64,000 nucleotides of DNA, taken from the IMG/VR virus record IMGVR_UViG_3300037541_000632, positions 1-64,000 of that record. One strand, 5' to 3'. This stretch comes from a virus. Shown one piece after another: positions 1 to 64,000 of this stretch. The position numbers and the translations under genes were made by a program. Position 1 is the stretch's first letter, and the number at the start of each line of letters is the position of its first letter. The notes beneath the pieces are model-generated. The model saw only the letters and a list, made by a program, of their open reading frames with translations. It made no database searches and was not told where the DNA came from.

Positions 1-921
1 TACAACCGCGAAACTGGGGGAAATTTAAAAAGACCTCAGCCTGAAGGCGGGTCTCGTAGAGATTCATTCTGCGCGCGCATGAAGGGTATGAAAGCTAAAC
101 TGACTAGTGCAGAAACAGCAAGAGATCCTGATTCTCGTATTAACAAGTCACTTCGTAAATGGAAGTGCTCGTATGATATGAGCGAAATTAAAGAAGCTGC
201 AAAACGTAAAGGTCTTTGGGCAAATATACATGCCAAACGTGAACGAGGTGAAGCTCCTGCAAAACCCGGAGATGCTGATTTTCCAGATGCAAAGAACTGG
301 AAGAAAGTCACTAAGGAGTCCGAAAAGGAAGCTGCTGGTCGTTGCTGGAAAGGTTATGAACCTGTGCCGGGAATGAAGGCTAAAACTAAAGGTAGCTGTC
401 GCCCTGTTGGTGCAGGCAAAAAGGAATCAGTTAAAAAAGCTGATGAAGAAGAAATGGCTAATAAGCTCATGAACATTCAACAGTTCATGGGTCAAAATCC
501 ACGTAGAGAACTTAGTGAAGAAGAAACTAAAGCAGTAGAAAAAAGAAAAGGAGCTTTGCTTCCTTCCTTCTTTCCAAATTATTCTGACTCTCCTACAGTT
601 AAAATGTATAGCCCATTAATGCCAACTTTAGCTATGGGCGCTTTAGGCGGTGCGGGTGGATCGCTGCTCGGTAAAGTAATTGGTAAAGCTACAGGTAATG
701 AAGACGCTGGTACTTTAGTCGGTGGTGCAGGTGGCGCAGGGTTAGCAGCACTTATTGCTTATTTAAAGCGTAAACAGGAAAATGCGAATGTAGAAGAAAT
801 CATGCGCAGATTACCTCGCGGAGCTACTCTTCGTGATTATGAAGCTGATCCTTTAGTACAAAAGGATATGGATAGAAAATCTCAATTAGCTATGGCTGCT
901 ATGCTTGCAGGCCGACTTTAA
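1..921 (+). CDS. Phage structural-type protein with DUF6321-like domain (5' partial)
   Basis: The frame is open from base 1, so the gene starts outside the window; the first ATG inside (79) is not the true start. The first ~45 visible residues carry the phage signature NRETGGNLKRPQPEGGSRRD followed by DSFCARMKGM, which I believe is catalogued as DUF6321. Next comes a GLWANIHAKR...PAKPGD stretch and an RCWKGYEPVPG segment, also recurrent in large-phage proteins. Around residues 205-255 there is a Gly/Ala-rich glycine-zipper segment (GALGGAGGSLLGKVIGK, then GGAGGAGLAALIAYL) suggesting membrane insertion or helix packing. A KKADEEE site precedes an acidic linker. Its function is unknown; a virion or DNA-associated protein is likely. 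It is the only plus-strand gene in the first 9.8 kb and converges with the minus-strand operon. Confidence 0.8.
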   Translation, partial: YNRETGGNLKRPQPEGGSRRDSFCARMKGMKAKLTSAETARDPDSRINKSLRKWKCSYDMSEIKEAAKRKGLWANIHAKRERGEAPAKPGDADFPDAKNWKKVTKESEKEAAGRCWKGYEPVPGMKAKTKGSCRPVGAGKKESVKKADEEEMANKLMNIQQFMGQNPRRELSEEETKAVEKRKGALLPSFFPNYSDSPTVKMYSPLMPTLAMGALGGAGGSLLGKVIGKATGNEDAGTLVGGAGGAGLAALIAYLKRKQENANVEEIMRRLPRGATLRDYEADPLVQKDMDRKSQLAMAAMLAGRL

Positions 922-1149
922 TTGAATCCTAACTAATCTTCTCTGCTCGTCGTATTTGGCAAACATCTGTTTTGCTTTGTCTACTTCTTTATTATTTATA
1001 AAGAGTGCAAAGCAGTATTTACTATTATAACGAATAGGATTATATTTATGACACAAAGCGTCTAGCTTGCGCAATTTCTGCCAAAGCTTTGTTTTATCTT
1101 TGGTCGAGAGACCAGGACTCGAACCTGGACTTGCAGTACGTCTACTCAT
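886..1149 (-). CDS. Hypothetical basic protein starting inside a tRNA gene
   Basis: An 87-codon frame whose only ATG lies inside the tRNA-like gene at 1101-1175. The C-terminal two thirds (LWQKLRKLDALCHKY...FINNKEVDKAKQMFAKYDEQRR) look protein-like: Lys/Arg-rich, helical, no low complexity. It runs 36 bases into the end of the convergent plus-strand gene. Either translation starts in the tRNA sequence or a non-ATG start is used. It may also be spurious, hence the low confidence. Confidence 0.3.
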   Translation of the reverse strand: MSRRTASPGSSPGLSTKDKTKLWQKLRKLDALCHKYNPIRYNSKYCFALFINNKEVDKAKQMFAKYDEQRRLVRIQLKSACKHSSHS

Positions 1150-1175
1150 GTTCTGACCTCTTAAACTATCTCTCG
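1101..1175 (-). tRNA. tRNA-like gene with an abnormal anticodon arm
   Basis: The acceptor stem CGAGAGA/TCTCTCG is perfect, with discriminator A and encoded CCA (1101-1103). The D arm (GTTT/GAAC, with GG and conserved A positions) and the T arm (CCAGG-TTCGAGT-CCTGG) are canonical. Between them only 21 nt remain (1129-1149). They fold best as TG-AGTA-[GACG]-TACT-(bulged G)-CA, a hairpin with a four-base loop, leaving no U33 or seven-base loop and a 3-nt variable region. No anticodon can be assigned. It may be a degraded tRNA, a decoy, or one whose anticodon arm was remodelled. Confidence 0.65.
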
Positions 1176-1179
1176 TTGT

Positions 1180-1728
1180 TTATTTATTGGTAATCCAGCA
1201 AAGCTCGCTAACTGAAATGATCTTGTCGTGAAGAGCTGTAAATTCAGATACAGCGCGATAAACACCATCCCACTCATAGTCATGCCCCGCAAATAATCCA
1301 CCTGGCTTTACTTTTGGATACCAAGCTTCAATGTCTGCTTTAATGTCCTCGTATGTATGCGATGCGTCTAGGAATACAAAATCAAGCGAGTCGTCTTCAA
1401 ACTGCATAGCAGCTTCTAAGGAAGGCATACGCAGTGGGACAATAACAGAATCAATAGCCTTAGTATTATTAATAAACTCACTATACAATGAGTCATTTTT
1501 AATACAGTGCATGTCCTGATGCTCAGAACTTCCTTTCCAAGTGTCTACACAATAAAGTTGAATAGGCTTACCAGAGTTAATGATCTCAACGCCAAGAAAC
1601 GCAGCGCTGCGTCCTTTCCAAGAACCTACCTCTACAAACTTACCGGCTGCAAACTGTTGTACAGCCTGAGTATATAGTCCGGGATACGTAAACCAGTCTT
1701 CACCAATGGTATTATAAAAGTGATCCAT
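1180..1728 (-). CDS. Class I SAM-dependent methyltransferase
   Basis: A 182-aa single-domain protein with a Rossmann methyltransferase layout. Motif I (FVEVGSWKGRS) is at residues 31-41, an acidic residue ends the second strand (YCVDTW, 59-64), VFLDASHTYE is at 118-127 and KPGGLFAGHDY at 141-151. This pattern fits the Methyltransf_24 group often linked to glycan or small-molecule O-methylation. It is the last gene of a tightly packed minus-strand operon (1.18-6.86 kb) rich in glycosyltransferases, so the substrate is probably a sugar or glycan (inference). Confidence 0.8.
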   Translation of the reverse strand: MDHFYNTIGEDWFTYPGLYTQAVQQFAAGKFVEVGSWKGRSAAFLGVEIINSGKPIQLYCVDTWKGSSEHQDMHCIKNDSLYSEFINNTKAIDSVIVPLRMPSLEAAMQFEDDSLDFVFLDASHTYEDIKADIEAWYPKVKPGGLFAGHDYEWDGVYRAVSEFTALHDKIISVSELCWITNK

Positions 1729-1731
1729 AAA

Positions 1732-2370
1732 TTAAATTTTCTTTTCGAACACTGCGAATCCATTACGCCAATTTGGAGCATCGGTCAAACAAACCCACTG
1801 GTCTGACTTGATTAGCTCATCGTAAATTTGAAAACATTTAAATGCTTGATGCACATCATCAATAAAAATAACTCTAGCTTTATCTCTGATTAAAACAAAT
1901 TCAGAATAGCCTGTGAATTCGCTACCATCTAGGAACACGCTGTCATATGACGATAGCGCGCCTAAATTCATACTGTCTGCTTCCTTGATGCACTCCACAT
2001 CGCGGTCATACCAAGACTTAACTAATTCTTTAGGATGAACGTGTTTTGGAATTTTATTGTAAGGACTGTTCCAGACATCTTCAAAATCTTTATACAATAG
2101 CTCATCATAACTAATACTAGATTTATTATGACAATGCACAAAATCAAGATGCTCATACATCTTTTGTAGATGTAAAAATTTGTCAGGTATGATCTCCACA
2201 CAGTCTATATGCAAGTCCCCACCAAGTACCTGCATTGCTTGCACAAAACAATTAGTGGATCCTTCACCACTCCAAGAACCTAGTTCAAGATTTTTACGCA
2301 GCTGTTTGTTGACAACAGTGTTATAAATAGAATTTCCTACGACGTCTTGTAATGTAATCTCAGCATGCAT
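1732..2370 (-). CDS. Putative class I methyltransferase-fold protein
   Basis: A 212-aa protein. NLELGSWSGEGSTN (residues 27-40) resembles the SAM-binding loop, SVFLDGSEFTGYSEF lies near 145-159 and ARVIFIDDVHQ near 167-177, the same order as in the downstream methyltransferase. The fold call is fairly safe, the substrate unknown. Its 5' end overlaps the upstream exostosin-like gene by 11 nt and it lies 3 nt before the next gene, indicating translational coupling. Confidence 0.65.
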   Translation of the reverse strand: MHAEITLQDVVGNSIYNTVVNKQLRKNLELGSWSGEGSTNCFVQAMQVLGGDLHIDCVEIIPDKFLHLQKMYEHLDFVHCHNKSSISYDELLYKDFEDVWNSPYNKIPKHVHPKELVKSWYDRDVECIKEADSMNLGALSSYDSVFLDGSEFTGYSEFVLIRDKARVIFIDDVHQAFKCFQIYDELIKSDQWVCLTDAPNWRNGFAVFEKKI

Positions 2371-3172
2371 AATTTTTAATAAGTGTGTACCAATATTCTA
2401 TATCTAAATATTTTCTGTCTATCACTAGATTAGACATGTTATTGATTACATCGTCAAGTTTATTCCAGTCTTCTATTTGAATAATTGGTAAAAAGTCCCA
2501 GCTATCATACATGAAGTGTTTTTCAACTACAGGTATACAACCGAAATAAAGCGCTTCCCATGTTCTATGACAGTCTATACCGTTTCCTCTTGGAGAAGCT
2601 ACATAACGATGTAACTGCATTATATCGCGATAGTCTTTAAAGGATTTACCTGAATCGAATACACACGCGCTATTAGAGGTAAGAATGTTTTTAACATTCT
2701 CTCTGTTATGATGCGTATAAAGACTGAAGTTACAATATACAGAGTTTGATTTATCTCCTGCGATAAGCGGCAAATCCAATACATCAGGCACGATAGCGCC
2801 GCCTTTACTAAAACCTTCATGATTTTCTAAACCAATAGGAACAGGAATTAAATCTGGATGTTGGTAATTAGCATTCTGCGCAAACCACTTACTTATGCAA
2901 GCAGGTTTAACTTTAAATATATTTTCGTCTATTGAGTAGTCAGAGCAATGCGTAACTAACTTATACGGTCCTTCTTTTTTACCGCTAAGCAAAGCGCTGA
3001 AAAGAACTCCAATGTAATCAGTTTTGCAAAATATAATATCTCCAGGTTTTAGACTGTTTACATCAAAGGAACCGGGTTGGTCTATAATTAGATTCGCTAC
3101 TTTTTGTAAATTTACACCATTTATTACTGATTCGACTACTTTCATATTTTTAATATCTACTTTTACGTTCAA
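2360..3172 (-). CDS. Exostosin-like (GT47-type) glycosyltransferase
   Basis: A 270-aa protein. The diagnostic C-terminal block YVASPRGNGIDCHRTWEALY (190-209) followed by FGCIPVV is typical of exostosin-like GT-B transferases in phages and polysaccharide loci. The N-terminal half (KPGDIIFCKTDYIG, residues 42-55) is more variable. The start overlaps the TPP-enzyme gene by 23 nt; an internal Met at residue 10 or 11 is an alternative start. The donor and acceptor sugars cannot be read from the sequence. Confidence 0.7.
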   Translation of the reverse strand: MNVKVDIKNMKVVESVINGVNLQKVANLIIDQPGSFDVNSLKPGDIIFCKTDYIGVLFSALLSGKKEGPYKLVTHCSDYSIDENIFKVKPACISKWFAQNANYQHPDLIPVPIGLENHEGFSKGGAIVPDVLDLPLIAGDKSNSVYCNFSLYTHHNRENVKNILTSNSACVFDSGKSFKDYRDIMQLHRYVASPRGNGIDCHRTWEALYFGCIPVVEKHFMYDSWDFLPIIQIEDWNKLDDVINNMSNLVIDRKYLDIEYWYTLIKNYAC

Positions 3173-4355
3173 CGATCATAGCAGGTTTGCCGCTGTCTAC
3201 GGCACTTCGGAAAGCGTTTAAAACATCCTTACCTGTAACAGGATCTAATACTGGAAATGAAACAGCAGCCCTAAAAACATTTGTAAAATCTTGAGAATGC
3301 GTAGGCCCGGAGTAAAAAGGCCCACCATCCGCAACAACAGCACGAATGATAACCGGCACTTTGTACTGCCCGTGAGAGATCCGCTCAATCTTATCGATAT
3401 GGTTTACGATAGCGTCCATCGCCACCAGCATGAAGTCATGACGCTCGTAATAAAGAACAGGTATAAAACCTTCAAAGGACATACCTATAGCTAACCCAGC
3501 CATTAAATTCTCTGCAACTGGAGTTTCTAGCTTTTGAGATAATGGTACATACTTCAGAGTTCCCATAGCGTCACCACGTTTCACATTGTAACCAATGAAA
3601 ACAACATTGCGGCTAGACAGCTCTTCCATAGCCACAGCAACTGCATCCTTATACGACAAGCTTGTATTATCGTATTCAGGATAGTCTGTGTATACCTCAC
3701 TCGCAATAGATGGGAAATATTCCTCATCTGTTTTTTTGACTGCTTTGCTTAAATCAATCTTACCCGGCATACGCGCATGAGGATAAGTGATGTCGTAGTA
3801 GTACTTCAGCACATTAGGAGAAGCCCATTTAATATCACCTGTTTTACCCCAACGCTCATCGTTAGGTGTTTCAACAGACCGATTATTATTCTCAATTACA
3901 AATGTGCAAGGAAGGTCTAATCCTTCCGCATAACGCGCAGCTTCAAAAAGATGCCCAGAATCCTCTGTACCGTCACCGACAAAGCACCAGACTTTTTGTT
4001 TGGAGCCTTTCTGCTTTAAAGCCCAGGCAATACCTACAGCAATTCCGGGAGTACCGCCAATAATCGCAGAGCAAAAGAAATTTCTACTGCGATCATAAAT
4101 AAACATGCTCTGTCCGTTAAGTATTTTCTGCGCTAATTCGTCAGCAGGAATACCGTGTAATAAAGCATGGTAATGACTTCTGTGGTTGGACAACACGTAG
4201 TCATCTTTATCGATATTATTAAAAATATCAATTAACTGGTCTTCGTTACCTCCCGATAAATGGAAAAGAAAAGGTAACTTGTTATCAAGGTAAAGCTCTC
4301 CGATTCTTGTTTCAAAGTCGATGAGATCTTGTTTGGAAAGGTTGGTTGTACTCAT
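3150..4355 (-). CDS. TPP-dependent E1-like (transketolase-fold) enzyme, fused alpha and beta
   Basis: About 401 aa from the chosen ATG, which follows the stop of the radical SAM gene; longer upstream reading lies inside that gene. The first half is E1-alpha-like, with HRSHYH at 58-63 and the TPP motif GDGTEDSG (127) ending at ENNNRS (155-160). The second half is the E1-beta pyrimidine-binding domain (ETPVAENLMAGLAIGMSFEG, VVADGGPFYSGPTHSQDF). The usual C-terminal transketolase domain is absent, so this is a compact two-domain form. The family binds thiamine diphosphate and activates 2-oxo acids or ketoses. With a radical SAM enzyme and glycosyltransferases alongside, it probably makes an unusual sugar-linked building block (inference). 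Confidence 0.8.
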   Translation of the reverse strand: MSTTNLSKQDLIDFETRIGELYLDNKLPFLFHLSGGNEDQLIDIFNNIDKDDYVLSNHRSHYHALLHGIPADELAQKILNGQSMFIYDRSRNFFCSAIIGGTPGIAVGIAWALKQKGSKQKVWCFVGDGTEDSGHLFEAARYAEGLDLPCTFVIENNNRSVETPNDERWGKTGDIKWASPNVLKYYYDITYPHARMPGKIDLSKAVKKTDEEYFPSIASEVYTDYPEYDNTSLSYKDAVAVAMEELSSRNVVFIGYNVKRGDAMGTLKYVPLSQKLETPVAENLMAGLAIGMSFEGFIPVLYYERHDFMLVAMDAIVNHIDKIERISHGQYKVPVIIRAVVADGGPFYSGPTHSQDFTNVFRAAVSFPVLDPVTGKDVLNAFRSAVDSGKPAMIVERKSRY

Positions 4356-4356
4356 A

Positions 4357-5454
4357 TTAAACAAACGCGTCGTAGCTGTCGTTAGCAAGTTTATCGTATA
4401 GCGCAACTTTATTATGGTTTGCGCATTCGTGATGACACACATTGCACGGTTTAAATTTATCGTGCCATTCTTTAACTTCATCAGAGAACCAAGCCTCTGA
4501 GAATTTTCTGTTTTGCATACCAGCGATCAAACCATGCTTACTATAAGCAGTGTTGTGACACGCATAGATGTTCAAGTCCGCACCCACAACGCAAGTTGTC
4601 TGCGCATACAAACAACGGTTGAACGGTCTCACCGGTGACTTAGACGCGCTGTCTAAATCATATGTAGTGTTAATGGAAAAGTTATCATCGCAAAAAGACT
4701 GACATTCTAAAAGCTGCTCAACAACGCGAGCAGCAATAGGAGTATGATACTCTTTGAAACCGCTAATATAAACTGGACTAAAACGAATGTTCTCTACGCC
4801 ACAATCCTTTAGTTGTTTTGCAAAGTCTACAATACCTTCGTGGTTATCTCTGGTAATGATAAAATTAACGCCCAGATCAGAATTAGCATTCTTCATCTTT
4901 GCGAAGTTTGTAATGTTATCTAAAACACCGGTAAAGAAGCGACCAGGGACATTGCGAGATTCCACCATCTGCTTCTCGCTAGTGTAATCCATAGAAATAC
5001 GAACCCACTTAGCATGTGCTAAAGTCTCTGCACGCGCACCCTGCAGTAACTGCCCATTGGTAATAATAGATAACGCTATATTCCTATCCAGCGTTCGCTG
5101 CATGATAGACGCTATGTCTTTATGAAGTAGAGGTTCTCCACCGCCAGAAAATGTCACTGCTTTAGTGCCAATATCAGCCAGGTCATCGATGAGTCCAAGA
5201 GCAGCATCCGAAGGCATGATATCCTGTTCTCGCATTGTCTCATGCATCCCGGCCTGCAAATGCTTATCAGGTCTGTCCTTAGGTCTTAAAGTACCATCAG
5301 AATACACACACCAGTGACAAGCATGATTACAGCGATTTATAGGCTTGATGCGTACATAAATCGGCGCAGTTAAAACATTATCTCTGAAACTTTGTACTTT
5401 CTCAGGAAAAGCAAATATCTTGTAATCGCTATATTTATTTTGTTTTAAACTCAT
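4357..5454 (-). CDS. Radical SAM protein with SPASM-like C-terminus
   Basis: A 365-aa protein. The iron-sulfur motif is Cys42-x3-Cys46-x2-Cys49 (RCNHACHWC), followed by the GGGEP SAM-binding motif at 104-108. The C-terminus is rich in cysteines (FNRCLY...CVVG...YACHN...CNVCHHECANH), as in SPASM or twitch auxiliary cluster domains. Such enzymes modify peptides or small molecules by radical chemistry. It is two nt from the E1-like gene and one nt from the GT9-like gene, clearly one operon. Its substrate is unknown. Confidence 0.85.
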   Translation of the reverse strand: MSLKQNKYSDYKIFAFPEKVQSFRDNVLTAPIYVRIKPINRCNHACHWCVYSDGTLRPKDRPDKHLQAGMHETMREQDIMPSDAALGLIDDLADIGTKAVTFSGGGEPLLHKDIASIMQRTLDRNIALSIITNGQLLQGARAETLAHAKWVRISMDYTSEKQMVESRNVPGRFFTGVLDNITNFAKMKNANSDLGVNFIITRDNHEGIVDFAKQLKDCGVENIRFSPVYISGFKEYHTPIAARVVEQLLECQSFCDDNFSINTTYDLDSASKSPVRPFNRCLYAQTTCVVGADLNIYACHNTAYSKHGLIAGMQNRKFSEAWFSDEVKEWHDKFKPCNVCHHECANHNKVALYDKLANDSYDAFV

Positions 5455-5455
5455 T

Positions 5456-6133
5456 TTAATTAATTATGCTCCAGTTTTTATTTAAAGTAGGTAACTGCCA
5501 GGAAGGATTTATTCGAGCATACCGATGCACGAATAATTTTACTTCTTTAGATATTCTATCGGTGTAGTCAACAAAAAACATCAAAGAAGAATCAATTACA
5601 TGAATTTCTTTTGCGGCTGCAGCTAACTTTATATAGTCCGTTAAGCTAAACCCGGAAACTGGATTGACATGTATTACAGGAAGGTCCGTATGTAACTTTG
5701 TTACAGAAAATCCCCGAGACGTATCTTCGTGAACAAGTACATAGTCTTCAGGAGGATTTATTACACTAAAAAGCGTGTTTTCACGCATTGATTCAGGACA
5801 ATAAAAATTTTTGTACCTAGCTTCAAAATTAACATCAGCCAGTTTATAAAACTGCTGATCAAAAGGTTCTTGCGCGTTCAATTGCCCAAAACCTATAAAC
5901 TTATAATTTAAGTTAGGGTTAGCTTTTATAAAGTTTAAAACTTCCGCGTCGTCTTTAGGTATACACCACACATCCAAATCTGAATACATTGACGCTACCG
6001 AGTTTAAGTTTTGAGGCTTGCAGAATATAGCTAAAGGACCATACCGTTCGGCATACGTGCGAACGATACCATGACAAATAATATGATCACCTAAACCCAA
6101 ATGGTGATATAAAAATAATCTATTCATTAACAA
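5456..6133 (-). CDS. GT9-like glycosyltransferase (heptosyltransferase fold)
   Basis: A 225-aa protein with an N-terminal HHLGLGDHIICHGIVR (residues 10-25), the Gly-rich first loop of ADP-heptose:LPS heptosyltransferase-like GT-B enzymes. The C-terminal part (KEIHVIDSSLMFFVDY) resembles the GT9 'DSS' nucleotide-binding end. It is shorter than cellular GT9 proteins (usually over 300 aa), as is common in phages. It overlaps the upstream glycosyltransferase by 14 nt. Confidence 0.65.
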   Translation of the reverse strand: MLMNRLFLYHHLGLGDHIICHGIVRTYAERYGPLAIFCKPQNLNSVASMYSDLDVWCIPKDDAEVLNFIKANPNLNYKFIGFGQLNAQEPFDQQFYKLADVNFEARYKNFYCPESMRENTLFSVINPPEDYVLVHEDTSRGFSVTKLHTDLPVIHVNPVSGFSLTDYIKLAAAAKEIHVIDSSLMFFVDYTDRISKEVKLFVHRYARINPSWQLPTLNKNWSIIN

Positions 6134-6860
6134 ACTTCACGTTAGCTCTGTGGTGCATGAACAATTGCTCGTAAGGTCTGAACGCTAAATGATTTCCCCA
6201 TTCAGAAGGTTCAGGTAAAACGCAGACACCGTGTTTAACTGCGAGTATAGATAAAATAGACTGGTCATGCCTATGATCTCTAAACACGTCAAATTCAGAT
6301 ATGCCTTCTATTTTATTATCAGAAATGACATCGTAGTTTCTGCACCACATATCATAGTCGTTAACAAACTTTAAAGTATTGTCATCTTTCCGGTACATCT
6401 GATAAGCTGCATCCATTTGCTTTGCATACCAGAAGTCCGGGGTGTCTGCGCCCATTAAGGTAAAGCAAGAACGCTTAGTCCAGTTAATGTTACGCCAACA
6501 CAAGCCTTGGGGATTGCCGTCTCTGTTATCAAATAGAACAATACCCATCTCACTAGCTCTATTATACAGATAGTCTAGGTTCCGCATTACAAGATTACCG
6601 CTATCTGCGTAAAACACAATATCACCAGGATCAACTTTGGATAAAGCATCTAAAATGATTTGCGTTTTCCAAGCCCAAAAACCATAACCGCGCGTTTCCT
6701 TATAAATATCTTTGTACTTATCTTTGAAATGGTAATCTAGACTATTTTCGTCGTAGGCCATAACTACATCAACACCTCCGCGCGAGAGCGCCGAGTCGCC
6801 AAGATACTTTTGAGATTCATAATACTTAGGCGTAGCGAATGATATTAAAACTTTTTTCAT
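6120..6860 (-). CDS. GT-A-like glycosyltransferase
   Basis: A 246-aa protein. The RGYGFWAWKTQIILDAL block (57-73) and the acidic DVVMAYD and IVFYADSGNL (81-90) motifs match a family annotated as hypothetical glycosyltransferases in capsule loci and phages. It is the first gene of the sugar-modification operon, preceded by a short gap and an unrelated 73-codon gene. Donor and acceptor are unknown. Confidence 0.6.
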   Translation of the reverse strand: MKKVLISFATPKYYESQKYLGDSALSRGGVDVVMAYDENSLDYHFKDKYKDIYKETRGYGFWAWKTQIILDALSKVDPGDIVFYADSGNLVMRNLDYLYNRASEMGIVLFDNRDGNPQGLCWRNINWTKRSCFTLMGADTPDFWYAKQMDAAYQMYRKDDNTLKFVNDYDMWCRNYDVISDNKIEGISEFDVFRDHRHDQSILSILAVKHGVCVLPEPSEWGNHLAFRPYEQLFMHHRANVKFVNE

Positions 6861-6877
6861 AAATCAATAATAAGACA

Positions 6878-7099
6878 TCAGTAACTCATCTCGTTGTTAT
6901 GTAGATCTCTGGCATCCAGGATGGCCCAGCTGTCTGTCGTTTCATCGCTATCAGGCGTAACAGTAATAATACTACCGCTAATCTTTTTTATATACACGGT
7001 TTGACCGTAATTTAACTTTTTACTAGTTCTAGTTTTAACTGCGGCTTTTCCGCCTTCAGTCAAATAAAATGCGTTTCCTTGGTCTTTAGGTCTGTTCAT
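6878..7099 (-). CDS. Hypothetical small protein
   Basis: 73 aa, beta-rich by inspection (YLTEGGKAAVK, KLNYGQTVYIKKISGSIITV). I recognise no family. It sits 17 nt upstream of the glycosyltransferase operon and may be transcribed with it. Confidence 0.5.
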   Translation of the reverse strand: MNRPKDQGNAFYLTEGGKAAVKTRTSKKLNYGQTVYIKKISGSIITVTPDSDETTDSWAILDARDLHNNEMSY

Positions 7100-7149
7100 A
7101 AATAAGCTGTCCTTTGTCTCATTACCAAACTAATAAATATTAGTCGGGG

Positions 7150-7287
7150 TTAATTAAATAGATCTCTTTTAAAGTCATCTCTGCGTCTCTCAAACTGACG
7201 AACAATTCTATTTCTTTTCCTTCTACATTTTGGAAAGCAGATTTTTTTACGTAACCAAAAGAAAAGTAGTGTAATAGATTTAAACAT
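7150..7287 (-). CDS. Small basic protein with hydrophobic N-terminus
   Basis: 45 codons, ATG at 7287 and TAA at 7150. It begins MFKSITLLFFWLRKK and then becomes strongly basic (CRRKRNRIVRQFERRRDDFKRD). The start overlaps the end of the upstream 74-codon gene by 8 nt, the coupled arrangement common in this genome. No known family. Confidence 0.5.
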   Translation of the reverse strand: MFKSITLLFFWLRKKICFPKCRRKRNRIVRQFERRRDDFKRDLFN

Positions 7288-7504
7288 TTTTATAAAAGGG
7301 TCCTTGTTGCTCGTCACACCAACATTGAGTTCTACCAGGTCTGACTACATGTAAACCACAGTTTTTACTGTCGCACAACTGCCATTCCTGATAACCATCA
7401 CTTACTGTTTTCTTTTTTTTAAATATCTGATCATAGTTAGACTCGAATTTATTCCAGTCGGTTGATTGGCGAATAGCCGAACCTTTTCCTGCTTCTCCAT
7501 TCAT
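7280..7504 (-). CDS. Small phage protein with Cys motifs
   Basis: 74 aa. The N-terminus MNGEAGKGSAIRQ followed by NYDQIFKKKK matches a recurrent small phage protein type (GKGDKPR...YDxIFG). The C-terminal half has CDSKNC and CWC cysteines that could bind a metal. Its function is unknown. It follows the Cys-rich 336-aa gene by 4 nt. Confidence 0.6.
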   Translation of the reverse strand: MNGEAGKGSAIRQSTDWNKFESNYDQIFKKKKTVSDGYQEWQLCDSKNCGLHVVRPGRTQCWCDEQQGPFYKNV

Positions 7505-7508
7505 ATGT

Positions 7509-8519
7509 TTATGTTGGTAGACAATTTTCGGTAGTACAATCTAAACCAATAAAGCCTTTTTCTCCGGGCAGCTTGTCGGCTTGATAATAGGAACCTGGAA
7601 AACCTCTAAATGACATAAACGTTAAGCGCACGCCACAAAGAACATCACAAGTATATATATATGATCCTTGTAAAGTTACGTAAGGTACATTTGAGTAACA
7701 AGCCTGGCTGTAAGGGTACTCTTGGCCCTCGTAGGAGCAGGTACATTCAAAGTCATTATTATCGCAAGACCCTGTGCAACTTTTAGTATAAGGCGTACCA
7801 TATATCTCATAACAAGCACAACAATAATTACTGTAATTACACCTATATGATTCTATATCTTCAGCAAAACTAAAAGAATTTATGTCAGCCCAGTATTCGT
7901 TAGGATATGGGCTTTCATAAGGATATGAAATTGGTGTTATACTTGGATTGTTGCTGCAGTCATACGGCGTAATAAAAGGACTACCAGTACCGCCAGGATA
8001 ATTGTTGTACCAATGATCACCATATAAAATACCTCTGTTATCTGGATTAATACCATACATTTCTAATCGCCCTAGATTGTGGCAGTATTGAAATTCAGTT
8101 TGAATATAAGGAATTCTAATAGAGAAATCTAGAGTTATAGTAGCGCCGTAATTTATATAAAAAGTGTGAATGGGAATACCTCCAGCAGCGTTTGTAACGC
8201 CTGCGGAGCCCAGCTCTTTGAAAGTTACATTAGAACCAGTCCCAGAGCTGAAAGTACAAGCCGGTAGATCAGCAGTAATGTCTGAATTATAATTCTCATA
8301 AAACCCTTGTGTTCCTAGCGAGGAGCTAGGTTCGAGTAATACGAATGCGTCGGGGTAGGAGCCGCTATAAGGGACAGCTAACAAGGGCGTATGACAGCAA
8401 GTAGCAGTTTTAGTAGAGCATATGTCAGGGTACGCAGACTGTATAGAAGGATGCGTAATGGTATTACAAAGTTGCGGACCTCCTGATGGTCCTACCGCAT
8501 TTAAAATATAGTTAGCCAT
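7509..8519 (-). CDS. Cysteine- and tyrosine-rich protein, unknown
   Basis: 336 aa with about 30 Cys and many Tyr, Pro and Ser residues. The C-terminal 130 residues have closely spaced cysteines (NYCCACYEIYG, SCTGSCDNNDFECTCS, YTCDVLCGVRL), reminiscent of extracellular disulfide-rich modules. There is no clear signal peptide; it begins MANYILNAVGPSGGPQLC. A virion surface or fibre-associated role is possible, but nothing in the sequence proves it. Confidence 0.65.
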   Translation of the reverse strand: MANYILNAVGPSGGPQLCNTITHPSIQSAYPDICSTKTATCCHTPLLAVPYSGSYPDAFVLLEPSSSLGTQGFYENYNSDITADLPACTFSSGTGSNVTFKELGSAGVTNAAGGIPIHTFYINYGATITLDFSIRIPYIQTEFQYCHNLGRLEMYGINPDNRGILYGDHWYNNYPGGTGSPFITPYDCSNNPSITPISYPYESPYPNEYWADINSFSFAEDIESYRCNYSNYCCACYEIYGTPYTKSCTGSCDNNDFECTCSYEGQEYPYSQACYSNVPYVTLQGSYIYTCDVLCGVRLTFMSFRGFPGSYYQADKLPGEKGFIGLDCTTENCLPT

Positions 8520-8524
8520 AATAA

Positions 8525-8635
8525 TTAATTAAAAAATTCGTCTTCTTTACCGCAACTACAGCAAGGTTCTCCGGGACCGTTGCGCCAATTATGACAACCA
8601 ATGTAACATAACAATTTATCTATAAATTTATTCAT
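8525..8635 (-). CDS. Mini zinc-binding protein
   Basis: 36 codons, ATG at 8635. The sequence CYIGCHNW...GEPCCSCGKED has a C-x3-C-H and CC-x-C arrangement suited to one zinc ion. Tiny Zn-ribbon proteins of this kind are frequent in large phages. It fits between its neighbours with almost no spacing, which supports it. Confidence 0.5.
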   Translation of the reverse strand: MNKFIDKLLCYIGCHNWRNGPGEPCCSCGKEDEFFN

Positions 8636-8636
8636 G

Positions 8637-9215
8637 TTAAATACTGATTTCTTTCAAATTTTTGATTTTGGCAGTAATCACGTCCATAGCAACTGGCGTA
8701 TAATCGTGATGTTCGACACAAGCATTAAAATAAAAGGGATGCTGCTCATGAATAGGACCTAAAACCATCTGTGTGTCTTGTCCGATGATTCTTTCATGAA
8801 TATGCCCATGTAAATTAATGAATCCACGCTTAATGGAGTTCAAGTGTAACGGGATGTGAGTCATCATAACACCTTCTTTTGGTAAAATACGCATAGCATA
8901 CACTTCATCGAAGTAATCAGCGTAAAATTGGAAACCAAATATGTCATGGTTTCCCATAATAAGCCTCTTTTTACCATTTAGCCGCTTAACGACATCAATA
9001 TATCGTTTTTTCATTACCACATCACCAAGGTGATAGACCTTGTCATTCGGTTTAACGACGGAATTCCACTTATTTACGATATATTCGTCCATTTCCTCAA
9101 AACAAGAGAATCCTGGACGTACTTTTTCACCATTATCCCGGAGAAAAGTCAAAATATTCTCATGGGAGAAGTGAGTATCGGAAATAACAAAGGTATCTTT
9201 TTCAGTTTGCATCAT
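8637..9215 (-). CDS. Calcineurin-like metallophosphoesterase
   Basis: 192 aa. The dimetal motifs are all present and in order: SDTHFSH (12-18), YHLGDVV (61-67), GNHD (88-91), MTHIPLH (118-124) and HGHIH (136-140). This is the small phage and bacterial phosphoesterase type (MPE superfamily), probably hydrolysing phosphodiesters or nucleotides; the substrate cannot be told. The start may be the first or second Met. It overlaps the upstream gene by 14 nt. Confidence 0.9.
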   Translation of the reverse strand: MMQTEKDTFVISDTHFSHENILTFLRDNGEKVRPGFSCFEEMDEYIVNKWNSVVKPNDKVYHLGDVVMKKRYIDVVKRLNGKKRLIMGNHDIFGFQFYADYFDEVYAMRILPKEGVMMTHIPLHLNSIKRGFINLHGHIHERIIGQDTQMVLGPIHEQHPFYFNACVEHHDYTPVAMDVITAKIKNLKEISI

Positions 9216-9414
9216 TTTTTTGATCTTTTTTTACTTTTTTGTACAAAACTCGTTTTTGTTTCTTTATATTTAGTAATTGCATGGCCTTTAGTGCCTTTAC
9301 TGCTGTGTTTACTGCCAGTATGTAGCTATTGTAGCTCTGGTGATCCGGGCTTATTTGGCTTAATAAGCTGTCTAGCTGCGCTATTGCTGTTTCTAGGTTG
9401 CTATATGAACTCAT
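9202..9414 (-). CDS. Hypothetical helical protein
   Basis: 70 aa, predominantly helical with a Lys-rich tail (KKQKRVLYKKVKKDQKNDAN). It overlaps both neighbours (14 nt and 4 nt), so it is translationally coupled. No family recognised. Confidence 0.5.
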   Translation of the reverse strand: MSSYSNLETAIAQLDSLLSQISPDHQSYNSYILAVNTAVKALKAMQLLNIKKQKRVLYKKVKKDQKNDAN

Positions 9415-9833
9415 TTTACATTTAAATCAGAAACTGTGTTTAACTTTATACTAATATATTCAATTCCGTTGATTTCTTTAATGCTCCACAGCTTATCCTC
9501 AGGTACTTCTACGAATTCCAGTTTAGAAAAGCGATCATTCATAGCATCTAAACCGATAAAATCAGCCACCTCCAATAAAGCAGGATGATCTCGAGGTATA
9601 TCTGCGCAGTGGTGGATATATGTATTTTTAATTTCTTCCAAACCTTTACCGTCTTTAGTATTGATAAGCGCGGCGTGATAGTTTAACGCGCTTGTTTTCA
9701 GTAGAATAGACTTAAAATTCTCTGTATATTTTGTAAAAGGAATATTGGCCTTCTTCAGAAACAGCTCGTGAGCCTCTTTAGATAGCCCAAATCCTGCATT
9801 GTTCTTGTTAATAAGTACTTTCTTAGCGCTCAT
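9411..9833 (-). CDS. Conserved phage protein of unknown function
   Basis: 140 aa. The pattern INKNNAGFGLS...HHCADIPRDHPALLEV...KLEFVEVPED...IKEINGIEYIS matches a widespread phage family with an IPRDDPxLV core and a C-terminal VEIPDxVxWxIxE block. Its function is unknown. It heads a short minus-strand run and faces the divergent plus-strand lysis cassette. Confidence 0.65.
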   Translation of the reverse strand: MSAKKVLINKNNAGFGLSKEAHELFLKKANIPFTKYTENFKSILLKTSALNYHAALINTKDGKGLEEIKNTYIHHCADIPRDHPALLEVADFIGLDAMNDRFSKLEFVEVPEDKLWSIKEINGIEYISIKLNTVSDLNVK

Positions 9834-9903
9834 AATTATGTAAATTTATTTGCTTGCTTTTATTTCAATAAAGAGCTACAGTCTTTTGTCAACCCCTAAC
9901 ATT

Positions 9904-10101
9904 ATGGAAGAACTTGTAAACATCCTCAATCCTTATCTGGATAACCCTTGGGTAAAAGTTGCCACTGCTGTAGTCACTCTGGCGTCTACAATTGCGGCCC
10001 TGACTCCCACACCTAAGCCCGGCTCACTCTGGGCCAAAGCCTATAGCGTTATAGACTTCCTGGCTTTGAATATCGGCAAGGCCAAACAGCCTAGTAAGTA
10101 A
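9904..10101 (+). CDS. Small membrane protein, probable holin
   Basis: 65 aa from the ATG at 9904; an in-frame upstream ATG at 9850 lies in leader-like sequence. One hydrophobic helix (WVKVATAVVTLASTIAALTP) is followed by PTPKPGS and a second weakly hydrophobic helix. This small protein type recurs in phages, and its position just before the amidase gene suggests holin function (inference from context). A terminator hairpin follows at once. Confidence 0.6.
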   Translation: MEELVNILNPYLDNPWVKVATAVVTLASTIAALTPTPKPGSLWAKAYSVIDFLALNIGKAKQPSK

Positions 10102-10117
10102 ATTAAACCCGTAACAG

Positions 10118-10151
10118 AAGCTGCGTCATCGAAAGGTGACGCAGCTTTTTT
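10118..10151 (+). terminator. Rho-independent terminator after the holin-like gene
   Basis: Inverted repeat aagctgcgtca / tgacgcagctt with an 8-nt loop followed by a T run, 16 nt after the stop codon. It probably attenuates rather than blocks transcription into the amidase gene, which starts 39 nt on. Confidence 0.8.
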
Positions 10152-10189
10152 GTTTACATGCCGACCATAAACGGTAGAGTACCAGCCAT

Positions 10190-10960
10190 ATGAGTTACGC
10201 AAACGTAGGTAAAGTCTGGTCGTTAGAAAGTTTAGATACTTATCTAAATAGTGTTGAAAAGCCAACCTGGTGTAAAGGTGTGTGTTTGCACCATACAGCC
10301 GCACCATCACTGTCTATGCGCCCGCAAGGCTTGCTTAGCCAGCACATCCGTAATATGGAGTCATTTTACAAAAGCAAAGGATGGAGCGCGGGTCCTCATT
10401 TCTTTATTGATGAAAATGAGATCTTCGGTATGACTCCGCCAAATCTAAAAGGCGTACACGCTGTTTCCTTTAATGGTAGTGCAATAGGCATAGAAGTTCT
10501 TGGTGACTATGATACAGAATTTCACAATAGCGGCAGAGGATTAGAATGCTGGAAAACAACAGCGGCTGCTACAGCTAAAATTCTAAATTGGTTAAACCTA
10601 GAACCAAACTATAGCACTGTGTTATTCCATAGAGACGATCCCAAGACTACCAAGACATGCCCGGGATCTAGGGTACAGAAGAGCTGGGTTTTAGAACTTA
10701 TTAGATCTGTAAATACAAAGTCATTGGATAACCAAACAGTACATAACCCTGTGAATGACATGCAGTTTGTCCAAGTAGCAGAATATCTTCAGAATGTAAA
10801 AAATTATAGTTCTGAAGATATTAAAACCCTGCTAAAAAAAGACACTGACGGCTTATTCTACTTTGGCAATGAGTGGTTAGAAAATGCTTATTACGATGTT
10901 AAACAAAAGTCTACGGTGGCTCCAATTAAAGAACTGTATAACATACCTAAAAAGAAATGA
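10190..10960 (+). CDS. N-acetylmuramoyl-L-alanine amidase (endolysin)
   Basis: 256 aa. The amidase_2/PGRP fold occupies about residues 28-172, with zinc ligands His34 (VCLHHT), His147 (VLFHRDD) and Cys157 (TCPGS). GPHFFIDENE (69-78) and IGIEVLGDY (99-107) are family landmarks. It should cleave the bond between MurNAc and L-Ala during host lysis. The C-terminal ~80 residues have no recognised domain and may bind the wall or regulate activity. It is flanked by a holin-like gene and a lipoprotein gene. No signal peptide, so a holin is required. Confidence 0.92.
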   Translation: MSYANVGKVWSLESLDTYLNSVEKPTWCKGVCLHHTAAPSLSMRPQGLLSQHIRNMESFYKSKGWSAGPHFFIDENEIFGMTPPNLKGVHAVSFNGSAIGIEVLGDYDTEFHNSGRGLECWKTTAAATAKILNWLNLEPNYSTVLFHRDDPKTTKTCPGSRVQKSWVLELIRSVNTKSLDNQTVHNPVNDMQFVQVAEYLQNVKNYSSEDIKTLLKKDTDGLFYFGNEWLENAYYDVKQKSTVAPIKELYNIPKKK

Positions 10961-11244
10961 ATCCAGTTACATCGATTATAGATCTAATTAAGTATGCGCT
11001 TAAAGCGCTTACAGCTTTTTTAGAACTTCGCAGAGAGACATATTTTTTAGAAGCCTCAGCAAAACATTTAGAATACAAAGAAAGTATCAGAAATGAAATC
11101 ACTAAACTTCGCAATCAAGGTACTAGTATTGCTACAGATCGTGCTGATCTCCTCATGCACTCACTCCAAGAAAGAGAGCGTGCTTGGGAGCGTGCATCAG
11201 CCACCTATTTTAGCTATACAAGCGGGAACAAGAATCTTAACTAA
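10957..11244 (+). CDS. Putative inner spanin-like or lysis accessory protein
   Basis: 95 aa, coupled to the amidase gene by ATGA overlap. It has an N-terminal hydrophobic/amphipathic segment (TSIIDLIKYALKALTAFLEL) and then a charged coiled-coil-like stretch. A lipoprotein gene is embedded in another frame inside its 3' half, as in Rz/Rz1 pairs. The transmembrane helix is not convincing, so inner-spanin identity is tentative. Confidence 0.5.
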   Translation: MNPVTSIIDLIKYALKALTAFLELRRETYFLEASAKHLEYKESIRNEITKLRNQGTSIATDRADLLMHSLQERERAWERASATYFSYTSGNKNLN

Positions 11245-11332
11245 AGAAGGACTATACATCGTAGAGAAAGACGAAGTATGGCATTCAGACAGACGCTACC
11301 GGGAGTTGGAGATGCGTCTGTCTTATAAGTGA
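11093..11332 (+). CDS. Lipoprotein, probable outer spanin
   Basis: 79 aa. It has a clear lipoprotein signal: basic start (MKSLNFAIK), hydrophobic VLVLLQIVLI, then lipobox ISSC with Cys22 as the acylated residue. It starts inside the preceding gene in a different frame, the nested layout typical of spanin pairs. An outer-membrane lipoprotein in a lysis cassette implies a Gram-negative host (inference from spanin biology). Confidence 0.7.
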   Translation: MKSLNFAIKVLVLLQIVLISSCTHSKKESVLGSVHQPPILAIQAGTRILTKEGLYIVEKDEVWHSDRRYRELEMRLSYK

Positions 11333-12001
11333 TCAGGTCCAGAAATAGTTTCTGAACTTGATCATCTGAATCAGTATATTTTCATCTGTCTGGTCGATAA
11401 GAGCTTCCAGGCGATTTACTTCTTTGTACATATCTTGGTATTCCTCAATAGCACTAGGTTTAAGTAAAACAGATATATTCCGACTTGGATAAGCTTTGTC
11501 TTTTTCTTTTTCAAGATTAGCTCTTCCTTCGTTAATCCAAACGCACGCCGTATTTAGCCATGCTTTAAACTCAGCGTGTTCCTCGTGCGCCTGCCAGTCT
11601 ACCATTGATTCATCTGCTTCTTTTTTGAACTGCAGAATAGTAGCAAAGTTTACATACAAAATTATTGATGCGGTATCCGCATACCTTTTGGGTACAGCTT
11701 TCCTAATCATAGCGTTCTCTGGTACAAAGAATGTTTTTACCTTGTACCGCAGGGACCGCCATTTACGATAAAGCTTATACTCTATATCTTCAATAGCGTC
11801 ACGAATAGCATACTGAATAGGATGCGCCTTCATAACATTAACCCGCCACGCATCCCATTCTTCCATACTAGCCGCAAAAGGAACGCTATAAAAATAACCT
11901 TTGAATTCTAGATATTTAAACAACTTGGAAAAAATACCACGTTGCAGTCTTATTTCTTTAATTTGTTCTTCAGTCATTGTGTAGGCTTTTTGATTTTTCA
12001 T
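11333..12001 (-). CDS. Conserved phage protein of unknown function
   Basis: 222 aa. The central WDAWRVNVMKAHPIQYAIRD...LYRKWRSLRYKVKTFFVPE segment resembles a large-phage family of unknown function. It is helix-rich, with no membrane segment. It overlaps the downstream end of the double glycosyltransferase gene by 4 nt and converges on the lysis cassette stop with no spacing. Confidence 0.5.
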   Translation of the reverse strand: MKNQKAYTMTEEQIKEIRLQRGIFSKLFKYLEFKGYFYSVPFAASMEEWDAWRVNVMKAHPIQYAIRDAIEDIEYKLYRKWRSLRYKVKTFFVPENAMIRKAVPKRYADTASIILYVNFATILQFKKEADESMVDWQAHEEHAEFKAWLNTACVWINEGRANLEKEKDKAYPSRNISVLLKPSAIEEYQDMYKEVNRLEALIDQTDENILIQMIKFRNYFWT

Positions 12002-13752
12002 TTTAGCTTTTCAAACTCAATTAAATTCTTTGCAATTCTTTCTCTTTCGTGCGCGGGAATCAGCTGAGCAGCAAGAGGACTTTCAATAAGCGTTTTAGCT
12101 GCTTTAATTGCCTCGCCCTTGTTACCACTGCGCGCAGCCATAATTGAATACTCATCCAGCATACGCCATTGCTGAATATCAGCGCGAACAAACAAACTAT
12201 CTCTGGTAGGCGGGATCTTGACACCTAAAGAAACAAATGCCCAAGCTAATGCAAAGCGTTCTTTATCTCTCAAATAAATAATAAGATCAAATAAAGCGTC
12301 TACGCGCGAAGGTCGATATTCCCAGGCCTTGAGAAACGCATCAATAATTTCTTCATCTTTATATTTAAGCGAGGTCTTGAGGCGAGCTACCATGTACTTA
12401 GAATAGTACACCTCTTCTTCCCAGCCTCCGAGATCTGCTCGCTGTTGATACGCGATAAGGGAACGCTCATGCATTCCAGCATCTCTGTAACTTTGCGCCA
12501 AATAAAAAGTATATCTGCTTTTAAGACCGTCATCGATTGTATCCGCTAGTAGTGCTTTCTCTAAAATAAGAGCGTCACTGATATATTTCTTCTGCCCAGA
12601 AAATCCGTTTCTAGTATCAGAGGCAGAAGCATGAATAATAACATTATTCAATACAACCGCTGGAAACATTTTAACGTCTTTAGGACCATCCAGATACTCA
12701 TGCAGCACGCCTACATATTTCCATTCATAAGCGTTATTCACAACCTGCACTCTGCTGTATTCAAGCCCGCCATGAATAATTTTAAGATGGTATTGATCAA
12801 ACTTTAGATTTTTAAGTACATTCTTATCGCCTTTAATTTCAATGTAATCATCAGCGTCCATTACAAGAGTATAGTCACCCTTATCTCTAGCAAGTTTAAG
12901 CGACTCTGTTCTGTTGGTAGCAAAATCAATCCAAGGCCGTTCATGAAGTTCCCCGGGAATGCCCCACTCAGCCATAAGGTCTTTGATAAGCTGCTGTGTG
13001 CCATCGGTTGAACCCGTGTCGCAGATTACCCAAGAATCAATGGTGTCCTTAACAGACTCAAGGCAGCGACGCATATTGTGAAGTTCATTCTTCACAATCA
13101 TAGCCAGCACAATTTTAGAATTTGCCGGGCGAGTTAGTTCCAGAAACTTACCATGCCCTTGCATATAATTTCTCTGATCATTACTCTCCAGATAAGTTTT
13201 ATCCCACTCTGCTTTATTAAAAATAGGATGTTTATGCTCAAGCACAATATGCTTAGCCTCTTTAATTACACCGTCTTTATGTGCAGCCCAGGTAAAATAG
13301 TTATCACTGTATACGCTAAAGAAATCAGGATGAAACAAAAAGCCCTGCGTCTCATAGCGCTTACGATTTAGAATAGCCATGCAGAGCAAGTCATCTGTGC
13401 GATGCCCATCTGAAATAGCCAACACCTGTTCTCCTTCTACACCTTCAAACTCCTTGATAATGCTTTCGTCCCAACCCTCAACTGGTTCCCAGTCGTCAGA
13501 CAGCTGAATAAGGATTTCACCATTACTAGCTTTAGCACATGCATTCCAAGCAGCTACGCAACCTTTACCTCGCGCCACAATAACTCTTTGAGTATTAATA
13601 TCTGTAAGGCTATCGTTATCGTCATCATCAATACCAAAGATATGTTCAATAGCTTTAGGATCTTTAGCCGAGTTCAACCATTTATCACGACATTCAGTAG
13701 CTTGTTTCGAACGTCCACGGGTTGCATGCAGGAGGGATATTTTATAGCTCAT
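11998..13752 (-). CDS. Double-domain GT2 glycosyltransferase with TPR-like tail
   Basis: 584 aa. Residues 1-120 form a GT2-like nucleotide-sugar domain (ISLLHATRGR, GIDDDDND, IQLSDDW). Residues ~212-330 are a second, canonical GT2 domain (VLAMIVKNELHNMRRCLES, ICDTGSTDGTQ, YTLVMDADDYIEI with the DxD motif). The remaining ~230 residues look like helical TPR-type repeats (SRYTFYLAQSYRDAGMHERS). This resembles SunS-like GT2 proteins fused to an extra transferase. It may add two sugars in sequence to a phage or host glycan. Confidence 0.8.
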   Translation of the reverse strand: MSYKISLLHATRGRSKQATECRDKWLNSAKDPKAIEHIFGIDDDDNDSLTDINTQRVIVARGKGCVAAWNACAKASNGEILIQLSDDWEPVEGWDESIIKEFEGVEGEQVLAISDGHRTDDLLCMAILNRKRYETQGFLFHPDFFSVYSDNYFTWAAHKDGVIKEAKHIVLEHKHPIFNKAEWDKTYLESNDQRNYMQGHGKFLELTRPANSKIVLAMIVKNELHNMRRCLESVKDTIDSWVICDTGSTDGTQQLIKDLMAEWGIPGELHERPWIDFATNRTESLKLARDKGDYTLVMDADDYIEIKGDKNVLKNLKFDQYHLKIIHGGLEYSRVQVVNNAYEWKYVGVLHEYLDGPKDVKMFPAVVLNNVIIHASASDTRNGFSGQKKYISDALILEKALLADTIDDGLKSRYTFYLAQSYRDAGMHERSLIAYQQRADLGGWEEEVYYSKYMVARLKTSLKYKDEEIIDAFLKAWEYRPSRVDALFDLIIYLRDKERFALAWAFVSLGVKIPPTRDSLFVRADIQQWRMLDEYSIMAARSGNKGEAIKAAKTLIESPLAAQLIPAHERERIAKNLIEFEKLK

Positions 13753-13965
13753 AAAAAGGTATCAACTTCTATATAGAGAAGTAGAATCTTGTAAAGAGCA
13801 AAAAATAAAAAACCTCTCAGCCATACACTATATTCAGGTGATCAGTCTGCAGGGAGTGTATAACTGAGAGTCGGTTCCACTTTTTGTTTATTTGTAGCTT
13901 CCCCAATTTTTAAGAGCACCCGACAAATTGCGCATCGTTGAGAGGCGTGCCGAGTATACAATAAA
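13753..13965 (-). promoter_or_regulatory. Intergenic region with quasi-palindrome upstream of the GT2 gene
   Basis: A 213-nt gap. Close to the GT2 start lies the near-palindrome acttctatatagagaagt (about 13767-13784), a possible operator or promoter element. The rest holds the terminator hairpin at 13799-13870 and about 90 nt with no coding potential that I can see. Confidence 0.35.
13799..13870 (-). terminator. Long-loop terminator hairpin
   Basis: On the minus strand CTCTCAG-tt-ATACACT pairs with AGTGTAT-gg-CTGAGAG across a 25-nt loop, followed by GTTTTTTATTTTTT. It would end transcription from the 14-16 kb genes and insulate the GT2 gene. The long loop could itself fold or bind a factor. 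Confidence 0.65.
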
Positions 13966-14394
13966 TTAATCGCAGCTATTGAGACGTTTGTCAACAGCAT
14001 TGAGAGCGTTGACTATAAATGTAGCAAAGTCAGAATAAATAGTTGTAGCAATAATTTCTCCTGACTTGCTGTAAATTCTGTAGTCCATAAGAGTACTTTT
14101 AATTTCATACGGCCCGGGAAACTCGGTTTGCAAAGTAAAATGCGCAGCTGTTTCTAATGTAGGTTTAATTAACAGACTGAACTCTTTATTTTCTTTTTTT
14201 AGAGCTTCTAGTTCCTTGGAGAAATGCAAATTAGCAGCTCTTAAATTGTCTATGTCTGCGGGTAGGTATGGAATACGCTCAACTAATTTATCAGCGTATT
14301 TACGGCTTTCGTTTAAAGCAGCCCTAAGCTGCTTAACTTCTAACTGAAGATTATCTATAGTTTCCAGTTGTTTCTTTTTATGTTTATTGGGCAT
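13966..14394 (-). CDS. Coiled-coil protein, unknown
   Basis: 142 aa from the ATG at 14394, chosen because it overlaps the preceding lipoprotein gene by 11 nt. Residues 5-80 are a long coiled coil (KKKQLETIDNLQLEVKQLRA...LEALKKENKEF), followed by a small beta-rich domain. No family recognised. Confidence 0.55.
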   Translation of the reverse strand: MPNKHKKKQLETIDNLQLEVKQLRAALNESRKYADKLVERIPYLPADIDNLRAANLHFSKELEALKKENKEFSLLIKPTLETAAHFTLQTEFPGPYEIKSTLMDYRIYSKSGEIIATTIYSDFATFIVNALNAVDKRLNSCD

Positions 14395-14533
14395 AGGGTA
14401 CAGCAGGAAAAACAAACTCTTTCTTTTTAACTATAACTTTAGGCGCTTCTGGTGATTTAAATTGTACCTCTTCTTTATGCGTACAGGATACAATTATCAA
14501 TGAATATAACAGTGATACTAAATACTTTTTCAT
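14384..14533 (-). CDS. Small lipoprotein
   Basis: 49 aa with a textbook lipoprotein signal: MKKYLVSLLYSLIIVSC, acylated Cys17. The mature part is short and Lys/Pro-rich (SPEAPKVIVKKKEFVF). It is coupled at both ends (ATGA overlap upstream, 11-nt overlap downstream). It could be a second spanin-like or a superinfection-exclusion lipoprotein. Confidence 0.6.
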   Translation of the reverse strand: MKKYLVSLLYSLIIVSCTHKEEVQFKSPEAPKVIVKKKEFVFPAVPYAQ

Positions 14534-14991
14534 AGTAGGATTAGGAATGCGCTTTGAACTTCTTGAGGTGAAAGGAAAGTTTCTTTTGCTGTCTGTGGTT
14601 CAAAAAATCTTAACTGGAATTCTTCTTTACCTGCTACCTTTACAACAGCACAATTGATAGAGTGATTACCTATTTCATTATCTTTGTAATTAAATACTCC
14701 CAAAGATAAACCAGCTGGCGCGCTGTTTTTGTCTCCCCACTGCAGCGCATGAGACATCTGTCCTAAAGCCTGCACAACGCGTGAGTATTTATCGCAATCT
14801 CTGTATTGAGCTTGCCAGTCCTTCAAGGTATCGATTACCTGCGTAGATAATTCCCAAAAGAACTGAGGTGCTTTAACTGCATCCAGATAAACATAATTGT
14901 CATCCATTAAACAGACACAGTTCTTTTTAATACCGCTAGCTTCAATGACTTTAAGTATGTGGCTCCTATTGTATGTTTTGATTTCAGACAT
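14530..14991 (-). CDS. Conserved phage protein with HSINCAV...FEPQT motif
   Basis: 153 aa. The C-terminal GNHSINCAVVKV...RFFEPQTAKE pattern recurs in phage proteins whose function is not established; a papain-like or lectin-like fold is sometimes suspected. Potential catalytic Cys and His residues are present but I cannot assign them. Confidence 0.5.
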   Translation of the reverse strand: MSEIKTYNRSHILKVIEASGIKKNCVCLMDDNYVYLDAVKAPQFFWELSTQVIDTLKDWQAQYRDCDKYSRVVQALGQMSHALQWGDKNSAPAGLSLGVFNYKDNEIGNHSINCAVVKVAGKEEFQLRFFEPQTAKETFLSPQEVQSAFLILL

Positions 14992-15007
14992 AAAGTAAAA
15001 TGTTAGT

Positions 15008-15082
15008 TGGCTCCCAGAGTAGGGCTCGAACCTACGACCTAATGGTTAACAGCCATCCGCTCTACCGCTGAGCTACCCGGGA
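15008..15082 (-). tRNA. tRNA-Asn (GTT)
   Basis: Complete cloverleaf on the minus strand: D stem GCTC/GAGC, anticodon loop CTGTTAA, T loop TTCGAGC, discriminator G and encoded CCA (15008-15010). It reads AAC/AAU. Confidence 0.93.
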
Positions 15083-15125
15083 ATATTGGAATCTACTTTG
15101 TCCTATACGATAAGCCAATAAAAAA

Positions 15126-15200
15126 TGGTACTCCGAGAAGGACTCGAACCTTCAACCAATACCTTAAAAGGGTACTGCTCTACCATTGAGCTATCGGAGC
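15126..15200 (-). tRNA. tRNA-Lys (TTT)
   Basis: Cloverleaf with acceptor GCTCCGA/TCGGAGT (G-U first pair), anticodon loop CTTTTAA, T loop TTCGAGT, discriminator A and encoded CCA (15126-15128). It reads AAA/AAG. Confidence 0.93.
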
Positions 15201-15202
15201 AT

Positions 15203-15279
15203 TGGAGCTCTGGGTCGGGGTCGAACCGACGAACCTCATGATTACAAATCACGTGCTCTACCAACTGAGCTACCAGAGC
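15203..15279 (-). tRNA. tRNA-Thr (TGT)
   Basis: Acceptor GCTCTGG/CCAGAGC, anticodon stem CGTGA/TCATG around loop TTTGTAA, T stem GTCGG/CCGAC, discriminator T and encoded CCA (15203-15205). It lies only 2 nt from tRNA-Lys, so the two are processed from one transcript. Confidence 0.93.
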
Positions 15280-15320
15280 ATGCGCGTTTGATAATCTTTA
15301 TTCTGAGATAGTCAAACGCT

Positions 15321-15581
15321 TTATTTAATAGAGTATTTAACTTCTATTTCTAATAGTTCAAACTCATCTTTATCTTTTTTATCTATCAGATCAGTTTTAA
15401 GTATGCTACGATCAAAGTCTTCTTCAATTACATTCCTAGCACTGTAAGCAGCCGCAGGAACGAAGTCATTAACGAGAAAAAGGTAAGGATCATTAAAAAT
15501 AAAGAAATTGAATACCACCCATTTACCTGTAGGTTTATGGCGGTACATAAACTTTTTCTCAACTGCAATTGTGTTTTCCAT
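15321..15581 (-). CDS. Hypothetical protein
   Basis: 86 aa, mixed alpha/beta (KFMYRHKPTGKWVVFNFFIF...NVIEEDFDRSILKT). It lies between tRNA-Thr and tRNA-Gln on the same strand. No family recognised. Confidence 0.5.
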   Translation of the reverse strand: MENTIAVEKKFMYRHKPTGKWVVFNFFIFNDPYLFLVNDFVPAAAYSARNVIEEDFDRSILKTDLIDKKDKDEFELLEIEVKYSIK

Positions 15582-15592
15582 AAGTTTTAAGA

Positions 15593-15666
15593 TGGTAGCC
15601 CTCCCAGGACTCGAACCTAGAACGAGAGAATCAAAATCTCCTGTGTTACCTTTACACCAAAGGGCT
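15593..15666 (-). tRNA. tRNA-Gln (TTG)
   Basis: Acceptor AGCCCTT/GAGGGCT, D stem GTG/CAC, anticodon loop TTTTGAT, T loop TTCGAGT, discriminator A and encoded CCA (15593-15595). Its 5' end overlaps the stop region of the GDP-fucose-synthase-like gene by two bases, so it is co-transcribed with that gene. Confidence 0.92.
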
Positions 15667-16609
15667 ATAATCTGATGTTGCCTGAAGCAAGCTCAAACTT
15701 ATAATTCATATACGTCTGAGTAATTCCTTCTTCAAGTTTTATCTTTGGACTCCAGCCAATATATCTCATTCTACTAGAATCCATGATTTTACGCATAGTT
15801 CCGTCAGGCTTACTGCTGTCAAAGTTAATGGTGCCTTTAAAACCAACAGTAGATGCAATTAACGTAGCTAGGTCCTTGATACTAATGTCAGAACCATAAC
15901 CGACATTATAAATATATTGGCATGTGGTTAGCTCCATTAATAGTTTACAAGCTTTCGCCAGATCATCTACATGTAGGAACTCGCGCATGGGCGCGCCCGT
16001 ACCCCACAGAGTAACTGTGTCTTCTTTTCTAATATACTGAGAAGCCTCAAAGAATCTGCGAATTAATGCCGGGAGTACGTGACTAGTTTCTAGATTATAG
16101 TTATCTCCCGGACCATACAGGTTGCATGGCATAAGCGCTAGATATTCCAATCCCTTAGCCTTGCGATAATACTCACAGAGTTTTACACCGCATATTTTAG
16201 CCAGGGCATAAGCTTCATTAGTCTTCTCCAAAGGACCAGCAAGTAAATCAGCTTCAGAAATAGGACGATCAAATCCTTTTGGATAAATACAGGAGCTGCC
16301 AAAATAAATTAATTTAGGTACATTGTATTTAGCTGCAGTGTTAATACAGTTGTTAGCAATGGCCATGTTGTCTGTAAAGAATTCTACAGGGTTATTAGCA
16401 TTAGCTAAAATACCTCCAACTTTACCTGCAGCCACAATCACAGCCTGGATAGGCCCTTTGTATTTAAAGTAATAATCTACAGCTTGTGCATCGCACAAAT
16501 CAAGTTCCTGCCTCGTGGGTGCAAGCACATGATATTTTGTTTCATTGTTAAGCAATCTATGAATTGCTTTACCTACCATTCCATTAGCGCCTAATAACAG
16601 TACAGTCAT
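15665..16609 (-). CDS. fcl: GDP-L-fucose synthase-like epimerase/reductase
   Basis: 314 aa. The NAD(P)-binding Rossmann loop GANGMVG is at 7-13. The catalytic triad of the extended SDR family is Ser105/106 (YFGSSCIYP), Tyr134 and Lys138 (YALAK). PCNLYGPGDNYN and the C-terminal GTGAPMREFLHVDDLA motif are typical of GDP-4-keto-6-deoxymannose epimerase/reductase. It would supply GDP-fucose to the phage glycosyltransferases. No GDP-mannose dehydratase is in the window, so the host or another locus must provide the precursor. Confidence 0.88.
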   Translation of the reverse strand: MTVLLLGANGMVGKAIHRLLNNETKYHVLAPTRQELDLCDAQAVDYYFKYKGPIQAVIVAAGKVGGILANANNPVEFFTDNMAIANNCINTAAKYNVPKLIYFGSSCIYPKGFDRPISEADLLAGPLEKTNEAYALAKICGVKLCEYYRKAKGLEYLALMPCNLYGPGDNYNLETSHVLPALIRRFFEASQYIRKEDTVTLWGTGAPMREFLHVDDLAKACKLLMELTTCQYIYNVGYGSDISIKDLATLIASTVGFKGTINFDSSKPDGTMRKIMDSSRMRYIGWSPKIKLEEGITQTYMNYKFELASGNIRL

Positions 16610-16669
16610 AGTAATTTAAGTTTATTGTGTGTCCTTTAGCTTTGCATTAGTAACAGCATAAGCAATAGA

Positions 16670-16713
16670 TAAAAATAATATCCGGACGCTGCATCGCTGC
16701 AGCGCCCGGATAT
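16670..16713 (-). terminator. Strong intrinsic terminator
   Basis: A 16-bp inverted repeat (ATATCCGGGCGCTGCA with TGCAGCGTCCGGATAT, one G-U) closed by a GCGA tetraloop, then TATTTTTA on the minus strand. It follows the 56-codon gene by about 10 nt. Confidence 0.85.
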
Positions 16714-16724
16714 ATCTGTCAGTA

Positions 16725-16895
16725 TTAATAAATTTTTTCGATCTTAGCTACTTCTTCCCTCATCTTTTCATTAGAGGAAACAGTGTTGGCAAAATCAATC
16801 ATCTTATCACGAATATCATTGAGTTCCTCGCGGGTATAATCCCACGTATCTTCAAGATCTTGAATGTGGCGTTCTAGTTCTTTAGTCGCGGACAT
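16725..16895 (-). CDS. Small coiled-coil protein
   Basis: 56 codons, ATG at 16895, TAA at 16725. It is highly charged and helical throughout (MSATKELERHIQDLEDTWDY, TREELNDIRDKMIDF). It overlaps the end of the upstream gene by 14 nt and is followed by the strong terminator, so it is the last gene of the DUF6745 operon. No family recognised. Confidence 0.65.
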   Translation of the reverse strand: MSATKELERHIQDLEDTWDYTREELNDIRDKMIDFANTVSSNEKMREEVAKIEKIY

Positions 16896-17223
16896 TGCGT
16901 TTGGACATTTCGAAGTAATCGAATTCCTGCGCGATGACCAGCTCCCATTCCCCGGGAGGAACGGTTAGCGTGTCATGCCGCTCTGCGATAACACAACGTA
17001 CCTCTGCTGGCACGGAGTTACGCAAGAAGCGCTTGTTATCTTTCTTTAGAACCTCAACGCCAGGAAGGACATCGAGCACATGGTGGTTGCCGGTGGTTTC
17101 ACTATCAGCGATAATCAGACAGTTGTTCTCCACTTTGACAGGTGTAGCGTCAGCAGGGATTTTGGACTGAATGATTCCGCACTCGCCGTGGAGGATTGCT
17201 TTAGCTGCTTTAACGTTTTTCAT
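16882..17223 (-). CDS. Conserved protein linked to the DUF6745 gene
   Basis: 113 aa from the ATG at 17223. The longer frame upstream is an A/C-rich leader like those of neighbouring genes, so I reject the earlier Met at 17322. Landmarks are ILHGECGI, IADSETTGNHHVLDVLPGVE and a C-terminal PPGEWELVIAQEFDYFE. The HGE/ETTGNHHV pattern occurs beside DUF6745 proteins elsewhere, as here. It is probably a beta-rich partner protein. Confidence 0.6.
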   Translation of the reverse strand: MKNVKAAKAILHGECGIIQSKIPADATPVKVENNCLIIADSETTGNHHVLDVLPGVEVLKKDNKRFLRNSVPAEVRCVIAERHDTLTVPPGEWELVIAQEFDYFEMSKRNVRD

Positions 17224-17308
17224 GATGTGGTGTGGTGTGTTGTGTACTTGGTACTGTTGTTTGTTTATTTGCAGAAGGAAAGCGGTTTTTATTCCTCTTT
17301 CCAAAATT

Positions 17309-18346
17309 TTAAGCGACGCCAACGATTTCTACGTTACGACCATAACGATCTTCTAACGCAGCTTCAATGGTTTTGCAACTAGGAGACACAGCCTCGACAT
17401 GCCAGATCTTTGTGGTCTGATTTAGCATCTTAAGGTGCGGCGCATAGTCGACATTAGGAAAGAGCGACTGCATATCCCAAAGCTCATACTCAGATTTGGT
17501 GTACCACTCGTCATTGTATGATGTATGAGAATCCACTTTTTTACCCATTTCAAGCAAACGCTCAACACCGATTTTGCGAACAAACTCGGCTTTAATGTCG
17601 GCATTCTTGATTTCGTGAATCCGCTCCACTGGAATTTTCTGCGCAGGAGTGACTGCGAGCCACTCTGGTACAGTCACGCCGTTGAGAGCGAAAATCTTAA
17701 TGTCGCCGTAGCCTTCATACACGACAGCAGGTCCGCCGTCGCAGTGAATAACACCAGCATCATTGAGTTTAACCAGAGATGGCTTCTCAGAAACAATGCA
17801 CATGTCCTGCACAGTGCCGGTGACGCCATGAATTGGGTAAATCAAACCAAGCTCTGTAGTAGTCTTCCAGATCTCGTAAAGTTCATCAACGCTGAGCTTA
17901 GACTCGTTTTTGGCCGCGTTGTCTACAGGTGTTCCGGTAGTTTCCAACGCAATTCCAAGTTCATACTTGAAGAAGTCGTAGAAAGCAAAGGTCGGAGCCG
18001 AGAACGAACCATTAAGATAAGGGGAAACATATTGTGTAAGTTTCCATTTCGGTCTTTTACCATTAAAGAAGTCGTCTACGCATTTCTTCAGCTCATTGAT
18101 TGCATGGCCGTGAGCTGCATAGTTACAAGCAACCCAAGCTTCCATCGGGTTGTTGAATATGATAACAGGAGTAGGCTCCTTATTAAGAATGTGACGCTGG
18201 ACATTTTGAATAATGTCTAGCGTACGATCATAGTTGAGACGTGCGGTATCATTACCAATCTTTATCCACTTAGCGACATACTCAGGCATTTTAGCTTTCT
18301 GCTCAGGAGTAAGTTCGGCGATCTTTTCTTTAATTTTGTTTTCCAT
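17309..18346 (-). CDS. DUF6745-family protein
   Basis: 345 aa. The diagnostic C-terminal segment is present: IHGVTGTVQDMCIVSEKPSL, LNDAGVIHCDGGPAVVYEGYG, ALNGVTVPEWLAVTPAQKI, then an EFVRKIGVERLLE helix. The family is common in cyanobacteria, actinobacteria and large phages, and its function is unknown. It sits between an AAA ATPase and the HGE-type small protein, a co-occurring set that may act together. Confidence 0.75.
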   Translation of the reverse strand: MENKIKEKIAELTPEQKAKMPEYVAKWIKIGNDTARLNYDRTLDIIQNVQRHILNKEPTPVIIFNNPMEAWVACNYAAHGHAINELKKCVDDFFNGKRPKWKLTQYVSPYLNGSFSAPTFAFYDFFKYELGIALETTGTPVDNAAKNESKLSVDELYEIWKTTTELGLIYPIHGVTGTVQDMCIVSEKPSLVKLNDAGVIHCDGGPAVVYEGYGDIKIFALNGVTVPEWLAVTPAQKIPVERIHEIKNADIKAEFVRKIGVERLLEMGKKVDSHTSYNDEWYTKSEYELWDMQSLFPNVDYAPHLKMLNQTTKIWHVEAVSPSCKTIEAALEDRYGRNVEIVGVA

Positions 18347-18394
18347 GTTGAGTGTCTTTCAGTTTTATTGTTGTTTATATGTTATTAGTAGCGA

Positions 18395-19498
18395 TTAGCT
18401 TACGCCATAAGCGAAGGCACGATAGTCTAATACAGTTTCTGTAACCTTAGCTTGAAGTTTAACACTTTCTCCCTTGCTGTTCTTGAACACGAAGGTTTTA
18501 CCATCCTTACTGGCAGACACCAGATCGGTAGGAATAAATTCTGCGGTGACAAAGTCAGAATCATTATCTTCGTGATTTTTATCAATGTCAGTACGCTTAT
18601 ATTTATGATAGTAAATTTTAATACGATCACCCATAGGTTTACCAACAAAGTCACCGTTAGTAACGACATGCGTGTCAGGATAACCGGCAACACTGATTGT
18701 GGCGGTATAAGTATTTGAATCCTCGTACTCAGGCTTGATGTTAAGTAGACTAATAGCCTCAAACGGATCTTCGTTGAAGCGATTCATTTCCTCGACTAGG
18801 GCCTGTAGCATATCAAAATTAAAGGCGCTGAATAGCGTCTTTATACGAACGATATGATCGATTTGCGATTTATCGTTCAAATTGTCTTCGCAGTATTCAC
18901 GAATGAACTGCTCCTCAATGCCTTTGTAGTCGATGGAATAGAAGATACGCCCGGGACGGTTGCGCATGTTAATATCCAACTTCCACTTGTCATTGACGGT
19001 GAAAACATAAAGCTTGTTGGTAGGGTAAATACCATCCAACAAAGTGAGAACTTCCTTTTGCTTCTCCATGTCATAAACCTTTTCGAACTCATCGAAAAGA
19101 ATAACAGCAGGCTGTTCGATCTTTTGTAGCATATTGAAGAACGCATCACCTACGCGCGGGGTGTTAATAACAATCACAGGGAAATCTTTTGCCTGCGCAA
19201 AGCACGCCAACGTTTTAGCCAGCAAAGACTTACCGGAACCCTTTTCACCGCATAGAAGGACACCTGTAGCTGTATTTCTTTTTTCGTAGCTATACAAAAT
19301 ACGCTCGGCATATTTATCATTATGCCCGTACCTCTTTTGAGGTATATTAAAATTATCGATTTTCTCCAGCATGAGCTCCTCTGTTATCGGGTGCGCTCGA
19401 ATAGAATAAACTGCCGGAGGAAGCCTATCTTTAAAATTCATTAATTCCGGGTCGCGTAGAAGAACTGTACTGCCTTGGATACTAAAGATTGTGGACAT
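18395..19498 (-). CDS. AAA-family ATPase
   Basis: 367 aa from ATG 19498; the earlier Met lies in leader sequence. Walker A CGEKGSGKS is at 83-91, Walker B AVILFDEFEK at 131-140, a sensor-1-like VFTVNDKW follows, and the arginine stretch RNRPGRIFY fits a second-region arginine finger. An alpha-helical lid and a beta-rich C-terminal domain (~250-367) follow. It is probably a remodelling ATPase working with the DUF6745 protein; substrate unknown. Confidence 0.8.
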   Translation of the reverse strand: MSTIFSIQGSTVLLRDPELMNFKDRLPPAVYSIRAHPITEELMLEKIDNFNIPQKRYGHNDKYAERILYSYEKRNTATGVLLCGEKGSGKSLLAKTLACFAQAKDFPVIVINTPRVGDAFFNMLQKIEQPAVILFDEFEKVYDMEKQKEVLTLLDGIYPTNKLYVFTVNDKWKLDINMRNRPGRIFYSIDYKGIEEQFIREYCEDNLNDKSQIDHIVRIKTLFSAFNFDMLQALVEEMNRFNEDPFEAISLLNIKPEYEDSNTYTATISVAGYPDTHVVTNGDFVGKPMGDRIKIYYHKYKRTDIDKNHEDNDSDFVTAEFIPTDLVSASKDGKTFVFKNSKGESVKLQAKVTETVLDYRAFAYGVS

Positions 19499-19523
19499 TG
19501 TGCTTTTAATTTTGGTGTGTGGT

Positions 19524-19922
19524 TTAAGCCGGAACAAATTTCTTAACTGCTAGCTTTTCTACTTCACTAAATGGACGGTTCTCTTTACCGAACCTATAAT
19601 CCGTCTCATGAAGAATATATAAATTACAATTCAAGTCATTAGCGACTTGTTGTAGTTTTTCAGAATCGTCTGCTAGATCCAAATCTCCCCACCAAATTTT
19701 ACCTTGGTCAGTGACCACATTAGCATTGAATACTGCTTGGTTGTTTGGTCTTTCAGATATGTACATACTTTTGCTAGAAGCAATCATTCGAGATAACTCG
19801 AATCCATGTTTCCGCATTACTTTTAATTCTGTGGCATGCCTCTGTGTTACTTGCGTAACTTCTGCATGAAATTCTTCATTCTGAGATTGCATATTTTTAT
19901 TCTGCGATTGCGTCTTTTTCAT
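19524..19922 (-). CDS. Conserved phage protein (IWWGDLDL family)
   Basis: 132 aa. The second half, VVTDQGKIWWGDLDLADDSEK...LYILHETDYRFGKE, is a recurring phage pattern of unknown function. The first 20 residues (MKKTQSQNKNMQSQNEEFHA) are copied exactly at the start of the upstream chimeric gene. The start overlaps that gene by 26 nt. Confidence 0.6.
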   Translation of the reverse strand: MKKTQSQNKNMQSQNEEFHAEVTQVTQRHATELKVMRKHGFELSRMIASSKSMYISERPNNQAVFNANVVTDQGKIWWGDLDLADDSEKLQQVANDLNCNLYILHETDYRFGKENRPFSEVEKLAVKKFVPA

Positions 19923-19969
19923 TTATCAAATCATACCATTCTTTTGGAATGTCTACTACCTGATCGGTA
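19861..19969. repeat. Direct repeat A, copy 1 (109 bp)
   Basis: Identical to 20141-20249 as far as I can read. It covers the 3' end of one gene (…DIPKEWYDLINEKDAIAE) and the 5' end of the next (MKKTQSQNKN…), so a gene junction was copied whole. Confidence 0.9.
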
Positions 19970-20202
19970 ACTAAAGCTGATCCATTGTCTTTGTCTATTT
20001 GTTCGATTGCGCGTTTCAAGTAAATAGCCTTATCAAGAGTTTCCTCGTAGGCATGCTGCAACCACTGTTTTAAAGACAAATCATTGTCTCTCACAGTGCT
20101 ATTATATTTTTTAATACCCATTTGTTGTCTGCGAGAAATATCTGCATGAAATTCTTCATTCTGAGATTGCATATTTTTATTCTGCGATTGCGTCTTTTTC
20201 AT
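19897..20202 (-). CDS. Chimeric gene made by local duplication
   Basis: 101 aa in three borrowed parts. The N-terminal ~20 residues equal the start of the 19524-19922 protein. Residues ~21-75 (ISRRQQMGIKKYNSTVRDND…IEQIDKDNG) equal the 20571-20831 protein. The C-terminus (VTDQVVDIPKEWYDLINEKD) equals the end of the 20177-20632 protein. One deleted base restores the frame across the last seam. The central domain resembles the phage family with a KYG…DNxLS…WLQHAYEExLD…YLK pattern (DUF5664-like), possibly nucleotide-related. Confidence 0.65.
   Translation of the reverse strand: MKKTQSQNKNMQSQNEEFHADISRRQQMGIKKYNSTVRDNDLSLKQWLQHAYEETLDKAIYLKRAIEQIDKDNGSALVTDQVVDIPKEWYDLINEKDAIAE
19966..20146. repeat. 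Direct repeat B, copy 1 (181 bp)
   Basis: Matches 20612-20793 except for one missing base (gatcc versus gattcc near its left end). It encodes the KYNSTVRDNDLSLKQWLQHA domain. The single indel decides which C-terminus each copy gets. Confidence 0.9.
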
Positions 20203-20249
20203 TTATCAAATCATACCATTCTTTTGGAATGTCTACTACCTGATCGGTA
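20141..20249. repeat. Direct repeat A, copy 2 (109 bp)
   Basis: Second copy of repeat A. Copy junctions coincide with short identities (tctgca on one side, ggta on the other), typical of template switching or microhomology-mediated recombination. Confidence 0.9.
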
Positions 20250-20632
20250 GTAACATAAAAAACTGAAGTTATCGCGGGCATAGCAGATTCAAAAACTTCT
20301 TGTAAAAGAAGCAGCACTTCTACAACACCCGCAGTTGAAGCGAAATACTGAACTCTACTCTCCGCTGGAAAAAGAAGAGTGAATATTTTAGTATCTGACT
20401 TAAATTTATTAGCTGCCTTAGCGGCGGCTTGCGCATTAGTTTTCTCTGCGTCCTTAGCTAAGATGGCTTGTTGCTTCAAGTCAGCAATACTAGCTGAAAT
20501 CGCCATATACTCAGCCACCCTAGCCTTCTTAATTTCTTTAGTCGGAGAAGAATTAATATCTGAATTGATTTTAGCTGCTCTTGCTTTCAGAGCCACTAGC
20601 TTGTGATTGATGGTAACTAAAGCTGATTCCAT
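20177..20632 (-). CDS. Ala/Lys-rich coiled-coil protein, unknown
   Basis: 151 aa. Residues 1-90 are helical and Ala/Lys-rich (KARAAKINSDINSSPTKEIK, ADLKQQAILAKDAEKTNAQA). A beta/alpha segment (FTLLFPAESRVQYFASTAGV) and the tail shared with the chimera follow. The start lies 62 nt inside the upstream gene in another frame. No family recognised. Confidence 0.55.
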   Translation of the reverse strand: MESALVTINHKLVALKARAAKINSDINSSPTKEIKKARVAEYMAISASIADLKQQAILAKDAEKTNAQAAAKAANKFKSDTKIFTLLFPAESRVQYFASTAGVVEVLLLLQEVFESAMPAITSVFYVTTDQVVDIPKEWYDLINEKDAIAE

Positions 20633-20831
20633 TGTCTTTGTCTATTTGTTCGATTGCGCGTTTCAAGTAAATAGCCTTATCAAGAGTTTCCTCGTAGGCA
20701 TGCTGCAACCACTGTTTTAAAGACAAATCATTGTCTCTCACAGTGCTATTATATTTTTTAATACCCATTTGTTGTCTGCGAGAAATATCTGCACAAACAT
20801 CCGCCTCAGTACCAATAACATTTATTTCCAT
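20571..20831 (-). CDS. DUF5664-like phage protein (parental copy)
   Basis: 86 aa from ATG 20831 (MEINVIGTEADV); an in-frame ATG at 20861 is possible. Residues ~13-70 hold ISRRQQMGIKKYNSTVRDND and LSLKQWLQHAYEETLDKAIY, matching a common phage family with a conserved WLQHA and ExLD core. That family has sometimes been linked to dATP/dGTP diphosphohydrolases; I cannot confirm activity. The last 13 residues differ from the chimeric copy because of a one-base frame difference. Confidence 0.65.
   Translation of the reverse strand: MEINVIGTEADVCADISRRQQMGIKKYNSTVRDNDLSLKQWLQHAYEETLDKAIYLKRAIEQIDKDNGISFSYHQSQASGSESKSS
20612..20793. repeat. Direct repeat B, copy 2 (182 bp)
   Basis: Second copy of repeat B, with one extra T relative to copy 1. 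It forms the body of the probable parental gene at 20571-20831. Confidence 0.9.
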
Positions 20832-20883
20832 GGTGCGCGTGTTATACAATTGGCTTTGCATTCACGCAATACCAAAGTGTAAA

Positions 20884-21264
20884 TTATACGTTAGCGTTGT
20901 ATACCTTGAGTATGTTATTAGCCAATACACGACAAGATTCACGGTCACGATTAAATGTACCGTCTGATCTTTTAGGCGAAGCTATAAGAAGTAAAGTAGA
21001 TTCATATTCAGCTAACTGCGCTCTAAGATCTTTAATCTTAGTTTCTAGCGTTGTAACTAAATTCTTACTTATCTTTTTGTTTATACTTTTATCGCTAATT
21101 TTTGATATAATTTTTTTGTCGCACCATTCATCGTGTTTAGCGATAGGATCTTCTTCTGAACAAGTACACCAAGCACACTGACGTGCATTAGTGGTAGGTA
21201 CGGTTTTTTTATTAGAGACAGAGAATGACTGTCCTAGCGACTTTGGTATATCTAATCCATTCAT
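20884..21264 (-). CDS. Zinc-binding coiled-coil protein, unknown
   Basis: 126 aa. The N-terminal CAWCTCSEED…HDEWC (CxxC…HxxxC) suits a zinc site. A helical segment (LETKIKDLRAQLAEYESTLL) follows, then the ends RDRESCRVLANNIL seen in phage proteins of unknown function. It overlaps the next gene upstream by 53 nt. Confidence 0.55.
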   Translation of the reverse strand: MNGLDIPKSLGQSFSVSNKKTVPTTNARQCAWCTCSEEDPIAKHDEWCDKKIISKISDKSINKKISKNLVTTLETKIKDLRAQLAEYESTLLLIASPKRSDGTFNRDRESCRVLANNILKVYNANV

Positions 21265-21436
21265 CTTTTGTAGATTGTTCTAGCTCATTCCATTTTCTGC
21301 GTTCCGGGTAAACCTTGGACCAGATTATTTCGGCCATAAGTTCCAGGTCTTGAATATCAGTAAGGGTGGTTTCACAACACTCACGATCTGTACAATCATA
21401 AGGTGTCGGACAATTTTGGCATGTGATAAAAAACAT
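21212..21436 (-). CDS. Small Cys-rich protein
   Basis: 74 aa with six cysteines in the first 21 residues (CQNCPTPYDCTDRECC), possibly a zinc or disulfide knuckle, and then a helical Trp-rich tail (EIIWSKVYPERRKWNEL). The long overlap with the following gene lowers certainty about one of the two. Confidence 0.5.
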   Translation of the reverse strand: MFFITCQNCPTPYDCTDRECCETTLTDIQDLELMAEIIWSKVYPERRKWNELEQSTKDEWIRYTKVARTVILCL

Positions 21437-21638
21437 TATGTGTTAAGGTTATCCTCAAAAAACTTATCCTCAAAAAATCATTTACATTATAAAATGTGCG
21501 TCTGAAAGTATGGTTCCAAATATGCGCGCGGAAACCAATATCACACAGAGAATTAATGCGTTTATTAAATTCTAAATGACAGCACGCATTATGCACGTCG
21601 CTCATTAATCTGTCATATACATGGGCTTCAAGTGTCAT
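21396..21638 (-). CDS. Degenerate last member of tetrapeptide-repeat array 1
   Basis: 80 aa from the junction ATG at 21638, which overlaps the preceding unit's stop by 11 nt. It begins MTLEAHVYDRLMSDVHN but has lost the DSVx periodicity. Its length and start are conserved while the repeats have decayed. It marks the 3' (oldest) end of the array. Confidence 0.55.
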   Translation of the reverse strand: MTLEAHVYDRLMSDVHNACCHLEFNKRINSLCDIGFRAHIWNHTFRRTFYNVNDFLRISFLRITLTHNVFYHMPKLSDTL

Positions 21639-21831
21639 ATGATTCAATTAGTTTATCAATTTTGTTGTAAACATCTCTGCAAAAAGAATAACGAAAATAA
21701 TGCTGAACAGAGTCATCAACAGAATCAATAACAGAATTACGAACAGATTGCCGAGCAGAATTAAAAACAGAATTTAAAACAGAATTCCAAACAGAATCAT
21801 AAACATTATAAACAGAAGCTTCAAGTGTCAT
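21628..21831 (-). CDS. Tetrapeptide-repeat protein, array 1 unit 11
   Basis: 67 aa. It starts MTLEASVYNVYDSV and ends IDKLIESYDT. Repeats are eroding (SVQHYFRYSFCRDVYNK), intermediate between the regular units and the degenerate last one. Confidence 0.6.
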   Translation of the reverse strand: MTLEASVYNVYDSVWNSVLNSVFNSARQSVRNSVIDSVDDSVQHYFRYSFCRDVYNKIDKLIESYDT

Positions 21832-22039
21832 ATGATTTCATTAGATCTTTGATTGAATTATATACAGAATTATAAACAGAATCCCAAACAGGCTTACAAA
21901 CAGAATTACAAACAGAACTACGAACAGAATTATGAAAAGAATTATGAAAAGAATTAAAAACATAATTATCAACATAATTCCAAACATAATTATCAACATA
22001 ATTACAAACAGAATCACAAACAGATTCTCTAAGTGTCAT
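21821..22039 (-). CDS. Tetrapeptide-repeat protein, array 1 unit 10
   Basis: 72 aa, MTLRESV…KDLMKSYDT. The middle carries a variant run YVDNYVWNYVDNYV in which Ser is replaced by Tyr at the second position, and HNSFHNS where Val becomes Phe. Confidence 0.7.
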   Translation of the reverse strand: MTLRESVCDSVCNYVDNYVWNYVDNYVFNSFHNSFHNSVRSSVCNSVCKPVWDSVYNSVYNSIKDLMKSYDT

Positions 22040-22247
22040 CGGATTTAATTAGGTTATAGACAGAATCACAAACAGAATTATAAACAGAGTCTTTAATAGA
22101 ATCCCAAACAGAATGACGAACATAATCCCAAACAGAATTATAAACAGAATAATAAACAGAATTATAAACAGAATCCCAAACAGAATTATAAACAGAATCA
22201 CGAACAGAATTATAAACAGAATCACGAACAGAATCTTTAAGTGTCAT
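22029..22247 (-). CDS. Tetrapeptide-repeat protein, array 1 unit 9
   Basis: 72 aa, almost perfect repeats (DSVYNSVRDSVYNSVWDSVY) and tail YNLIKSDDT. Its start overlaps the previous stop by 11 nt. Confidence 0.75.
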   Translation of the reverse strand: MTLKDSVRDSVYNSVRDSVYNSVWDSVYNSVYYSVYNSVWDYVRHSVWDSIKDSVYNSVCDSVYNLIKSDDT

Positions 22248-22467
22248 GAGATTTAATTAGGTTACAGACAGAATCCCAAACAGAATCCCAAACAGAATGA
22301 CGAACAGAATTCCAAACAGAATACTGAACAGAATTATTAACAGAATTCCAAACAGAATAATAAACAGAATACTGAACAGAATTATCAACAGAATTCCAAC
22401 CAGAATTATGAACAGAATTATCAACAGAGTCACGAACAGAATTATAAACAGAATATTCAAGTGTCAT
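22237..22467 (-). CDS. Tetrapeptide-repeat protein, array 1 unit 8
   Basis: 76 aa, MTLEYSVYNSVRDSVDNSVH…CNLIKSHDT. Gln and His occur at the variable position more often than in other units (NSVQYSVYYS). Confidence 0.75.
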   Translation of the reverse strand: MTLEYSVYNSVRDSVDNSVHNSGWNSVDNSVQYSVYYSVWNSVNNSVQYSVWNSVRHSVWDSVWDSVCNLIKSHDT

Positions 22468-22651
22468 GTGATTTAATTAAGGTGTGAATTGAATTATAAA
22501 CAGAATCTTCAACAGAATCCCAAACAGAATCCCGAACAGAATTAAAAACAGAATCATAAATAGAATCATAAATAGAATCATAAACAGAATCCCAAACAGA
22601 ATTAAAAACAGAATTCCAAACAGAATTATAAACAGAATCTTTAAGTGTCAT
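22457..22651 (-). CDS. Tetrapeptide-repeat protein, array 1 unit 7
   Basis: 64 aa, MTLKDSVYNSVWNSVFNSVW…HTLIKSHDT. It contains a run with Ile in place of Val (YDSIYDSIYDSV). Confidence 0.75.
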   Translation of the reverse strand: MTLKDSVYNSVWNSVFNSVWDSVYDSIYDSIYDSVFNSVRDSVWDSVEDSVYNSIHTLIKSHDT

Positions 22652-22883
22652 ATGATTTCACTAGGTCTTTGACTGAATTATATACAGAATCCCAAACAGA
22701 ATCCCAAACAGAAATATCAACAGAATCCCGAACAGAATTATAAACAGAATCCCAAACAGAATCCCAAACAGAATTATAAACAGAATCCCAAACAGAATTA
22801 TCAACAGAATCAAGAACAGAATCCCAAACAGAATTACGAACAGAACTATGAACAAAATTATAAACAGAATCTTTAAGTGTCAT
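22641..22883 (-). CDS. Tetrapeptide-repeat protein, array 1 unit 6
   Basis: 80 aa, the longest unit. Its central block (RNSVWDSVLDSVDNSVWDSV) is shared with units 1, 3 and 5, showing recent duplication with gain or loss of whole 12-bp repeats. Confidence 0.75.
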   Translation of the reverse strand: MTLKDSVYNFVHSSVRNSVWDSVLDSVDNSVWDSVYNSVWDSVWDSVYNSVRDSVDISVWDSVWDSVYNSVKDLVKSYDT

Positions 22884-23091
22884 GAGATTTAATTAGATCT
22901 TTAATTGAGCTATAAACAGAATCCCAAACAGAAATATCAACAGAATCCCGAACAGAATTATAAACAGAATCCCAAACAGAATTATAAACAGAATCCCAAA
23001 CAGAATTATCAACAGAATCAAGAACAGAATCCCAAACAGAATTACGAACAGAATTACGAACAGAATTATAAACAGAATCTTTAAGTGTCAT
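22873..23091 (-). CDS. Tetrapeptide-repeat protein, array 1 unit 5
   Basis: 72 aa. The first ~36 residues (MTLKDSVYNSVRNSVRNSVW and on) equal those of units 1 and 3. The tail is SSIKDLIKSHDT. Confidence 0.75.
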   Translation of the reverse strand: MTLKDSVYNSVRNSVRNSVWDSVLDSVDNSVWDSVYNSVWDSVYNSVRDSVDISVWDSVYSSIKDLIKSHDT

Positions 23092-23299
23092 GTGATTTAA
23101 TTAGGTTGGTAATTAAATTATAAACAGAAACGCGAACAGAGTTATTAACAGAATCAGAAACAGAGTTATAAACGGAATCAACAACAGAATCAACAACAGA
23201 ACCACGAACAGATTTATGAACAGAGTGCCGAGTAGAATTTAAAACAGAATTCCAAACAGAATTCCAAACAGAATTATAAACAGCGTGGTCAAGTGTCAT
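23081..23299 (-). CDS. Tetrapeptide-repeat protein, array 1 unit 4
   Basis: 72 aa, a divergent start (MTLDHAVYNSVWNS) and middle (HSVHKSVRGSVVDSVVDSVY), between two members of the unit 1/3/5 type. Confidence 0.75.
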   Translation of the reverse strand: MTLDHAVYNSVWNSVWNSVLNSTRHSVHKSVRGSVVDSVVDSVYNSVSDSVNNSVRVSVYNLITNLIKSHDT

Positions 23300-23471
23300 A
23301 TGATTTCACTAGGTCTTTGATTGAATTATATACAGAATCCCAAACAGAATCCCAAACAGAATTATAAACAGAATCCCAAACAGAATTATCAACAGAATCA
23401 AGAACAGAATCCCAAACAGAATTACGAACAGAATTACGAACAGAATTATAAACAGAATCTTTAAGTGTCAT
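23289..23471 (-). CDS. Tetrapeptide-repeat protein, array 1 unit 3
   Basis: 60 aa, the shortest regular unit of this array. It equals unit 1 for ~36 residues and then lacks several tetrads, consistent with in-frame deletion of 12-bp repeats. Confidence 0.75.
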   Translation of the reverse strand: MTLKDSVYNSVRNSVRNSVWDSVLDSVDNSVWDSVYNSVWDSVWDSVYNSIKDLVKSYDT

Positions 23472-23667
23472 GTGATTTAATTAGATCTTTAATTGAGCTA
23501 TAAACAGAATCATGAACAGAAATCCGAACAGAGTCACGAACAGAATTATGAACAGAAACACAAACAGAATCCCAAACAGAATTATGAACAGAATTATGAA
23601 CAGAATTCCAAGCAGAACTATGAACAGGCTTACGAACAGAATAATAAACAGAATATTCAAGTGTCAT
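23461..23667 (-). CDS. Tetrapeptide-repeat protein, array 1 unit 2
   Basis: 68 aa, MTLEYSVYYSVRKPVHSSAW…KDLIKSHDT, with His-rich variable positions (HNSVHNSVWDSVCVSVHNSV). Confidence 0.75.
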   Translation of the reverse strand: MTLEYSVYYSVRKPVHSSAWNSVHNSVHNSVWDSVCVSVHNSVRDSVRISVHDSVYSSIKDLIKSHDT

Positions 23668-23875
23668 ATGATTTCACTAGGTCTTTGATTGAATTCCAAA
23701 CAGAATACTGAACAGAATTCCAAACAGAATTATTAACAGAATTCCAAACAGAATTCCAAACAGAATAATAAACAGAATCCCAAACAGAATTATCAACAGA
23801 ATCAAGAACAGAATCCCAAACAGAATTACGAACAGAATTACGAACAGAATTATAAACAGAATCTTTAAGTGTCAT
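23657..23875 (-). CDS. Tetrapeptide-repeat protein, array 1 unit 1
   Basis: 72 aa, first unit translated. Its ATG overlaps the stop of the upstream conserved phage gene in a GCATGA arrangement, so the whole array is coupled to that gene. It starts MTLKDSVYNSVRNSV and ends KDLVKSYDT. The fold is unknown; a period of four residues with Val at a fixed position could give a helix with one drifting apolar stripe or a beta solenoid. Confidence 0.75.
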   Translation of the reverse strand: MTLKDSVYNSVRNSVRNSVWDSVLDSVDNSVWDSVYYSVWNSVWNSVNNSVWNSVQYSVWNSIKDLVKSYDT

Positions 23876-24444
23876 GCGCTTATCCAGTCAGGTTTATTCT
23901 GTATCCACTTATGTAAGTGCTGTTTACCTGCTATGTAAAAATTACGATAGGCCTGCACCGAGTCTTCGCATTTAAATTCATCAGGCATCGCCTGCGCAAA
24001 TTCCGTTATAGATCCTTCAGGTACAAGACTATGCTGTAAATTTAGTTGAACCCAATTAATAAAAGGAATGCAGAAATGCTGTGCGGGCGCGCTATTAACA
24101 ATATCCGGGGCGTGAGGCTTACCTTCCTCTTTTAATTTAAGCAGCTCTTGTGCTTTCAGCCTATAACGCTGAATTCTTTCTGTATCCATGGCAAATGCAT
24201 GTGCAATTAACCACCTCATATTCTCCCGGGATACGCGGACCCATTTACTGCAGGGATGGTTGTAATGCGCGTATTTACGCACTGTACCTGCCTGAGTCCT
24301 AGGACAAGTCTCGTCAGCCAACTGCTCCGGTGAAAAGCAGTTGGCTAACATCTGAGCAGATTCCAATACCATTTTCACGACATGGGAATCTACAAGGTGT
24401 CTCGCCGACTTGACGGGGCACCTGTAAATTGCGAAGATATTCAT
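23872..24444 (-). CDS. Conserved phage protein (VDSHVVKM…MPDEFK family)
   Basis: 190 aa. Landmarks are RCPVKSARHLVDSHVVKMVL, HYNHPCSKWVRVSRENMRWL, FAQAMPDEFK and AYRNFYIAGK. This family is frequent in large phages and has been compared with pyrimidine-dimer glycosylase-like proteins, but activity is not established. It directly precedes array 1 and overlaps the upstream gene by 4 nt. Confidence 0.7.
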   Translation of the reverse strand: MNIFAIYRCPVKSARHLVDSHVVKMVLESAQMLANCFSPEQLADETCPRTQAGTVRKYAHYNHPCSKWVRVSRENMRWLIAHAFAMDTERIQRYRLKAQELLKLKEEGKPHAPDIVNSAPAQHFCIPFINWVQLNLQHSLVPEGSITEFAQAMPDEFKCEDSVQAYRNFYIAGKQHLHKWIQNKPDWISA

Positions 24445-24707
24445 TTAGCAAATTCTTTTGCCTTATCCCACTTTAACCAGACTCGAGGTCTTTCATCCTC
24501 GATATAATCAGAGAAATCATTTAAATCTCTCTCATCCTGCACATAGGCAGCGGCTTGAAATAAACCGTTGTCTACAACACAGACAAGGTTCTCTTCCCAT
24601 TCTTTGGGAGCGTCTGGAAGCAATATAGCTCCAGCTTTAATTAAATCTTCATCCTTATCAAGATATTTCAGCGGACCTGAAGGTGTGTGATTGATATACT
24701 TACCCAT
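24441..24707 (-). CDS. Conserved small phage protein
   Basis: 88 aa, MGKYINHTPSGPLKYLDKDE…LVCVVDNGLFQAAAYVQDER…RVWLKWDKAKEFAK. The MGKYIN start and C-terminal WLxxDKAKExA are typical of a phage family of unknown function. Coupled to the next gene by ATGA. Confidence 0.65.
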   Translation of the reverse strand: MGKYINHTPSGPLKYLDKDEDLIKAGAILLPDAPKEWEENLVCVVDNGLFQAAAYVQDERDLNDFSDYIEDERPRVWLKWDKAKEFAK

Positions 24708-24713
24708 ACAATA

Positions 24714-25406
24714 CTATATAACACTAATACCCACATCTGTTGCATTGACTGATTCACCGGTATCTGGAGTAGACACCGCCTCTTCCTTATTACCTTTAGC
24801 CCTTGAAGGCTTCACTTCACCTTTACGCTCCCAAGCATTTCTACAGTAAAGTATAACATGTTTTGGTTGTAAGATTTCAGGAGGTTCTACAATAGTACTT
24901 GTGTAGCCGTGCGCGTACTTAACAGTTTTAACTTTTCCGGCGTTAGAATTTTTTACACTTATAGGTAAAAGTCTACGCCCACAAATTCTAAAAGAACGAG
25001 ATTTAGGGAAAATCTGATTCTCATGCATATCAATAGTAAAATAAACCTGCCCTCTTACAAAGTTACGTTGCCTTCCCAGCACATTAAATGCACAAGAAAT
25101 TCTATTATTTTCGCTTACCATAGTTATATTTAATACACCTCCGTAACTAACAGCGGCGTGATTAATTTTTACTTTTAACAATTTCATGAAGAAGTAATCC
25201 ATAGTTTTTGGATTATCCTCATTAAGGATCATTGTAGCGATTTCTCGAGCGGTGAAGTTTCTTGCAAACATTGAACTTTTTATTTGTTCTATTCCTTGGG
25301 ATATATACAAACTAATGTTATTTATATAAATTTTAGAAACATTTTCTTTTACTAATCCAAATTTATTTAAAATATAAGAAGATAATTTGGCACTGTTAAA
25401 TGTCAT
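24714..25406 (-). CDS. Hypothetical protein
   Basis: 230 aa. Helical N-terminus, a beta-rich middle (SYGGVLNITMVSENNRISCA) with several basic residues (RSFRICGRRLLP), and a low-complexity tail (TPDTGESVNATDVG). No family recognised; nucleic-acid binding is possible from the charge. Confidence 0.5.
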   Translation of the reverse strand: MTFNSAKLSSYILNKFGLVKENVSKIYINNISLYISQGIEQIKSSMFARNFTAREIATMILNEDNPKTMDYFFMKLLKVKINHAAVSYGGVLNITMVSENNRISCAFNVLGRQRNFVRGQVYFTIDMHENQIFPKSRSFRICGRRLLPISVKNSNAGKVKTVKYAHGYTSTIVEPPEILQPKHVILYCRNAWERKGEVKPSRAKGNKEEAVSTPDTGESVNATDVGISVI

Positions 25407-25411
25407 GCTTT

Positions 25412-25786
25412 TTAGGATTTATAATCAATAGACTCTATAAGATTATAAAAAGGAACTAACTTTACACTGTAACCAGCATCTAATAGCTTATTAAACATTT
25501 CTTCTGCAGCTAAGACATTATGCGAATGCACTACTATTTTATTAATTGATTTAGTGCGTGGCTGCTCGCAAAGATAACGCACAACCTCCATACCGCAGTC
25601 TTCCCGGGAAGAGTTGACGTAAGCCTCGCCTCCTAAATCATGGTCCAGGAATAACCAGTCAATATTTATGCTATCCTTTATTAGTTTAATACACTGTTCC
25701 GCAGTCTCAGCACGAACAGCTTGTGGTATCTTGGATTGGAATTTATACCACCGTTGATGGTCATCATCTAAAAAAATAATTCTCAT
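25412..25786 (-). CDS. Cyclic-phosphate processing receiver-like (cREC) protein
   Basis: 124 aa. FLDDDHQRW (residues 5-13), FLDHDLGGEA (46-55), a GMEVVRYL helix and the IVVHSHN motif (84-90) match the small cREC receiver-like domain found in phages and defence loci. That family is proposed to act on cyclic nucleotides or cyclic phosphates, and phage members could counter cyclic-oligonucleotide defence signalling. Coupled to the next gene by 4 nt. Confidence 0.65.
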   Translation of the reverse strand: MRIIFLDDDHQRWYKFQSKIPQAVRAETAEQCIKLIKDSINIDWLFLDHDLGGEAYVNSSREDCGMEVVRYLCEQPRTKSINKIVVHSHNVLAAEEMFNKLLDAGYSVKLVPFYNLIESIDYKS

Positions 25787-26367
25787 AGTTTAAAAGCAAC
25801 TTTCTGTAACCAGTTATTAAATTTTTCTAACTTATAATGAATGGATAACAATACTTTACTAATAGCACGCGCTACCTTACCCCGAAAGGTTTTATAGTAA
25901 GCAGCGTCCGCTTCCATGATTTTCATTATCTCATTATTGCGCTCAATCCTAGGAGTCGGATCTTTTTCTTCGTATTCAATGCATTCCATACTAACTAGAA
26001 CACCATTCACTAATTTAACTTTTAGCTCAATTGAAATATCGATGGTGTCGCTATTGTAATAATCATATAGACAAATTGTATCAGTAATTAATTCAGGATT
26101 ACAGCTTCTAGCTGTTTCATTAAAATGAAAACCGAAGATTTCATTTGGGTTTTCATTTTTAACAAACTCTCCTTCCACCTCGTCTTTATGAAACATATAC
26201 GCACCATCCACATTTTTAAAATGGTAGGTTTGTAGTGCGTTATATAAATCTTTTGTTTGAAAGTCAGTGACTTCGTGCTTGAGTAAACTCGCATATTTTT
26301 GAATGCATGTGTCCTCCTGAGCTTTCAGAAGTTCAACTGGAACATGGACTGTGTCGTACATTCCCAT
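25783..26367 (-). CDS. Conserved phage protein (MGMYDTV family)
   Basis: 194 aa. The start MGMYDTVHVP, the EVTDFQTKDLYN segment and the DGAYMF box match a common phage family of unknown function. The C-terminal amphipathic helices (KVARAISKVLLSIHYKLEKF) are an extension with possible membrane contact. Confidence 0.6.
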   Translation of the reverse strand: MGMYDTVHVPVELLKAQEDTCIQKYASLLKHEVTDFQTKDLYNALQTYHFKNVDGAYMFHKDEVEGEFVKNENPNEIFGFHFNETARSCNPELITDTICLYDYYNSDTIDISIELKVKLVNGVLVSMECIEYEEKDPTPRIERNNEIMKIMEADAAYYKTFRGKVARAISKVLLSIHYKLEKFNNWLQKVAFKL

Positions 26368-26371
26368 AATT

Positions 26372-26830
26372 TTATGCTTCTATTTGTTCTGGTAAGTTAA
26401 GGATTTTCATGAAGGATTCATAAGCCATATGTCTGACTTTATCCTTCACACATGAGAAACCTTCACGCGCATCGATGTCATACTCCAATGCAGTGTACAG
26501 CAGAGGCAACATTTTGAGCATGTAATAAACACGGTTACTCATAACATAATTATCTCTGGACCTATCCATAAGACCTTTCTCTTCCAGAATATCTATAGTA
26601 TTTAATAATACTTCAGTCATTTGATGATTTGCCTCATCCAGGATTCCTCTCAATCCTTTATGACTTGCTTCAAACATTTTAGAATAAGCATCGCTCTTTT
26701 TACTTTCCTCTTTTGCCTGAGTACAAAGAGCATCAATAACTGAAGCAATATCCTGCTCAGTAATTTTAGAAACAGTAGCTACTGCTTCATTTAAGAATTC
26801 TTGTCTTGTTTTTGGGATTTCAGTTTCCAT
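26372..26830 (-). CDS. Hypothetical helical protein
   Basis: 152 aa from ATG 26830, which lies just after the stop of the upstream Zn-finger gene; longer reading would run inside that gene. All-helical, no membrane segment, no recognised family. Confidence 0.5.
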   Translation of the reverse strand: METEIPKTRQEFLNEAVATVSKITEQDIASVIDALCTQAKEESKKSDAYSKMFEASHKGLRGILDEANHQMTEVLLNTIDILEEKGLMDRSRDNYVMSNRVYYMLKMLPLLYTALEYDIDAREGFSCVKDKVRHMAYESFMKILNLPEQIEA

Positions 26831-26834
26831 GCTG

Positions 26835-27056
26835 TTATTGGTATGCGCTACCGGGCTGTCCTGGTTCATTGCTGTTTGTGCAGGCGAGGCTGTGGTCAGT
26901 AACATGCGGGCAGCGTTTATTACCGCATGTGCTACACACTACCATCCACCACGCGTGTGGATTACATTTTCTACAACTACAATCCGGATTTGGTATTACC
27001 TTATCCGGATTGAGCTTGTAATAAAAAGGATCGCTTTCTTTTAGCTGTTCACTCAT
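26835..27056 (-). CDS. Small phage zinc-ribbon protein
   Basis: 73 aa. The core NPHAWWMVVCSTCGNKRCPH followed by TDHSLACTNSNEPGQPGSAY is a well-known phage mini-protein with CxxC…CPH…C metal ligands. An extra CSCRKC precedes it. Function unknown. Confidence 0.75.
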   Translation of the reverse strand: MSEQLKESDPFYYKLNPDKVIPNPDCSCRKCNPHAWWMVVCSTCGNKRCPHVTDHSLACTNSNEPGQPGSAYQ

Positions 27057-27297
27057 CTATTTCAGATATTGTATATTGATCTGCAGCCCAACAAATATAA
27101 GGAGCGCGTCCCGTATGTCTGAAGGCAGTTAAATCATCAGCATCATCAGCATTCCATTCCTTAACATCTTTAGTGACGTTAGTAATAGAATTAGTGAAAC
27201 GGACAATCTTACCTCTAGCTAAAATGTCTTCAATAAGCTGCCGCCTGCTTTTTAGGTCAGGCGACAGATCCCGTTCTGGAACAAGTCTTGCGCTCAT
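27049..27297 (-). CDS. Conserved small phage protein
   Basis: 82 aa, with EDILARGKIVRFTNSITNVT, DVKEWNADDADDLTAFRHTG and PYICWAADQYTISEI. It overlaps the next gene by 8 nt. Function unknown. Confidence 0.55.
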   Translation of the reverse strand: MSARLVPERDLSPDLKSRRQLIEDILARGKIVRFTNSITNVTKDVKEWNADDADDLTAFRHTGRAPYICWAADQYTISEIDE

Positions 27298-27719
27298 TAT
27301 ACTAAATATTTATCTTTAAATTCGGTTACTTCATCTTTCAGCTTATGCCAGTAAGTGGTTGACTCAACCATCCAGCATTGCTCATCAGGAAATGTAGCTA
27401 GCTGTTGAGCCGCATGATGCAAAGAAAAAAGACATGCACAAAGCGCAAGGTTCTTAGCAGCATCCCGCAGTGTTTTAAACTTAATGTCCATACCTAAACT
27501 TATGTCTTCTGGGATAGCGGGTATATTGACATGAATCGAGTATGTAGACTCACAAAATTCAATACTACAACTAATTCCTCTTTTGATAGTAATTCTATAC
27601 TCATCATCTCTGCCCAGACCATTTAAAGTTCTGGCAAATATGACAGTGGCTTTTTGTAAAAACTCTTCGTCACTCAAACTTGAATTATCTTCAATTATTT
27701 TATCTTTCATATTCTTCAT
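27297..27719 (-). CDS. Hypothetical protein
   Basis: 140 aa from the likely Met at 27719 (27710 and 27749 are alternatives). A beta-rich middle (RITIKRGISCSIEFCESTYS) and a C-terminal helical segment with CACLFSLHHAAQQL. No family recognised; it overlaps the upstream gene. Confidence 0.5.
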   Translation of the reverse strand: MKNMKDKIIEDNSSLSDEEFLQKATVIFARTLNGLGRDDEYRITIKRGISCSIEFCESTYSIHVNIPAIPEDISLGMDIKFKTLRDAAKNLALCACLFSLHHAAQQLATFPDEQCWMVESTTYWHKLKDEVTEFKDKYLV

Positions 27720-28197
27720 GCTTAACTGATACAATATATTTTCTACCAAGACAATTGTGTATAATGTATTTGCTTTTATTAATTGTAGTCCCGTTTATAA
27801 GAGATATACCTGTTGAGTCAGGTAATTCTACTCTTTCATATAACACATAATCAAGCTTCCTTCCATTCCAGGCAGATTTATAGGGTCTTTTACCCCACAC
27901 TAAATCAGCCCGTTTGCAGTATCTACAAGTTACCAAAGCTGAGTTAGCGCTGCATTTGTTTAGAGCAGATTTTACTCGTGCATTCCAAGAACGTATATAA
28001 TTATTTAAAGACGCTCTTCTTTTTGTGATGCTCTCGTCTATCACTGGATGCCCATAAGATATAGGATGAATGTATTGACCATTACAACCGCACGTTTTAT
28101 AAAAAGTAGATGGAAATTCGTCGGAAGGCCAAGGTGAAAATGTAGGCAATTTATTACAACGCCAACACGGTAAAATTTCTAATTCTTTAGGTTTCAT
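27700..28197 (-). CDS. Lar-like zinc-binding protein
   Basis: 165 aa. The N-terminus LPCWRCNKLPTFSPWPSDEF…CGCNG…RSWNAR follows the layout of restriction-alleviation (Lar) type proteins (CxxC…W…WNxR). A second CRYCKRAD motif and a C-terminal beta domain follow. Whether it affects host restriction cannot be told. Confidence 0.5.
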   Translation of the reverse strand: MKPKELEILPCWRCNKLPTFSPWPSDEFPSTFYKTCGCNGQYIHPISYGHPVIDESITKRRASLNNYIRSWNARVKSALNKCSANSALVTCRYCKRADLVWGKRPYKSAWNGRKLDYVLYERVELPDSTGISLINGTTINKSKYIIHNCLGRKYIVSVKHEEYER

Positions 28198-28200
28198 AAA

Positions 28201-28473
28201 TTAATCTTTTATTTTATCTAAAAGATACTCAGCCAGTTCTTTAGCTTTATCTTTATCTATAATTACTTGATCACCATATGGGCTGTCTTTTGTGAGGATA
28301 CGCCATATCCAGCGAAGCTTAGTTTTCCAGCTGGGTTTACTGCTAGCCTGAAGAGTCCATATAGAAACATCAAAATGCTCGAATTCATGATAATAGTCCA
28401 AGCGAATAAATTCACTGTGACAATCACACTTAATAAACTTCTCGTTAGATTTTATAGGAGGGTCCTGAGTCAT
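28201..28473 (-). CDS. Conserved small phage protein
   Basis: 90 aa from ATG 28473. FIKCDCHSEFIRLDY, VSIWTLQASSKPSWKTKLRW and an IDKDKAKELAEYLLDKI tail fit a common phage pattern (KCxC…SIW…LRYAWRIL…DAxxLAxFL). Function unknown. Confidence 0.65.
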   Translation of the reverse strand: MTQDPPIKSNEKFIKCDCHSEFIRLDYYHEFEHFDVSIWTLQASSKPSWKTKLRWIWRILTKDSPYGDQVIIDKDKAKELAEYLLDKIKD

Positions 28474-28475
28474 AA

Positions 28476-28847
28476 TTACCAACGTTGAGGGTTATATTGG
28501 TTAGCGTATCTCTGCTTATTAATAGCTTTGAATTTTTCAGGAGATACTCCTGAAGCAACACAAGCCGTAAGTAATGGCAGTCCTTTATTATAAATTTCCA
28601 AAGCTCTATTGATCTGCTGGTCTGTAGGATGTTTACTAAACAACCGGGAATAGGCTTTGCAAGTATCTAAATCGCAAGCAACTGCTGCGTCATGTATACT
28701 TAATCCTTTAATTAGGATAAGGTTCGAGAGAATATTTTTCTCAGCTACGGCCTGCGAAAAACAATCTGTTTTAGGTTTCTTTGCATAAATAACTCTTTTT
28801 CTTTTACTTCTAACTCTTGTCTTTGGTTTTGTAGTTGTCTCAGTCAT
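28476..28847 (-). CDS. Putative HTH-type DNA-binding protein
   Basis: 123 aa with a strongly basic start (TKPKTRVRSKRKRVIYAKKP) and two helix-turn-helix-like segments, GLSIHDAAVACDLDTCKAYS and GLPLLTACVASGVSPEKFKA. DNA binding is inferred from this pattern only. Confidence 0.5.
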   Translation of the reverse strand: MTETTTKPKTRVRSKRKRVIYAKKPKTDCFSQAVAEKNILSNLILIKGLSIHDAAVACDLDTCKAYSRLFSKHPTDQQINRALEIYNKGLPLLTACVASGVSPEKFKAINKQRYANQYNPQRW

Positions 28848-28874
28848 GATTTGTTTTGTTTTGAATTTGTTTTA

Positions 28875-29018
28875 TTAACCGAACGGATTAAAATTTCTAG
28901 CCCAGTAAAGCAGAGCCAGAAATACAATTACAGCTACGGAGAATACTCCGCTAAAATAACCACCCCAAAAGGTTCCATTAAGGAGCCAGTCCGGGATCTC
29001 GAGTGTTAATGCTAACAT
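28875..29018 (-). CDS. Small single-pass membrane protein
   Basis: 47 aa, with PDWLLNGTFWGGYFSGVFSV then AVIVFLALLYWARNFN, one transmembrane helix. This WLxxGxFWxGxxxG pattern recurs as a small phage membrane protein. It lies snugly between its neighbours. Confidence 0.6.
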   Translation of the reverse strand: MLALTLEIPDWLLNGTFWGGYFSGVFSVAVIVFLALLYWARNFNPFG

Positions 29019-29019
29019 A

Positions 29020-29457
29020 TTAGTGTTTTAATAGTTCAGGGTTCTCAAAGATATTGCCAATGATTTCTGCTTCTCCAAGCCACAATGCATGTTCTCCGTG
29101 TGTAAATGCCGCATACTCTTCTGAGTACGAGATTGCTTCAGTGACTTCTTGATCCACATATTTGCAGGTAAGAATGTCACCTTCATAAATGTCATTACCG
29201 TTTTTATCTTTTAGTCCAGTGTATTGCTGGATGACGTATCTTGGTTCTTTGACGAATTTTGTTCCTTCAAGATAATAATCAGCAGCAGGAGAAGCAGTAA
29301 AAGATTCTTCATGATCACCATTAAATGTTCCAACATAATCAACAAGGTTGCCTGTGAATGGGCAAATTGTCCAATTGCTGTAGCAATGAAGACTGCTGCT
29401 GTTTTCTATCCAATTTTTATATTGTTTATCCCAAATGCGGAATTTTAGTTCTCTCAT
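29020..29457 (-). CDS. YopX-domain phage protein
   Basis: 145 aa. FRIWDKQYKNWIE, QQYTGLKDKNGNDIYEGDIL and the C-terminal GNIFENPELL are the hallmarks of the YopX family, widespread in phages and prophages and of unknown function. Its ATG overlaps the stop of the small upstream gene. Confidence 0.85.
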   Translation of the reverse strand: MRELKFRIWDKQYKNWIENSSSLHCYSNWTICPFTGNLVDYVGTFNGDHEESFTASPAADYYLEGTKFVKEPRYVIQQYTGLKDKNGNDIYEGDILTCKYVDQEVTEAISYSEEYAAFTHGEHALWLGEAEIIGNIFENPELLKH

Positions 29458-29633
29458 TTATTTTGTGTAGTTAATACAAATATAACTTTATTAGTTACAG
29501 GGTTGATAGCCCATTCATGACTTAATACTTTCTTACCTTTGATTTTAAAACCTTTGACGTAGTAATCAATGACTTTAGCTAAATCTACTGCTACAGTCAT
29601 TTCATCGTATTCTTTATCTGGAGGATCGAACAT
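29454..29633 (-). CDS. Small conserved protein
   Basis: 59 aa, MFDPPDKEYDEMTVAVDLAK…SHEWAINPVTNKVIFVLTTQ. ATG at 29633, TGA overlapping the YopX start. The tail looks like a short beta hairpin seen in phage proteins. A 22-codon frame in front of it (from about 29680) may be a coupling leader. Confidence 0.55.
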   Translation of the reverse strand: MFDPPDKEYDEMTVAVDLAKVIDYYVKGFKIKGKKVLSHEWAINPVTNKVIFVLTTQNK

Positions 29634-29674
29634 AGGTTTTTATTTCAATGATGAAGGACTCTAGGTCGTTAGTG

Positions 29675-30022
29675 TCACTCATATAGTTTCAGTTGATGTA
29701 GTTTTATTTCTTTTTCAACAAGCTTGTAAGTAGGTAAATCCTCAAGGATAGGGTACCCATCATTATCTTCACCTGCCTCCTCCTGATCGTGTTGTCTGCT
29801 GTTAAAATAAAAACTACCAAACCCATACTTAATAGTTTGGTTATCCTCCTTGTGGAGCAAAGCCCAAGTATAAGGGCCATTGTATATTATAATACTATCA
29901 CGCTCTAAGCGCACTCTGCTAATCTCAAAACAGTAACCTTCATATTGAAGTACTGTGGCAGTAAATAGGAATGTAATGAATTCATCCCATCCTATTTCTT
30001 TCTCAATCATTTTATGACTCAT
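29675..30022 (-). CDS. Hypothetical protein
   Basis: 115 aa from ATG 30022 (MSHKMIEKEIGWDEF); the longer frame lies inside the upstream gene. Beta-rich middle (EISRVRLERDSIIIYNGPYT) and acidic loop (DQEEAGEDNDGYP). No family recognised. Confidence 0.5.
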   Translation of the reverse strand: MSHKMIEKEIGWDEFITFLFTATVLQYEGYCFEISRVRLERDSIIIYNGPYTWALLHKEDNQTIKYGFGSFYFNSRQHDQEEAGEDNDGYPILEDLPTYKLVEKEIKLHQLKLYE

Positions 30023-30042
30023 GTCAGTATGGTATTTTTTTA
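30020..30042. repeat. Direct repeat at gene end, copy 1 (23 bp)
   Basis: catgtcagtatggtatttt and on, identical to 30480-30502. On the minus strand both copies encode the same C-terminus, KKIPY-stop, of two adjacent unrelated proteins, and precede the next start codon. Confidence 0.8.
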
Positions 30043-30482
30043 AGCCATGCGCGGGCAGCTTCTTGTGCTGCGATCCACTTTTGCCGTGCATCCATCATTA
30101 CTTTATGTGTACAGTAAGCGTCCATTTCTTCGCGCGCAGTTTCCTCGTCGCCCCATTCTCGCTCAACTTCTCGGCGTATAGCCATGAGATCATGCGGGTA
30201 TGGATTTGCTAATAAATCAGCCACGATTTTAGCAGCTGACACTTCAACTACGGCAGGAGTATCCTCCTCTGGATCATCAACTGATCTATGGTAGCTACCC
30301 CAAAGAAAGATGGGTAGAAAAATAAGTGAACTAACCAACAAACCATGCCAGCCAGTAGCTGCAGTAAAAGCTATCATAAAAATAATAATTATACCAAGTC
30401 CCGGGTGAGTTCCGAATGTAGGTAAGTCGCAGAATGAACCTCTATACAAATGATAGAATAAGGTTTTTATTTTTTGAATCAT
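30024..30482 (-). CDS. Membrane protein with cytosolic helical tail
   Basis: 152 aa. Two adjacent transmembrane helices (GIIIIFMIAFTAATGWHGLL, VSSLIFLPIFLWG), then an acidic linker (DDPEEDTPA) and a helical domain ending WLKKIPY, the same end as the next gene upstream. Function unknown. Confidence 0.55.
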   Translation of the reverse strand: MIQKIKTLFYHLYRGSFCDLPTFGTHPGLGIIIIFMIAFTAATGWHGLLVSSLIFLPIFLWGSYHRSVDDPEEDTPAVVEVSAAKIVADLLANPYPHDLMAIRREVEREWGDEETAREEMDAYCTHKVMMDARQKWIAAQEAARAWLKKIPY

Positions 30483-30502
30483 GTCAGTATGGTATTTTTT
30501 TA
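30480..30502. repeat. Direct repeat at gene end, copy 2 (23 bp)
   Basis: Second copy, 460 bp from the first. It suggests that one of the genes was inserted or duplicated by recombination at the gene boundary. Confidence 0.8.
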
Positions 30503-30936
30503 GCTCTCAGCCAGCATATAGCTCTGGCAATTGCAGTATTGGAACATTTGTTCACACCCTGTAATGGAAGGAAGTGATCATACTCTTTCATCTCATCAGA
30601 GGTTAAAGTCTGCTCCGCATCATTCATGGCATTTAAGTTACCAGAGAAATTGGGAGGCCTGGCAGTTATCTTGCCTGAAGGACTAAACCAATGACTGCAT
30701 GGAATGTAATTAGCTTTCACCTCAGCAACTTCCTGCGTTGGTGTTTCATCAATATCCAATTTGATATACGCCACATTAGCAGGAGCATCCTTTATTACCT
30801 TTCGGACATAATTATTAAATCTGGTGTCCATGAGCCTAAGTCCTTTGACCCATGGATCCCCAAATTGCCAGGGTCTATACCCCATGGTTCTAGCTATCGC
30901 TTCATTAATCTTTCTGTTGTAGTAATCAACGTGCAT
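30484..30936 (-). CDS. Hypothetical protein
   Basis: 150 aa from ATG 30936, chosen because it overlaps the upstream stop by 11 nt. It contains GYRPWQFGDPWVKGLR, a central AYIKLDIDETPTQE and a C-terminal helical part. No family recognised. The last residues (KKIPY) come from the 23-bp direct repeat. Confidence 0.5.
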   Translation of the reverse strand: MHVDYYNRKINEAIARTMGYRPWQFGDPWVKGLRLMDTRFNNYVRKVIKDAPANVAYIKLDIDETPTQEVAEVKANYIPCSHWFSPSGKITARPPNFSGNLNAMNDAEQTLTSDEMKEYDHFLPLQGVNKCSNTAIARAICWLRAKKIPY

Positions 30937-31132
30937 AAAGCCGGGGAAGGGAATCACCTTCTAGTGATATTGTTAAACGCCACAAGTTAATAAAATAATA
31001 TGTTTTACAGTCATAGTCTATACTCCCTAAACTAAATGTGCCTTTTTTGTGTAGACACCAATCTATATGGAATTGAGTCGTAACTAATATTACCCTGTTT
31101 AAACAAGATAATATAAATTTAATCCTTTTCAT
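30926..31132 (-). CDS. Hypothetical small protein
   Basis: 68 aa, beginning MKRIKFILSCLNRVILVTTQ, then FHIDWCLHKKGTFSLGS. It overlaps the upstream gene by 14 nt and the downstream start by 11 nt, which supports translation. No family recognised. Confidence 0.4.
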   Translation of the reverse strand: MKRIKFILSCLNRVILVTTQFHIDWCLHKKGTFSLGSIDYDCKTYYFINLWRLTISLEGDSLPRLYAR

Positions 31133-31427
31133 ATTTATTTACTTTATCTACCATGCGCGCGTGCATGGCTTCAGCGTCTTTCCATCCACCAGAGCAGCGA
31201 TCTTGCTCATGATGAAGTTCTCCTCCAAAGACCATGGTCTCCCAAAGAACAGGAGGCCCATCACCAAAGCTATGGTCCAGTCCAAGGAATACTGTGGAGA
31301 CTTCCACACCATCAATCTTGTCAAAGGCAACACGACGCTTACTGATCGCAGCCATCCATGTTCCCCATTTAAGTAAATCAGGTTCTACTACGGGATTTTT
31401 GTTTTCGTCTAGAATGTATTTATTCAT
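31119..31427 (-). CDS. Conserved phage protein (VSTVFLGLDHSFGDGPP family)
   Basis: 102 aa. VSTVFLGLDHSFGDGPPVLW followed by ETMVFGGE and WKDAEAMHARMV is a very common phage signature. The function is not known. It overlaps the last unit of repeat array 2 by 8 nt. Confidence 0.75.
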   Translation of the reverse strand: MNKYILDENKNPVVEPDLLKWGTWMAAISKRRVAFDKIDGVEVSTVFLGLDHSFGDGPPVLWETMVFGGELHHEQDRCSGGWKDAEAMHARMVDKVNKYEKD

Positions 31428-31671
31428 AATTATTTACTTTGGTTTTAAGCTTATTGTTAATAATGCTCTTCACCGATTTGTAGGCAGAATTATCAACAGA
31501 ATCCCAAACAGAATCCCAAACAGAGTCTTTAATAGAATCCCAAACAGAATTATAAACAGAATGACGAACAGAATCCCAAACAGAATACAAAACAGAATTA
31601 CGAAAAGAATCCAGAACAGAATTCCAAACAGAATTATCAACAGAGTCACGAACAGAATCTTCAAATGTCAT
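31420..31671 (-). CDS. Tetrapeptide-repeat protein, array 2 unit 8 (last)
   Basis: 83 aa, MTFEDSVRDSVDNSVWNSV. The C-terminus departs from the family (YKSVKSIINNKLKTKVNNYE), as expected at the array end. Overlaps the next gene by 8 nt. Confidence 0.7.
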   Translation of the reverse strand: MTFEDSVRDSVDNSVWNSVLDSFRNSVLYSVWDSVRHSVYNSVWDSIKDSVWDSVWDSVDNSAYKSVKSIINNKLKTKVNNYE

Positions 31672-31867
31672 ATGCTTTTATTAGTGTGTTAATTGAATTA
31701 TCAACAGAGTAACAAACGGGCTTACAAACAGGCTTACAAACAGAGTTAAGAACAGAAGACCAAACAGAATTATAAACAGAATCACGAACAGAATACAAAG
31801 CAGAAGACCAAACAGAATTATAAACAGAATCACGAACAAAATCCCGAACAGAATCTTCAAGTGTCAT
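31661..31867 (-). CDS. Tetrapeptide-repeat protein, array 2 unit 7
   Basis: 68 aa. Contains a local duplication (YNSVWSSALYSVRDSVYNSV) and the variant CKPVCKPVCYSV, ending NTLIKAYDI. Confidence 0.7.
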   Translation of the reverse strand: MTLEDSVRDFVRDSVYNSVWSSALYSVRDSVYNSVWSSVLNSVCKPVCKPVCYSVDNSINTLIKAYDI

Positions 31868-32087
31868 ATGCTTTTATTAGGTTGGTAATTGAATTATAAA
31901 CAGAATCTTCAACAGAATCATAAATAGAATTCCAAACAGAATTACGAACAGAATCCCAAACAGAAATATCAACAGAATAATAAACAGAATAATAAACAGA
32001 ATTATAAACAGAATCCCAAACAGAATTATAAACAGAATCACGAACAGAATCCCAAACAGAATCCCGAACAGAATCTTCAAGTGTCAT
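31857..32087 (-). CDS. Tetrapeptide-repeat protein, array 2 unit 6
   Basis: 76 aa, very regular (VRDSVWDSVRDSVYNSVWDS), tail TNLIKAYDT. Confidence 0.75.
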   Translation of the reverse strand: MTLEDSVRDSVWDSVRDSVYNSVWDSVYNSVYYSVYYSVDISVWDSVRNSVWNSIYDSVEDSVYNSITNLIKAYDT

Positions 32088-32271
32088 ATGCTTTTATTAG
32101 GTTGGTAATTGAATTATAAACAGAATCCCAAACAGAATCCCGAACAGAATTATAAACAGAATGACGAACAGAATCCCAAACAGAATCCCGAACAGAATTA
32201 TCAACAGAATCCCAAACAGAATTATAAACAGAATAACAAACAGAATACAAAGCAGAATGCTCAAGTGTCAT
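32077..32271 (-). CDS. Tetrapeptide-repeat protein, array 2 unit 5
   Basis: 64 aa, MTLEHSALYSVCYSVYNSVW…TNLIKAYDT. Confidence 0.75.
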   Translation of the reverse strand: MTLEHSALYSVCYSVYNSVWDSVDNSVRDSVWDSVRHSVYNSVRDSVWDSVYNSITNLIKAYDT

Positions 32272-32467
32272 ATGATTTCATTAGATCTTTGATTGAATTA
32301 TATACAGAATCCCAAACAGAATTATCAACAGAATCCCAAACAGAATGACGAACAGAATCCCAAACAGAATCCCGAACAGAATTATCAACAGAATCCCAAA
32401 CAGAATTATAAACAGAAGTACAAAAAGAGGCACGAACAAAATAATAAACAGATTCTTCAAGTGTCAT
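32261..32467 (-). CDS. Tetrapeptide-repeat protein, array 2 unit 4
   Basis: 68 aa, MTLEESVYYFVRASFCTSVY…KDLMKSYDT. Its tail matches the array 1 type, hinting at exchange between arrays. Confidence 0.75.
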   Translation of the reverse strand: MTLEESVYYFVRASFCTSVYNSVWDSVDNSVRDSVWDSVRHSVWDSVDNSVWDSVYNSIKDLMKSYDT

Positions 32468-32567
32468 ATGCTTTTATTAGATTGGTGATTGAGTTATAAA
32501 CAGAATCTTCAACAGAGTCCCAAACAGAATTATTAACAGAAATACGAACAGAATCTTCAAGTGTCAT
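32457..32567 (-). CDS. Tetrapeptide-repeat protein, array 2 unit 3 (mini-unit)
   Basis: Only 36 aa: MTLEDSVRISVNNSVWDSVE then DSVYNSITNLIKAYDT. Same 11-nt overlaps at both ends. It shows that unit length can shrink by whole tetrads without losing the head or tail. Confidence 0.7.
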   Translation of the reverse strand: MTLEDSVRISVNNSVWDSVEDSVYNSITNLIKAYDT

Positions 32568-32763
32568 ATGCTTTTATTAGGTTATACACAGAATTATAAA
32601 CAGAATTATAAACAGAAACACGAACAGAATTACCAACAGAACGCCAAACAGAAATATTAACAGAATTACTAACAGAATCCCAAACAGAATTATCAACAGA
32701 ATTCCGAACAGAATTACGAACAGAATCCCAAACAGAATTCCAAACATATTCTTCAAGTTTCAT
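32557..32763 (-). CDS. Tetrapeptide-repeat protein, array 2 unit 2
   Basis: 68 aa, MKLEEYVWNSVWDSV. The second half (VNISVWRSVGNSVRVSVYNS) is nearly identical to the next unit upstream, so the pair is a recent duplication. Confidence 0.75.
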   Translation of the reverse strand: MKLEEYVWNSVWDSVRNSVRNSVDNSVWDSVSNSVNISVWRSVGNSVRVSVYNSVYNSVYNLIKAYDT

Positions 32764-32971
32764 AGGATTTTATTAGATTGGTGATTGAATTATATACAGA
32801 ATTATAAACAGAAACACGAACAGAATTACCAACAGAACGCCAAACAGAAATATTAACAGAATAATAAACAGAACTTTGAACAGGATTACTAACAGAATCA
32901 TTAACAGAATCAAGAACAGAATTACAAACAGAATTAAGAACAGGATCCCAAACAGAAGCTTTAAGTGTCAT
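32753..32971 (-). CDS. Tetrapeptide-repeat protein, array 2 unit 1
   Basis: 72 aa from the family ATG at 32971 (MTLKASVWDPV); a TTG further upstream also keeps the frame open. First translated unit of the array, 17 nt after the stop of the metallopeptidase gene. The tail is NLIKSYET. Confidence 0.75.
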   Translation of the reverse strand: MTLKASVWDPVLNSVCNSVLDSVNDSVSNPVQSSVYYSVNISVWRSVGNSVRVSVYNSVYNSITNLIKSYET

Positions 32972-32988
32972 ATGATTGTGCAAAGCTA

Positions 32989-33621
32989 TCAATAATACCG
33001 GGTGTGTTGGCCGATGCGTACACCTGCTTTTTTAAATATATTTTTAGTGTTTTTCATGTCAGTAAAGTAGTCAAGTGGTTGCAGTACAGTAGGTAATTGT
33101 TGTTCAAGTATAGTGTCACACACGCCTGTAAAACCATTATTCCAGTCTCGCCTAATACGGGTCCAAGAATAGAATAATAGATTGTTATTAGCGCAACGAG
33201 ATATAGCCGCAATATCCAATGGTAGGTTATGCGTCAAAGCCATACTCAATGCCATAGTTTCGGCATCATGCTCAAGCGCCAGTGTGTTTCTAAACGCTAA
33301 TTCTATCTCTGGTTTAGAAAGAACAATAGATCTGTTCAACCAGTTAATATATTTATACGTACCTTCCTTATGCAAATAATGCCATAATTCAGTCTTATCT
33401 CTGTGCTGAATGAAATGGGCATACTCGTGCAAAAATGTATATACACTAAATGATCCCTGTCCCATAGCCACAGTCAGTGAATTACGCGCAGCATCAAATG
33501 TCCCAGAGTATTTATTATTAATTACTCTCTTATTAGTTAAATGAACACTGATTCCATGTTGAATCAGTTCTTGTACTTTGGAGCCTATGAATTCGAGGCA
33601 CCTAGAGGGAATGGTATCCAT
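32989..33621 (-). CDS. HExxH metallopeptidase-like protein
   Basis: 210 aa. The zinc-binding helix FLHEYAHF puts His65, Glu66 and His69 in place; LEHDAETMA further on can provide the third ligand, as in ImmA/IrrE-like gluzincins. There is no signal peptide, so it acts inside the cell or virion. It overlaps the APS kinase gene by 37 nt and precedes array 2. Confidence 0.7.
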   Translation of the reverse strand: MDTIPSRCLEFIGSKVQELIQHGISVHLTNKRVINNKYSGTFDAARNSLTVAMGQGSFSVYTFLHEYAHFIQHRDKTELWHYLHKEGTYKYINWLNRSIVLSKPEIELAFRNTLALEHDAETMALSMALTHNLPLDIAAISRCANNNLLFYSWTRIRRDWNNGFTGVCDTILEQQLPTVLQPLDYFTDMKNTKNIFKKAGVRIGQHTRYY

Positions 33622-34100
33622 CTTTCTAAAATAGCGGAAAAGCTATCGAACATATATTCAATTTCCCGATTACCATCAATACTTGCCCATGGAGCAGGTA
33701 AAGCATCGACAGCGCCAACCAATTTAGTTTGGTCTGCATATGTATGAGGCTTGCGCTCCTTACATACACTTAACGAAGTGTTTACATAAACAAATTTAGT
33801 GTCAGGCAATAACTGCAGTACTTCATTCCTTTGCTCTTGGAATGGCGCACAAGCAGCAACTATTACAGCAATACCCAAGTCCTTGTAAGTCTTAGCCAGC
33901 CGGGTAATGCGACGAGTATTTTCTAATCTCGCATCTTTAGACAATCCAATCTCAGGCCAGTAATTATTTCTTAATTCATCCGCATCCAGCACTATGAATG
34001 TAATATGCCATGGCGCAATTAACTGCTGTGCATATCTGGTAATTGTAGTTTTGCCACTTCCAGATAATCCGTACAACCAAAGCACTGAATGCATATGCAT
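33585..34100 (-). CDS. cysC: Adenylylsulfate (APS) kinase-like enzyme
   Basis: 171 aa. P-loop GLSGSGKTT at 11-19, then the APS kinase landmarks LDADELRNN, IGLSKDARLENTRRITRLAK, IVAACAPFQEQRNEV and a C-terminal GAVDALPAPW. The family phosphorylates adenylylsulfate to PAPS, the sulfuryl donor. The adjacent upstream gene encodes a sulfotransferase, so the pair probably forms a sulfation unit. APS would come from host ATP sulfurylase. Starts at 34100 or 34094; overlaps the neighbour's stop. Confidence 0.8.
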   Translation of the reverse strand: MHMHSVLWLYGLSGSGKTTITRYAQQLIAPWHITFIVLDADELRNNYWPEIGLSKDARLENTRRITRLAKTYKDLGIAVIVAACAPFQEQRNEVLQLLPDTKFVYVNTSLSVCKERKPHTYADQTKLVGAVDALPAPWASIDGNREIEYMFDSFSAILERWIPFPLGASNS

Positions 34101-35716
34101 TATAATTTATAACCAAAGGTCGTGTACATAAATTGTTCACACCGTTTAATAGTCTCCCGGGATTCCATGGATATGGCATTACGATCATAGGTCTGACTAT
34201 TAGTGTGCGCAGGATCTAATTTAAGTTTACCTGAAATTAAATCCTTCATCACATTAACTTTATATGGTTGTCCAATTACATTTAAAAGGTTACGCAGGTC
34301 ACTAAACATATGCTCAGTGCGTCCAATTAATTCCACTTTATTATTGGTAGGAAAATTTGAATCCTTTCCCAGGTACCTACGAACTAATGTTGTGTAATGC
34401 CCAAGCCAGAACTGCCCATAATCCTTTAACCATTCATCAAATGAAGTAGTGGCGAGTTCAGCTGCTGAGAATCTAGAATGCGCAGTATTCATATTCCAGT
34501 GATAGAATGACATCCACCAAGCTACAGGATGACGAACAAAACTAAAGAATGGCTTACCATTCTCAGGCATCTGCGATGCAAATAAATGACCATAATGCGG
34601 CGTCTTAATTACCTGTGATTTGTCAGTAATCGCTCCTAATAGCCAAAGCGCAGTATTTAAAGTAGTACCACCACATTTAGGAATGTGAATGAAGTTACAA
34701 TGAGAGAGTAAATAGTTGGACATAGTATTAATTAAATCTGGGGGAGGTTGGGGGTTGGTGCTATTGCTATAGCTAATTAAATCTGGGTGAAACTGTCGGA
34801 TGAAATCTATTTTCTTAGCGGCATCACATGCATGCCCTGCAAAATGAACAATAGAATAACTCAGCTTATATTGATTTACGATATCTGCTCTAGCCCATAA
34901 ATGCACAGATACGAATTTAACATAGCTAGCTAATAAATGCACATTGGAAATACAGAACCAATTAAAGTAATGATTCAAGAATGCCTGCTCAAAGAAGTAT
35001 TCACCGGGCCAAGCTCTGGATAACCAATCCACATTATATAAATGCCGAAGCATCCGCACACTATTCACGAATAAATACTGACCAGCATTAAATGCATATA
35101 TTTCCTTATCCCGGAACTCATTCATTTTAGCTAAATCATAATCCACCAAATTATGAAACTTGGTATTATGCAAATGATCTGAATAAGAATGAATAGCCGA
35201 ATAAAATATATCTGGATCTAATTCCAAATTAAACAATTCACTAATCGGCTCCTTAGCCATAATATCCACATCCAAGAATAATACCTTTCCATAATCATTA
35301 ATATTCTTGAACTGATATATCTTCAATTTATTCATTGAAGCCTCAACACCATCCTTAGCCTCAGGCACAGAATGAAACAGTAAATTAAATCCTTTTAAAT
35401 CAATTACTCCATCACCAATCAATTTATTAATTTTAGTTTCAAACAAAGGAGAACATATAACCAATAAATCAAATGCATCATTTTTATCTTTATTAACAAT
35501 AGATCTTAAACAATACGTAAATAAATCAATATATGACTCACTATAATTAATAGTGAAGTAAATCAAGTTTTTCTTTCCCAGCGGTACATTACTGGAATTA
35601 AATGTATCCCTATACCGGGAATTTAATTCCTCCAGCAAATTATCCTCTGCATATAATCTTCCTTCGTTTTTACGCATTAATGCTGACGCGGGAACTGCTG
35701 GGTTTGTATTAATCAT
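34100..35716 (-). CDS. GT8-like glycosyltransferase fused to sulfotransferase
   Basis: 538 aa in two domains. Residues ~50-320 are a GT-A fold of GT8 type (NLIYFTINYSESYIDLFTYC, KVLFLDVDIMAKEP with the DxD at 149-151, NAGQYLFVNS). Residues ~340-538 are a sulfotransferase: 5'-phosphosulfate loop FIHIPKCGGTTLNTALW (342-358) and 3'-phosphate motif FSFVRHPVAWWMSFYHWN (391-408). One polypeptide could add and sulfate a sugar using PAPS made by the neighbouring kinase (inference). The gene stands alone after a 150-nt AT-rich gap. Confidence 0.82.
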   Translation of the reverse strand: MINTNPAVPASALMRKNEGRLYAEDNLLEELNSRYRDTFNSSNVPLGKKNLIYFTINYSESYIDLFTYCLRSIVNKDKNDAFDLLVICSPLFETKINKLIGDGVIDLKGFNLLFHSVPEAKDGVEASMNKLKIYQFKNINDYGKVLFLDVDIMAKEPISELFNLELDPDIFYSAIHSYSDHLHNTKFHNLVDYDLAKMNEFRDKEIYAFNAGQYLFVNSVRMLRHLYNVDWLSRAWPGEYFFEQAFLNHYFNWFCISNVHLLASYVKFVSVHLWARADIVNQYKLSYSIVHFAGHACDAAKKIDFIRQFHPDLISYSNSTNPQPPPDLINTMSNYLLSHCNFIHIPKCGGTTLNTALWLLGAITDKSQVIKTPHYGHLFASQMPENGKPFFSFVRHPVAWWMSFYHWNMNTAHSRFSAAELATTSFDEWLKDYGQFWLGHYTTLVRRYLGKDSNFPTNNKVELIGRTEHMFSDLRNLLNVIGQPYKVNVMKDLISGKLKLDPAHTNSQTYDRNAISMESRETIKRCEQFMYTTFGYKL

Positions 35717-35819
35717 TAAATTTATTTAAATAAATATACCTATCAATTATGACTCTCTTTTTTTATCTATCAGCTAAATAAAAAAAGATGATTGTAATAG
35801 CATGCATGCAATTTGTAAA

Positions 35820-35849
35820 TCCTGGGGTTGAAATTAATCAACCCCAGGA
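35820..35849 (-). terminator. Hairpin, probable terminator
   Basis: 12-bp perfect inverted repeat tcctggggttga / tcaaccccagga with a 6-nt loop, placed just after the 51-codon zinc protein gene. The T tract is weak. The AT-rich gap 35717-35819 otherwise shows nothing coding. Confidence 0.6.
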
Positions 35850-35867
35850 CATTAAGATACAGCTTAA

Positions 35868-36023
35868 TTACTTTTTCGCGACTACTTCGCTTCCACCTTT
35901 AATATTACCACACACAGTACAGCGATGACCTTTGCTGCACTTATTGTGGACTCGTTGACTTTTGCCATGCAGGGTATCTTGGGATGCATGGACGCAATTA
36001 CAGGTACGGACGGATACTGACAT
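35868..36023 (-). CDS. Small zinc-ribbon phage protein
   Basis: 51 aa: TCNCVHASQDTLHGKSQRVH then NKCSKGHRCTVCGNIKGG. Four cysteine ligands in CxC…C…CxxC order plus the QDxxHGKxxRVHN motif mark a common phage mini-protein. Function unknown. A/C-rich leader and terminator make it a complete small transcription unit. Confidence 0.7.
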   Translation of the reverse strand: MSVSVRTCNCVHASQDTLHGKSQRVHNKCSKGHRCTVCGNIKGGSEVVAKK

Positions 36024-36077
36024 ATTTGTGTGTTCTCTATTTGTTTGGTGTTTGGTTGACTATCAAATTCAATATTA

Positions 36078-36446
36078 TCAATTATAGGTAATGGCTCTGA
36101 TTTCTACTTGTCTAAGCAACTCCTCTCGGAACAAGGACAACTTACCATTTAAATTAAGGTTCATACCTTCAAATACATCAGGTTGCTTGGAAACGCGGTG
36201 ATATACCAGCTCGCGTAATCCCCACTTAAAGCAATTGTACAATGCAAGCTTAGCCGCACCTGCTGTATTAAATGCTGTCTTCCCGGACCACGTTTTAATG
36301 CGTATTCCTTTGTAGAAGATTCCATACAGCTGATGCGGTGCATTATTTCTCGAAGAAATATGCTGGTCTAAGCAATGCGTAACATAATCTTGCAAAGTTT
36401 CAGGGACTTCACTCATTTCTTCTACATCATCACATTCATTCATCAT
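36078..36446 (-). CDS. Hypothetical protein
   Basis: 122 aa. Acidic start (NECDDVEEMSEVPETLQDYV), then YGIFYKGIRIKTWSGKTAFN and a helical middle. No family recognised; overlaps the next gene by 11 nt. Confidence 0.5.
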   Translation of the reverse strand: MMNECDDVEEMSEVPETLQDYVTHCLDQHISSRNNAPHQLYGIFYKGIRIKTWSGKTAFNTAGAAKLALYNCFKWGLRELVYHRVSKQPDVFEGMNLNLNGKLSLFREELLRQVEIRAITYN

Positions 36447-36627
36447 CTTTTATTTCTTCGGCTGCTTTATACATAAAACATAATGTATCTAAAATAGCTT
36501 TTATAAACAAAACTATACATACCCAACCTGGAGCATCTGCTTCCAAGGCTGAAAATGCCGCAATGTACCACAAGGCAGCAATCACTTCTTCACGTTGTGA
36601 AGGTCTCCACACGGGTTCTTTTTCCAT
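36436..36627 (-). CDS. Small hydrophobic protein
   Basis: 63 aa with a long hydrophobic stretch (IAALWYIAAFSALEADAPGW, VCIVLFIKAILDTLCFMY). Probably membrane associated; no known family. Confidence 0.5.
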   Translation of the reverse strand: MEKEPVWRPSQREEVIAALWYIAAFSALEADAPGWVCIVLFIKAILDTLCFMYKAAEEIKDDE

Positions 36628-36636
36628 TGTTTTAAT

Positions 36637-36954
36637 TTATAATTGTTTACCATACTGCAGTTCTTTGATTTTCATCTTAGAATATGCCTGCATAAGCTCA
36701 TTCAACTCTTCACTATCACCGGTATACTCAGATGCCAGGATAATGTATAAATTACGCTTTAACGAGCTATCAGGTAGTTCGTCTATAACCAATTCCAACT
36801 GCTTTAAAGGATCAGCCGGATCCAGTATTGCTAAAGAAGCTTTTACAGCCCAAAAGCATAGGACAGTAATAAATAAAGCAGTGGCTAATACCATGAATAT
36901 GGCATAACAACCTGCTAATACAGATGCCAGTTTACTTGGCTTTTTTTGATTCAT
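36637..36954 (-). CDS. Single-pass membrane protein
   Basis: 105 aa, one strong transmembrane helix near residues 12-38 (VLAGCYAIFMVLATALFITV), then a soluble helical domain. No known family. Spaced 2 nt from the upstream gene. Confidence 0.55.
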   Translation of the reverse strand: MNQKKPSKLASVLAGCYAIFMVLATALFITVLCFWAVKASLAILDPADPLKQLELVIDELPDSSLKRNLYIILASEYTGDSEELNELMQAYSKMKIKELQYGKQL

Positions 36955-36956
36955 AA

Positions 36957-37334
36957 TTATTTAATTAACGAACTGATTTTTTCAAGGACGTACAGCCTAG
37001 GAGCTATTAACGGATAAAGCACATCCATGATCTGAACAGAGAAAGTGACTGCGCCTAAAATAAATGCAACAATATTAAAGATCGCAATAGGCAGACCATC
37101 CACGTCCTCTTCACAATACCATTTTTGTTTACAGTAAGTAACATGAAACCAGCTTGTGACTGCTACTAATAGTAAACCAAACAAGGGCGCGACAACTTCT
37201 GATGCTGCGCCCCAGGTAATGATTTCTTTTCCAAGCTCAGGTGTCTGAACTTCAATGAATTTAGCGACGTCTTCAGCGGTCTTCATTCCGCCATCCAACA
37301 ACTTCTTGACGTAAGGTTCGAGTGTCTCATTCAT
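36957..37334 (-). CDS. Two-pass membrane protein
   Basis: 125 aa. Helices around residues 45-65 (VVAPLFGLLLVAVTSWFHVT) and 82-105 (LPIAIFNIVAFILGAVTFSV); the soluble N-terminus is acidic. Coupled to the upstream gene by 4 nt. No known family. Confidence 0.55.
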   Translation of the reverse strand: MNETLEPYVKKLLDGGMKTAEDVAKFIEVQTPELGKEIITWGAASEVVAPLFGLLLVAVTSWFHVTYCKQKWYCEEDVDGLPIAIFNIVAFILGAVTFSVQIMDVLYPLIAPRLYVLEKISSLIK

Positions 37335-37864
37335 GGTTTGTATAAGAGTTTAAGTACTTTAGCGATGTCTTTGAATGACAAATTTAAATCGTCATTCAAC
37401 GCAGTTAGTGATTTAGCGTCGTCGTAATGGAACACAGGAGTACCGTCTATTTCAAGTTCTTTTTTATTATAAACGTTTACAAATACGCCTTTAGGCAGGT
37501 CACCGGAACTTCCTAAAATATTAAAAACAGGATTGTCACTCGCAAGGTAGTGTTCATCAAAATAATATACATCTGTCCCATCGCCTTTTTTGTCTTTAGA
37601 TGAAGAGTAAGTAATTAAACGTCCTTGCGTCTTACTCAAAACACCAAGGCAGCAGTATCCTAATTTACCAGTACTTAATTTTTCACATAGCGACCTATAA
37701 TTCTGTCTGTAATTACCGCTATTCAAAGCTGTAACCCAAGCTGTTAACCCGGGCAGCTTGATCTTTTTGTAATCACTTGGTAATGATACCAATACATTAA
37801 TGTTTTTACCTTTAGTAGTGGATTTGAATACTATTTCTTTTGTTTTACTTTTTTTATTTTTCAT
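37331..37864 (-). CDS. Conserved phage protein (YCCLGVL family)
   Basis: 177 aa. WVTALNSGNYRQ…LGYCCLGVLSK and the C-terminal LTALNDDLNLSFKDIAKVL are typical of a phage family of unknown function (YCCLGVL…ALND..G.SFxxIA). The N-terminal 25 residues are strongly basic. Confidence 0.65.
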   Translation of the reverse strand: MKNKKSKTKEIVFKSTTKGKNINVLVSLPSDYKKIKLPGLTAWVTALNSGNYRQNYRSLCEKLSTGKLGYCCLGVLSKTQGRLITYSSSKDKKGDGTDVYYFDEHYLASDNPVFNILGSSGDLPKGVFVNVYNKKELEIDGTPVFHYDDAKSLTALNDDLNLSFKDIAKVLKLLYKP

Positions 37865-37912
37865 AAGGCTGTCTTAATTTGTATTGTTTTTAACCAAGCG
37901 ACTCATGTTATT

Positions 37913-38368
37913 TTATTCTAAGTTGAAAATATATTTACTTCTTCCAAAGCCAAAGGTGACAGCGCTTATGCCTGTAGTTTCTCTTTTGGACGCCGGATCG
38001 CCTTTTACCATCTCTCTGCTAATGTATTCATAATCCAGAGTAAAGGTATTCTCTTTGATGAATTGAAAATATTTATACCAGGATTTAAATCCATATTTAA
38101 TTTTACAGTAAAAATGATTGCTCAACCATCTACCCCCGGGAAGGAAGGCGAACCAACCATAGCTAGCAATACGGTAGCCCATGTAAGCAGCTAACGGCTG
38201 AAAAATAAGGTTACGTACACTGTGGTTTATGCACAACAGGTATAGACATATAGTGGACGAAACAATAAATAGTATAAAGGCTGTTAAAAATTCTTTATCG
38301 CGCATTAAAGTTTTTATAACAGAAAGCAAATTTTTTATTTTGTCTTTAGTTTCTATCATGGAAACCAT
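37913..38368 (-). CDS. Membrane protein, unknown
   Basis: 151 aa with one transmembrane helix (FLTAFILFIVSSTICLYLLC) and a membrane-hugging segment (YMGYRIASYGWFAFLPGG). Downstream part soluble. No family recognised. Confidence 0.5.
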   Translation of the reverse strand: MVSMIETKDKIKNLLSVIKTLMRDKEFLTAFILFIVSSTICLYLLCINHSVRNLIFQPLAAYMGYRIASYGWFAFLPGGRWLSNHFYCKIKYGFKSWYKYFQFIKENTFTLDYEYISREMVKGDPASKRETTGISAVTFGFGRSKYIFNLE

Positions 38369-38373
38369 TGCGA

Positions 38374-38715
38374 CTATTCCTTTCTATTCTTCTGTAAAAT
38401 TAAAAGTTTGTTGTTTAAATCAATTTCAAGCGCATGCCCCTTGTTTTCTTCAACTGCAATAGAATGCTTATTAGCAAGTGCTAAAATAAATTGGTCCTTG
38501 AGAACAGAAACCGTTTTGATTTGCTCTTCAATCTGCTGCTCAATGTTAGCTACCATAGTAAAAAGAACTGTCTTTAGAGAACCTAACTGCAAATTGATAA
38601 TGTTGATAAAAGCACATTCGTCATCTGTAAGAAGGAATTTTGTTTTATCATCAGGCTTGATCAAGGGTGTCAAATCTTCACCCATGTTAAAAATTTCTGT
38701 TGTGATGGGTTTCAT
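38374..38715 (-). CDS. Hypothetical protein (TAG stop)
   Basis: 113 aa, helical (NIEQQIEEQIKTVSVLKDQF). It ends with TAG, showing that TAG is used as a stop in this genome. One nt from the upstream gene. No family recognised. Confidence 0.5.
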   Translation of the reverse strand: MKPITTEIFNMGEDLTPLIKPDDKTKFLLTDDECAFINIINLQLGSLKTVLFTMVANIEQQIEEQIKTVSVLKDQFILALANKHSIAVEENKGHALEIDLNNKLLILQKNRKE

Positions 38716-38716
38716 G

Positions 38717-39622
38717 TTAGTTCATCCAGGGTGCGACTTCAGTAGTCTTTGTTAAATTATACGCAGGCTTGTTATCATCAACTTTATGTACCGAAACATT
38801 ATCGTTTTCTACAATAATCATGCTCGCTTTGCTGACGTGACTCATCAAGGTTTTCATGACGTTTTGAGCTTTGTCCAGATCAAATTTTGGATTATTAAGA
38901 TCAAGCTTTTCAAGCTCGATAATCATATTTCTGACTGTATTAATTTTATTCAAATCCGTACAACCAGCCATTTTATACTTTGCTAAGTTGATCATTACAG
39001 ATCTACCACAGTCAAAACAGAATTGTTTATTTTCATCTTTAACATTCTCTATATACTTAATCGCAGCAGCGGACGCATTAGGATGCCGCTCCATGTCAGG
39101 CACAAAGCACATAACACCACACGAAGTACAAGGCTCGCTTTCTTGAAAAACAATGGCTTTGGCAAGCAATGTAGCTTCAAACAACTTACTGGGATCGCTT
39201 TTGATTTTCTCATAAAGCTTATCCAGCTTAATTTTAGTCGGCATAAACATACCAATGCTAGACTTTTTATGAAAATTTAATTCAACGCCATTTAAAACAA
39301 TCAACATTTCTGGCGTCACGCTTAAACTTTTATTTTCATATAAATTAATCAGCAGTTTATTTTTCATATAATTTTCACCGTTGAGTGCATAAAAATCACA
39401 GCCACTGTATGTTGCTGGATCTTTCTGCATTCTATTAACAAACTCTGCGTGAATCAGAGCACAAGAAGCATACCAAGTAAATTTACCGGTAGCTTCATCT
39501 TTAAGAATTGTCATTTGACCTTTTTTATTTAAACAAACACCAATAAAGGTGCGAGTAAAAACAAGTTGATCGTATATTTTGTCTAGAAGGATATTGAGGG
39601 GATTCTGTGTGGATGATGTCAT
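38717..39622 (-). CDS. Hypothetical protein with Cys4 zinc motif
   Basis: 301 aa. CTSCGVMCF…FCFDCGRSV gives two CxxC pairs ~45 residues apart, a likely zinc finger. The N-terminal half is mixed alpha/beta, the C-terminal 90 residues helical. No family recognised. Confidence 0.5.
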   Translation of the reverse strand: MTSSTQNPLNILLDKIYDQLVFTRTFIGVCLNKKGQMTILKDEATGKFTWYASCALIHAEFVNRMQKDPATYSGCDFYALNGENYMKNKLLINLYENKSLSVTPEMLIVLNGVELNFHKKSSIGMFMPTKIKLDKLYEKIKSDPSKLFEATLLAKAIVFQESEPCTSCGVMCFVPDMERHPNASAAAIKYIENVKDENKQFCFDCGRSVMINLAKYKMAGCTDLNKINTVRNMIIELEKLDLNNPKFDLDKAQNVMKTLMSHVSKASMIIVENDNVSVHKVDDNKPAYNLTKTTEVAPWMN

Positions 39623-39633
39623 ATAACTAAAAT

Positions 39634-39670
39634 AAAAGCCCCTGCCCGGAATTACCGGGCAGGGGTTTTG
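39634..39670. terminator. Bidirectional intrinsic terminator
   Basis: 11-bp GC-rich stem cccctgcccgg / ccgggcagggg with a 5-nt loop and A/T runs on both sides, so it can work on either strand. The stop codon of the 55-codon gene lies in its loop. Confidence 0.85.
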
Positions 39671-39819
39671 GGTTTGATGTCGAATTGGGCGACTAACTGA
39701 CCTGTTAACCTTTTGACAATACTGCCTATAATATCAGGATCTACCTTTCCAGGATGCGCGCGGGCAGCGCATAACACGCTGCCCGCGATAGCCCTACGAA
39801 GCGCTTGCTGATTCTTCAT
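39652..39819 (-). CDS. Small basic protein ending in a terminator hairpin
   Basis: 55 aa, MKNQQALRRAIAGSVLCAAR then PGKVDPDIIGSIVKRLTGQL. ATG at 39819 overlaps the upstream stop (ATGA). Its TAA sits in the loop of the terminator, so the last codons form half of the stem. No known family. Confidence 0.6.
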   Translation of the reverse strand: MKNQQALRRAIAGSVLCAARAHPGKVDPDIIGSIVKRLTGQLVAQFDIKPKTPAR

Positions 39820-40442
39820 GCTTGAATACGTTGCGCTGCAAGTTCAAAATCTGAACGAGCACATACAACGCTTTCCTCCAGTGCTTCCCGCAGCAGTGTC
39901 CAGCCTGCTGCGGCCTTTCCTGTTTTGTAATCCATGAAGGTCACACCATATGCGTGCGTGTACGCAATGGTTCCATCCATCTCATTGACGACACGCTCAT
40001 ATGAACGTCCCGACATAGTAGCAGGAAGGTCCTCCCAGACCGAAAGAACAGCAATCTTTTTGATAAGATTACGTACAATATCTCTGTCAGTATCTGACAA
40101 GGAGATTTCCCACAGATTCCTGTAGGCTCTAGCTCCCAGTTGCTGGGCCTTGACTACCAGTTGTTGGTGCTCATCAGTGGCTGACATCTTGCGACGTGCA
40201 ATCACTTCATTAAGCTCCGTCGCTGCATCCTCGGCGTAATCTACCGAAGACATCGCCTGTTTGAAGATCTGCTGTTCTTTACCGCTCCCATGCTCAGGTA
40301 ACCAAGCATAGATTGCTCTTACTCTTTGGACGCTCTTATGTGCATCCATATCTGTCAAAATCTGACAGATTCTATTTCCAGTCTCCTGCCCTTCGTATGT
40401 CAAGGACAGGAGACTTTCAGTGTGGTGGTGTTGTATTTTCAT
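39816..40442 (-). CDS. Hypothetical helical protein
   Basis: 208 aa, mostly helical (QLGARAYRNLWEISLSDTDR). No motif I recognise. It is preceded at a short distance by the promoter-like motif at 40461-40485. Confidence 0.55.
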   Translation of the reverse strand: MKIQHHHTESLLSLTYEGQETGNRICQILTDMDAHKSVQRVRAIYAWLPEHGSGKEQQIFKQAMSSVDYAEDAATELNEVIARRKMSATDEHQQLVVKAQQLGARAYRNLWEISLSDTDRDIVRNLIKKIAVLSVWEDLPATMSGRSYERVVNEMDGTIAYTHAYGVTFMDYKTGKAAAGWTLLREALEESVVCARSDFELAAQRIQA

Positions 40443-40460
40443 GATAAATAGCGTGCTCCG

Positions 40461-40485
40461 CTACAAATCTATATAACACAACAGC
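40461..40485 (-). promoter_or_regulatory. Promoter-like motif, copy 1
   Basis: Plus-strand text ctacaaatctatataacaca matches three other intergenic sites. On the minus strand it reads TGTTATATAGATTTGTAG, containing TAGATTTG, which fits the Bacteroidota -7 consensus TAnnTTTG. It lies ~20 nt upstream of the 40442 start. Confidence 0.5.
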
Positions 40486-40495
40486 ACCTTTTATA

Positions 40496-41068
40496 TCAAG
40501 GCATACAGAGAGACTTAACCATATCCACTTTATCCGGGGAAAGGTTGAACTGCCCTACATACTGATTAATAGGTAGTTTAGATTTAATTAAACTCTTATA
40601 ACGTGGCACGTTACCTTTCGGTAATTTCACTTCCTTATCAGGAGTATGATTGGTTGTAGAAAGCGCCTGTACATTTTTAATAATCACAGTCTGAATATCT
40701 CCTGATTCAAATTCAGATTGGTAAAAATGCATACCACCCTGTTTGACTGTAGGATTCTTAAACTGCATTTCCTTAACAGGCTTATCGTCGCTCATGCTTT
40801 TGGTAAAGCTATCAAGCTGCTCTGTAACAGCAGTAGCCCACTCAGTAATATCAGCATCTGCAGGTCTCAATTCACTCATGAAGAACTCAGTTTCTTTATT
40901 GAGTTTTTCATGACTGGTCTTAATCAGATTTTTATATCCATCATCAGGTAGTAAAAGAACTACATAATCTTTTACTGAACCATCTGAACTTTTATAACCT
41001 TTCAACATTAGCGTTCTATCTCCAGCTAATGCTTTTTCAATTTCAGTTTTAATTTCGTCTGTTGTCAT
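40496..41068 (-). CDS. Hypothetical protein
   Basis: 190 aa. The N-terminus (LMLKGYKSSDGSVKDYVVLL followed by LPDDGYKNLI) and a C-terminal basic segment resemble a large-phage family of unknown function; no enzymatic motif. Confidence 0.5.
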   Translation of the reverse strand: MTTDEIKTEIEKALAGDRTLMLKGYKSSDGSVKDYVVLLLPDDGYKNLIKTSHEKLNKETEFFMSELRPADADITEWATAVTEQLDSFTKSMSDDKPVKEMQFKNPTVKQGGMHFYQSEFESGDIQTVIIKNVQALSTTNHTPDKEVKLPKGNVPRYKSLIKSKLPINQYVGQFNLSPDKVDMVKSLCMP

Positions 41069-41092
41069 GGTGTTTGGGATTTAATAGCTAAA

Positions 41093-41127
41093 TAAAAAGG
41101 GCTACCACACTTAAGTGTGGTAGCCCT
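41093..41127 (-). terminator. Intrinsic terminator
   Basis: 13-bp stem agggctaccacac / gtgtggtagccct with TTAA loop, followed on the minus strand by TTTTTA. It ends the transcript of the 94-codon gene. Confidence 0.85.
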
Positions 41128-41148
41128 CAGATTTACTGACTTGCGTTA

Positions 41149-41433
41149 TTACGCGTCAACCGTTTCAGCGGTGTCCGTAGTGTCAGCAGTGTGAACTTGC
41201 GCCAAGACTTTGTTACCGTCAGTCTTCTTGTGGTGCAAATCAAAGCCATGCTTTTCAGCGTGTGCTTTGACAGTATTCACTTCCAATGCTTCGATCTCAA
41301 AGGAGTCTCCATGTGTAAGCGAACCAAAGAATTCGTCCCACAGGCTCTTACGAGGCTTGGTGCGAACGCGTTTGATGTTGGCTTCAAGTGGCTCAAGTCC
41401 CTTGATAATTTCAGGCAGTTCTTTTCTCTTCAT
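41149..41433 (-). CDS. Hypothetical small protein
   Basis: 94 aa, basic N-terminus (IKRVRTKPRKSLWDEFFGSL), Thr/Ala-rich C-terminus (HTADTTDTAETVDA). No family recognised. Complete transcription unit with its own terminator. Confidence 0.5.
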   Translation of the reverse strand: MKRKELPEIIKGLEPLEANIKRVRTKPRKSLWDEFFGSLTHGDSFEIEALEVNTVKAHAEKHGFDLHHKKTDGNKVLAQVHTADTTDTAETVDA

Positions 41434-41546
41434 ATCTATTATGTGGTTTGTGGTTATTTATATTCTGGATTTGGCTCACACCGCTTCCAGGAATAATTTA
41501 ATGATGCCGAGATTTCTAAAGTAAGCAAGAAGAAAAAATCAAATTT

Positions 41547-41756
41547 TCAATTTTCAGTAGCTAAAGCAATGTCAGCAGGTTCAAAGTATTTATGCGCTTT
41601 ATCATCCATAGCGTAGAATTCACTATTGATAACTGTAACGTCGCGGCGAACAGAACCGTCTTTCAAAATAAAAGTCACCGGGCGGTAGACTTCTTTGACT
41701 GCAGGAAAGTTCTGAATGGATTCCACTATTTCACGAGGCAAACAAAAGTATCGCAT
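41547..41756 (-). CDS. Hypothetical small protein
   Basis: 69 aa, beta-rich (VYRPVTFILKDGSVRRDVTV). Three nt from the upstream gene. No family recognised. Confidence 0.5.
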   Translation of the reverse strand: MRYFCLPREIVESIQNFPAVKEVYRPVTFILKDGSVRRDVTVINSEFYAMDDKAHKYFEPADIALATEN

Positions 41757-41759
41757 ACA

Positions 41760-42026
41760 TTATTTCTTAGCTAGTGCAGCGACTGGGAATTTAAAAGACA
41801 CAGTTGCTACCCCGGCTTTACTTTTAACTTTAACATCCGAGAACTCGAGGCCTTTAGCAAAGGCATCATTAATATTCTCGATAAGTCTAATACCAATTTC
41901 TTGGCGCTTATCAGGATCTTTGAGGTCAATGGCCAGTTGCGCCAATGTAAAATCGACAGCATTCAGCTGGTTAAAAATTGCCTCAACTTCAGGTACTTTG
42001 GTCGTGGAGTCTGTTTCGTCTGACAT
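41760..42026 (-). CDS. Hypothetical small protein
   Basis: 88 aa, N-terminal helix (AIFNQLNAVDFTLAQLAIDL) and a beta-strand C-terminus (VKSKAGVATVSFKFPVAALA). No family recognised. Confidence 0.5.
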   Translation of the reverse strand: MSDETDSTTKVPEVEAIFNQLNAVDFTLAQLAIDLKDPDKRQEIGIRLIENINDAFAKGLEFSDVKVKSKAGVATVSFKFPVAALAKK

Positions 42027-42045
42027 GATTTATTTGATAGTTAAA

Positions 42046-42074
42046 GAAATAACACGCACTATGTGTGTTATTTC
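42046..42074 (-). terminator. Hairpin downstream of tRNA-Leu
   Basis: Imperfect inverted repeat gaaataacac / gtgtgttatttc immediately 3' of the tRNA on the minus strand, followed by TTT. Likely a terminator or processing hairpin. Confidence 0.5.
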
Positions 42075-42077
42075 GAG

Positions 42078-42170
42078 TGGTAGCCCAGGCCGGACTCGAA
42101 CCGGCAGTGTTTACCTCTTGGGTATCAGATTTTAAATCTGATGCGTTTCAACCAATTTCGCCACTGGGCC
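42078..42170 (-). tRNA. tRNA-Leu (TAA)
   Basis: Class II tRNA with long variable arm. Acceptor GGCCCAG/CTGGGCT, anticodon stem TCAGA/TCTGA with loop TTTAAAA, T loop TTCGAGT, discriminator A and encoded CCA (42078-42080). Confidence 0.93.
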
Positions 42171-42177
42171 GTTATTA

Positions 42178-42453
42178 TTACAGTTTACCAAACTGGCTTA
42201 CTTTTACTTTGCTCACAAAGACTTTGAGATCGTGTGGTAGATCGACCTCATCGATGTCTTTGACTGCATCGTAAATTGTTTCCAGATACTTCTCTTTATC
42301 GACAGCCTCCTCATATGCAAGTGCATATTTTGAAATACTGTCGAAAATTTCTTGCTGCGTAGGCTGCCTAGTCAGGAGGGACATAACCACCATAATAAGC
42401 ATTGGCAGATTAATCAGAACGCAGAGGTGTGCGAATTTAGCTTTTGGTGACAT
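42178..42453 (-). CDS. Small protein with N-terminal membrane helix
   Basis: 91 aa. Hydrophobic segment HLCVLINLPMLIMVVMSLL, then a soluble helical domain. It starts one nt after the upstream coiled-coil gene. No family recognised. Confidence 0.5.
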   Translation of the reverse strand: MSPKAKFAHLCVLINLPMLIMVVMSLLTRQPTQQEIFDSISKYALAYEEAVDKEKYLETIYDAVKDIDEVDLPHDLKVFVSKVKVSQFGKL

Positions 42454-42454
42454 A

Positions 42455-42661
42455 TTAACTGTGCATTAATTCTTGTTTTGCTTTGGTATAATCTAGAACA
42501 TCTTTTTCTAGACTTTCAATATGCTGCGTCCAGAACTTTTGATTGTCTTCATTCTGTTCGCCTTCTTTCCACCATTTTTTCCAAAGATCTATTTTTTGCT
42601 TAATCGCTTCAATTTTATCTTCGATTGCTACTGCAGCTAATACTATAGTTTTGCTAGTCAT
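42455..42661 (-). CDS. Small coiled-coil protein
   Basis: 68 aa, charged and helical (AVAIEDKIEAIKQKIDLWKK). It starts just 3' of the large structured RNA and may be transcribed with it. Confidence 0.5.
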   Translation of the reverse strand: MTSKTIVLAAVAIEDKIEAIKQKIDLWKKWWKEGEQNEDNQKFWTQHIESLEKDVLDYTKAKQELMHS

Positions 42662-42675
42662 GTTGTTGGTTTAAG

Positions 42676-43226
42676 TTGTGGGCGCGGCAGGAATCGAACC
42701 TGCCGCGCCCGTGGAATCCCAGCTAGGGTAAGTCTCAGGATTTCTCCCTTGATCGAGGCATGGAGCCTCTTGTCCCCTAGCCGAGAAAATTGTTTGCCTA
42801 TCGCTGCAAGAGTCCCCGGATAAGGTCCGAAGCGTATACTCTCTTGCACTTCTACCGCATGTCGGCCCAGAGGGCTACGCTCGTCATGATATCGGTATCC
42901 GCCAGTACAGACACGATAGGCAAATTGGTCGGCCCAGAGGGATTCGAACCCCCAACCAAAGAATTATGAGTTCTCTGCTCTAACCATTGAGCTATAGGCC
43001 GGAAAATTAATTAGCAGTGCAGCTTCTTATCCATCAACGATGTTCTATTAGATACTTACTAGCCTTGCAATCTCCACCGTAAAACGGAGGCAGTCTTCCC
43101 GGCATCGCTTTCTCGCTGCATTTTATTGTGATGAACTGCTAAAATTAATTTGTGTGGTACTACTGGTTACGGCTCTGTTTCGTACTTCTCCACGGCTAAT
43201 ATTATGGACGCACACAAAAATTGTTT
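42676..43226 (-). ncRNA. Large ornate structured RNA enclosing tRNA-Met (GOLLD/ROOL-like candidate)
   Basis: About 550 nt without a convincing CDS but dense in pairing on the minus strand. Domain B: 43149-43156 with 43211-43218. Domain A: 43136-43140 with 43013-43017, and 43115-43120 with 43018-43023. A crossing helix (UUCAUCA 43135-43129 with UGAUGGA 43036-43030) makes a pseudoknot, and GCGAUG/CAUCGU lies inside. tRNA-Met follows. Domain C: 11-bp helix 42914-42924 with 42793-42803, GCAAGAG/CUCUUGC (42806-42812 with 42841-42847), 42722-42728 with 42775-42781, a 5-bp hairpin 42755-42769, a GGA-GAAA-UCC GNRA hairpin, and a 12-bp T-loop minihelix (42680-42710). Phage origin, size and tRNA association recall GOLLD and ROOL RNAs; class membership is a hypothesis. 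Confidence 0.7.
42926..43001 (-). tRNA. tRNA-Met (CAT), embedded in the ornate RNA
   Basis: Acceptor CGGCCTA/TGGGCCG, D stem GCTC/GAGC, anticodon stem GAGAA/TTCTT with loop CTCATAA, T loop TTCGAAT, discriminator A and encoded CCA (42926-42928). CAT could also be tRNA-Ile2 if lysidine-modified. It lies between domains A and C of the structured RNA. Confidence 0.9.
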
Positions 43227-43238
43227 ATGTCAAAGAAC

Positions 43239-43313
43239 TGGTACCCGGTGAGGGAATCGAACCCCCATTGAAGCTTTAGAAGAGCTCTGTCCTATCCATT
43301 AAACGAACCGGGC
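43239..43313 (-). tRNA. tRNA-Arg (TCT)
   Basis: Acceptor GCCCGGT/ACCGGGT, anticodon stem GAGCT/AGCTT with loop CTTCTAA, T loop TTCGATT, discriminator A and encoded CCA (43239-43241). It reads AGA/AGG. It sits 13 nt upstream of the structured RNA. Confidence 0.93.
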
Positions 43314-43378
43314 GAAAAGGATTCCATGCATTAACCAACTTCACTCTAAGCGCAAGAGTTAATTTGATAAATACATGT

Positions 43379-43418
43379 CAACCTCACTCGAGGTTGAAGG
43401 ACGCAAACGATACGTCCT
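43379..43418 (+). promoter_or_regulatory. Two tandem hairpins before the HNH gene
   Basis: CAACCTC-actc-GAGGTTG (43379-43396) followed directly by AGGACG-caaacgata-CGTCCT (43398-43418). They lie in the 5' leader of the HNH gene and could control its expression or form part of a mobile element end. Confidence 0.5.
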
Positions 43419-43460
43419 GAAGATGTCTTGCCGCATACACCATGTGTACTATATTACCCT

Positions 43461-43817
43461 ATGCCTTCACCCTCGTCTTCAAAAAGAAATAGAGTAATGC
43501 GTCTGGCAAGAAAATACAACCTCGTAAAAAAAGCCGGAGGTCAATGTGTGATATGCGGGTACAAAAAAAATTTATCTAGTTTGGCTTTTCATCATATATA
43601 TGAAAAAAAAACAAGGTTGTCTGGAAATCATTTAATTAAAATGTCTTTGCGTGGAGCAGAAGAAGAACTCAATCAATGCGTTTTAGTATGTCATAACTGC
43701 CACAGCGAAATTCATAATCCTGAAATCTCGCTAAAAAAGATTGCTAAAATGTGTAAACTTATTGATGAAAATAAATTAACACATAATCAAGCATACAAGC
43801 AGTTCTTCGACAGTTAA
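43461..43817 (+). CDS. HNH endonuclease
   Basis: 118 aa from ATG 43461. CVICGYKKNLSSLAFHHIYE and QCVLVCHNCHSEIHNPE give the HNH ββα-metal core with two CxxC zinc pairs. Basic N-terminus (SSSKRNRVMRLARKYNLVKK) suits DNA binding. It is a free-standing plus-strand gene in a minus-strand neighbourhood, typical of a homing endonuclease invasion next to an RNA gene cluster. It ends in a terminator hairpin. Confidence 0.85.
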   Translation: MPSPSSSKRNRVMRLARKYNLVKKAGGQCVICGYKKNLSSLAFHHIYEKKTRLSGNHLIKMSLRGAEEELNQCVLVCHNCHSEIHNPEISLKKIAKMCKLIDENKLTHNQAYKQFFDS

Positions 43818-43831
43818 GGAAAAAGAAAGTT

Positions 43832-43864
43832 AGACCCGCGTCGTGATGGCTACGACGCGGGTCT
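43832..43864 (+). terminator. Hairpin terminator after the HNH gene
   Basis: 13-bp stem agacccgcgtcgt / acgacgcgggtct with 7-nt loop, 15 nt after the stop codon. On the minus strand it is followed by a T-rich stretch (AACTTTCTTTTTCC), so it may act in both directions. Confidence 0.7.
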
Positions 43865-43918
43865 TGGTGCCATGAACCAAACAACAACACATGTGCCACC
43901 AGTGCTGTTGTTATCCCT

Positions 43919-44125
43919 TTACAGGGATATACTAGGCAGAGGATTGCCTAGCGCATTTTTAACCTGACTGCCCAGGTTTATTCCGTGCAAGCACGGCTGC
44001 CTAGCACGATGCGTGCCCAGCATTTGTATTTCCTGCAGAGTCTCATCTCCGGGATTACGGCTCATGATATATTCCCGAGCTGCCAATATACCTACAATGC
44101 GTGGGTGATTATTGATGTGTGTCAT
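43919..44125 (-). CDS. Hypothetical small protein
   Basis: 68 aa, ATG at 44125 after an A-rich leader. VGILAAREYIMSRNPGDETL is the most protein-like part. No family recognised. A promoter-like motif lies ~75 nt upstream. Confidence 0.45.
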   Translation of the reverse strand: MTHINNHPRIVGILAAREYIMSRNPGDETLQEIQMLGTHRARQPCLHGINLGSQVKNALGNPLPSISL

Positions 44126-44197
44126 ATTATTATTATTCTATTTGTTTTTGTTTTATACCCATAAAGTATAGGTATTTGTGTAACAGATATTACTATC

Positions 44198-44226
44198 CGT
44201 ACAAATTTATATAACACAATAACAAG
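44198..44226 (-). promoter_or_regulatory. Promoter-like motif, copy 2
   Basis: Plus-strand acaaatttatataacacaat. Minus-strand TGTTATATAAATTTGTAC contains TAAATTTG. It is preceded on the minus strand by the inverted repeat CAATAAC-acttg-TTATTG, a feature shared with two other copies. Confidence 0.55.
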
Positions 44227-44228
44227 TG

Positions 44229-44699
44229 TTATTGCGCCTTATATAGATCAACAACTGCTGCTACATCTTTAGCAGACTTCACCTGATGAATAAGAGCTCT
44301 GTATTTATACATGAACATCTTATTCTTTATTTTAAATATGTCAGTAAGGTGTCCTTTGGAATCTATCACAAAGGCATCTGAAGGAATTACATTCTCCTGT
44401 AACTCACTATCCCGGGTAATGACGAAGTCTGCAGAATACCTAATCTCGCGCACAGCTTTACCGTCTGGACCTTTAAACTTCTCCTGTAAAAGAAAATCCA
44501 CCTGCCTATGTATAGTCACACCTTCAGGTAAAAGTCTAGCCAACAACTTATATGTCTCTGCTTCCCATTTAGAATCAAAGACAATACCTTCGTATGTCCT
44601 TGCCTCTTTGGGAGAGACTTTATATCGCCCATACTTTGCACTCTTGTTTATCAGAGCCGCTAGATTAGCTGCGGATGTTTTGTTACGCGGTACACTCAT
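44229..44699 (-). CDS. DUF1064-type nuclease-like protein
   Basis: 156 aa. Features of the phage DUF1064 family are visible: FDSKWEAETYKLLARLL, IRYSADFVI, AFVIDSKGHLTDIFKIK and a KMFMYKY end. The D…D.K layout is nuclease-like (related to VRR-NUC/Holliday-junction type folds). It heads or joins the virion block, coupled by 4 nt. Confidence 0.7.
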   Translation of the reverse strand: MSVPRNKTSAANLAALINKSAKYGRYKVSPKEARTYEGIVFDSKWEAETYKLLARLLPEGVTIHRQVDFLLQEKFKGPDGKAVREIRYSADFVITRDSELQENVIPSDAFVIDSKGHLTDIFKIKNKMFMYKYRALIHQVKSAKDVAAVVDLYKAQ

Positions 44700-46048
44700 T
44701 TATTTTCTGCTGCTACTGCTTTTGCAGGAGTAACAGGAGTAGACATTGCTTGGTCAATCAAGTCATCATCTTCAGATAATTCATCAATTACATCAGGCGT
44801 AGCTCTACCCGTAGAAAAAGGTTTGCGATCATTAGTCTGCTTCTCTTCGCTAGAGTCAATGCTATCTTCTGAATTTAAATCTTCATTCTGTTCGATGTCA
44901 TCTTCTTCAGAAGTATGTTCCCCCTGGCCTTTCATTTTATTGACTAGTGCCAGAATATCTTCAAGAGACATTTCATTGGCTTCTTTACTAATAACAAAAC
45001 CATCATTAAGTTTACCTACCATTTCAAATCTATTCATCGCACCAATGGTGCCTGCGATTTTAATAAGAGTGTCTAAACATTCCTCATTTTGCAAGCTAGC
45101 AATCTTGGTAAACCTAGGAGCCATATCGTTATACTCGGCAGCTGCGAGCAAAGCTACAACAGGATTTAATGACGCGCTTTTAACGCAGTAACTAATGGCA
45201 CACTGCTTCTGTATAGGCGTGATATTAATTTCTGATGCACCTTTAATGGTGTCCATAGCAGAATCAAAACCATACTCAAGAATGTGCGTTGCTAATTCCG
45301 GGCCTCTGCCTTGAGCAGTCGCATGCACAATATCTACTAACTCAGATTGTGCTGCGGACTTACTACCCATGCATAAATGAACAAGAAATTCTAAAGCATC
45401 ATCTGATTGCTCCACAGATGCTGATTTATTGTAAGCCGTATTTTCCTCTTCAGCTTCCTGTTCTTCTTTAGGATTCTTGCGAATGACAATACGCTTGGGC
45501 GCTGTGTTCTTTGGTTTCTTAACTCTAGGGAAAGTTTTATCCAAAGCTTTATTGGTTAAAGCACCAGCGGCAATAGCGCTAAGCAAAGTAAAAGCCACGG
45601 GAGAAGACCAGATTAATTCTCTTAAACCCATGGGCTCGCCTGCTGCCGCCGCATTCTTAGCCTGCGCTTCTTGTTGCGCATTTTCAATAAATGCTTGCTG
45701 CGCTTGATCCAATTGTTCTTGTAATTGTTTGCGTTTAACATTCTGATAAAGCTTTCTCACTAAAGCATAAGTACCAAGTGTAGAAAGTAAACCGCCGGTT
45801 AAAGCCATACCTCCAGCCGCTAAATCTATAGGACCTGAACTTTCGTTTTCGTTAGCAGACTTACCCACGTTAAGATAAAGCGTATCATCATCTTCTTTAT
45901 CTGTATCGTCAGGAACTTGCTGTTTAAGTGTATTGATATAATTAATCAATGAGGTGAGCAAAGCACCAGAACCACCAATAGCGGCACCGCCAATAAGGTA
46001 ATTTTTGATTAGTTCTTTACTGCGGGGAGTTAAGGCTATCTTTTCCAT
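44696..46048 (-). CDS. Putative virion protein with membrane segments
   Basis: 450 aa. Hydrophobic segments at ~18-40 (YLIGGAAIGGSGALLTSLIN), ~75-98 (AAGGMALTGGLLSTLGTYAL) and ~147-165, then a basic linker, a helical domain (~205-355) and an acidic low-complexity tail (TSEEDDIEQNEDLNSEDSID). Several KSA sites (GKSAN, NKSAS, SKSAA, VKSAS) flank the domains and may be processing sites. Function unknown; a structural or DNA-ejection role is likely from position. Confidence 0.6.
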   Translation of the reverse strand: MEKIALTPRSKELIKNYLIGGAAIGGSGALLTSLINYINTLKQQVPDDTDKEDDDTLYLNVGKSANENESSGPIDLAAGGMALTGGLLSTLGTYALVRKLYQNVKRKQLQEQLDQAQQAFIENAQQEAQAKNAAAAGEPMGLRELIWSSPVAFTLLSAIAAGALTNKALDKTFPRVKKPKNTAPKRIVIRKNPKEEQEAEEENTAYNKSASVEQSDDALEFLVHLCMGSKSAAQSELVDIVHATAQGRGPELATHILEYGFDSAMDTIKGASEINITPIQKQCAISYCVKSASLNPVVALLAAAEYNDMAPRFTKIASLQNEECLDTLIKIAGTIGAMNRFEMVGKLNDGFVISKEANEMSLEDILALVNKMKGQGEHTSEEDDIEQNEDLNSEDSIDSSEEKQTNDRKPFSTGRATPDVIDELSEDDDLIDQAMSTPVTPAKAVAAENK

Positions 46049-46049
46049 T

Positions 46050-46487
46050 TTAAGAAGTCGTAATGAGTTGTTTGTATTCTACTCTAAAGTATTCCAAAAG
46101 CATCAACCATTTTCCTTCATGGAAATTTTCCTTGCGACTTGCAAGAATAATTGAAGGGGCATCCTCAGGTTGTTGCTTGGAAAGTAAAGCATTTAGTTCT
46201 TTGAGCTTATCAGGATTAGCAGCATCAAAAACAGCTACAACAGGTCCTATTAATCTAGTAGATTGAGGGAAACGTTTATACTGATCTTCAAATGTAGGAG
46301 TGGCTATCCAAATTGTTTTTCCTTTAGGGTCTCTCTCTTCTTTAAAATCAGAGTCATCCACTTTATCTTTAGTAGTGACTTCTGGAGAAATAGAAGAAGG
46401 TTGAATTTTATTTGGATCAACCTTTACTCCAGACCCCGGGTCCATCATTTCTGCTAACATAACCGCCATCTCATCTGCTGTACTCAT
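46050..46487 (-). CDS. Hypothetical virion-block protein
   Basis: 145 aa. Disordered start (SSISPEVTTKDKVDDSDFKE), then a compact alpha/beta part (KTIWIATPTFEDQYKRFPQS, APSIILASRKENFHEGKWLM). One nt from the upstream neighbour. No family recognised. Confidence 0.55.
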   Translation of the reverse strand: MSTADEMAVMLAEMMDPGSGVKVDPNKIQPSSISPEVTTKDKVDDSDFKEERDPKGKTIWIATPTFEDQYKRFPQSTRLIGPVVAVFDAANPDKLKELNALLSKQQPEDAPSIILASRKENFHEGKWLMLLEYFRVEYKQLITTS

Positions 46488-46493
46488 AAATTA

Positions 46494-47141
46494 TTAAAAT
46501 AAGTTTTCTCTTTCTGCTATTTCTTGGACTTGTGCTGCTAATTGTGCTGGTGCTAAATTTTTAGTTCCTAACTGTCTTTTGATCTCATCTGAAATCTTAT
46601 TATAGTAATCAATTTTGGCTTTAACTACTTCAGCCTCATCTTCGTCTTCTTGCGCATGCCTATTAAGAAGCCAATACAAGCCTCCAGTTATACCACCTCC
46701 AACAGCACCGACACCGGCTATGGCTCTAACAACTTCAGGTGTAACTTTACCTGCTGTAGTCAGTATATTAGGAAGAAAATTAGCGGCTTGTTTAACTATG
46801 GTATCATTAGAGGCTTCTTTAATCTGCTGTTCGTATTCATCGGCAATCTTACCAAGAGAGGCAAGCGCAGCGTCAGAATAAGCGTCGAATTCAGGATACC
46901 AAGATGGTGTGTGCGCAAGCTTTTCAAAAATGTGATACTCTATTTCAGTTTTACGCCCAGCTTCTGCGAAAGCATCAGCAGCAATTTTACATGCAAACTT
47001 TTGAATAAATCCATAGTTTGTTTCTTTGTAATTATCGATGGTAGAGACTAACCCAGATATAGTTACAAGACTTTGTGGATCTCTGCCGCGAGCAGCAGAA
47101 GCTAATTTAACGCCTAAATTAAAAAATGATGAATCATTCAT
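46494..47141 (-). CDS. Putative virion protein with one membrane helix
   Basis: 215 aa. N-terminus MNDSSFFNLGVKLASAARGR weakly recalls the virion tag described elsewhere (Leu9, Ala17). Helical body, then a Gly-rich membrane segment (VVRAIAGVGAVGGGITGGLY) and a charged C-terminus. No family recognised. Confidence 0.6.
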   Translation of the reverse strand: MNDSSFFNLGVKLASAARGRDPQSLVTISGLVSTIDNYKETNYGFIQKFACKIAADAFAEAGRKTEIEYHIFEKLAHTPSWYPEFDAYSDAALASLGKIADEYEQQIKEASNDTIVKQAANFLPNILTTAGKVTPEVVRAIAGVGAVGGGITGGLYWLLNRHAQEDEDEAEVVKAKIDYYNKISDEIKRQLGTKNLAPAQLAAQVQEIAERENLF

Positions 47142-47142
47142 G

Positions 47143-48129
47143 TTAAAGATAATTTCCTAAAAGAGTTCTGCCTTGGAAAGATGGCTGACCTAAATCGTTC
47201 CTGGGAACAGGAGGACCAAACAAAGACCTAGCAACAGTACCGCCAAAAATAGCGCCTAATACTGTACCAATCAAACCCTTATTCATTAAAAATCTAGCTA
47301 CGATGGCACCAACAGCAGCGCCTCCGAAACCAATTAAAGAATTAGATAATTGAGAAACTTCATTTCCTGCTAATTGCGATACACCAGCAATGAGCTGACT
47401 TTTTTCAGAAAAGGATAATCCCGGGGCGTCTTGGATAAGCTGTACAACTCTAGCCTGCGCGTCAGAAGCGCTTGTGAAAGCAGCTTTAACATTTGCTGGT
47501 TTATTCATACCAGCTAAGGCCTGCGATCTATTCAGGGCGTTTATTCTTTTAAGTTCTTCGGGTGTCCATTTTTCCCGTTCAAGATTAGGAGCGTCCCACT
47601 GCGGTTTATATTTACGCAGATAACCACTATAAGCACCCAGTGAACCTGTAGCTAAACCACCAATTAAAGCATTACGAAGTAAATTATTAGATACTGAATT
47701 ACCGGTTAGCAGATTCAAAATACCAGTACCTGCCGCACCAAGTAACAGCCCCGGAGCCATAGACAGCAAACCGCCAGCAAGAGGACCTTTGTTTAAAACT
47801 TCACCAATAGCAGGCCCATAGCCTTTATAAAGCTGATTGATCTTATCACCCATCGCATAGCCAAATGATCTATTACTTTGGAATGGATGGTAGTAAGCAT
47901 TTAATGCTGCATATTCGGGATTCTGTTTTTTAAACTGGTCATCGTATGTTGACATCCACTGGAGAGGAGACATCTCCATGGTATCCTCTTTATAAGGAGA
48001 AAGAGGATTAGGTACAGTTATTGTTCCGGCGTCAGAGGTCGAAAAATCATGAATCTTGTTTTTAATCTTGCCCTTTATGGCAGGATCCAAAGCATTATAC
48101 AGTGCTGTTAATGAGGGATCTTGGGTCAT
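47143..48129 (-). CDS. Glycine-zipper virion protein
   Basis: 328 aa. Two Gly-rich hydrophobic zones (~115-165, GGLLSMAPGLLLGAAGTGIL; ~255-310, LIGFGGAAVGAIVARFLMNK) separated by a charged helical linker. Such proteins in this block probably line or cross membranes during DNA delivery (inference). Confidence 0.6.
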   Translation of the reverse strand: MTQDPSLTALYNALDPAIKGKIKNKIHDFSTSDAGTITVPNPLSPYKEDTMEMSPLQWMSTYDDQFKKQNPEYAALNAYYHPFQSNRSFGYAMGDKINQLYKGYGPAIGEVLNKGPLAGGLLSMAPGLLLGAAGTGILNLLTGNSVSNNLLRNALIGGLATGSLGAYSGYLRKYKPQWDAPNLEREKWTPEELKRINALNRSQALAGMNKPANVKAAFTSASDAQARVVQLIQDAPGLSFSEKSQLIAGVSQLAGNEVSQLSNSLIGFGGAAVGAIVARFLMNKGLIGTVLGAIFGGTVARSLFGPPVPRNDLGQPSFQGRTLLGNYL

Positions 48130-48130
48130 C

Positions 48131-48400
48131 TTATCTATCTCCGTTACGGTAACGACCGTAGATTAAAGCACCGCCTCCAGTGCCTGTGACCATTTGTTTA
48201 TTGTTGATACCTATATCAATAGGCATATCATCAGGATTAGGTCTCCAAGGATCTGTATAGTTTTGATTACCCGCAGATCCAGGTATTCCCTTTACAGAAT
48301 CCCACTGTTTGACGCTGGCAGGTTGTCCGTTGTCTATACAAGCTTGTTCTGCTTTTTTTAGCAGATAAAAGCTTGCAGCTAATTTAGTCAAAACGTCCAT
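48131..48400 (-). CDS. Small virion-type protein with shared N-terminal tag
   Basis: 89 aa from ATG 48400, which places the tag MDVLTKLAASFYLLKKA at residues 1-17 in register with three other proteins of this block. The remainder is Gly/Asn-rich with QPASVKQWDSVKG and a DPWRPNPDDMPIDIG stretch. Function unknown; the tag suggests inclusion in the capsid. Confidence 0.65.
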   Translation of the reverse strand: MDVLTKLAASFYLLKKAEQACIDNGQPASVKQWDSVKGIPGSAGNQNYTDPWRPNPDDMPIDIGINNKQMVTGTGGGALIYGRYRNGDR

Positions 48401-48445
48401 GATACAGTTTAACATATCATGGACGTTAAGACAAATACAAATATA

Positions 48446-48787
48446 CTAGAATTCTTTACCGTGCAGTCTTTCCCGGGTAGTGTTGTATTGAATCTTAGCT
48501 GCCATAGCTTCAAAGACCCTCCACTTCCGCCCAGCTGCCAAATCGCAAATGCGAATAATAGCATCAGCTAGTTCAGCCTCAACACCAGTATATTCTTTTA
48601 CCTTGTCATCAGGAGGATTGCCGTGTCTCAAAGCCTCGAGAGCTTCGGAAAGCTCTGAATGGATAAGCGCTATAGCTTCACCATCATTACGTTCCTTGTC
48701 CCAGAACCCTTTGTTAACTGCATTCTGGTAAATAGCTACAGAAACAGTATTCATTACATCCACCCAGTCGATTTTAATTTCTTCCAT
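48446..48787 (-). CDS. MazG-like nucleotide pyrophosphohydrolase
   Basis: 113 aa. The EExxE-type metal site appears as LIHSELSEALEALR and the partner helix as VEAELADAIIRICDLA, with KGFWDKERNDGEAIAL before it. The family hydrolyses NTPs or dNTPs, possibly lowering alarmones or damaged nucleotides. It is an enzymatic gene lodged inside the virion block, next to the portal gene. Confidence 0.8.
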   Translation of the reverse strand: MEEIKIDWVDVMNTVSVAIYQNAVNKGFWDKERNDGEAIALIHSELSEALEALRHGNPPDDKVKEYTGVEAELADAIIRICDLAAGRKWRVFEAMAAKIQYNTTRERLHGKEF

Positions 48788-48796
48788 TTGATTTAT

Positions 48797-50608
48797 TTAC
48801 ATTGGTTGTGATAAAGCCTGCCTGCCCTGACTTTCAGCTTGAGATCTCATTTCTTCCATCTTTTGCTTAGCCATTGCATGCAAGTTTGGATTTGACGTGC
48901 GAACAGCTGCCATTTGCTTCTGCCGTTCACCGACAGGCAACTGCAACCATTGCTGTGCCATTTCAGCAGCTTTATTCTGGATGTCAAGTGGATTCATATC
49001 CCCACCTCCAGCTGCGCCCTCCATGCCAGCAGGAGAGCTTCCTCCACCACCACCTTGCTGCGCTTGCTGCGCCAAGATACTGTCCATAGAACCCAGTTGT
49101 TGTTGCCTTTGGAAATCAGATTGAAGTTTCGCCTGCTCTTTCTGAATTTCAATATCTTCCTGAGCACGCTGTTTGGCCGCTTCAACAGGGTCTTTGATAC
49201 CGAACGGACCATATGCAATGGAACGAGGAATTTCAGCACCAGCTGCAAGTTGCATGTATACGCGTTGACGTTCAAGATCATCAGCAAGACGAGGAAGCTG
49301 AAGAGAAGCTTCAAGACGCTGCTGCCCAATATAGTCACATATTCTTCCAGCCGCCCATTTTACAATTCTTGCAAATCCTTGATGAATAAAATGAAATGAA
49401 TTTTCAAATAAACGAACAGCAGTAGGGATCTGCTGCACCTGAAGAGAACCTTTAAACAGTTCCGCAGGATAACCCATAGAATCCAGCAGAACATTGTTAT
49501 GATATTCCACAAGTTCCTTAGGCGCTAAACTTTTACCTTGAGCTCCAAATTCTTGATAGCTAACAGGGAATGGCAAAGCGTGCATTGCAAAAGGATCAAG
49601 ACGGCGACGCTTGATAACCTCTTTAATCTCAGAGCCCCACCGGTTCAGAAGCATGTAATTCATTGGGTCGCTAGCCTGCGAAGAAGCCACAGGATGGAAC
49701 ATACGGAAAGGAAGCATATAGTCTAAACCAACAGCTTCATCAATTTTACGCAAAACCTGAAGCTGATGAATATGCCGGAAGTTAGCTATGGTTTCAGGCA
49801 GTCCCCAACCATAGTTGGAAACACCTGAAATTGTAGGAGCCTTGAAATGAAACACCTGCCCTTCATTAAACAAGAAATCCTGTTCAAGCGCGATAGCCTT
49901 GAGCATACTCATGGGCGTCTCATTCACCTGATACATAATACTATTTTTAATCATAGTAACCCACTCAGGTTCAAAACGATAAATCATTTGTTGCTTGCCG
50001 CTCATGAATGAGTGCTGCAAAACAATCTGACGAGGATCTATTTTACGTAATCTAATTCTAGACTTGTCCCGGGAAGGGCGGTCAATGAAATCTAGTTTAA
50101 CTCTAGCTCTTTTATCTTTAGGTCTGTCAAAGGTAGTAGGATCAGGCACATCATATTTCATGGCCTTATAATCATACTTTACATCCGCGCCGAACATAGG
50201 AAGCGCGTACTCTTTATATTTACCATCTCTATGATCAACAAGAACACGATCAAATGGAAGATGCAATCTAAGGAATGCATTACCGTAACACGCCCATTCC
50301 TGACCTACTTCAAGTAATGCCCCGAAAATGTCCAGATCATCAATAAGGAATTTCTTAAATTCATCACGCTCATCTTGATCCCCGTCTTTGCCTACAAAAT
50401 CAATATCCGTAACAAAGTGGCTAATTACTCTAGTAGAAGCGCGACGATAAAGAGGGTTTAAATAATAAAGGAATAAACAGAAGTCTAAAGCAGACTGTAA
50501 CTCTGTTGGAATAGCCGTGCTACTAGGAAGCAGGAAGGGGTCAGCAAAGACTCTGTTTTTACCTGTCCAAACTGCAAATGCGTCGTTGTCGCCGGGATAA
50601 TTGACCAT
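48797..50608 (-). CDS. Portal protein
   Basis: 603 aa. Diagnostic portal layout: N-terminal LDFCLFLYYLNPLYRRASTR, a ring-domain QEWACYGNAFLRLHLPF, then HNNVLLDSMGYPAELFKGSL, QIPTAVRLFENSFHFIHQGF and a long crown-like helical and Gln-rich C-terminus (QQGGGGGSSPAGMEGAAGGG). It forms the dodecameric DNA channel at one capsid vertex. Length is typical of large myovirus-like portals. The terminase and major capsid genes are not in this window. Confidence 0.85.
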   Translation of the reverse strand: MVNYPGDNDAFAVWTGKNRVFADPFLLPSSTAIPTELQSALDFCLFLYYLNPLYRRASTRVISHFVTDIDFVGKDGDQDERDEFKKFLIDDLDIFGALLEVGQEWACYGNAFLRLHLPFDRVLVDHRDGKYKEYALPMFGADVKYDYKAMKYDVPDPTTFDRPKDKRARVKLDFIDRPSRDKSRIRLRKIDPRQIVLQHSFMSGKQQMIYRFEPEWVTMIKNSIMYQVNETPMSMLKAIALEQDFLFNEGQVFHFKAPTISGVSNYGWGLPETIANFRHIHQLQVLRKIDEAVGLDYMLPFRMFHPVASSQASDPMNYMLLNRWGSEIKEVIKRRRLDPFAMHALPFPVSYQEFGAQGKSLAPKELVEYHNNVLLDSMGYPAELFKGSLQVQQIPTAVRLFENSFHFIHQGFARIVKWAAGRICDYIGQQRLEASLQLPRLADDLERQRVYMQLAAGAEIPRSIAYGPFGIKDPVEAAKQRAQEDIEIQKEQAKLQSDFQRQQQLGSMDSILAQQAQQGGGGGSSPAGMEGAAGGGDMNPLDIQNKAAEMAQQWLQLPVGERQKQMAAVRTSNPNLHAMAKQKMEEMRSQAESQGRQALSQPM

Positions 50609-50610
50609 AA

Positions 50611-50781
50611 TTAATATTTGATAAAATCTTCTTTGTCATCGAGTTCACTGCTGAGCTGCTGCAGCGACGCCTTTTTATAATTGTCTCTTTCGCATTCAAC
50701 ATTGGGATTATTACAATCACAAGGTTTTCCTGTGCTAGGACACAATGTTTTGTTTTTTATAACAACTCCTTGTTTAATCAT
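50611..50781 (-). CDS. Small Cys-containing protein
   Basis: 56 aa, MIKQGVVIKNKTLCPSTGKP then CDCNNPNVECERDNYKKASL. Cysteines could bind zinc. ATG 50781 lies 3 nt from the upstream stop; TAA is 2 nt from the portal start. Fits the gap exactly. No family recognised. Confidence 0.6.
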   Translation of the reverse strand: MIKQGVVIKNKTLCPSTGKPCDCNNPNVECERDNYKKASLQQLSSELDDKEDFIKY

Positions 50782-50783
50782 AA

Positions 50784-51371
50784 TTATTCAGGTTGAACTC
50801 GCAGGAAGGACACAAATGTAAAAGGTATTTTGGGAAAAGTAAAGAACCCTCCCGCATAAATTACAGAATAGTCCTGCCCTAGGTATTGTATAGTTAATTC
50901 TGTATTTATGTTTGGCTCGAACTGTATAGCATCCTTTTTAATCATAAAGGCAACGCCAAAATCAGTGATACTAACATTTAAAGCTTTAAAGCCTATCTTG
51001 CCGAAAGGACTAACAATCTTTATTTCTTCGTGTGCAGTTGTTTGTTCAAGATAAGCAGAAAACATCTGTACAGGATCTTTACTCACCATAACTCTTTCTT
51101 TGTACGCGCGTGTTTCTTCCATAGAACATAAAGCATCTGGATCTTGGAAACCAACATCAGAAATTTCTTCTTCTGGATTGGTTGTAAAATCTGTATCATC
51201 GCCATCATCGGAAACGTAAGCCACGTTCTCTTGTATTGTCAGAACTGGCAGTTCAATACCAAATTGCGAGGCTTTAACTTTATGTCCCTGTAAAAGCTTC
51301 TCTTTAAAGCTCTTCATAGCAGACACAGCCTGTGGCGTTCTTTCAACTCCCGTATCAATACTTTGCGACAT
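50784..51371 (-). CDS. Hypothetical virion-block protein
   Basis: 195 aa. Helical, disordered first half (DDGDDTDFTTNPEEEISDVG), then a beta-rich second half (KIGFKALNVSITDFGVAFMI, LTIQYLGQDYSVIYAGGFFT), which could be a PilZ-like barrel but lacks the RxxxR motif. Function unknown. Confidence 0.5.
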   Translation of the reverse strand: MSQSIDTGVERTPQAVSAMKSFKEKLLQGHKVKASQFGIELPVLTIQENVAYVSDDGDDTDFTTNPEEEISDVGFQDPDALCSMEETRAYKERVMVSKDPVQMFSAYLEQTTAHEEIKIVSPFGKIGFKALNVSITDFGVAFMIKKDAIQFEPNINTELTIQYLGQDYSVIYAGGFFTFPKIPFTFVSFLRVQPE

Positions 51372-51373
51372 AA

Positions 51374-52072
51374 TTATATAGTATATTTCTTAGCATTGTC
51401 TGTGAACTTAGCAACGCTCTTTTGTGATTTATAGTGTTTTTTCTTTCCTGTGGTTACCTGATGTTTAATAGCACTAACTGCGTGTATATCCAAATCACCC
51501 TCCATGACTGGTATATTCATACTACCTACTTTTTTAGATAGTGTAAACATAACACATAGATGCCCTCCAAATACATCTATCTCATAAAAGTTATTTTCAT
51601 CACCACAAACAATCTTGGCAGTCTCATATTCATTTTTTCTATTAACAAATTCTAAAGACAAAATCATGTCTTTAGGCACAAGCGTTTCAAACAGAAACAT
51701 AGCAGCTTTGCGTACAATCTGAGAAGCCTGATATTGGTTGCCTTGTCCTAGGCACTGCGCATATGATTCCTTGAAGTCTGTAAATATGTTTCTGGCTTCA
51801 GAGAATTTAGCTTTAAAATCAAATATACCATTAATAAAATTAGCATCCAAACCTAACTGCTGAGTTGAAGAACGAATCAAAGCTAAGCGCGCTCTTTTAT
51901 TTACACCCTGCAGTAAACGATACCACGCGGATCTGCTAGAGTACCCTAGCGTGTTGGATATATCTGTATGTGTTTTGTTATTAGCTTTAGCCCAACTGTT
52001 CAAACATTTAATCCACCTCTGTGTCTGTGCCGGGGTTGCGAAAGCGCCTAGCTTTGGTTTTTTGTATCCCAT
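51374..52072 (-). CDS. Putative HTH-containing protein
   Basis: 232 aa. Residues ~12-75 resemble an Xre-like HTH (WIKCLNSWAKANNKTHTDIS, NTLGYSSRSAWYRLLQGVNK). A helical middle and a beta-rich C-terminal part follow, ending in a Lys-rich tail (TGKKKHYKSQKSVAKFTDNA). Could be a phage regulator. Overlaps the upstream gene by 25 nt. Confidence 0.5.
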   Translation of the reverse strand: MGYKKPKLGAFATPAQTQRWIKCLNSWAKANNKTHTDISNTLGYSSRSAWYRLLQGVNKRARLALIRSSTQQLGLDANFINGIFDFKAKFSEARNIFTDFKESYAQCLGQGNQYQASQIVRKAAMFLFETLVPKDMILSLEFVNRKNEYETAKIVCGDENNFYEIDVFGGHLCVMFTLSKKVGSMNIPVMEGDLDIHAVSAIKHQVTTGKKKHYKSQKSVAKFTDNAKKYTI

Positions 52073-52437
52073 ATTTCTTTATTTTTTAAAACATTCGATT
52101 TCTTATTTTTTATGGGAGTCTCATAACTAGGTTTAGCCTCCCCTAAATGATCGACATGTCTATAGTCACATTCCCACAGAACGCGAGCTAAAAATTCACT
52201 TACTGCTACGACTTTATCTTCTGTCCAATCTCGACATGACTCATGCAACGCTTCATGCAAGACAATCAATAATCGCTGAAAACCTTTTAACCTTACATCA
52301 ATAGATATAATTGACGTTTTGTCGCTTACCTTTTCCCATAAACCAAGAGACTGCCTGTGTCCTAGCTTGGTTTCTACCAGCTTAATCTTTTTTCTATTCT
52401 TGTTAGTTTTAGTATTTGCTGATTTCGATTTGGGCAT
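52048..52437 (-). CDS. Putative HExxH metal-binding protein
   Basis: 129 aa. Basic tail at the start (KSANTKTNKNRKKIK), then ISIDVRLKGFQRLLIVLHEALH (here HEALH and a following Glu-rich helix) suggest a minimal zincin or SprT-like fold. The C-terminus is Lys-rich. Peptidase activity is unproven. Confidence 0.5.
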   Translation of the reverse strand: MPKSKSANTKTNKNRKKIKLVETKLGHRQSLGLWEKVSDKTSIISIDVRLKGFQRLLIVLHEALHESCRDWTEDKVVAVSEFLARVLWECDYRHVDHLGEAKPSYETPIKNKKSNVLKNKEIWDTKNQS

Positions 52438-52474
52438 AAAAAAACTCCGTGGTAGATATACTCTACCACGGAGG
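52437..52474 (-). terminator. Intrinsic terminator
   Basis: 12-bp perfect stem ctccgtggtaga / tctaccacggag with a 5-nt loop, followed on the minus strand by TTTTTTTAT. It separates the 61-codon gene from the gene block below it. Confidence 0.88.
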
Positions 52475-52495
52475 CAAAAAGTTGCATCAAGATTA

Positions 52496-52681
52496 TTACT
52501 GTAGCCCTTCGAGGATGTTACCGCGAAGTTCTACGAATTTATTTTCTCTGGCTTTGTCTTGCTCGACATAGTCAGCAAACTTTTTAGACGTGGTGTTGTC
52601 ATCGTATACTGCGGATGTATGACGGATAAAACCTTCATACTTAGCTTGGCGGATTAGTTCAGGAGTGATTTCTTGTGACAT
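52496..52681 (-). CDS. Hypothetical small protein
   Basis: 61 aa, charged helical (SKKFADYVEQDKARENKFVE). Single gene between a terminator and a 45-nt gap. No family recognised. Confidence 0.5.
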   Translation of the reverse strand: MSQEITPELIRQAKYEGFIRHTSAVYDDNTTSKKFADYVEQDKARENKFVELRGNILEGLQ

Positions 52682-52727
52682 AGTGTTATGAGTTTAGAAT
52701 GATGCTTAATTTTGTCAATACTTTTGT

Positions 52728-53411
52728 TTATAGTAAATGAAATTGCGGCTTATTAGCTTGCGATGACGGCGGGCCAGCAGGCATTGCGTCCCGAAGCGCT
52801 CCTCTGTAGGCAGGTACACCAGACGGCGGGCGATAAGGCAGGCGACGAGCTCCTTGGTAGGAAGGCGTGCCAGACTGAGGGGCGAATCCTGGATCTTGCC
52901 CGTGCTGTGAATTTAAACTTTTTAAGTAATCTTGATACTGATTACCAGATGGTGGAATAAAATCTTTATCTGGTGTGTTCCAGTTATTAACAGACTCCAG
53001 TTTATTCTCAGGTAGATAACCAGGCGATGTCCGAGGTGTTAAATTTTTTATAGACTGCATAGGGTTACTATTGAATCCTTGATTTAATGCACCTAACCCT
53101 CTGTCTAATAAACCACCTATATTTTGCCCGACTTGACCGCCTAGGCTTTTACCCGCAATGTTACCTAACTGCTGGCCTCCCATAATACTACCAGCGATAC
53201 CACCTAAAGTATCACCAATACCATATTTATTACCTAGCATTTGACCCATGCGCTGACCGCCAACAAGATTACCAACAAACCCGCCTGCAGCGCCTCCTAA
53301 AGTGGTACCAAGCTGCTGACCCATCTGACCTAGTGCGTTGGGAGCTAAAGCATTAAAGTTAGCCAGCTTAAATAAATAACTAGAAGCAATTAGTTTGTCT
53401 GCATTCTTCAT
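52728..53411 (-). CDS. Glycine-zipper virion protein with N-terminal tag
   Basis: 227 aa. Tag MKNADKLIASSYLFKLA at 1-17. Residues ~30-110 are a long glycine zipper (LGTTLGGAAGGFVGNLVGGQ and GGIAGSIMGGQQLGNIAGKS). The C-terminal 110 residues are Pro/Gly/Gln-rich and disordered. Probably an internal virion protein acting at membranes during infection (inference). Confidence 0.65.
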   Translation of the reverse strand: MKNADKLIASSYLFKLANFNALAPNALGQMGQQLGTTLGGAAGGFVGNLVGGQRMGQMLGNKYGIGDTLGGIAGSIMGGQQLGNIAGKSLGGQVGQNIGGLLDRGLGALNQGFNSNPMQSIKNLTPRTSPGYLPENKLESVNNWNTPDKDFIPPSGNQYQDYLKSLNSQHGQDPGFAPQSGTPSYQGARRLPYRPPSGVPAYRGALRDAMPAGPPSSQANKPQFHLL

Positions 53412-53417
53412 AAGATA

Positions 53418-54374
53418 TTACCATTCACCGTAACCATACTCTGGATTGTATATGTCTTTAGCTCGCGGCTTCATCAAGTCAACACCTTGAGCTTGTAAGC
53501 CCTTCAGATAATTCATTTTAGCCTCATCCAGACGTGAGCCCTCGGTATAGTTACCCATGTATTGCCTGAATATTTGATTATAATCAGGCTGGGCAGCAGG
53601 AGGAGCAGCAGCAGGAGCAGCAGCAGGAGCAGCAGGAGGAGGAGGAGTGGAAGGCGGCGCAGCAGGTCGAAGTGCGGGCGGCTGACTGGAGGTGACCGGT
53701 GCAGGCATCGGTGCCGGTTGAGGAGTCAAAACAGGAGCGGGGCTGGGCAGGGCGGGAGTAGCAGTAGCTGCTGAGGTAGGGATCTGGTAAGGTTGAGGAG
53801 CGCCTCCTACACCCATAGCTCTATTAACACCATATGCGCCTAAAGCGCCAGCGCCTAAACCAACAGCCCCAGCTTGAACTAATGGATTCTTAGCTGCAGA
53901 TACTAAACCGCTACGAACGGCGGCGGCACTACTATTCAAACGATCGCGAGCGGCAGCAACGCCACTACTCAAACGATTACGAGCTGCAGCAGCGCCACCT
54001 CTTATGGCTTGTCCCGTGCCAGTCATAACCTGCCCAAGCCCTTGCCTAGCTAAACCTAATCCTGTAGGCATAGCTGCGACAGCAGCTGGAGCAACTGCAG
54101 CTAAAGCAGGAGCAGCCGCTGTTTGCGTTAAAAAGGAAGGCAAAGGTAAAACAGCAGGAGCCGCTGGAACAACATCAGGCACATTACGTAAAATAGGCTT
54201 CCGTGAAGTACGTTTAGGCGCACGTTGGGTAGTAATTTTGGGTTTTATTTTCCTGGCTGAGCTGGTGGATGTCCGCGCCAAATTTTTGGCCATCGCAATA
54301 CCTACGCGACCCGAACCTCCGCCAGCAGATTTAATTACGTACCCAGATAAAAAAAGTTTGTCTGAAAAATTCAT
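53418..54374 (-). CDS. Pro/Ala-rich virion protein with N-terminal tag
   Basis: 318 aa from ATG 54374, which puts the tag MNFSDKLFLSGYVIKSA at 1-17; an ATG 15 nt upstream is also in frame. Basic segment (RKIKPKITTQRAPKRTSRKP), two Ala/Gly-rich helical zones, and a long Pro/Ala linker (PSTPPPPAAPAAAPAAAPPA). The last 45 residues form a helical domain (YNQIFRQYMGNYTEGSRLDE). A linker or fibre-like internal protein is plausible. Confidence 0.6.
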   Translation of the reverse strand: MNFSDKLFLSGYVIKSAGGGSGRVGIAMAKNLARTSTSSARKIKPKITTQRAPKRTSRKPILRNVPDVVPAAPAVLPLPSFLTQTAAAPALAAVAPAAVAAMPTGLGLARQGLGQVMTGTGQAIRGGAAAARNRLSSGVAAARDRLNSSAAAVRSGLVSAAKNPLVQAGAVGLGAGALGAYGVNRAMGVGGAPQPYQIPTSAATATPALPSPAPVLTPQPAPMPAPVTSSQPPALRPAAPPSTPPPPAAPAAAPAAAPPAAQPDYNQIFRQYMGNYTEGSRLDEAKMNYLKGLQAQGVDLMKPRAKDIYNPEYGYGEW

Positions 54375-54443
54375 AAAATAAGGTGACATAATAAAATGTA
54401 TTTTAGTTTACAAGTCAAGAAAATTTGCCTAACTAGCTTTAAT

Positions 54444-55130
54444 TTACGGTATAGCTGCGGGCATAGGTTTAGTTGCTTTTCTATGAAGTTCTAAAGCTTT
54501 TTGTAGGGCTGTATTTATGTCTTTAGAAGAAACTCGAGCAGCATTATTTCCTGTTCCGTGGTAGTATGACCGTTCGCCTTTAGCTGGAAGAGCTGCCCAC
54601 TCTTTAGCGAGGTTAATTCTCATTTGATCGGCATTAATTTTACCTGCTAAATAATCTTTAAAACCTCTTCTATCCATTAAACTTCTAGCGTAGGTATCCT
54701 GTGTGCCCTGATTAAACAAAGTTTTATTTAAATCATGTTTATGCTGCGCTGCCAGATTTCTTAAATTCTTATTGAGAATCTGATACCCACCTGCGGCAGT
54801 TCCACCATAAGTTTTCAATCTTTCTTTTTGTATATCAAGAACTTGCTGTAGCGTTTTACCAGTCAAACCAAATGGTTTATTACTGCCCACCATGGTGTCG
54901 TAACCGGCCACATTAGCTTCACCTCTTCTTATAACATCCAGTATAGGCTGATAATATGCGAATGAATTAACAGCCTGGTTATTAACAACAGGCTTAGCTT
55001 TAGTTATAGGAATAGCTTTAGGCGCTGGAGTAGTCGCTGTAGCAGGCAGTCCGGTTATCACAGAGGAATAAGAAGAGCGTGCTCGCTTTATAATAAACGA
55101 ACTTAAATTTAATTTGTCTAAACTATTCAT
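54444..55130 (-). CDS. Virion-associated muramidase (lysozyme-like) with N-terminal tag
   Basis: 228 aa. Tag MNSLDKLNLSSFIIKRA at 1-17, then a ~35-residue linker. The rest is a phage muramidase of the COG4678 / lambda-R-like type: ILDVIRRGEANVAGYDTMVG, with catalytic Glu in RGEA, PFGLTGKTLQQVLDIQKERL, AAGGYQILNKNLRNL, GTQDTYARSLMDRRGF and INLAKEWAALPAKGERSYYH. It probably degrades the wall during DNA entry, distinct from the amidase used for lysis. Confidence 0.8.
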   Translation of the reverse strand: MNSLDKLNLSSFIIKRARSSYSSVITGLPATATTPAPKAIPITKAKPVVNNQAVNSFAYYQPILDVIRRGEANVAGYDTMVGSNKPFGLTGKTLQQVLDIQKERLKTYGGTAAGGYQILNKNLRNLAAQHKHDLNKTLFNQGTQDTYARSLMDRRGFKDYLAGKINADQMRINLAKEWAALPAKGERSYYHGTGNNAARVSSKDINTALQKALELHRKATKPMPAAIP

Positions 55131-55131
55131 A

Positions 55132-55857
55132 TTAGTCTGGTAATTTTACAGTAAGTCCGTCAAGATCTTCAGGACTCATCCATTGATATTTCTTGGTTCT
55201 GCGATTAAAGAATTTCTGATACGGTTTACCGTCAGATCCAATTTTTGAGCCCCACGCCATTCTGGTATCAATTCCTATCTTTTCACTCTCCGGGCCTTCT
55301 AGGGTCGATACGAATCCAAACTGATCTGTCCTGATAGCCTGCATATCTTCAGTAATGGCATTATCAGTACCAATACCGCCCGGACCCATCTGGGTAGCTC
55401 TACGTGATTGCTCTAATAGATGTAGCGGATTAATTTCTTCCAAAGGCGAAGATAAAGGATTACCTATCAGGAACTTTTCCATATAGGAATCAAATGCAAA
55501 AGGACCCACAGCTTTAAGATTCTTATGCCGGGCAATTAGCGGCATCATTGATCCGCGCACTCTATCACTATCTAAACGCACACGTTCAGATAACAGACGA
55601 TCAGTAGTTAATATTCTTTTGAATAATAAACTATCTCGCTCATCAGGTTTATCCAGCCCACGATTAATAGCGAGAAGTTTTTGAGAGGCGGAAAGTAACC
55701 CCTTAACTCCTACAGGAACATACTCTTCTTCATCATCCGGAATACCGTTGTCGTTTGAATCGATTTTACGATTAGGCAGAATGGAGCGAACCTTAGCAAC
55801 AGCTGAAGCTTGCTTCTGCACCTTGGAAAGTATCTCATCTATTTGGGATTTATTCAT
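55132..55857 (-). CDS. Hypothetical virion protein
   Basis: 241 aa. N-terminus MNKSQIDEILSKVQKQA ends K-x-A at residues 15-17 like the tagged proteins, though the rest differs. Contains a PNRKIDSNDNGIPDDEEEYV linker (calcium-binding-like Asp pattern) and a helical core. Overlaps the zincin-like gene by 1 nt. Confidence 0.55.
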   Translation of the reverse strand: MNKSQIDEILSKVQKQASAVAKVRSILPNRKIDSNDNGIPDDEEEYVPVGVKGLLSASQKLLAINRGLDKPDERDSLLFKRILTTDRLLSERVRLDSDRVRGSMMPLIARHKNLKAVGPFAFDSYMEKFLIGNPLSSPLEEINPLHLLEQSRRATQMGPGGIGTDNAITEDMQAIRTDQFGFVSTLEGPESEKIGIDTRMAWGSKIGSDGKPYQKFFNRRTKKYQWMSPEDLDGLTVKLPD

Positions 55858-57056
55858 TAGCTCTCATAGCCTCCCGTATATTTCTTAGTGAGATGTGCAG
55901 CGCCTGGAGATAACGCAAGTGCCGCGTAAGTTGGCAAACCAACAAAAGGAGAAAGTCTTTGAAGCTTGGTTAGTTTACCTTTAGCTAATCTATTGAGTAA
56001 ATTGGAACCACGCACAGAAGCATCTAATTCAGATGCTAATAAAGGCGAGGCTAATAAAGGCGAAGCTAATGCGGTGTTTCTACCTACTTCTTCGTTTTTA
56101 GTATGAATAATATTACCTGTAGCTAATGCTGGAGCCAGCATTGATAACTGGCGAGTTAAAGGTTTAGTATATATTTTTGGTCCCATCGCGTGGCCCATTT
56201 CGTGCGCTAAGATACCAGGACGAAGTGCCCCTTTGACGCCTCGCATATTATCTGAATAATAAAACGAATCAGGATCTATAATAAAACCTTTGGCTTTGTC
56301 TTTACCCACGTCAGCGCCTGACAATTTTTTAATTAATCTAGAAATTAAAGAGTCGTTGTTATCAGTGTAAGCAGGTCCAGAAAATAAAGATCTGGTAAGT
56401 GTTTCTCCGACTGGGCCTAAATCCGGTTTTTTTATTCTATACGTGCCGTCAAAATTAGGATCAACTATTTTTATTTTTTTACTTCTTAAAAATCTGTTGA
56501 AAAGACCATCTACCTCAGGACTAAGTGGCGGTGCAATATCTTTAAAAATCTTGGGAACCGCATGATTAAAATAAAGAGATCCAAAAAAAGGTGGTATCAT
56601 CGCGCTTATGCTGGCCGCTATATTAGCTCTAGACGCGTCTGATGAATCTTTAGGAGCGGTGCTGGCACTTTTATCTTGTAAAGATCTTCGTGTCATTTCT
56701 CCACTAACAATAGCTTGAGTTACTGGAATAGAAAGTCCCGCAGCAAGAAAAGCCTTGGCTTTAGGACCTAATATAGACACACCCGTTCTACCTATAAGCT
56801 GAGCCAGGTTACTTCTGAATTTTGCGCCAGGAAGCATGCCTGGTAATTTATGCCCTTGGGAAGCGATAGCCCCTGCAATTCCAAAAGGAATTAATTTAGA
56901 ATAGCCATGCGAGTCTCCCCTCAACGCAGCATCATAGGCGTTAGTAAGAGAATTTTGACCAAATGCTTTCCTTTTAAGAGACCACAATTCATTATTATAA
57001 AAAGGAGAAGACAATAATAAATAATCAGATAAATTAAAATCTTTACTTTCTTGCAT
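55857..57056 (-). CDS. Zincin-like virion protein
   Basis: 399 aa. The metal helix GILAHEMGHAMG gives His285, Glu286 and His289; Glu343 in ELDAS may be the third ligand. Hydrophobic Gly/Ala segments at ~55-70, 85-120 and 145-165 suggest membrane contact. MQESKDFNLSDYLLLSS shares Leu9-Ser10-x-Tyr12-Leu-Leu with the tag proteins. Contains a DKSASTAPKDSSDAS linker with a KSA site. SPLLASPLLAS comes from a small tandem repeat. Probably an injected or tail-tip peptidase. Confidence 0.65.
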   Translation of the reverse strand: MQESKDFNLSDYLLLSSPFYNNELWSLKRKAFGQNSLTNAYDAALRGDSHGYSKLIPFGIAGAIASQGHKLPGMLPGAKFRSNLAQLIGRTGVSILGPKAKAFLAAGLSIPVTQAIVSGEMTRRSLQDKSASTAPKDSSDASRANIAASISAMIPPFFGSLYFNHAVPKIFKDIAPPLSPEVDGLFNRFLRSKKIKIVDPNFDGTYRIKKPDLGPVGETLTRSLFSGPAYTDNNDSLISRLIKKLSGADVGKDKAKGFIIDPDSFYYSDNMRGVKGALRPGILAHEMGHAMGPKIYTKPLTRQLSMLAPALATGNIIHTKNEEVGRNTALASPLLASPLLASELDASVRGSNLLNRLAKGKLTKLQRLSPFVGLPTYAALALSPGAAHLTKKYTGGYES

Positions 57057-57061
57057 ATATG

Positions 57062-57787
57062 TTATTCATTTGATTTATGATACTTATTCCAAGCGTCTTC
57101 TTTATAATTTTCCATAGCTTCAGCTAATTGTCCACGCACTTCTTCGTCTTCAATCATTTTCAGAGGATCGATAGCCCAGTTACGTAAAGCGAAAGCACGA
57201 CGCGGAGTTGGATTCTTTTTAAACTGAGAACCATGTCTAGCTTTAAAAGACTTCCACCGTTTAATCTGTCTATCGTCATCTTCAGATCTACGGCCAGCTT
57301 TGTACTGCTCGTACCATTGCAACCAGCCCATAGGATCGACATCACTTTTGATCCATTCAGAAGGCCACTTATCCATGGATGCTAACCGGGGACCGTAGTG
57401 ACCGTAGATAGCATTGTAAGCATCCTGAATTTCTTCAGGTTTATAGTCAGGAATAAAATCAGATTCTGCCGCTTCTTTTTTATACTTATTCACTGACTTT
57501 TCTTTTTTTAATTTATGCTCGTAAGGGTTATCCAAATTATCTATGTCTTCAGCATCTAATTCCAATTCATAAATAGTAGGCTCTCCTTTTGGTTCTTTTT
57601 TCCATTTTGGTTCAGTCCCAAGATAATGCACTTCTTCTAAATCGGAGTCATCCCAGGTTTTACCAGTATCTTCATGGTACAAACCCATCAATCTAGCAAT
57701 AGCCATGTCAGGAGTAATATATGATCCCTCTCTTAACACTTCTATATCTTTATATGGCGAACCATGGTAATACTTTTTTTTATTCAT
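57062..57787 (-). CDS. Putative ADP-ribosyltransferase-like virion protein
   Basis: 241 aa. Residues 4-100 carry a pattern seen in phage ART-like domains: KYYHGSPYKDIEVLREGSYI, TPDMAIARLMGLY, then PTIYELELDAEDIDN. The YHGS motif is the usual NAD-binding start of this group; the catalytic Glu cannot be fixed by eye. After a KYKKEAAESD linker comes a helical, Trp-rich C-terminal region. It could be injected with DNA and modify host targets, as T4 Alt is (inference). Confidence 0.5.
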   Translation of the reverse strand: MNKKKYYHGSPYKDIEVLREGSYITPDMAIARLMGLYHEDTGKTWDDSDLEEVHYLGTEPKWKKEPKGEPTIYELELDAEDIDNLDNPYEHKLKKEKSVNKYKKEAAESDFIPDYKPEEIQDAYNAIYGHYGPRLASMDKWPSEWIKSDVDPMGWLQWYEQYKAGRRSEDDDRQIKRWKSFKARHGSQFKKNPTPRRAFALRNWAIDPLKMIEDEEVRGQLAEAMENYKEDAWNKYHKSNE

Positions 57788-58979
57788 AGTCTAAATCCTC
57801 CTGGTATACGCGCTTTACATTTTTAGGAATTACTTCCCGAGGAACATGGATTCTAAATCCTGTAGGCATGTGTGTAATACCAGACATACGCCCATCCTGA
57901 TCAACAATAAATTCATCAGGATACCTAGCCAAGGCTGCAGCCATAATAGCTGTCTTCTTTTTGTACTCTTCTTTAGCTTGCGCGCTATGCGTTCTAGCCT
58001 GCATTAACGCATGCATATCTGCAGCAGATTTAATACCTTCGTCTTCGTCAAAATAATTATCGTAAACATGCGCAGGTTCAAAATCAGGATTAAAAGGCAT
58101 TTCATCAATAACTTTTTCAGCTGCTTGTTTACCCTGCCATTGCGCTTCCCACTGCGAGGCTATCTTTGGATCAAACATGTTAGGCAGATTCTTCTGCGCT
58201 ACCCGAGCATGAATCTGTGCCGCTTCTAAGGCGTTACGAACAGACGTCATTTTATCTTCTCTTGATTTATCCAATTTCTTTTGACGTGCCGGAACAAGAC
58301 GGTCATATGCTTTATCAAATACACGCGCGTCGTACTTCATTTGATTCGCACGAAAGATTTCAGGACCCCAGGACTTTTCCAGTTCCTTATCACTTGTGCC
58401 TAAATCTTTTAGAAGACTGTACAGGTGCAAATTAGCTTGAGAAATCTTCACTCTATACTGTGTAGTCTCAGGTTCAAAACCAACACGGAAACCAATACCC
58501 GTACCAGGTTTAACATTGAACTGAGTTTCTAATTCTCCGTTAGCCTGTCTACGAGTGTAGACCCCGGGAAGAAGGCGTGATTGCATAATAGATGCGTACT
58601 CATTACCTCCATGAATAAATGTACCCCTGTTAGTAAGGTAAGGTACCTTCATTAATGATATGCGTTTCTCTTCTAACAACTGATCATTAGTGTTATCAAA
58701 TAATTTTATTGTACCTCTTAATTTTTTAGTTATGTATTTATTTTCAAGCAGGTTTTTCTTCTGTTCTGATACAGGCACATCTTCTCTATCGTCGTAGTCT
58801 ACATCTTGTAATTCCATTCTTACATTTCCATAATTAACAGGAAATGATTTGATCATGGAATTTTTTACACCATCAAAAATTTGATTGCGTAATGTAGTGA
58901 AGTCATCAAAGTCGCGAAGTATAACGCCTTTTGGTAATTCTTCTTCTGGCTCAATATTTTGCTGCATATGGTGAAACAT
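57780..58979 (-). CDS. RNA polymerase beta N-terminal-like virion-block protein
   Basis: 399 aa. The block LMKVPYLTNRGTFIHGGNEY ASIMQSRLLPGVYTRR (109-144) follows the bacterial RpoB pattern (IPLMT..GTFIINGTERVIVSQ...SPGVYF), preceded by LRGTIKLFD as in the beta protrusion. Residues 150-260 continue the phage version of this family; the rest is helical with IKSAADMHALM. The remaining ~900 residues of beta, with the catalytic parts, are absent here. It may be a virion component or bind a polymerase. Confidence 0.6.
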   Translation of the reverse strand: MFHHMQQNIEPEEELPKGVILRDFDDFTTLRNQIFDGVKNSMIKSFPVNYGNVRMELQDVDYDDREDVPVSEQKKNLLENKYITKKLRGTIKLFDNTNDQLLEEKRISLMKVPYLTNRGTFIHGGNEYASIMQSRLLPGVYTRRQANGELETQFNVKPGTGIGFRVGFEPETTQYRVKISQANLHLYSLLKDLGTSDKELEKSWGPEIFRANQMKYDARVFDKAYDRLVPARQKKLDKSREDKMTSVRNALEAAQIHARVAQKNLPNMFDPKIASQWEAQWQGKQAAEKVIDEMPFNPDFEPAHVYDNYFDEDEGIKSAADMHALMQARTHSAQAKEEYKKKTAIMAAALARYPDEFIVDQDGRMSGITHMPTGFRIHVPREVIPKNVKRVYQEDLDYE

Positions 58980-59011
58980 AATTTACTTGATAACTAAAAA
59001 AAAGCAAAACT

Positions 59012-59063
59012 TGATAGGTAAAAAAGAGACCCTAAGATCTCTCTCCGGCGTTATGGTGCCGGT
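59012..59063 (-). terminator. Terminator region with shared 17-bp sequence
   Basis: On the minus strand AGAGA…TCTCT followed by TTTTTTACCTATCA, just 3' of the 66-codon gene. The 17 bases tgataggtaaaaaagag (59012-59028) recur at 59377-59393. A second inverted repeat ccggc…gccgg lies beside it. Confidence 0.6.
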
Positions 59064-59077
59064 ACCCTTTGGTTATT

Positions 59078-59278
59078 TTATTTTTTCTTGCGACTACTAG
59101 TAAGTGCGTACGCAACACCGATGCTATAGAACAGCACCGCTCCGCCCAGTACACATATGAGCTGACGCTGCCAAAAGGCAACTGCCTGCTCATGGGTGAT
59201 GCCGACCGCCAAGGCGTTATGGTACGCCATTACGTACACTAAGACAATCAACGACAAGAATAATATTACGTATTTCAT
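59078..59278 (-). CDS. Two-pass membrane protein
   Basis: 66 aa with two transmembrane helices (YVILFLSLIVLVYVMAY and ICVLGGAVLFYSIGVAYALT) and an RKKK end. A holin-like size and layout, but no lysis gene is near. Preceded by a promoter-like motif. Confidence 0.6.
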   Translation of the reverse strand: MKYVILFLSLIVLVYVMAYHNALAVGITHEQAVAFWQRQLICVLGGAVLFYSIGVAYALTSSRKKK

Positions 59279-59330
59279 ATGTTATGTGTGTTAATTAGAG
59301 AACCCCAAATAATAGATTATTAACTAGGGG

Positions 59331-59369
59331 TTACAATTATATATAGCACAATACGAATGGCTATTGCAT
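59331..59369 (-). promoter_or_regulatory. Promoter-like motif, copy 3
   Basis: Plus-strand ttacaattatatatagcaca, then atacg…ctattgca. Minus-strand order is GCAATA-gccattcg-TATTG then TGCTATATATAATTGTAA. Same hairpin-plus-TATA arrangement as copies 2 and 4; ~52 nt upstream of the 59278 start. Confidence 0.5.
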
Positions 59370-59376
59370 ACGAGGC

Positions 59377-59417
59377 TGATAGGTAAAAAAGAGGCGCGGT
59401 AGTTATCCGCGATCTCT
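59377..59417 (-). terminator. Intrinsic terminator after the 305-aa gene
   Basis: Stem agaggcgcgg / ccgcgatctct with short mismatches, followed on the minus strand by TTTTTTACCTATC. Contains the second copy of the 17-bp sequence shared with 59012-59028. Confidence 0.75.
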
Positions 59418-59426
59418 TTAATAATA

Positions 59427-60344
59427 CTAAACTCCCATGAGTTCAGCATCGAATCGACCTGTAGCTAACGGCAGCATCCGTTCGTACAAGTCAGGATCCA
59501 GCGTGCTGAATCCCAAGTCTCCTTTGACGAAGACATTACGATAAACCTCTTGTGGTCTATCGCTGCTGATGTCCTCAACAGGTTCTTCCGTAGATGCTTT
59601 ATACATGAGCCCCACCTCAGTTACACCGAGGTAGCTGAGCATGTCACGAAGGGCATTCGTCCAATTTTGAGGATAGTCTTTTAGGACTACCTCCTCCTCG
59701 TTTGAGGAGATCATCGGAATAGGCAGGGCATACCCTAGGGTTGCCTCACCCTTACGCCCCAAATCAAGCATGACTCGTTGCCAAGGCCGTGGAAGCTCCT
59801 TGGTTGTCTTGTCTGCTCGACAGACCAACTCAATAGGACACCCCTCATGGAGTGTCGCTTGAGAGAAACTGTCATGAAAAGCTCGAGCTGTAAAGGAGCG
59901 GCTTTCATAATTACCCGAATTGGCTGTAATCATAGGCGCATGGCCTAGGGTTACACGATGAACTCCACCAGGAAAGCGGAGTCCAGATGCTTGCCCCTTT
60001 ACAGGGCTGCTGTTCTCCCAGTCCTGAATTTCAGGATGAGAACCCAGCTTACCGTCACCACCTCTTATCATATACCTGCCGTCCAAAACGTACGCAGATA
60101 CAATGCTCAGTGTTACGTCTTCCGTTATAGCCTTCCACCTAGCGCCTGCGCGCTGCCAGAATGGAAGGAACTGTCCCGGTTGGAGGTACGCTTTACCATT
60201 CTGGGTCGGAAAACTCAACCCAAAGTTAGCCCAGCACTCTTGCTGAGCTTTGTCATCTGCCATCATAGGACTGTGCTCAAGCACGGTCTCTATTATCGTT
60301 TGCGCTATGTTTGGCGCTTGTGCTGTTGTTGTTTTTGTCATCAT
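59427..60344 (-). CDS. Hypothetical protein
   Basis: 305 aa from ATG 60344 (60341 and 60371 are alternatives). Beta-rich in the middle (HRVTLGHAPMITANSGNYES, EATLGYALPIPMISSNEEEV) and no membrane segment. No family recognised. Overlaps the small membrane-protein frame upstream by ~68 nt. Confidence 0.55.
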   Translation of the reverse strand: MMTKTTTAQAPNIAQTIIETVLEHSPMMADDKAQQECWANFGLSFPTQNGKAYLQPGQFLPFWQRAGARWKAITEDVTLSIVSAYVLDGRYMIRGGDGKLGSHPEIQDWENSSPVKGQASGLRFPGGVHRVTLGHAPMITANSGNYESRSFTARAFHDSFSQATLHEGCPIELVCRADKTTKELPRPWQRVMLDLGRKGEATLGYALPIPMISSNEEEVVLKDYPQNWTNALRDMLSYLGVTEVGLMYKASTEEPVEDISSDRPQEVYRNVFVKGDLGFSTLDPDLYERMLPLATGRFDAELMGV

Positions 60345-60510
60345 GGCTATTTTCTTTTTTGTTAACTGCAAACCATATTGAGCCTACAGTTAAAATTGGT
60401 ATTACTGGCCAAGCTAAACTAATTAAGCTGACCATAGAAATTACAACGGGTGCAGCTACTGCAAGAGTAACTGCACCCGTGGCGGTGTTGATAATATGTG
60501 AACGGTCCAC
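60277..60510 (-). CDS. Small membrane protein
   Basis: 77 aa starting with GTG at 60510 (MDRSHIINTATGAVTLAVAA). Two close hydrophobic helices (AAPVVISMVSLISLAWPVIP and ILTVGSIWFAV), then a charged Asn/Asp-rich tail. The long overlap with the next gene makes it less certain. Confidence 0.45.
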   Translation of the reverse strand: MDRSHIINTATGAVTLAVAAPVVISMVSLISLAWPVIPILTVGSIWFAVNKKENSHDDKNNNSTSAKHSANDNRDRA

Positions 60511-60545
60511 AATTATTTATAACACAACAAGAAGTTGTATTGCAA
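60510..60545 (-). promoter_or_regulatory. Promoter-like motif, copy 4
   Basis: Plus-strand cacaattatttataacacaa, then caagaagttgtattgc. Minus-strand: GCAATACAACTTCTTG then TTGTGTTATAAATAATTGTG. It sits in the gap between the 196-aa gene and the GTG start. Confidence 0.5.
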
Positions 60546-60546
60546 A

Positions 60547-61137
60547 TTAATTACGGGCAGTAGAAACAACGGAAATCTGATTACCGGATACATTCAAAAC
60601 TTCAAATCCTCCAGGCAAAGTGTCACCTGTGGATACAGATGTCACAGCATCAAGAGAATTAATAAGCTTCAAGATTTTAGCTTTGTTAACACCAGCAGGA
60701 CATTGCGTAACTTCTACACCGCCTGTCTTGCTGTTAACTTTCAAAACAATGTCTTCTTTTCCTTGCAGATTGTCAGGGAGCACTGCTTTGCTAGCATAAT
60801 AAGTTTTAGGAATAACATCAATATCGATGACCTTATCCTCACTATCTTGAATAATTACAAAATCATTATGAAGTCTAGAATCAAGGCCGTCGCGAACTTT
60901 GCCGGGGGTTTGTCTGCCTTCGCATCTTTTCCAGACATCAAATGTGCAAACTTGTTTTACCTCGCGGTAATTATTTGAAACAAATTTGCATAAATATTTA
61001 TGATTATCTCCGCCTTCAGGGTCTGCCTCAACAAGAGGAGGCTTCATGCTAAATGCTTCTGTTTTCTTGATACGCTCACGCTTTGGTTTAATCAAAGCAC
61101 CTGGTGCTGCTATACTGGATACTGTGGTGTTACTCAT
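60547..61137 (-). CDS. Hypothetical protein
   Basis: 196 aa. Basic start (GALIKPKRERIKKTEAFSMK), then a compact middle with DVWKRCEGRQTPGKVRDGLD and a beta-rich C-terminal half (VLKVNSKTGGVEVTQCPAGV). Coupled to the next gene by 4 nt. No family recognised. Confidence 0.5.
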   Translation of the reverse strand: MSNTTVSSIAAPGALIKPKRERIKKTEAFSMKPPLVEADPEGGDNHKYLCKFVSNNYREVKQVCTFDVWKRCEGRQTPGKVRDGLDSRLHNDFVIIQDSEDKVIDIDVIPKTYYASKAVLPDNLQGKEDIVLKVNSKTGGVEVTQCPAGVNKAKILKLINSLDAVTSVSTGDTLPGGFEVLNVSGNQISVVSTARN

Positions 61138-61544
61138 ATAAGTCCTTTTTGTTTTCGTTGAAGATAAATAATTTTTTCTATCAAGTCAGCTTTCAATAAG
61201 CCAGGAGTGCAGTTAGGGCAAGTTTGAATATGATAAGAATGTTTTTTTTCAAATACAAAACCATCCTTATCTTTATGAGGATCTAACCAACCCATAACCA
61301 TCTTACACTTACAGCATACAACTTTTGAGCACTCAACATATGTACCAGCACAAAGCTTACAAAGCGGCTCCATCACGTTATTGACAACGCCGGAATTGTA
61401 AATTTTAAAATCGGTAAAATGTTTCTGTCTGCCGCAGGCCACACAAGGAGAATGTGTAGTAGAAGTTATGACTTCAGTAGGAGGCGGTAGGCTACTCAAT
61501 AGCCTAAATGCTTGTTGTGCTGCTGCAGGTAATTCCTGATTCAT
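61134..61544 (-). CDS. Multi-zinc-finger protein
   Basis: 136 aa with five CxxC-type pairs: CVACGRQKH, CKLCAGTYVEC, VVCCKCKMVMGW, TCPNCTPG. Two or three zinc sites are likely. It could be a small nucleic-acid binding or anti-host regulator. Two nt from the RecQ gene. Confidence 0.6.
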   Translation of the reverse strand: MNQELPAAAQQAFRLLSSLPPPTEVITSTTHSPCVACGRQKHFTDFKIYNSGVVNNVMEPLCKLCAGTYVECSKVVCCKCKMVMGWLDPHKDKDGFVFEKKHSYHIQTCPNCTPGLLKADLIEKIIYLQRKQKGLI

Positions 61545-61546
61545 AT

Positions 61547-63217
61547 TTAATTATTAACTTGAAAGTATTTTTCTAAATAGCCATGCTTATCATTATCGGG
61601 AGTTTTAACATATCCCAATACTTGATCTAGCTTCGTATGCGCTCTAGCTGCTTTAATAGCCAGTCGCTCAAAGTCGATCTGATTAACAGAGCCTATAATT
61701 CTCGTAGCGGATCCACGGTAAGGTGGAATGAACCGGATAACAGATTGATCATCCCATTTTTTGAAGTGGTTGGTGATAGTCTGATAGCCCAAACCGATAT
61801 GATCAGAGAACCAGTTCAGATCTATATTAAAGAAGCCATCTTCTTCTATACCGTATTCTAAAATAGTATTCCACCACACCTCAAATCTGGAATCATCTTC
61901 TGGTGTATTCTCATCCAGTCTGATTTTAGCAATCTTCTCGCCGTTCTTTTCTCGTTCTATAATTCTATTAGATTTTAGAACTTCCAAAATAGCAGGCACT
62001 TTACGACTAAATAAATTAGTCTTCTTTGCTATGTCACTGATTGTGAGTTGCGATATTCCATTACTATCTGCAGCTAAATTAAGAACACGCATTACAGCAT
62101 TGATCTCAGACTTAGAAGGATAACTGCACTCTATAAAAAACTTCTGTGTATTATAACTATCAGGAGAATAGAATGTCATGCAAGTCGAGTCTTTACCATC
62201 ACGACCAGCACGACCTACTTCCTGAGCAAGTGCTTCTAATGATCCCGGGATATCGCGGTGAACGACACCACGAATGTTACCTTTGTCCACGCCCATACCA
62301 AACGCATTAGTAGCTACCATGACACGAATTTTATCATTCATGAACATGTCCTGATTAACACGCTTGTCTGTAGGCGATAGCTCGCCATGGAAAATAATTA
62401 CATCTTCTCTGAGAGCGGACATTAATTGTTTAGCAGTCTGCTCAACTTTATTAATGGTTGCACAGTAAACAATAACAGGCCCATCTACACCAGAGATGAA
62501 ATCAGCAAGCTGAGTCTCACTCAACATGTTGTCACTCTTAAGGTGTAGGTTAGTTCTACGTGGATAGTATGAAAGCCGCTGTGCATTCTCTAAATGAAGC
62601 ACACGACGGATGTCATGTTCGACTTCATCCGGACATGTGGCAGTAAATGCAGATACAACTTTAGGGTTCTTTTCACGAATGAAATCGCCCACGAGACAAT
62701 AACTGGATCTAAAATTATCAGACCACTGCGACAAACAATGAGCCTCATCCATGACAACCATGTCAGGAGGCACGCGAGCCATAGCGTCTTTAAATGCCTC
62801 ATTGTGTAAACGCTCAGGCGCTACATAAATAAATTGAAGTTCTCCTTCAGCCCAACGCTTGATAGCTGCTTGGTTTTCAGCTTCAGTTTGCATTGAGGAA
62901 ATAGCCTGCGCTTTAATTCCTTTAGCCGTTAGACCTTGAACCTGATCGCGCATAAGCGCGACCAGGGGCGAGAAAACAATGGCTCGCCAACCAAGGCATA
63001 ACGTCGGAATTACAAAGCAAGCGGTTTTACCCGTAGAGGTCGGAAGAATACACACGGTATCTCTTTGAGCCATAATATTAACAATCACCGGTTCTTGACC
63101 TGCGCGTAACTGAGAAAACCCCATTACGCTCAGAGCATTAGGCAACTGTGTATACCCGCTCTTCAAGACATCCATGTTAATCTTGGACTCTCTAGTCTGC
63201 TTTATAGTCTCTGACAT
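61547..63217 (-). CDS. recQ: RecQ-family DNA helicase
   Basis: 556 aa from ATG 63217. Walker A ILPTSTGKTACF (57-68), motif Ia VFSPLVALMRDQVQGL, DEAH box VMDEAHCLSQWSDNFR (155-170), motif III AFTATCPDE, aromatic-rich-loop-like Ser-Gln-Trp, motif IV-VI GVVHRDIPGSLEALAQEVGR followed by AGRDG. A winged-helix-like region follows (ISQLTISDIAKKTNLFSRKV) but no HRDC domain is evident. It unwinds DNA 3' to 5', for phage replication or recombination repair. Confidence 0.9.
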   Translation of the reverse strand: MSETIKQTRESKINMDVLKSGYTQLPNALSVMGFSQLRAGQEPVIVNIMAQRDTVCILPTSTGKTACFVIPTLCLGWRAIVFSPLVALMRDQVQGLTAKGIKAQAISSMQTEAENQAAIKRWAEGELQFIYVAPERLHNEAFKDAMARVPPDMVVMDEAHCLSQWSDNFRSSYCLVGDFIREKNPKVVSAFTATCPDEVEHDIRRVLHLENAQRLSYYPRRTNLHLKSDNMLSETQLADFISGVDGPVIVYCATINKVEQTAKQLMSALREDVIIFHGELSPTDKRVNQDMFMNDKIRVMVATNAFGMGVDKGNIRGVVHRDIPGSLEALAQEVGRAGRDGKDSTCMTFYSPDSYNTQKFFIECSYPSKSEINAVMRVLNLAADSNGISQLTISDIAKKTNLFSRKVPAILEVLKSNRIIEREKNGEKIAKIRLDENTPEDDSRFEVWWNTILEYGIEEDGFFNIDLNWFSDHIGLGYQTITNHFKKWDDQSVIRFIPPYRGSATRIIGSVNQIDFERLAIKAARAHTKLDQVLGYVKTPDNDKHGYLEKYFQVNN

Positions 63218-63747
63218 ATATATTTTAAAGTACTCAAACACTGCTCCGTTTTAGACTCACCTTGCGGCGTAAGGTCTAACCATCTAGCTATGGTTTTATA
63301 ATTAAAGTTCTGCCTGCGGTCAAGTGTCAAAATGGTTGGCTTATGGAAAGCCTCGCATATATCCACTGTTACCCGGGATAGGCGTTGAACATATTCATCG
63401 ACACTAGATATGGCAGTACCGTGCTTGAGCAAGTACCATCTATAAATAGGCAGTAAAATGTTATTGGGGTGTACGGTAAATATACGTCGCCTCTCCATAT
63501 TATCAGAATGGATAAGAGAGGCAATGATATTAGCTACACCACCATGTTTAGCAATTTCATAAGAAGATATATGAATTGTTTCATCACAATTACCAGCGCA
63601 CGTACTAGCTATAGGACTAGCGGTGTCACAGTTAATGCAATAAATGTCATATGATTCATCCCAGATTTGTTCTGGTAAAAAAGGAAAGGAAACTCCACCA
63701 TCAGTTTCTTTTACGAAAGCGATGATGGAGTAATTTTGATTAAACAT
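63202..63747 (-). CDS. Hypothetical protein
   Basis: 181 aa, overlapping RecQ by 16 nt and the next gene by 1 nt. Cys-containing loop (CINCDTASPIASTCAGNCDE) and helical regions. No family recognised; co-translation suggests a role linked to the helicase. Confidence 0.5.
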   Translation of the reverse strand: MFNQNYSIIAFVKETDGGVSFPFLPEQIWDESYDIYCINCDTASPIASTCAGNCDETIHISSYEIAKHGGVANIIASLIHSDNMERRRIFTVHPNNILLPIYRWYLLKHGTAISSVDEYVQRLSRVTVDICEAFHKPTILTLDRRQNFNYKTIARWLDLTPQGESKTEQCLSTLKYICQRL

Positions 63748-64000
63748 CAGGAAAGATTTTCAGGTGTTCGAATGAAAGATCTAAATGGTTCTTTTCTAAT
63801 TAATAAAACATGCGGATATTTAGGATGATACTGAATTCTTTGTTCTCTAAATTTAACACTGTGGTGTAAGCCTTTAGGATAAAATATAAATGTTAATAAT
63901 TTCCTACCAAACTTAGGATCATGCATGCATAAATTCATAGCATCAAAATCACCCAAGGGTCTTGGTATGTTAAATTCTTTATCAATAGGTACAACAAATT
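63747..64000 (-). CDS. Hypothetical protein (5' partial)
   Basis: The frame stays open past 64000 with no ATG start visible; residues near the edge read VVPIDKEFNIPRPLGDFDAM. Basic, His-rich part (KGLHHSVKFREQRIQYHPKY). The true start is outside the window. No family recognised. Confidence 0.55.
   Translation of the reverse strand, partial: FVVPIDKEFNIPRPLGDFDAMNLCMHDPKFGRKLLTFIFYPKGLHHSVKFREQRIQYHPKYPHVLLIRKEPFRSFIRTPENLS

Follow-up and report, generated by a model that had tools for sequence, protein, structure and literature searches.

Tetrad-repeat gene arrays in a phage genome and their genomic linkage to DUF6745 genes

Two arrays of small overlapping genes built of four-residue repeats were found in a 64,000-nucleotide stretch of viral DNA (the window; positions 1 to 64,000 of the 101-kb IMG/VR record IMGVR_UViG_3300037541_000632). 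Genes of the same kind accompany DUF6745 genes (Pfam PF20530) in other phages, and fused DUF6745 proteins of other viruses and bacteria carry the same repeats as an internal block. We lean towards the view that the arrays are a detached and multiplied DUF6745 tetrad block, which would serve this phage's own DUF6745 protein, itself free of tetrads, as a recombining binding repertoire.

The first array (array A) consists of eleven ORFs on the minus strand (23875-21628) built of [N/D]-S-V-x tetrads, as a sequence-only reading of the window had described, and four successive [ND]SVx tetrads were matched 55 times in the window, where shuffles gave an expectation of 0.00. The ORFs start with ATGACACTT and end in YDT, HDT or DDT before the stop codon, and neighbours overlap by 11 nt (ATGACACTT followed by GA, AA or AG). 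The fourth residue of the units is conserved (K/E/D/R) because the upstream stop codon within the overlap forces it. No array unit has a Shine-Dalgarno site, so that translation of the units is probably coupled. The array and the genes at its two ends are as follows.

23872 to 24444, minus strand: 190-aa gene that lies upstream of array A and overlaps it (Pyr_excise PF03013, E 7e-6; PHROG 624)
23657 to 23875, minus strand: array A unit 1, 72 aa; its start overlaps the upstream gene's stop (ATGA)
23461 to 23667, minus strand: array A unit 2, 68 aa
23289 to 23471, minus strand: array A unit 3, 60 aa
23081 to 23299, minus strand: array A unit 4, 72 aa
22873 to 23091, minus strand: array A unit 5, 72 aa
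22641 to 22883, minus strand: array A unit 6, 80 aa
22457 to 22651, minus strand: array A unit 7, 64 aa
22237 to 22467, minus strand: array A unit 8, 76 aa
22029 to 22247, minus strand: array A unit 9, 72 aa; 71-bp identical string in common with array B unit 6
21821 to 22039, minus strand: array A unit 10, 72 aa; 50-bp identical string in common with array B unit 4
21628 to 21831, minus strand: array A unit 11, 67 aa; partly degenerate, length not a multiple of four
21396 to 21638, minus strand: twelfth ORF, after unit 11 (ATG at 21638)

A gene 72% identical to the upstream gene likewise precedes an array in another phage (L122). The sequence-only reading held that unit length varies only by whole tetrads, which is true of ten of the eleven units but not of unit 11. 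It also described a decayed twelfth unit; the ORF after unit 11 begins with MTLEA and retains the 11-nt overlap, yet it contains no tetrads, and is either a decayed unit or another gene. The long identical stretches reported for units 1, 3, 5 and 6 are present (92-130 bp; 70 bp for the 1/6 pair). Growth of the array at its 5' end and decay at its 3' end is only weakly supported, since the divergence of two 5' units, 2 and 4, is as great as that of the 3' units.

A second array (array B) of eight units lies on the minus strand at 32971-31420.

32753 to 32971, minus strand: array B unit 1, 72 aa
32557 to 32763, minus strand: array B unit 2, 68 aa; starts MKLEE
32457 to 32567, minus strand: array B unit 3, 36 aa
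32261 to 32467, minus strand: array B unit 4, 68 aa
32077 to 32271, minus strand: array B unit 5, 64 aa
31857 to 32087, minus strand: array B unit 6, 76 aa
31661 to 31867, minus strand: array B unit 7, 68 aa
31420 to 31671, minus strand: array B unit 8, 83 aa; 8-nt overlap of its end with the next gene's start (ATGAATAA)

Across the 101-kb record, a looser S-V pattern of four tetrads has 120 matches, all of them on the minus strand within arrays A and B, and long identical strings are common to units both within and between the two arrays. The sequence-only reading did not include array B, the partner gene of DUF6745 type, the fused proteins or the dialects of the tetrads, which are the best clues to function.

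A search for tetrads in other phages, which that reading had proposed, revealed arrays of the same kind in many IMG/VR phages, with up to about 40 units per genome and in several dialects (SV, NV, QV, QL). The second and third tetrad positions (p2-p3) are S-V in the window and N-V, Q-V, Q-L, N-I or S-L elsewhere. No array-bearing cultured phage was present in the phage collection searched. Bacterial and archaeal genomes gave 119 stretches, mostly unrelated simple repeats with only about six true tetrad proteins, and therefore no array host was found. Between near-identical natural phages, the arrays differ by 12, 36, 60 or 274 bp with the frame kept, in short-read metagenome assemblies whose repeats may be collapsed or mis-joined. 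Over 9,266 bp, L086 and L113 have 0 mismatches; what distinguishes them is a 274-bp fusion of units, in frame, and a single 1-bp gap. L337 and L338 differ by array indels of 12 and 36 bp, with two array mismatches by an affine aligner (the 17 given by MAFFT, mostly misalignment around a gap, were set aside), and L353 and L354 by an array indel of 60 bp. Six substitutions separate L068 from L086 in 3,913 bp; all six lie in the array and change the amino acid at x or p1, and the flank has none. A repertoire that changes by recombination, as had been suggested, is thus well supported through these relatives rather than through the window phage itself.

The proposed partner of the tetrad proteins is encoded in the same window.

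17309 to 18346, minus strand: P0001, DUF6745-type protein without tetrads, 345 aa

P0001 scores 25.9 bits against PF20530 (E 2.5e-7; curated cut-off 27 bits), and homologues 46-48% identical to it score 34.6, 43.8 and 31.7 bits, above that cut-off. The alignment gives it the conserved N-domain and the SFYDFF/RLH..DG C-domain of the fused and split members. It is 46-53% identical to homologues adjoining arrays in other phages and 79% identical to the DUF6745 homologue of the nearest phage, L330. Tetrad genes, always on the DUF6745 strand, occur in 25 of 37 DUF6745 loci, which are phylogenetically non-independent, and in none of 79 control loci, which were drawn from other phage groups (Fisher p 1e-16). 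Two of the positive loci (L365 and L366) are fused rather than split, and some of the 12 loci without a tetrad gene are truncated. In other viruses and bacteria, the tetrad block lies inside DUF6745, at the very junction of its conserved N-domain and C-domain, as in prophiGD102-1 and cta39025 (QL and SL dialect). In contrast, the window phage and others hold the block outside DUF6745, in many separate small genes, while P0001 shares both domains with the fused members. These fused and split forms suggest that the small tetrad proteins are a separated arm of the DUF6745 partner.

DUF6745 itself has no PDB match at E < 1, and the partner therefore offers no functional hint; the neighbours of the fused genes gave no functional clue either. 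In the viral library, DUF6745 matches were limited to Ma-LMM01 gp174 and one fragment. The main text of a transcriptome paper on Ma-LMM01 does not mention gp174; the adjoining gp173 is a middle gene.

AlphaFold predicts array A unit 6 as one alpha helix (residues 3-79, mean pLDDT 89, pTM 0.40), which gives weak support to a single-helix unit. The fold is uncertain because the tetrad block reaches a pLDDT of 89 as a lone unit versus 38-55 within a fused protein. Along the array, the x residues have no strong periodicity or order and no convincing superhelix period. A coiled coil of heptad or hendecad type (period of hydrophobic residues near 3.5-3.67) was rejected, given a tetrad period of exactly 4 and x hydrophobicity without positive periodicity.

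A reading of the arrays as elements that act at the DNA or RNA level, such as sites of recombination or packaging or hot spots for repeats, with open frames as a by-product of the 12-bp period, is very improbable. The period does keep several frames open, antisense ones included, and inside each genome the hexamer for p2-p3 hardly varies at the DNA level, synonymous sites included, while x and p1 vary in amino acid. Across phages, however, the S-V core is conserved as protein and differs at synonymous third bases only (TCT-GTT, TCT-GTC, TCA-GTA, TCT-GTA or TCA-GTT), the dialects change by amino acid, and each unit retains its start, stop and 11-nt overlap, with indels that preserve the frame. 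The +1 frame, strongly hydrophobic in the window (ILFG...), was rejected as the coding frame; it is closed in relatives such as L061, where the core TCA-GTA followed by an AGG x codon yields TAA. Antisense frames were rejected as well, their openness following from the period. A passive role is unlikely, but far less remote: the tetrad proteins would be spacers or low-complexity rods subject to slippage like that of a 12-bp satellite, with neutral x/p1 variation and any residue tolerated. The weak order of the x residues fits this, as does the fused-protein block, which has variable length between two folded domains and a low-confidence model. Neutral drift would, however, leave synonymous third-base changes, whereas third bases are nearly fixed at p2, p3 and most p1/x codons in every array, and most non-SV dialects have one nearly invariant hexamer each (CAA-TTA, CAA-GTC, CAG-CTC, AAC-ATC). 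Genome codon usage does not account for the fixed hexamer, since GTC fills 101 of 104 array V positions in L095 versus 15% in its remaining genes. One-step changes among tetrad types at x and p1 codons number 323 nonsynonymous versus 21 synonymous (about 16% synonymous expected), by a minimum-spanning-tree count that is a rough measure distinct from formal dN/dS. The substitutions between L068 and L086 also argue against neutrality, and a passive spacer has no need to be split off and copied many times per genome.

Repertoires unrelated to DUF6745, such as decoys or lone inhibitors, whose linkage reflects a shared neighbourhood in one phage lineage, are quite improbable, though less so than DNA or RNA elements. 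This explanation is favoured by the distance of the P0001 gene from array A (about 3 kb, not adjoining), by the absence of a full-length DUF6745 from 7 of 20 array-bearing records, which may be fragments (the other 13 include the window's record), and by Ma-LMM01, whose DUF6745 protein has no tetrads inside it and no array within 5 kb. Against it, fused forms with the same tetrads at the same position are spread over several dialects and over unrelated bacteria and phages, and the linkage holds for the SV, NV, QV and QL dialects.

Known families and systems offer only partial parallels. The tetrad units consist of tetrads only, have no DUF6745 domain, and gave nothing above cut-off against Pfam, PHROGs, NCBIfam, PADLOC or PDB sequences; PADLOC-DB HMMs likewise matched neither DUF6745 nor the fused proteins. 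The literature search returned no paper describing a fused or split tetrad form, in agreement with the sequence-only reading, which knew of no such phage system. NCBIfam models of MSCRAMM SD-repeat adhesins gave 13-17 bits for fused proteins versus cut-offs of 650-2500, and no match for the window unit. A tape-measure protein was rejected, as PHROG 1272 matched only at E 0.016 and 0.042 and the units have just 36-83 aa; tblastn gave a hit (E 4e-3, 37% identity) to the tape measure of a Geobacillus phage. Diversity-generating retroelements similarly concentrate variation at chosen codons of a fixed scaffold, but tetrad-array changes go beyond template A sites, with A, G, T and C substitutions, indels, and gains and losses of whole modules. 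Variation driven by a retroelement was rejected, with no reverse transcriptase (RVT_1) match in the 101-kb record. A gracilibacterium PTD repeat (PMC6851277) is a short perfect in-frame repeat, hypervariable in a natural population; there nucleotides vary and amino acids are fixed in a single gene, whereas in the tetrad arrays the core DNA is fixed and x/p1 amino acids vary across an array of genes. Repeat arrays of Campylobacter phages CP220/CPt10 change length within a plaque-purified population (PMC2853527), but their units are about 75 bp and nearly all extragenic. Pentapeptide-repeat and other short-period solenoid proteins share a short fixed period and an aliphatic residue with a polar neighbour; the tetrad units differ in their period of four, the lack of a Pfam hit, and an AlphaFold model that is helical, not beta.

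Under the preferred reading, in which the array genes are a detached, multiplied version of the tetrad block internal to other DUF6745 proteins, arrays A and B would encode families of small rod-like tetrad-repeat polypeptides that act with P0001. The p2-p3 residues may form a fixed scaffold, with x and p1 as variable, exposed positions, whose diversity fits a putative variable binding surface. Tetrad number, tetrad order and unit number could then change, with the frame intact, through recombination or slippage that acts both between 12-bp modules and between whole units. The rods present in the phage population would thus keep changing and, by docking onto DUF6745, would confer different binding specificities on it. 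Within the cell, the putative targets would most plausibly be proteins of the host or of competitors that themselves vary; a role in anti-defence or between phages is speculative. Tentatively, the arrays may thus belong to an undescribed phage diversity system, in which one DUF6745 protein and many interchangeable tetrad rods, shuffled as 12-bp modules on lineage-specific dialect scaffolds, provide a changing intracellular binding repertoire.

The tetrad arrays tie a Pfam domain of unknown function to a widespread, fast-changing family of very small phage genes, which receive no name in standard annotation, and the fused and split arrangement gives an immediate biochemical hypothesis. If the repertoire reading is true, phages would diversify proteins without a reverse transcriptase, by in-frame shuffling of 12-bp modules, which raises the question of what in the host cell forces the continual change of the tetrad proteins.

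The window holds two arrays of tetrad genes, in which short ORFs are filled with repeats of four residues (p1-p2-p3-x, here [N/D]-S-V-x). The sequence-only reading had described one array of eleven regular units plus a decayed twelfth, and the array was confirmed; it had missed a second array of eight units. The genes discussed here are as follows.

23875-21628, minus strand: array A, eleven ORFs flanked by a 190-aa gene (24444-23872) on one side and by small unknown genes on the other
32971-31420, minus strand: array B, eight units, overlapping the next gene
18346-17309, minus strand: gene of DUF6745 (Pfam PF20530) type without tetrads, 345 aa, about 3 kb downstream of array A
33585-34100, minus strand: APS-kinase-like gene
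15665-16609, minus strand: nucleotide-sugar epimerase gene
11998-13752, minus strand: glycosyltransferase gene

A four-tetrad pattern gave 55 matches in the window, with none expected by chance, and the source record, a virus contig of 101,264 bp, contains no tetrad arrays beyond these two. The ORFs of array A begin with MTL[K/E/D/R] and end with S-(Y/H/D)-D-T. Each start overlaps the preceding stop by 11 nt (ATGACACTT, then GA, AA or AG), and because this overlap supplies the stop TGA, TAA or TAG, the fourth residue of the units is restricted. Unit 1 and the upstream 190-aa gene overlap by ATGA, and the last ORF of the row (21638-21396) keeps the overlap with its tetrads lost or never present. 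No Shine-Dalgarno sequence was found within 18 nt of the start in any of the 19 units of both arrays, and therefore the units are probably translated by reinitiation, coupled to the stop that lies upstream. In another virus (L122), an array lies at the same place beside an upstream gene 72% identical to that of the window; its unit ends (MKQSLNN...NKINETIT) are unrelated and its overlap is different.

With a 12-bp period, an open frame is by itself no proof of coding; the support for the S-V frame comes from comparison among phages. Scanning IMG/VR with a degenerate tetrad pattern gave at least 118 stretches, most of those listed being true tetrad proteins. Inside each phage, S and V each have one codon almost throughout, and between phages only third bases differ: the p2-p3 hexamer is TCT-GTT in the window, TCT-GTC in L095, TCA-GTA in L061 and L087, TCT-GTA in L023 and TCA-GTT in L060. 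Codon usage in the other genes does not account for this fixation. One-step changes in x and p1 codons at 13 loci were nonsynonymous in 323 cases and synonymous in 21, against an expected synonymous share of about 16%; positive selection at these positions is the natural reading of this rough ratio, which carries no formal test. Together, the fixed core codons and the amino-acid-changing x and p1 positions suggest that the 12-bp modules are homogenised by duplication or recombination while diversity is retained at x and p1. We have little doubt that the arrays are protein-coding.

Turnover of the arrays was seen within the window and between near-identical phages of different metagenomes. Units 1, 3, 5 and 6 have identical strings of 92-130 bp in common (70 bp for the pair 1 and 6), and between arrays A and B identical strings reach 71 bp. 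Over an alignment of 9,266 bp, L086 and L113 show no mismatches; they differ by a 274-bp deletion, which makes one in-frame unit from the beginning of unit 1 and the end of unit 2, and elsewhere by a single 1-bp gap. Between L068 and L086, 3,913 bp contain six substitutions, every one of them inside the array of 385 bp (a placement with a random probability of about 1e-6); at x or p1 they give the changes N→T, D→Y, K→S (two bases), K→E and G→R. L337 and L338 show length differences of 12 and 36 bp and two substitutions over 7,952 bp, and L353 and L354 differ by 60 bp. These are short-read assemblies, in which single cases could be assembly errors; all indel lengths correspond to whole tetrads or a unit fusion. 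Recombinational turnover of the arrays is strongly favoured.

The gene adjacent to arrays in other phages encodes about 290-390 aa and matches DUF6745. The window copy reaches 25.9 bits, the cut-off being 27, and is 46-53% identical to members adjoining other arrays. A search of relatives for DUF6745 gave 37 loci, 25 of which carry tetrads of some dialect, meaning the p2-p3 residue pair (23 as separate genes, 2 fused), whereas the 79 control loci have none; leaving aside antisense frames of these repeats, the tetrads are always on the DUF6745 strand. Full-length DUF6745 occurs in 13 of 20 array-bearing records, although its profile was built partly from proteins in those records and the E-values are not independent. 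Arrays in Q-L and Q-V dialects lie beside DUF6745 at L362:8550-10110, L363:10920-11220, L355:12360-13140 and L360:13920-14760. In the window, the interval separating array A from the DUF6745 gene contains four adjacent small ORFs (19524-20861, minus strand) that are mosaics of common stretches including MKKTQSQNKNMQSQNEEFHA, DQVVDIPKEWYDLINEKDAIAE and ADISRRQQMGIKKYNSTV; they form a cluster of partially duplicated genes.

In phages, Xenococcus and other bacteria, the tetrad block is found inside DUF6745, placed exactly between its two conserved domains. The dialect is SL in a spring-water phage and QL in Mycobacterium abscessus prophage prophiGD102-1 (L370:2932-4377). Seven fused proteins use one p2-p3 hexamer in all tetrads counted, for example CAG-CTC in 46 of 46 (the prophage protein) and TCG-GTC in 43 of 43; as these tetrads were picked by amino acids, the informative part is codon identity. 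When two genes occur in fused and split forms, this is commonly taken to indicate, though it does not prove, that their products are physical partners, and the tetrad proteins probably partner DUF6745. A second, unnamed family has its tetrad block flanked by '...LLKEW' and '...SFF...LW..GLVPSFDGKTWRLHSG' (L043:230-976, L065:1272-2108; similar loci in L016, L048, L070 and L081); it has no Pfam match and is possibly a distant DUF6745 relative.

AlphaFold predicted one window unit as a single long helix (pLDDT 89, pTM 0.40); in a fused protein (L118), the DUF6745 domains were confident (around 90) and the tetrads scored 38-55. The x residues gave no convincing signal of periodicity along the array. 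Searched against the PDB, DUF6745 gave nothing with E below 1, and its search of a viral library finds Ma-LMM01 gp174. Neither the DUF6745 name nor the tetrad motif strings had a match in the literature searched, a body that leaves most subscription papers outside. The published cases closest to the tetrad arrays are of another kind: in the gracilibacterial PTD repeat, the DNA is variable and the protein fixed, and the Campylobacter phage repeats are extragenic.

In the proposed working, p2-p3 would form the fixed scaffold of each rod, x and p1 would provide its exposed, variable surface, module recombination would alter the rods, and DUF6745 would be the partner common to all of them. Because the tetrad consensus, as read from the sequence rather than computed, has no hydrophobic segment able to act as signal peptide or to anchor the protein in a membrane, the most plausible guess for the target is an intracellular host or competitor protein. 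Tentatively, the arrays may constitute a variable binding repertoire.
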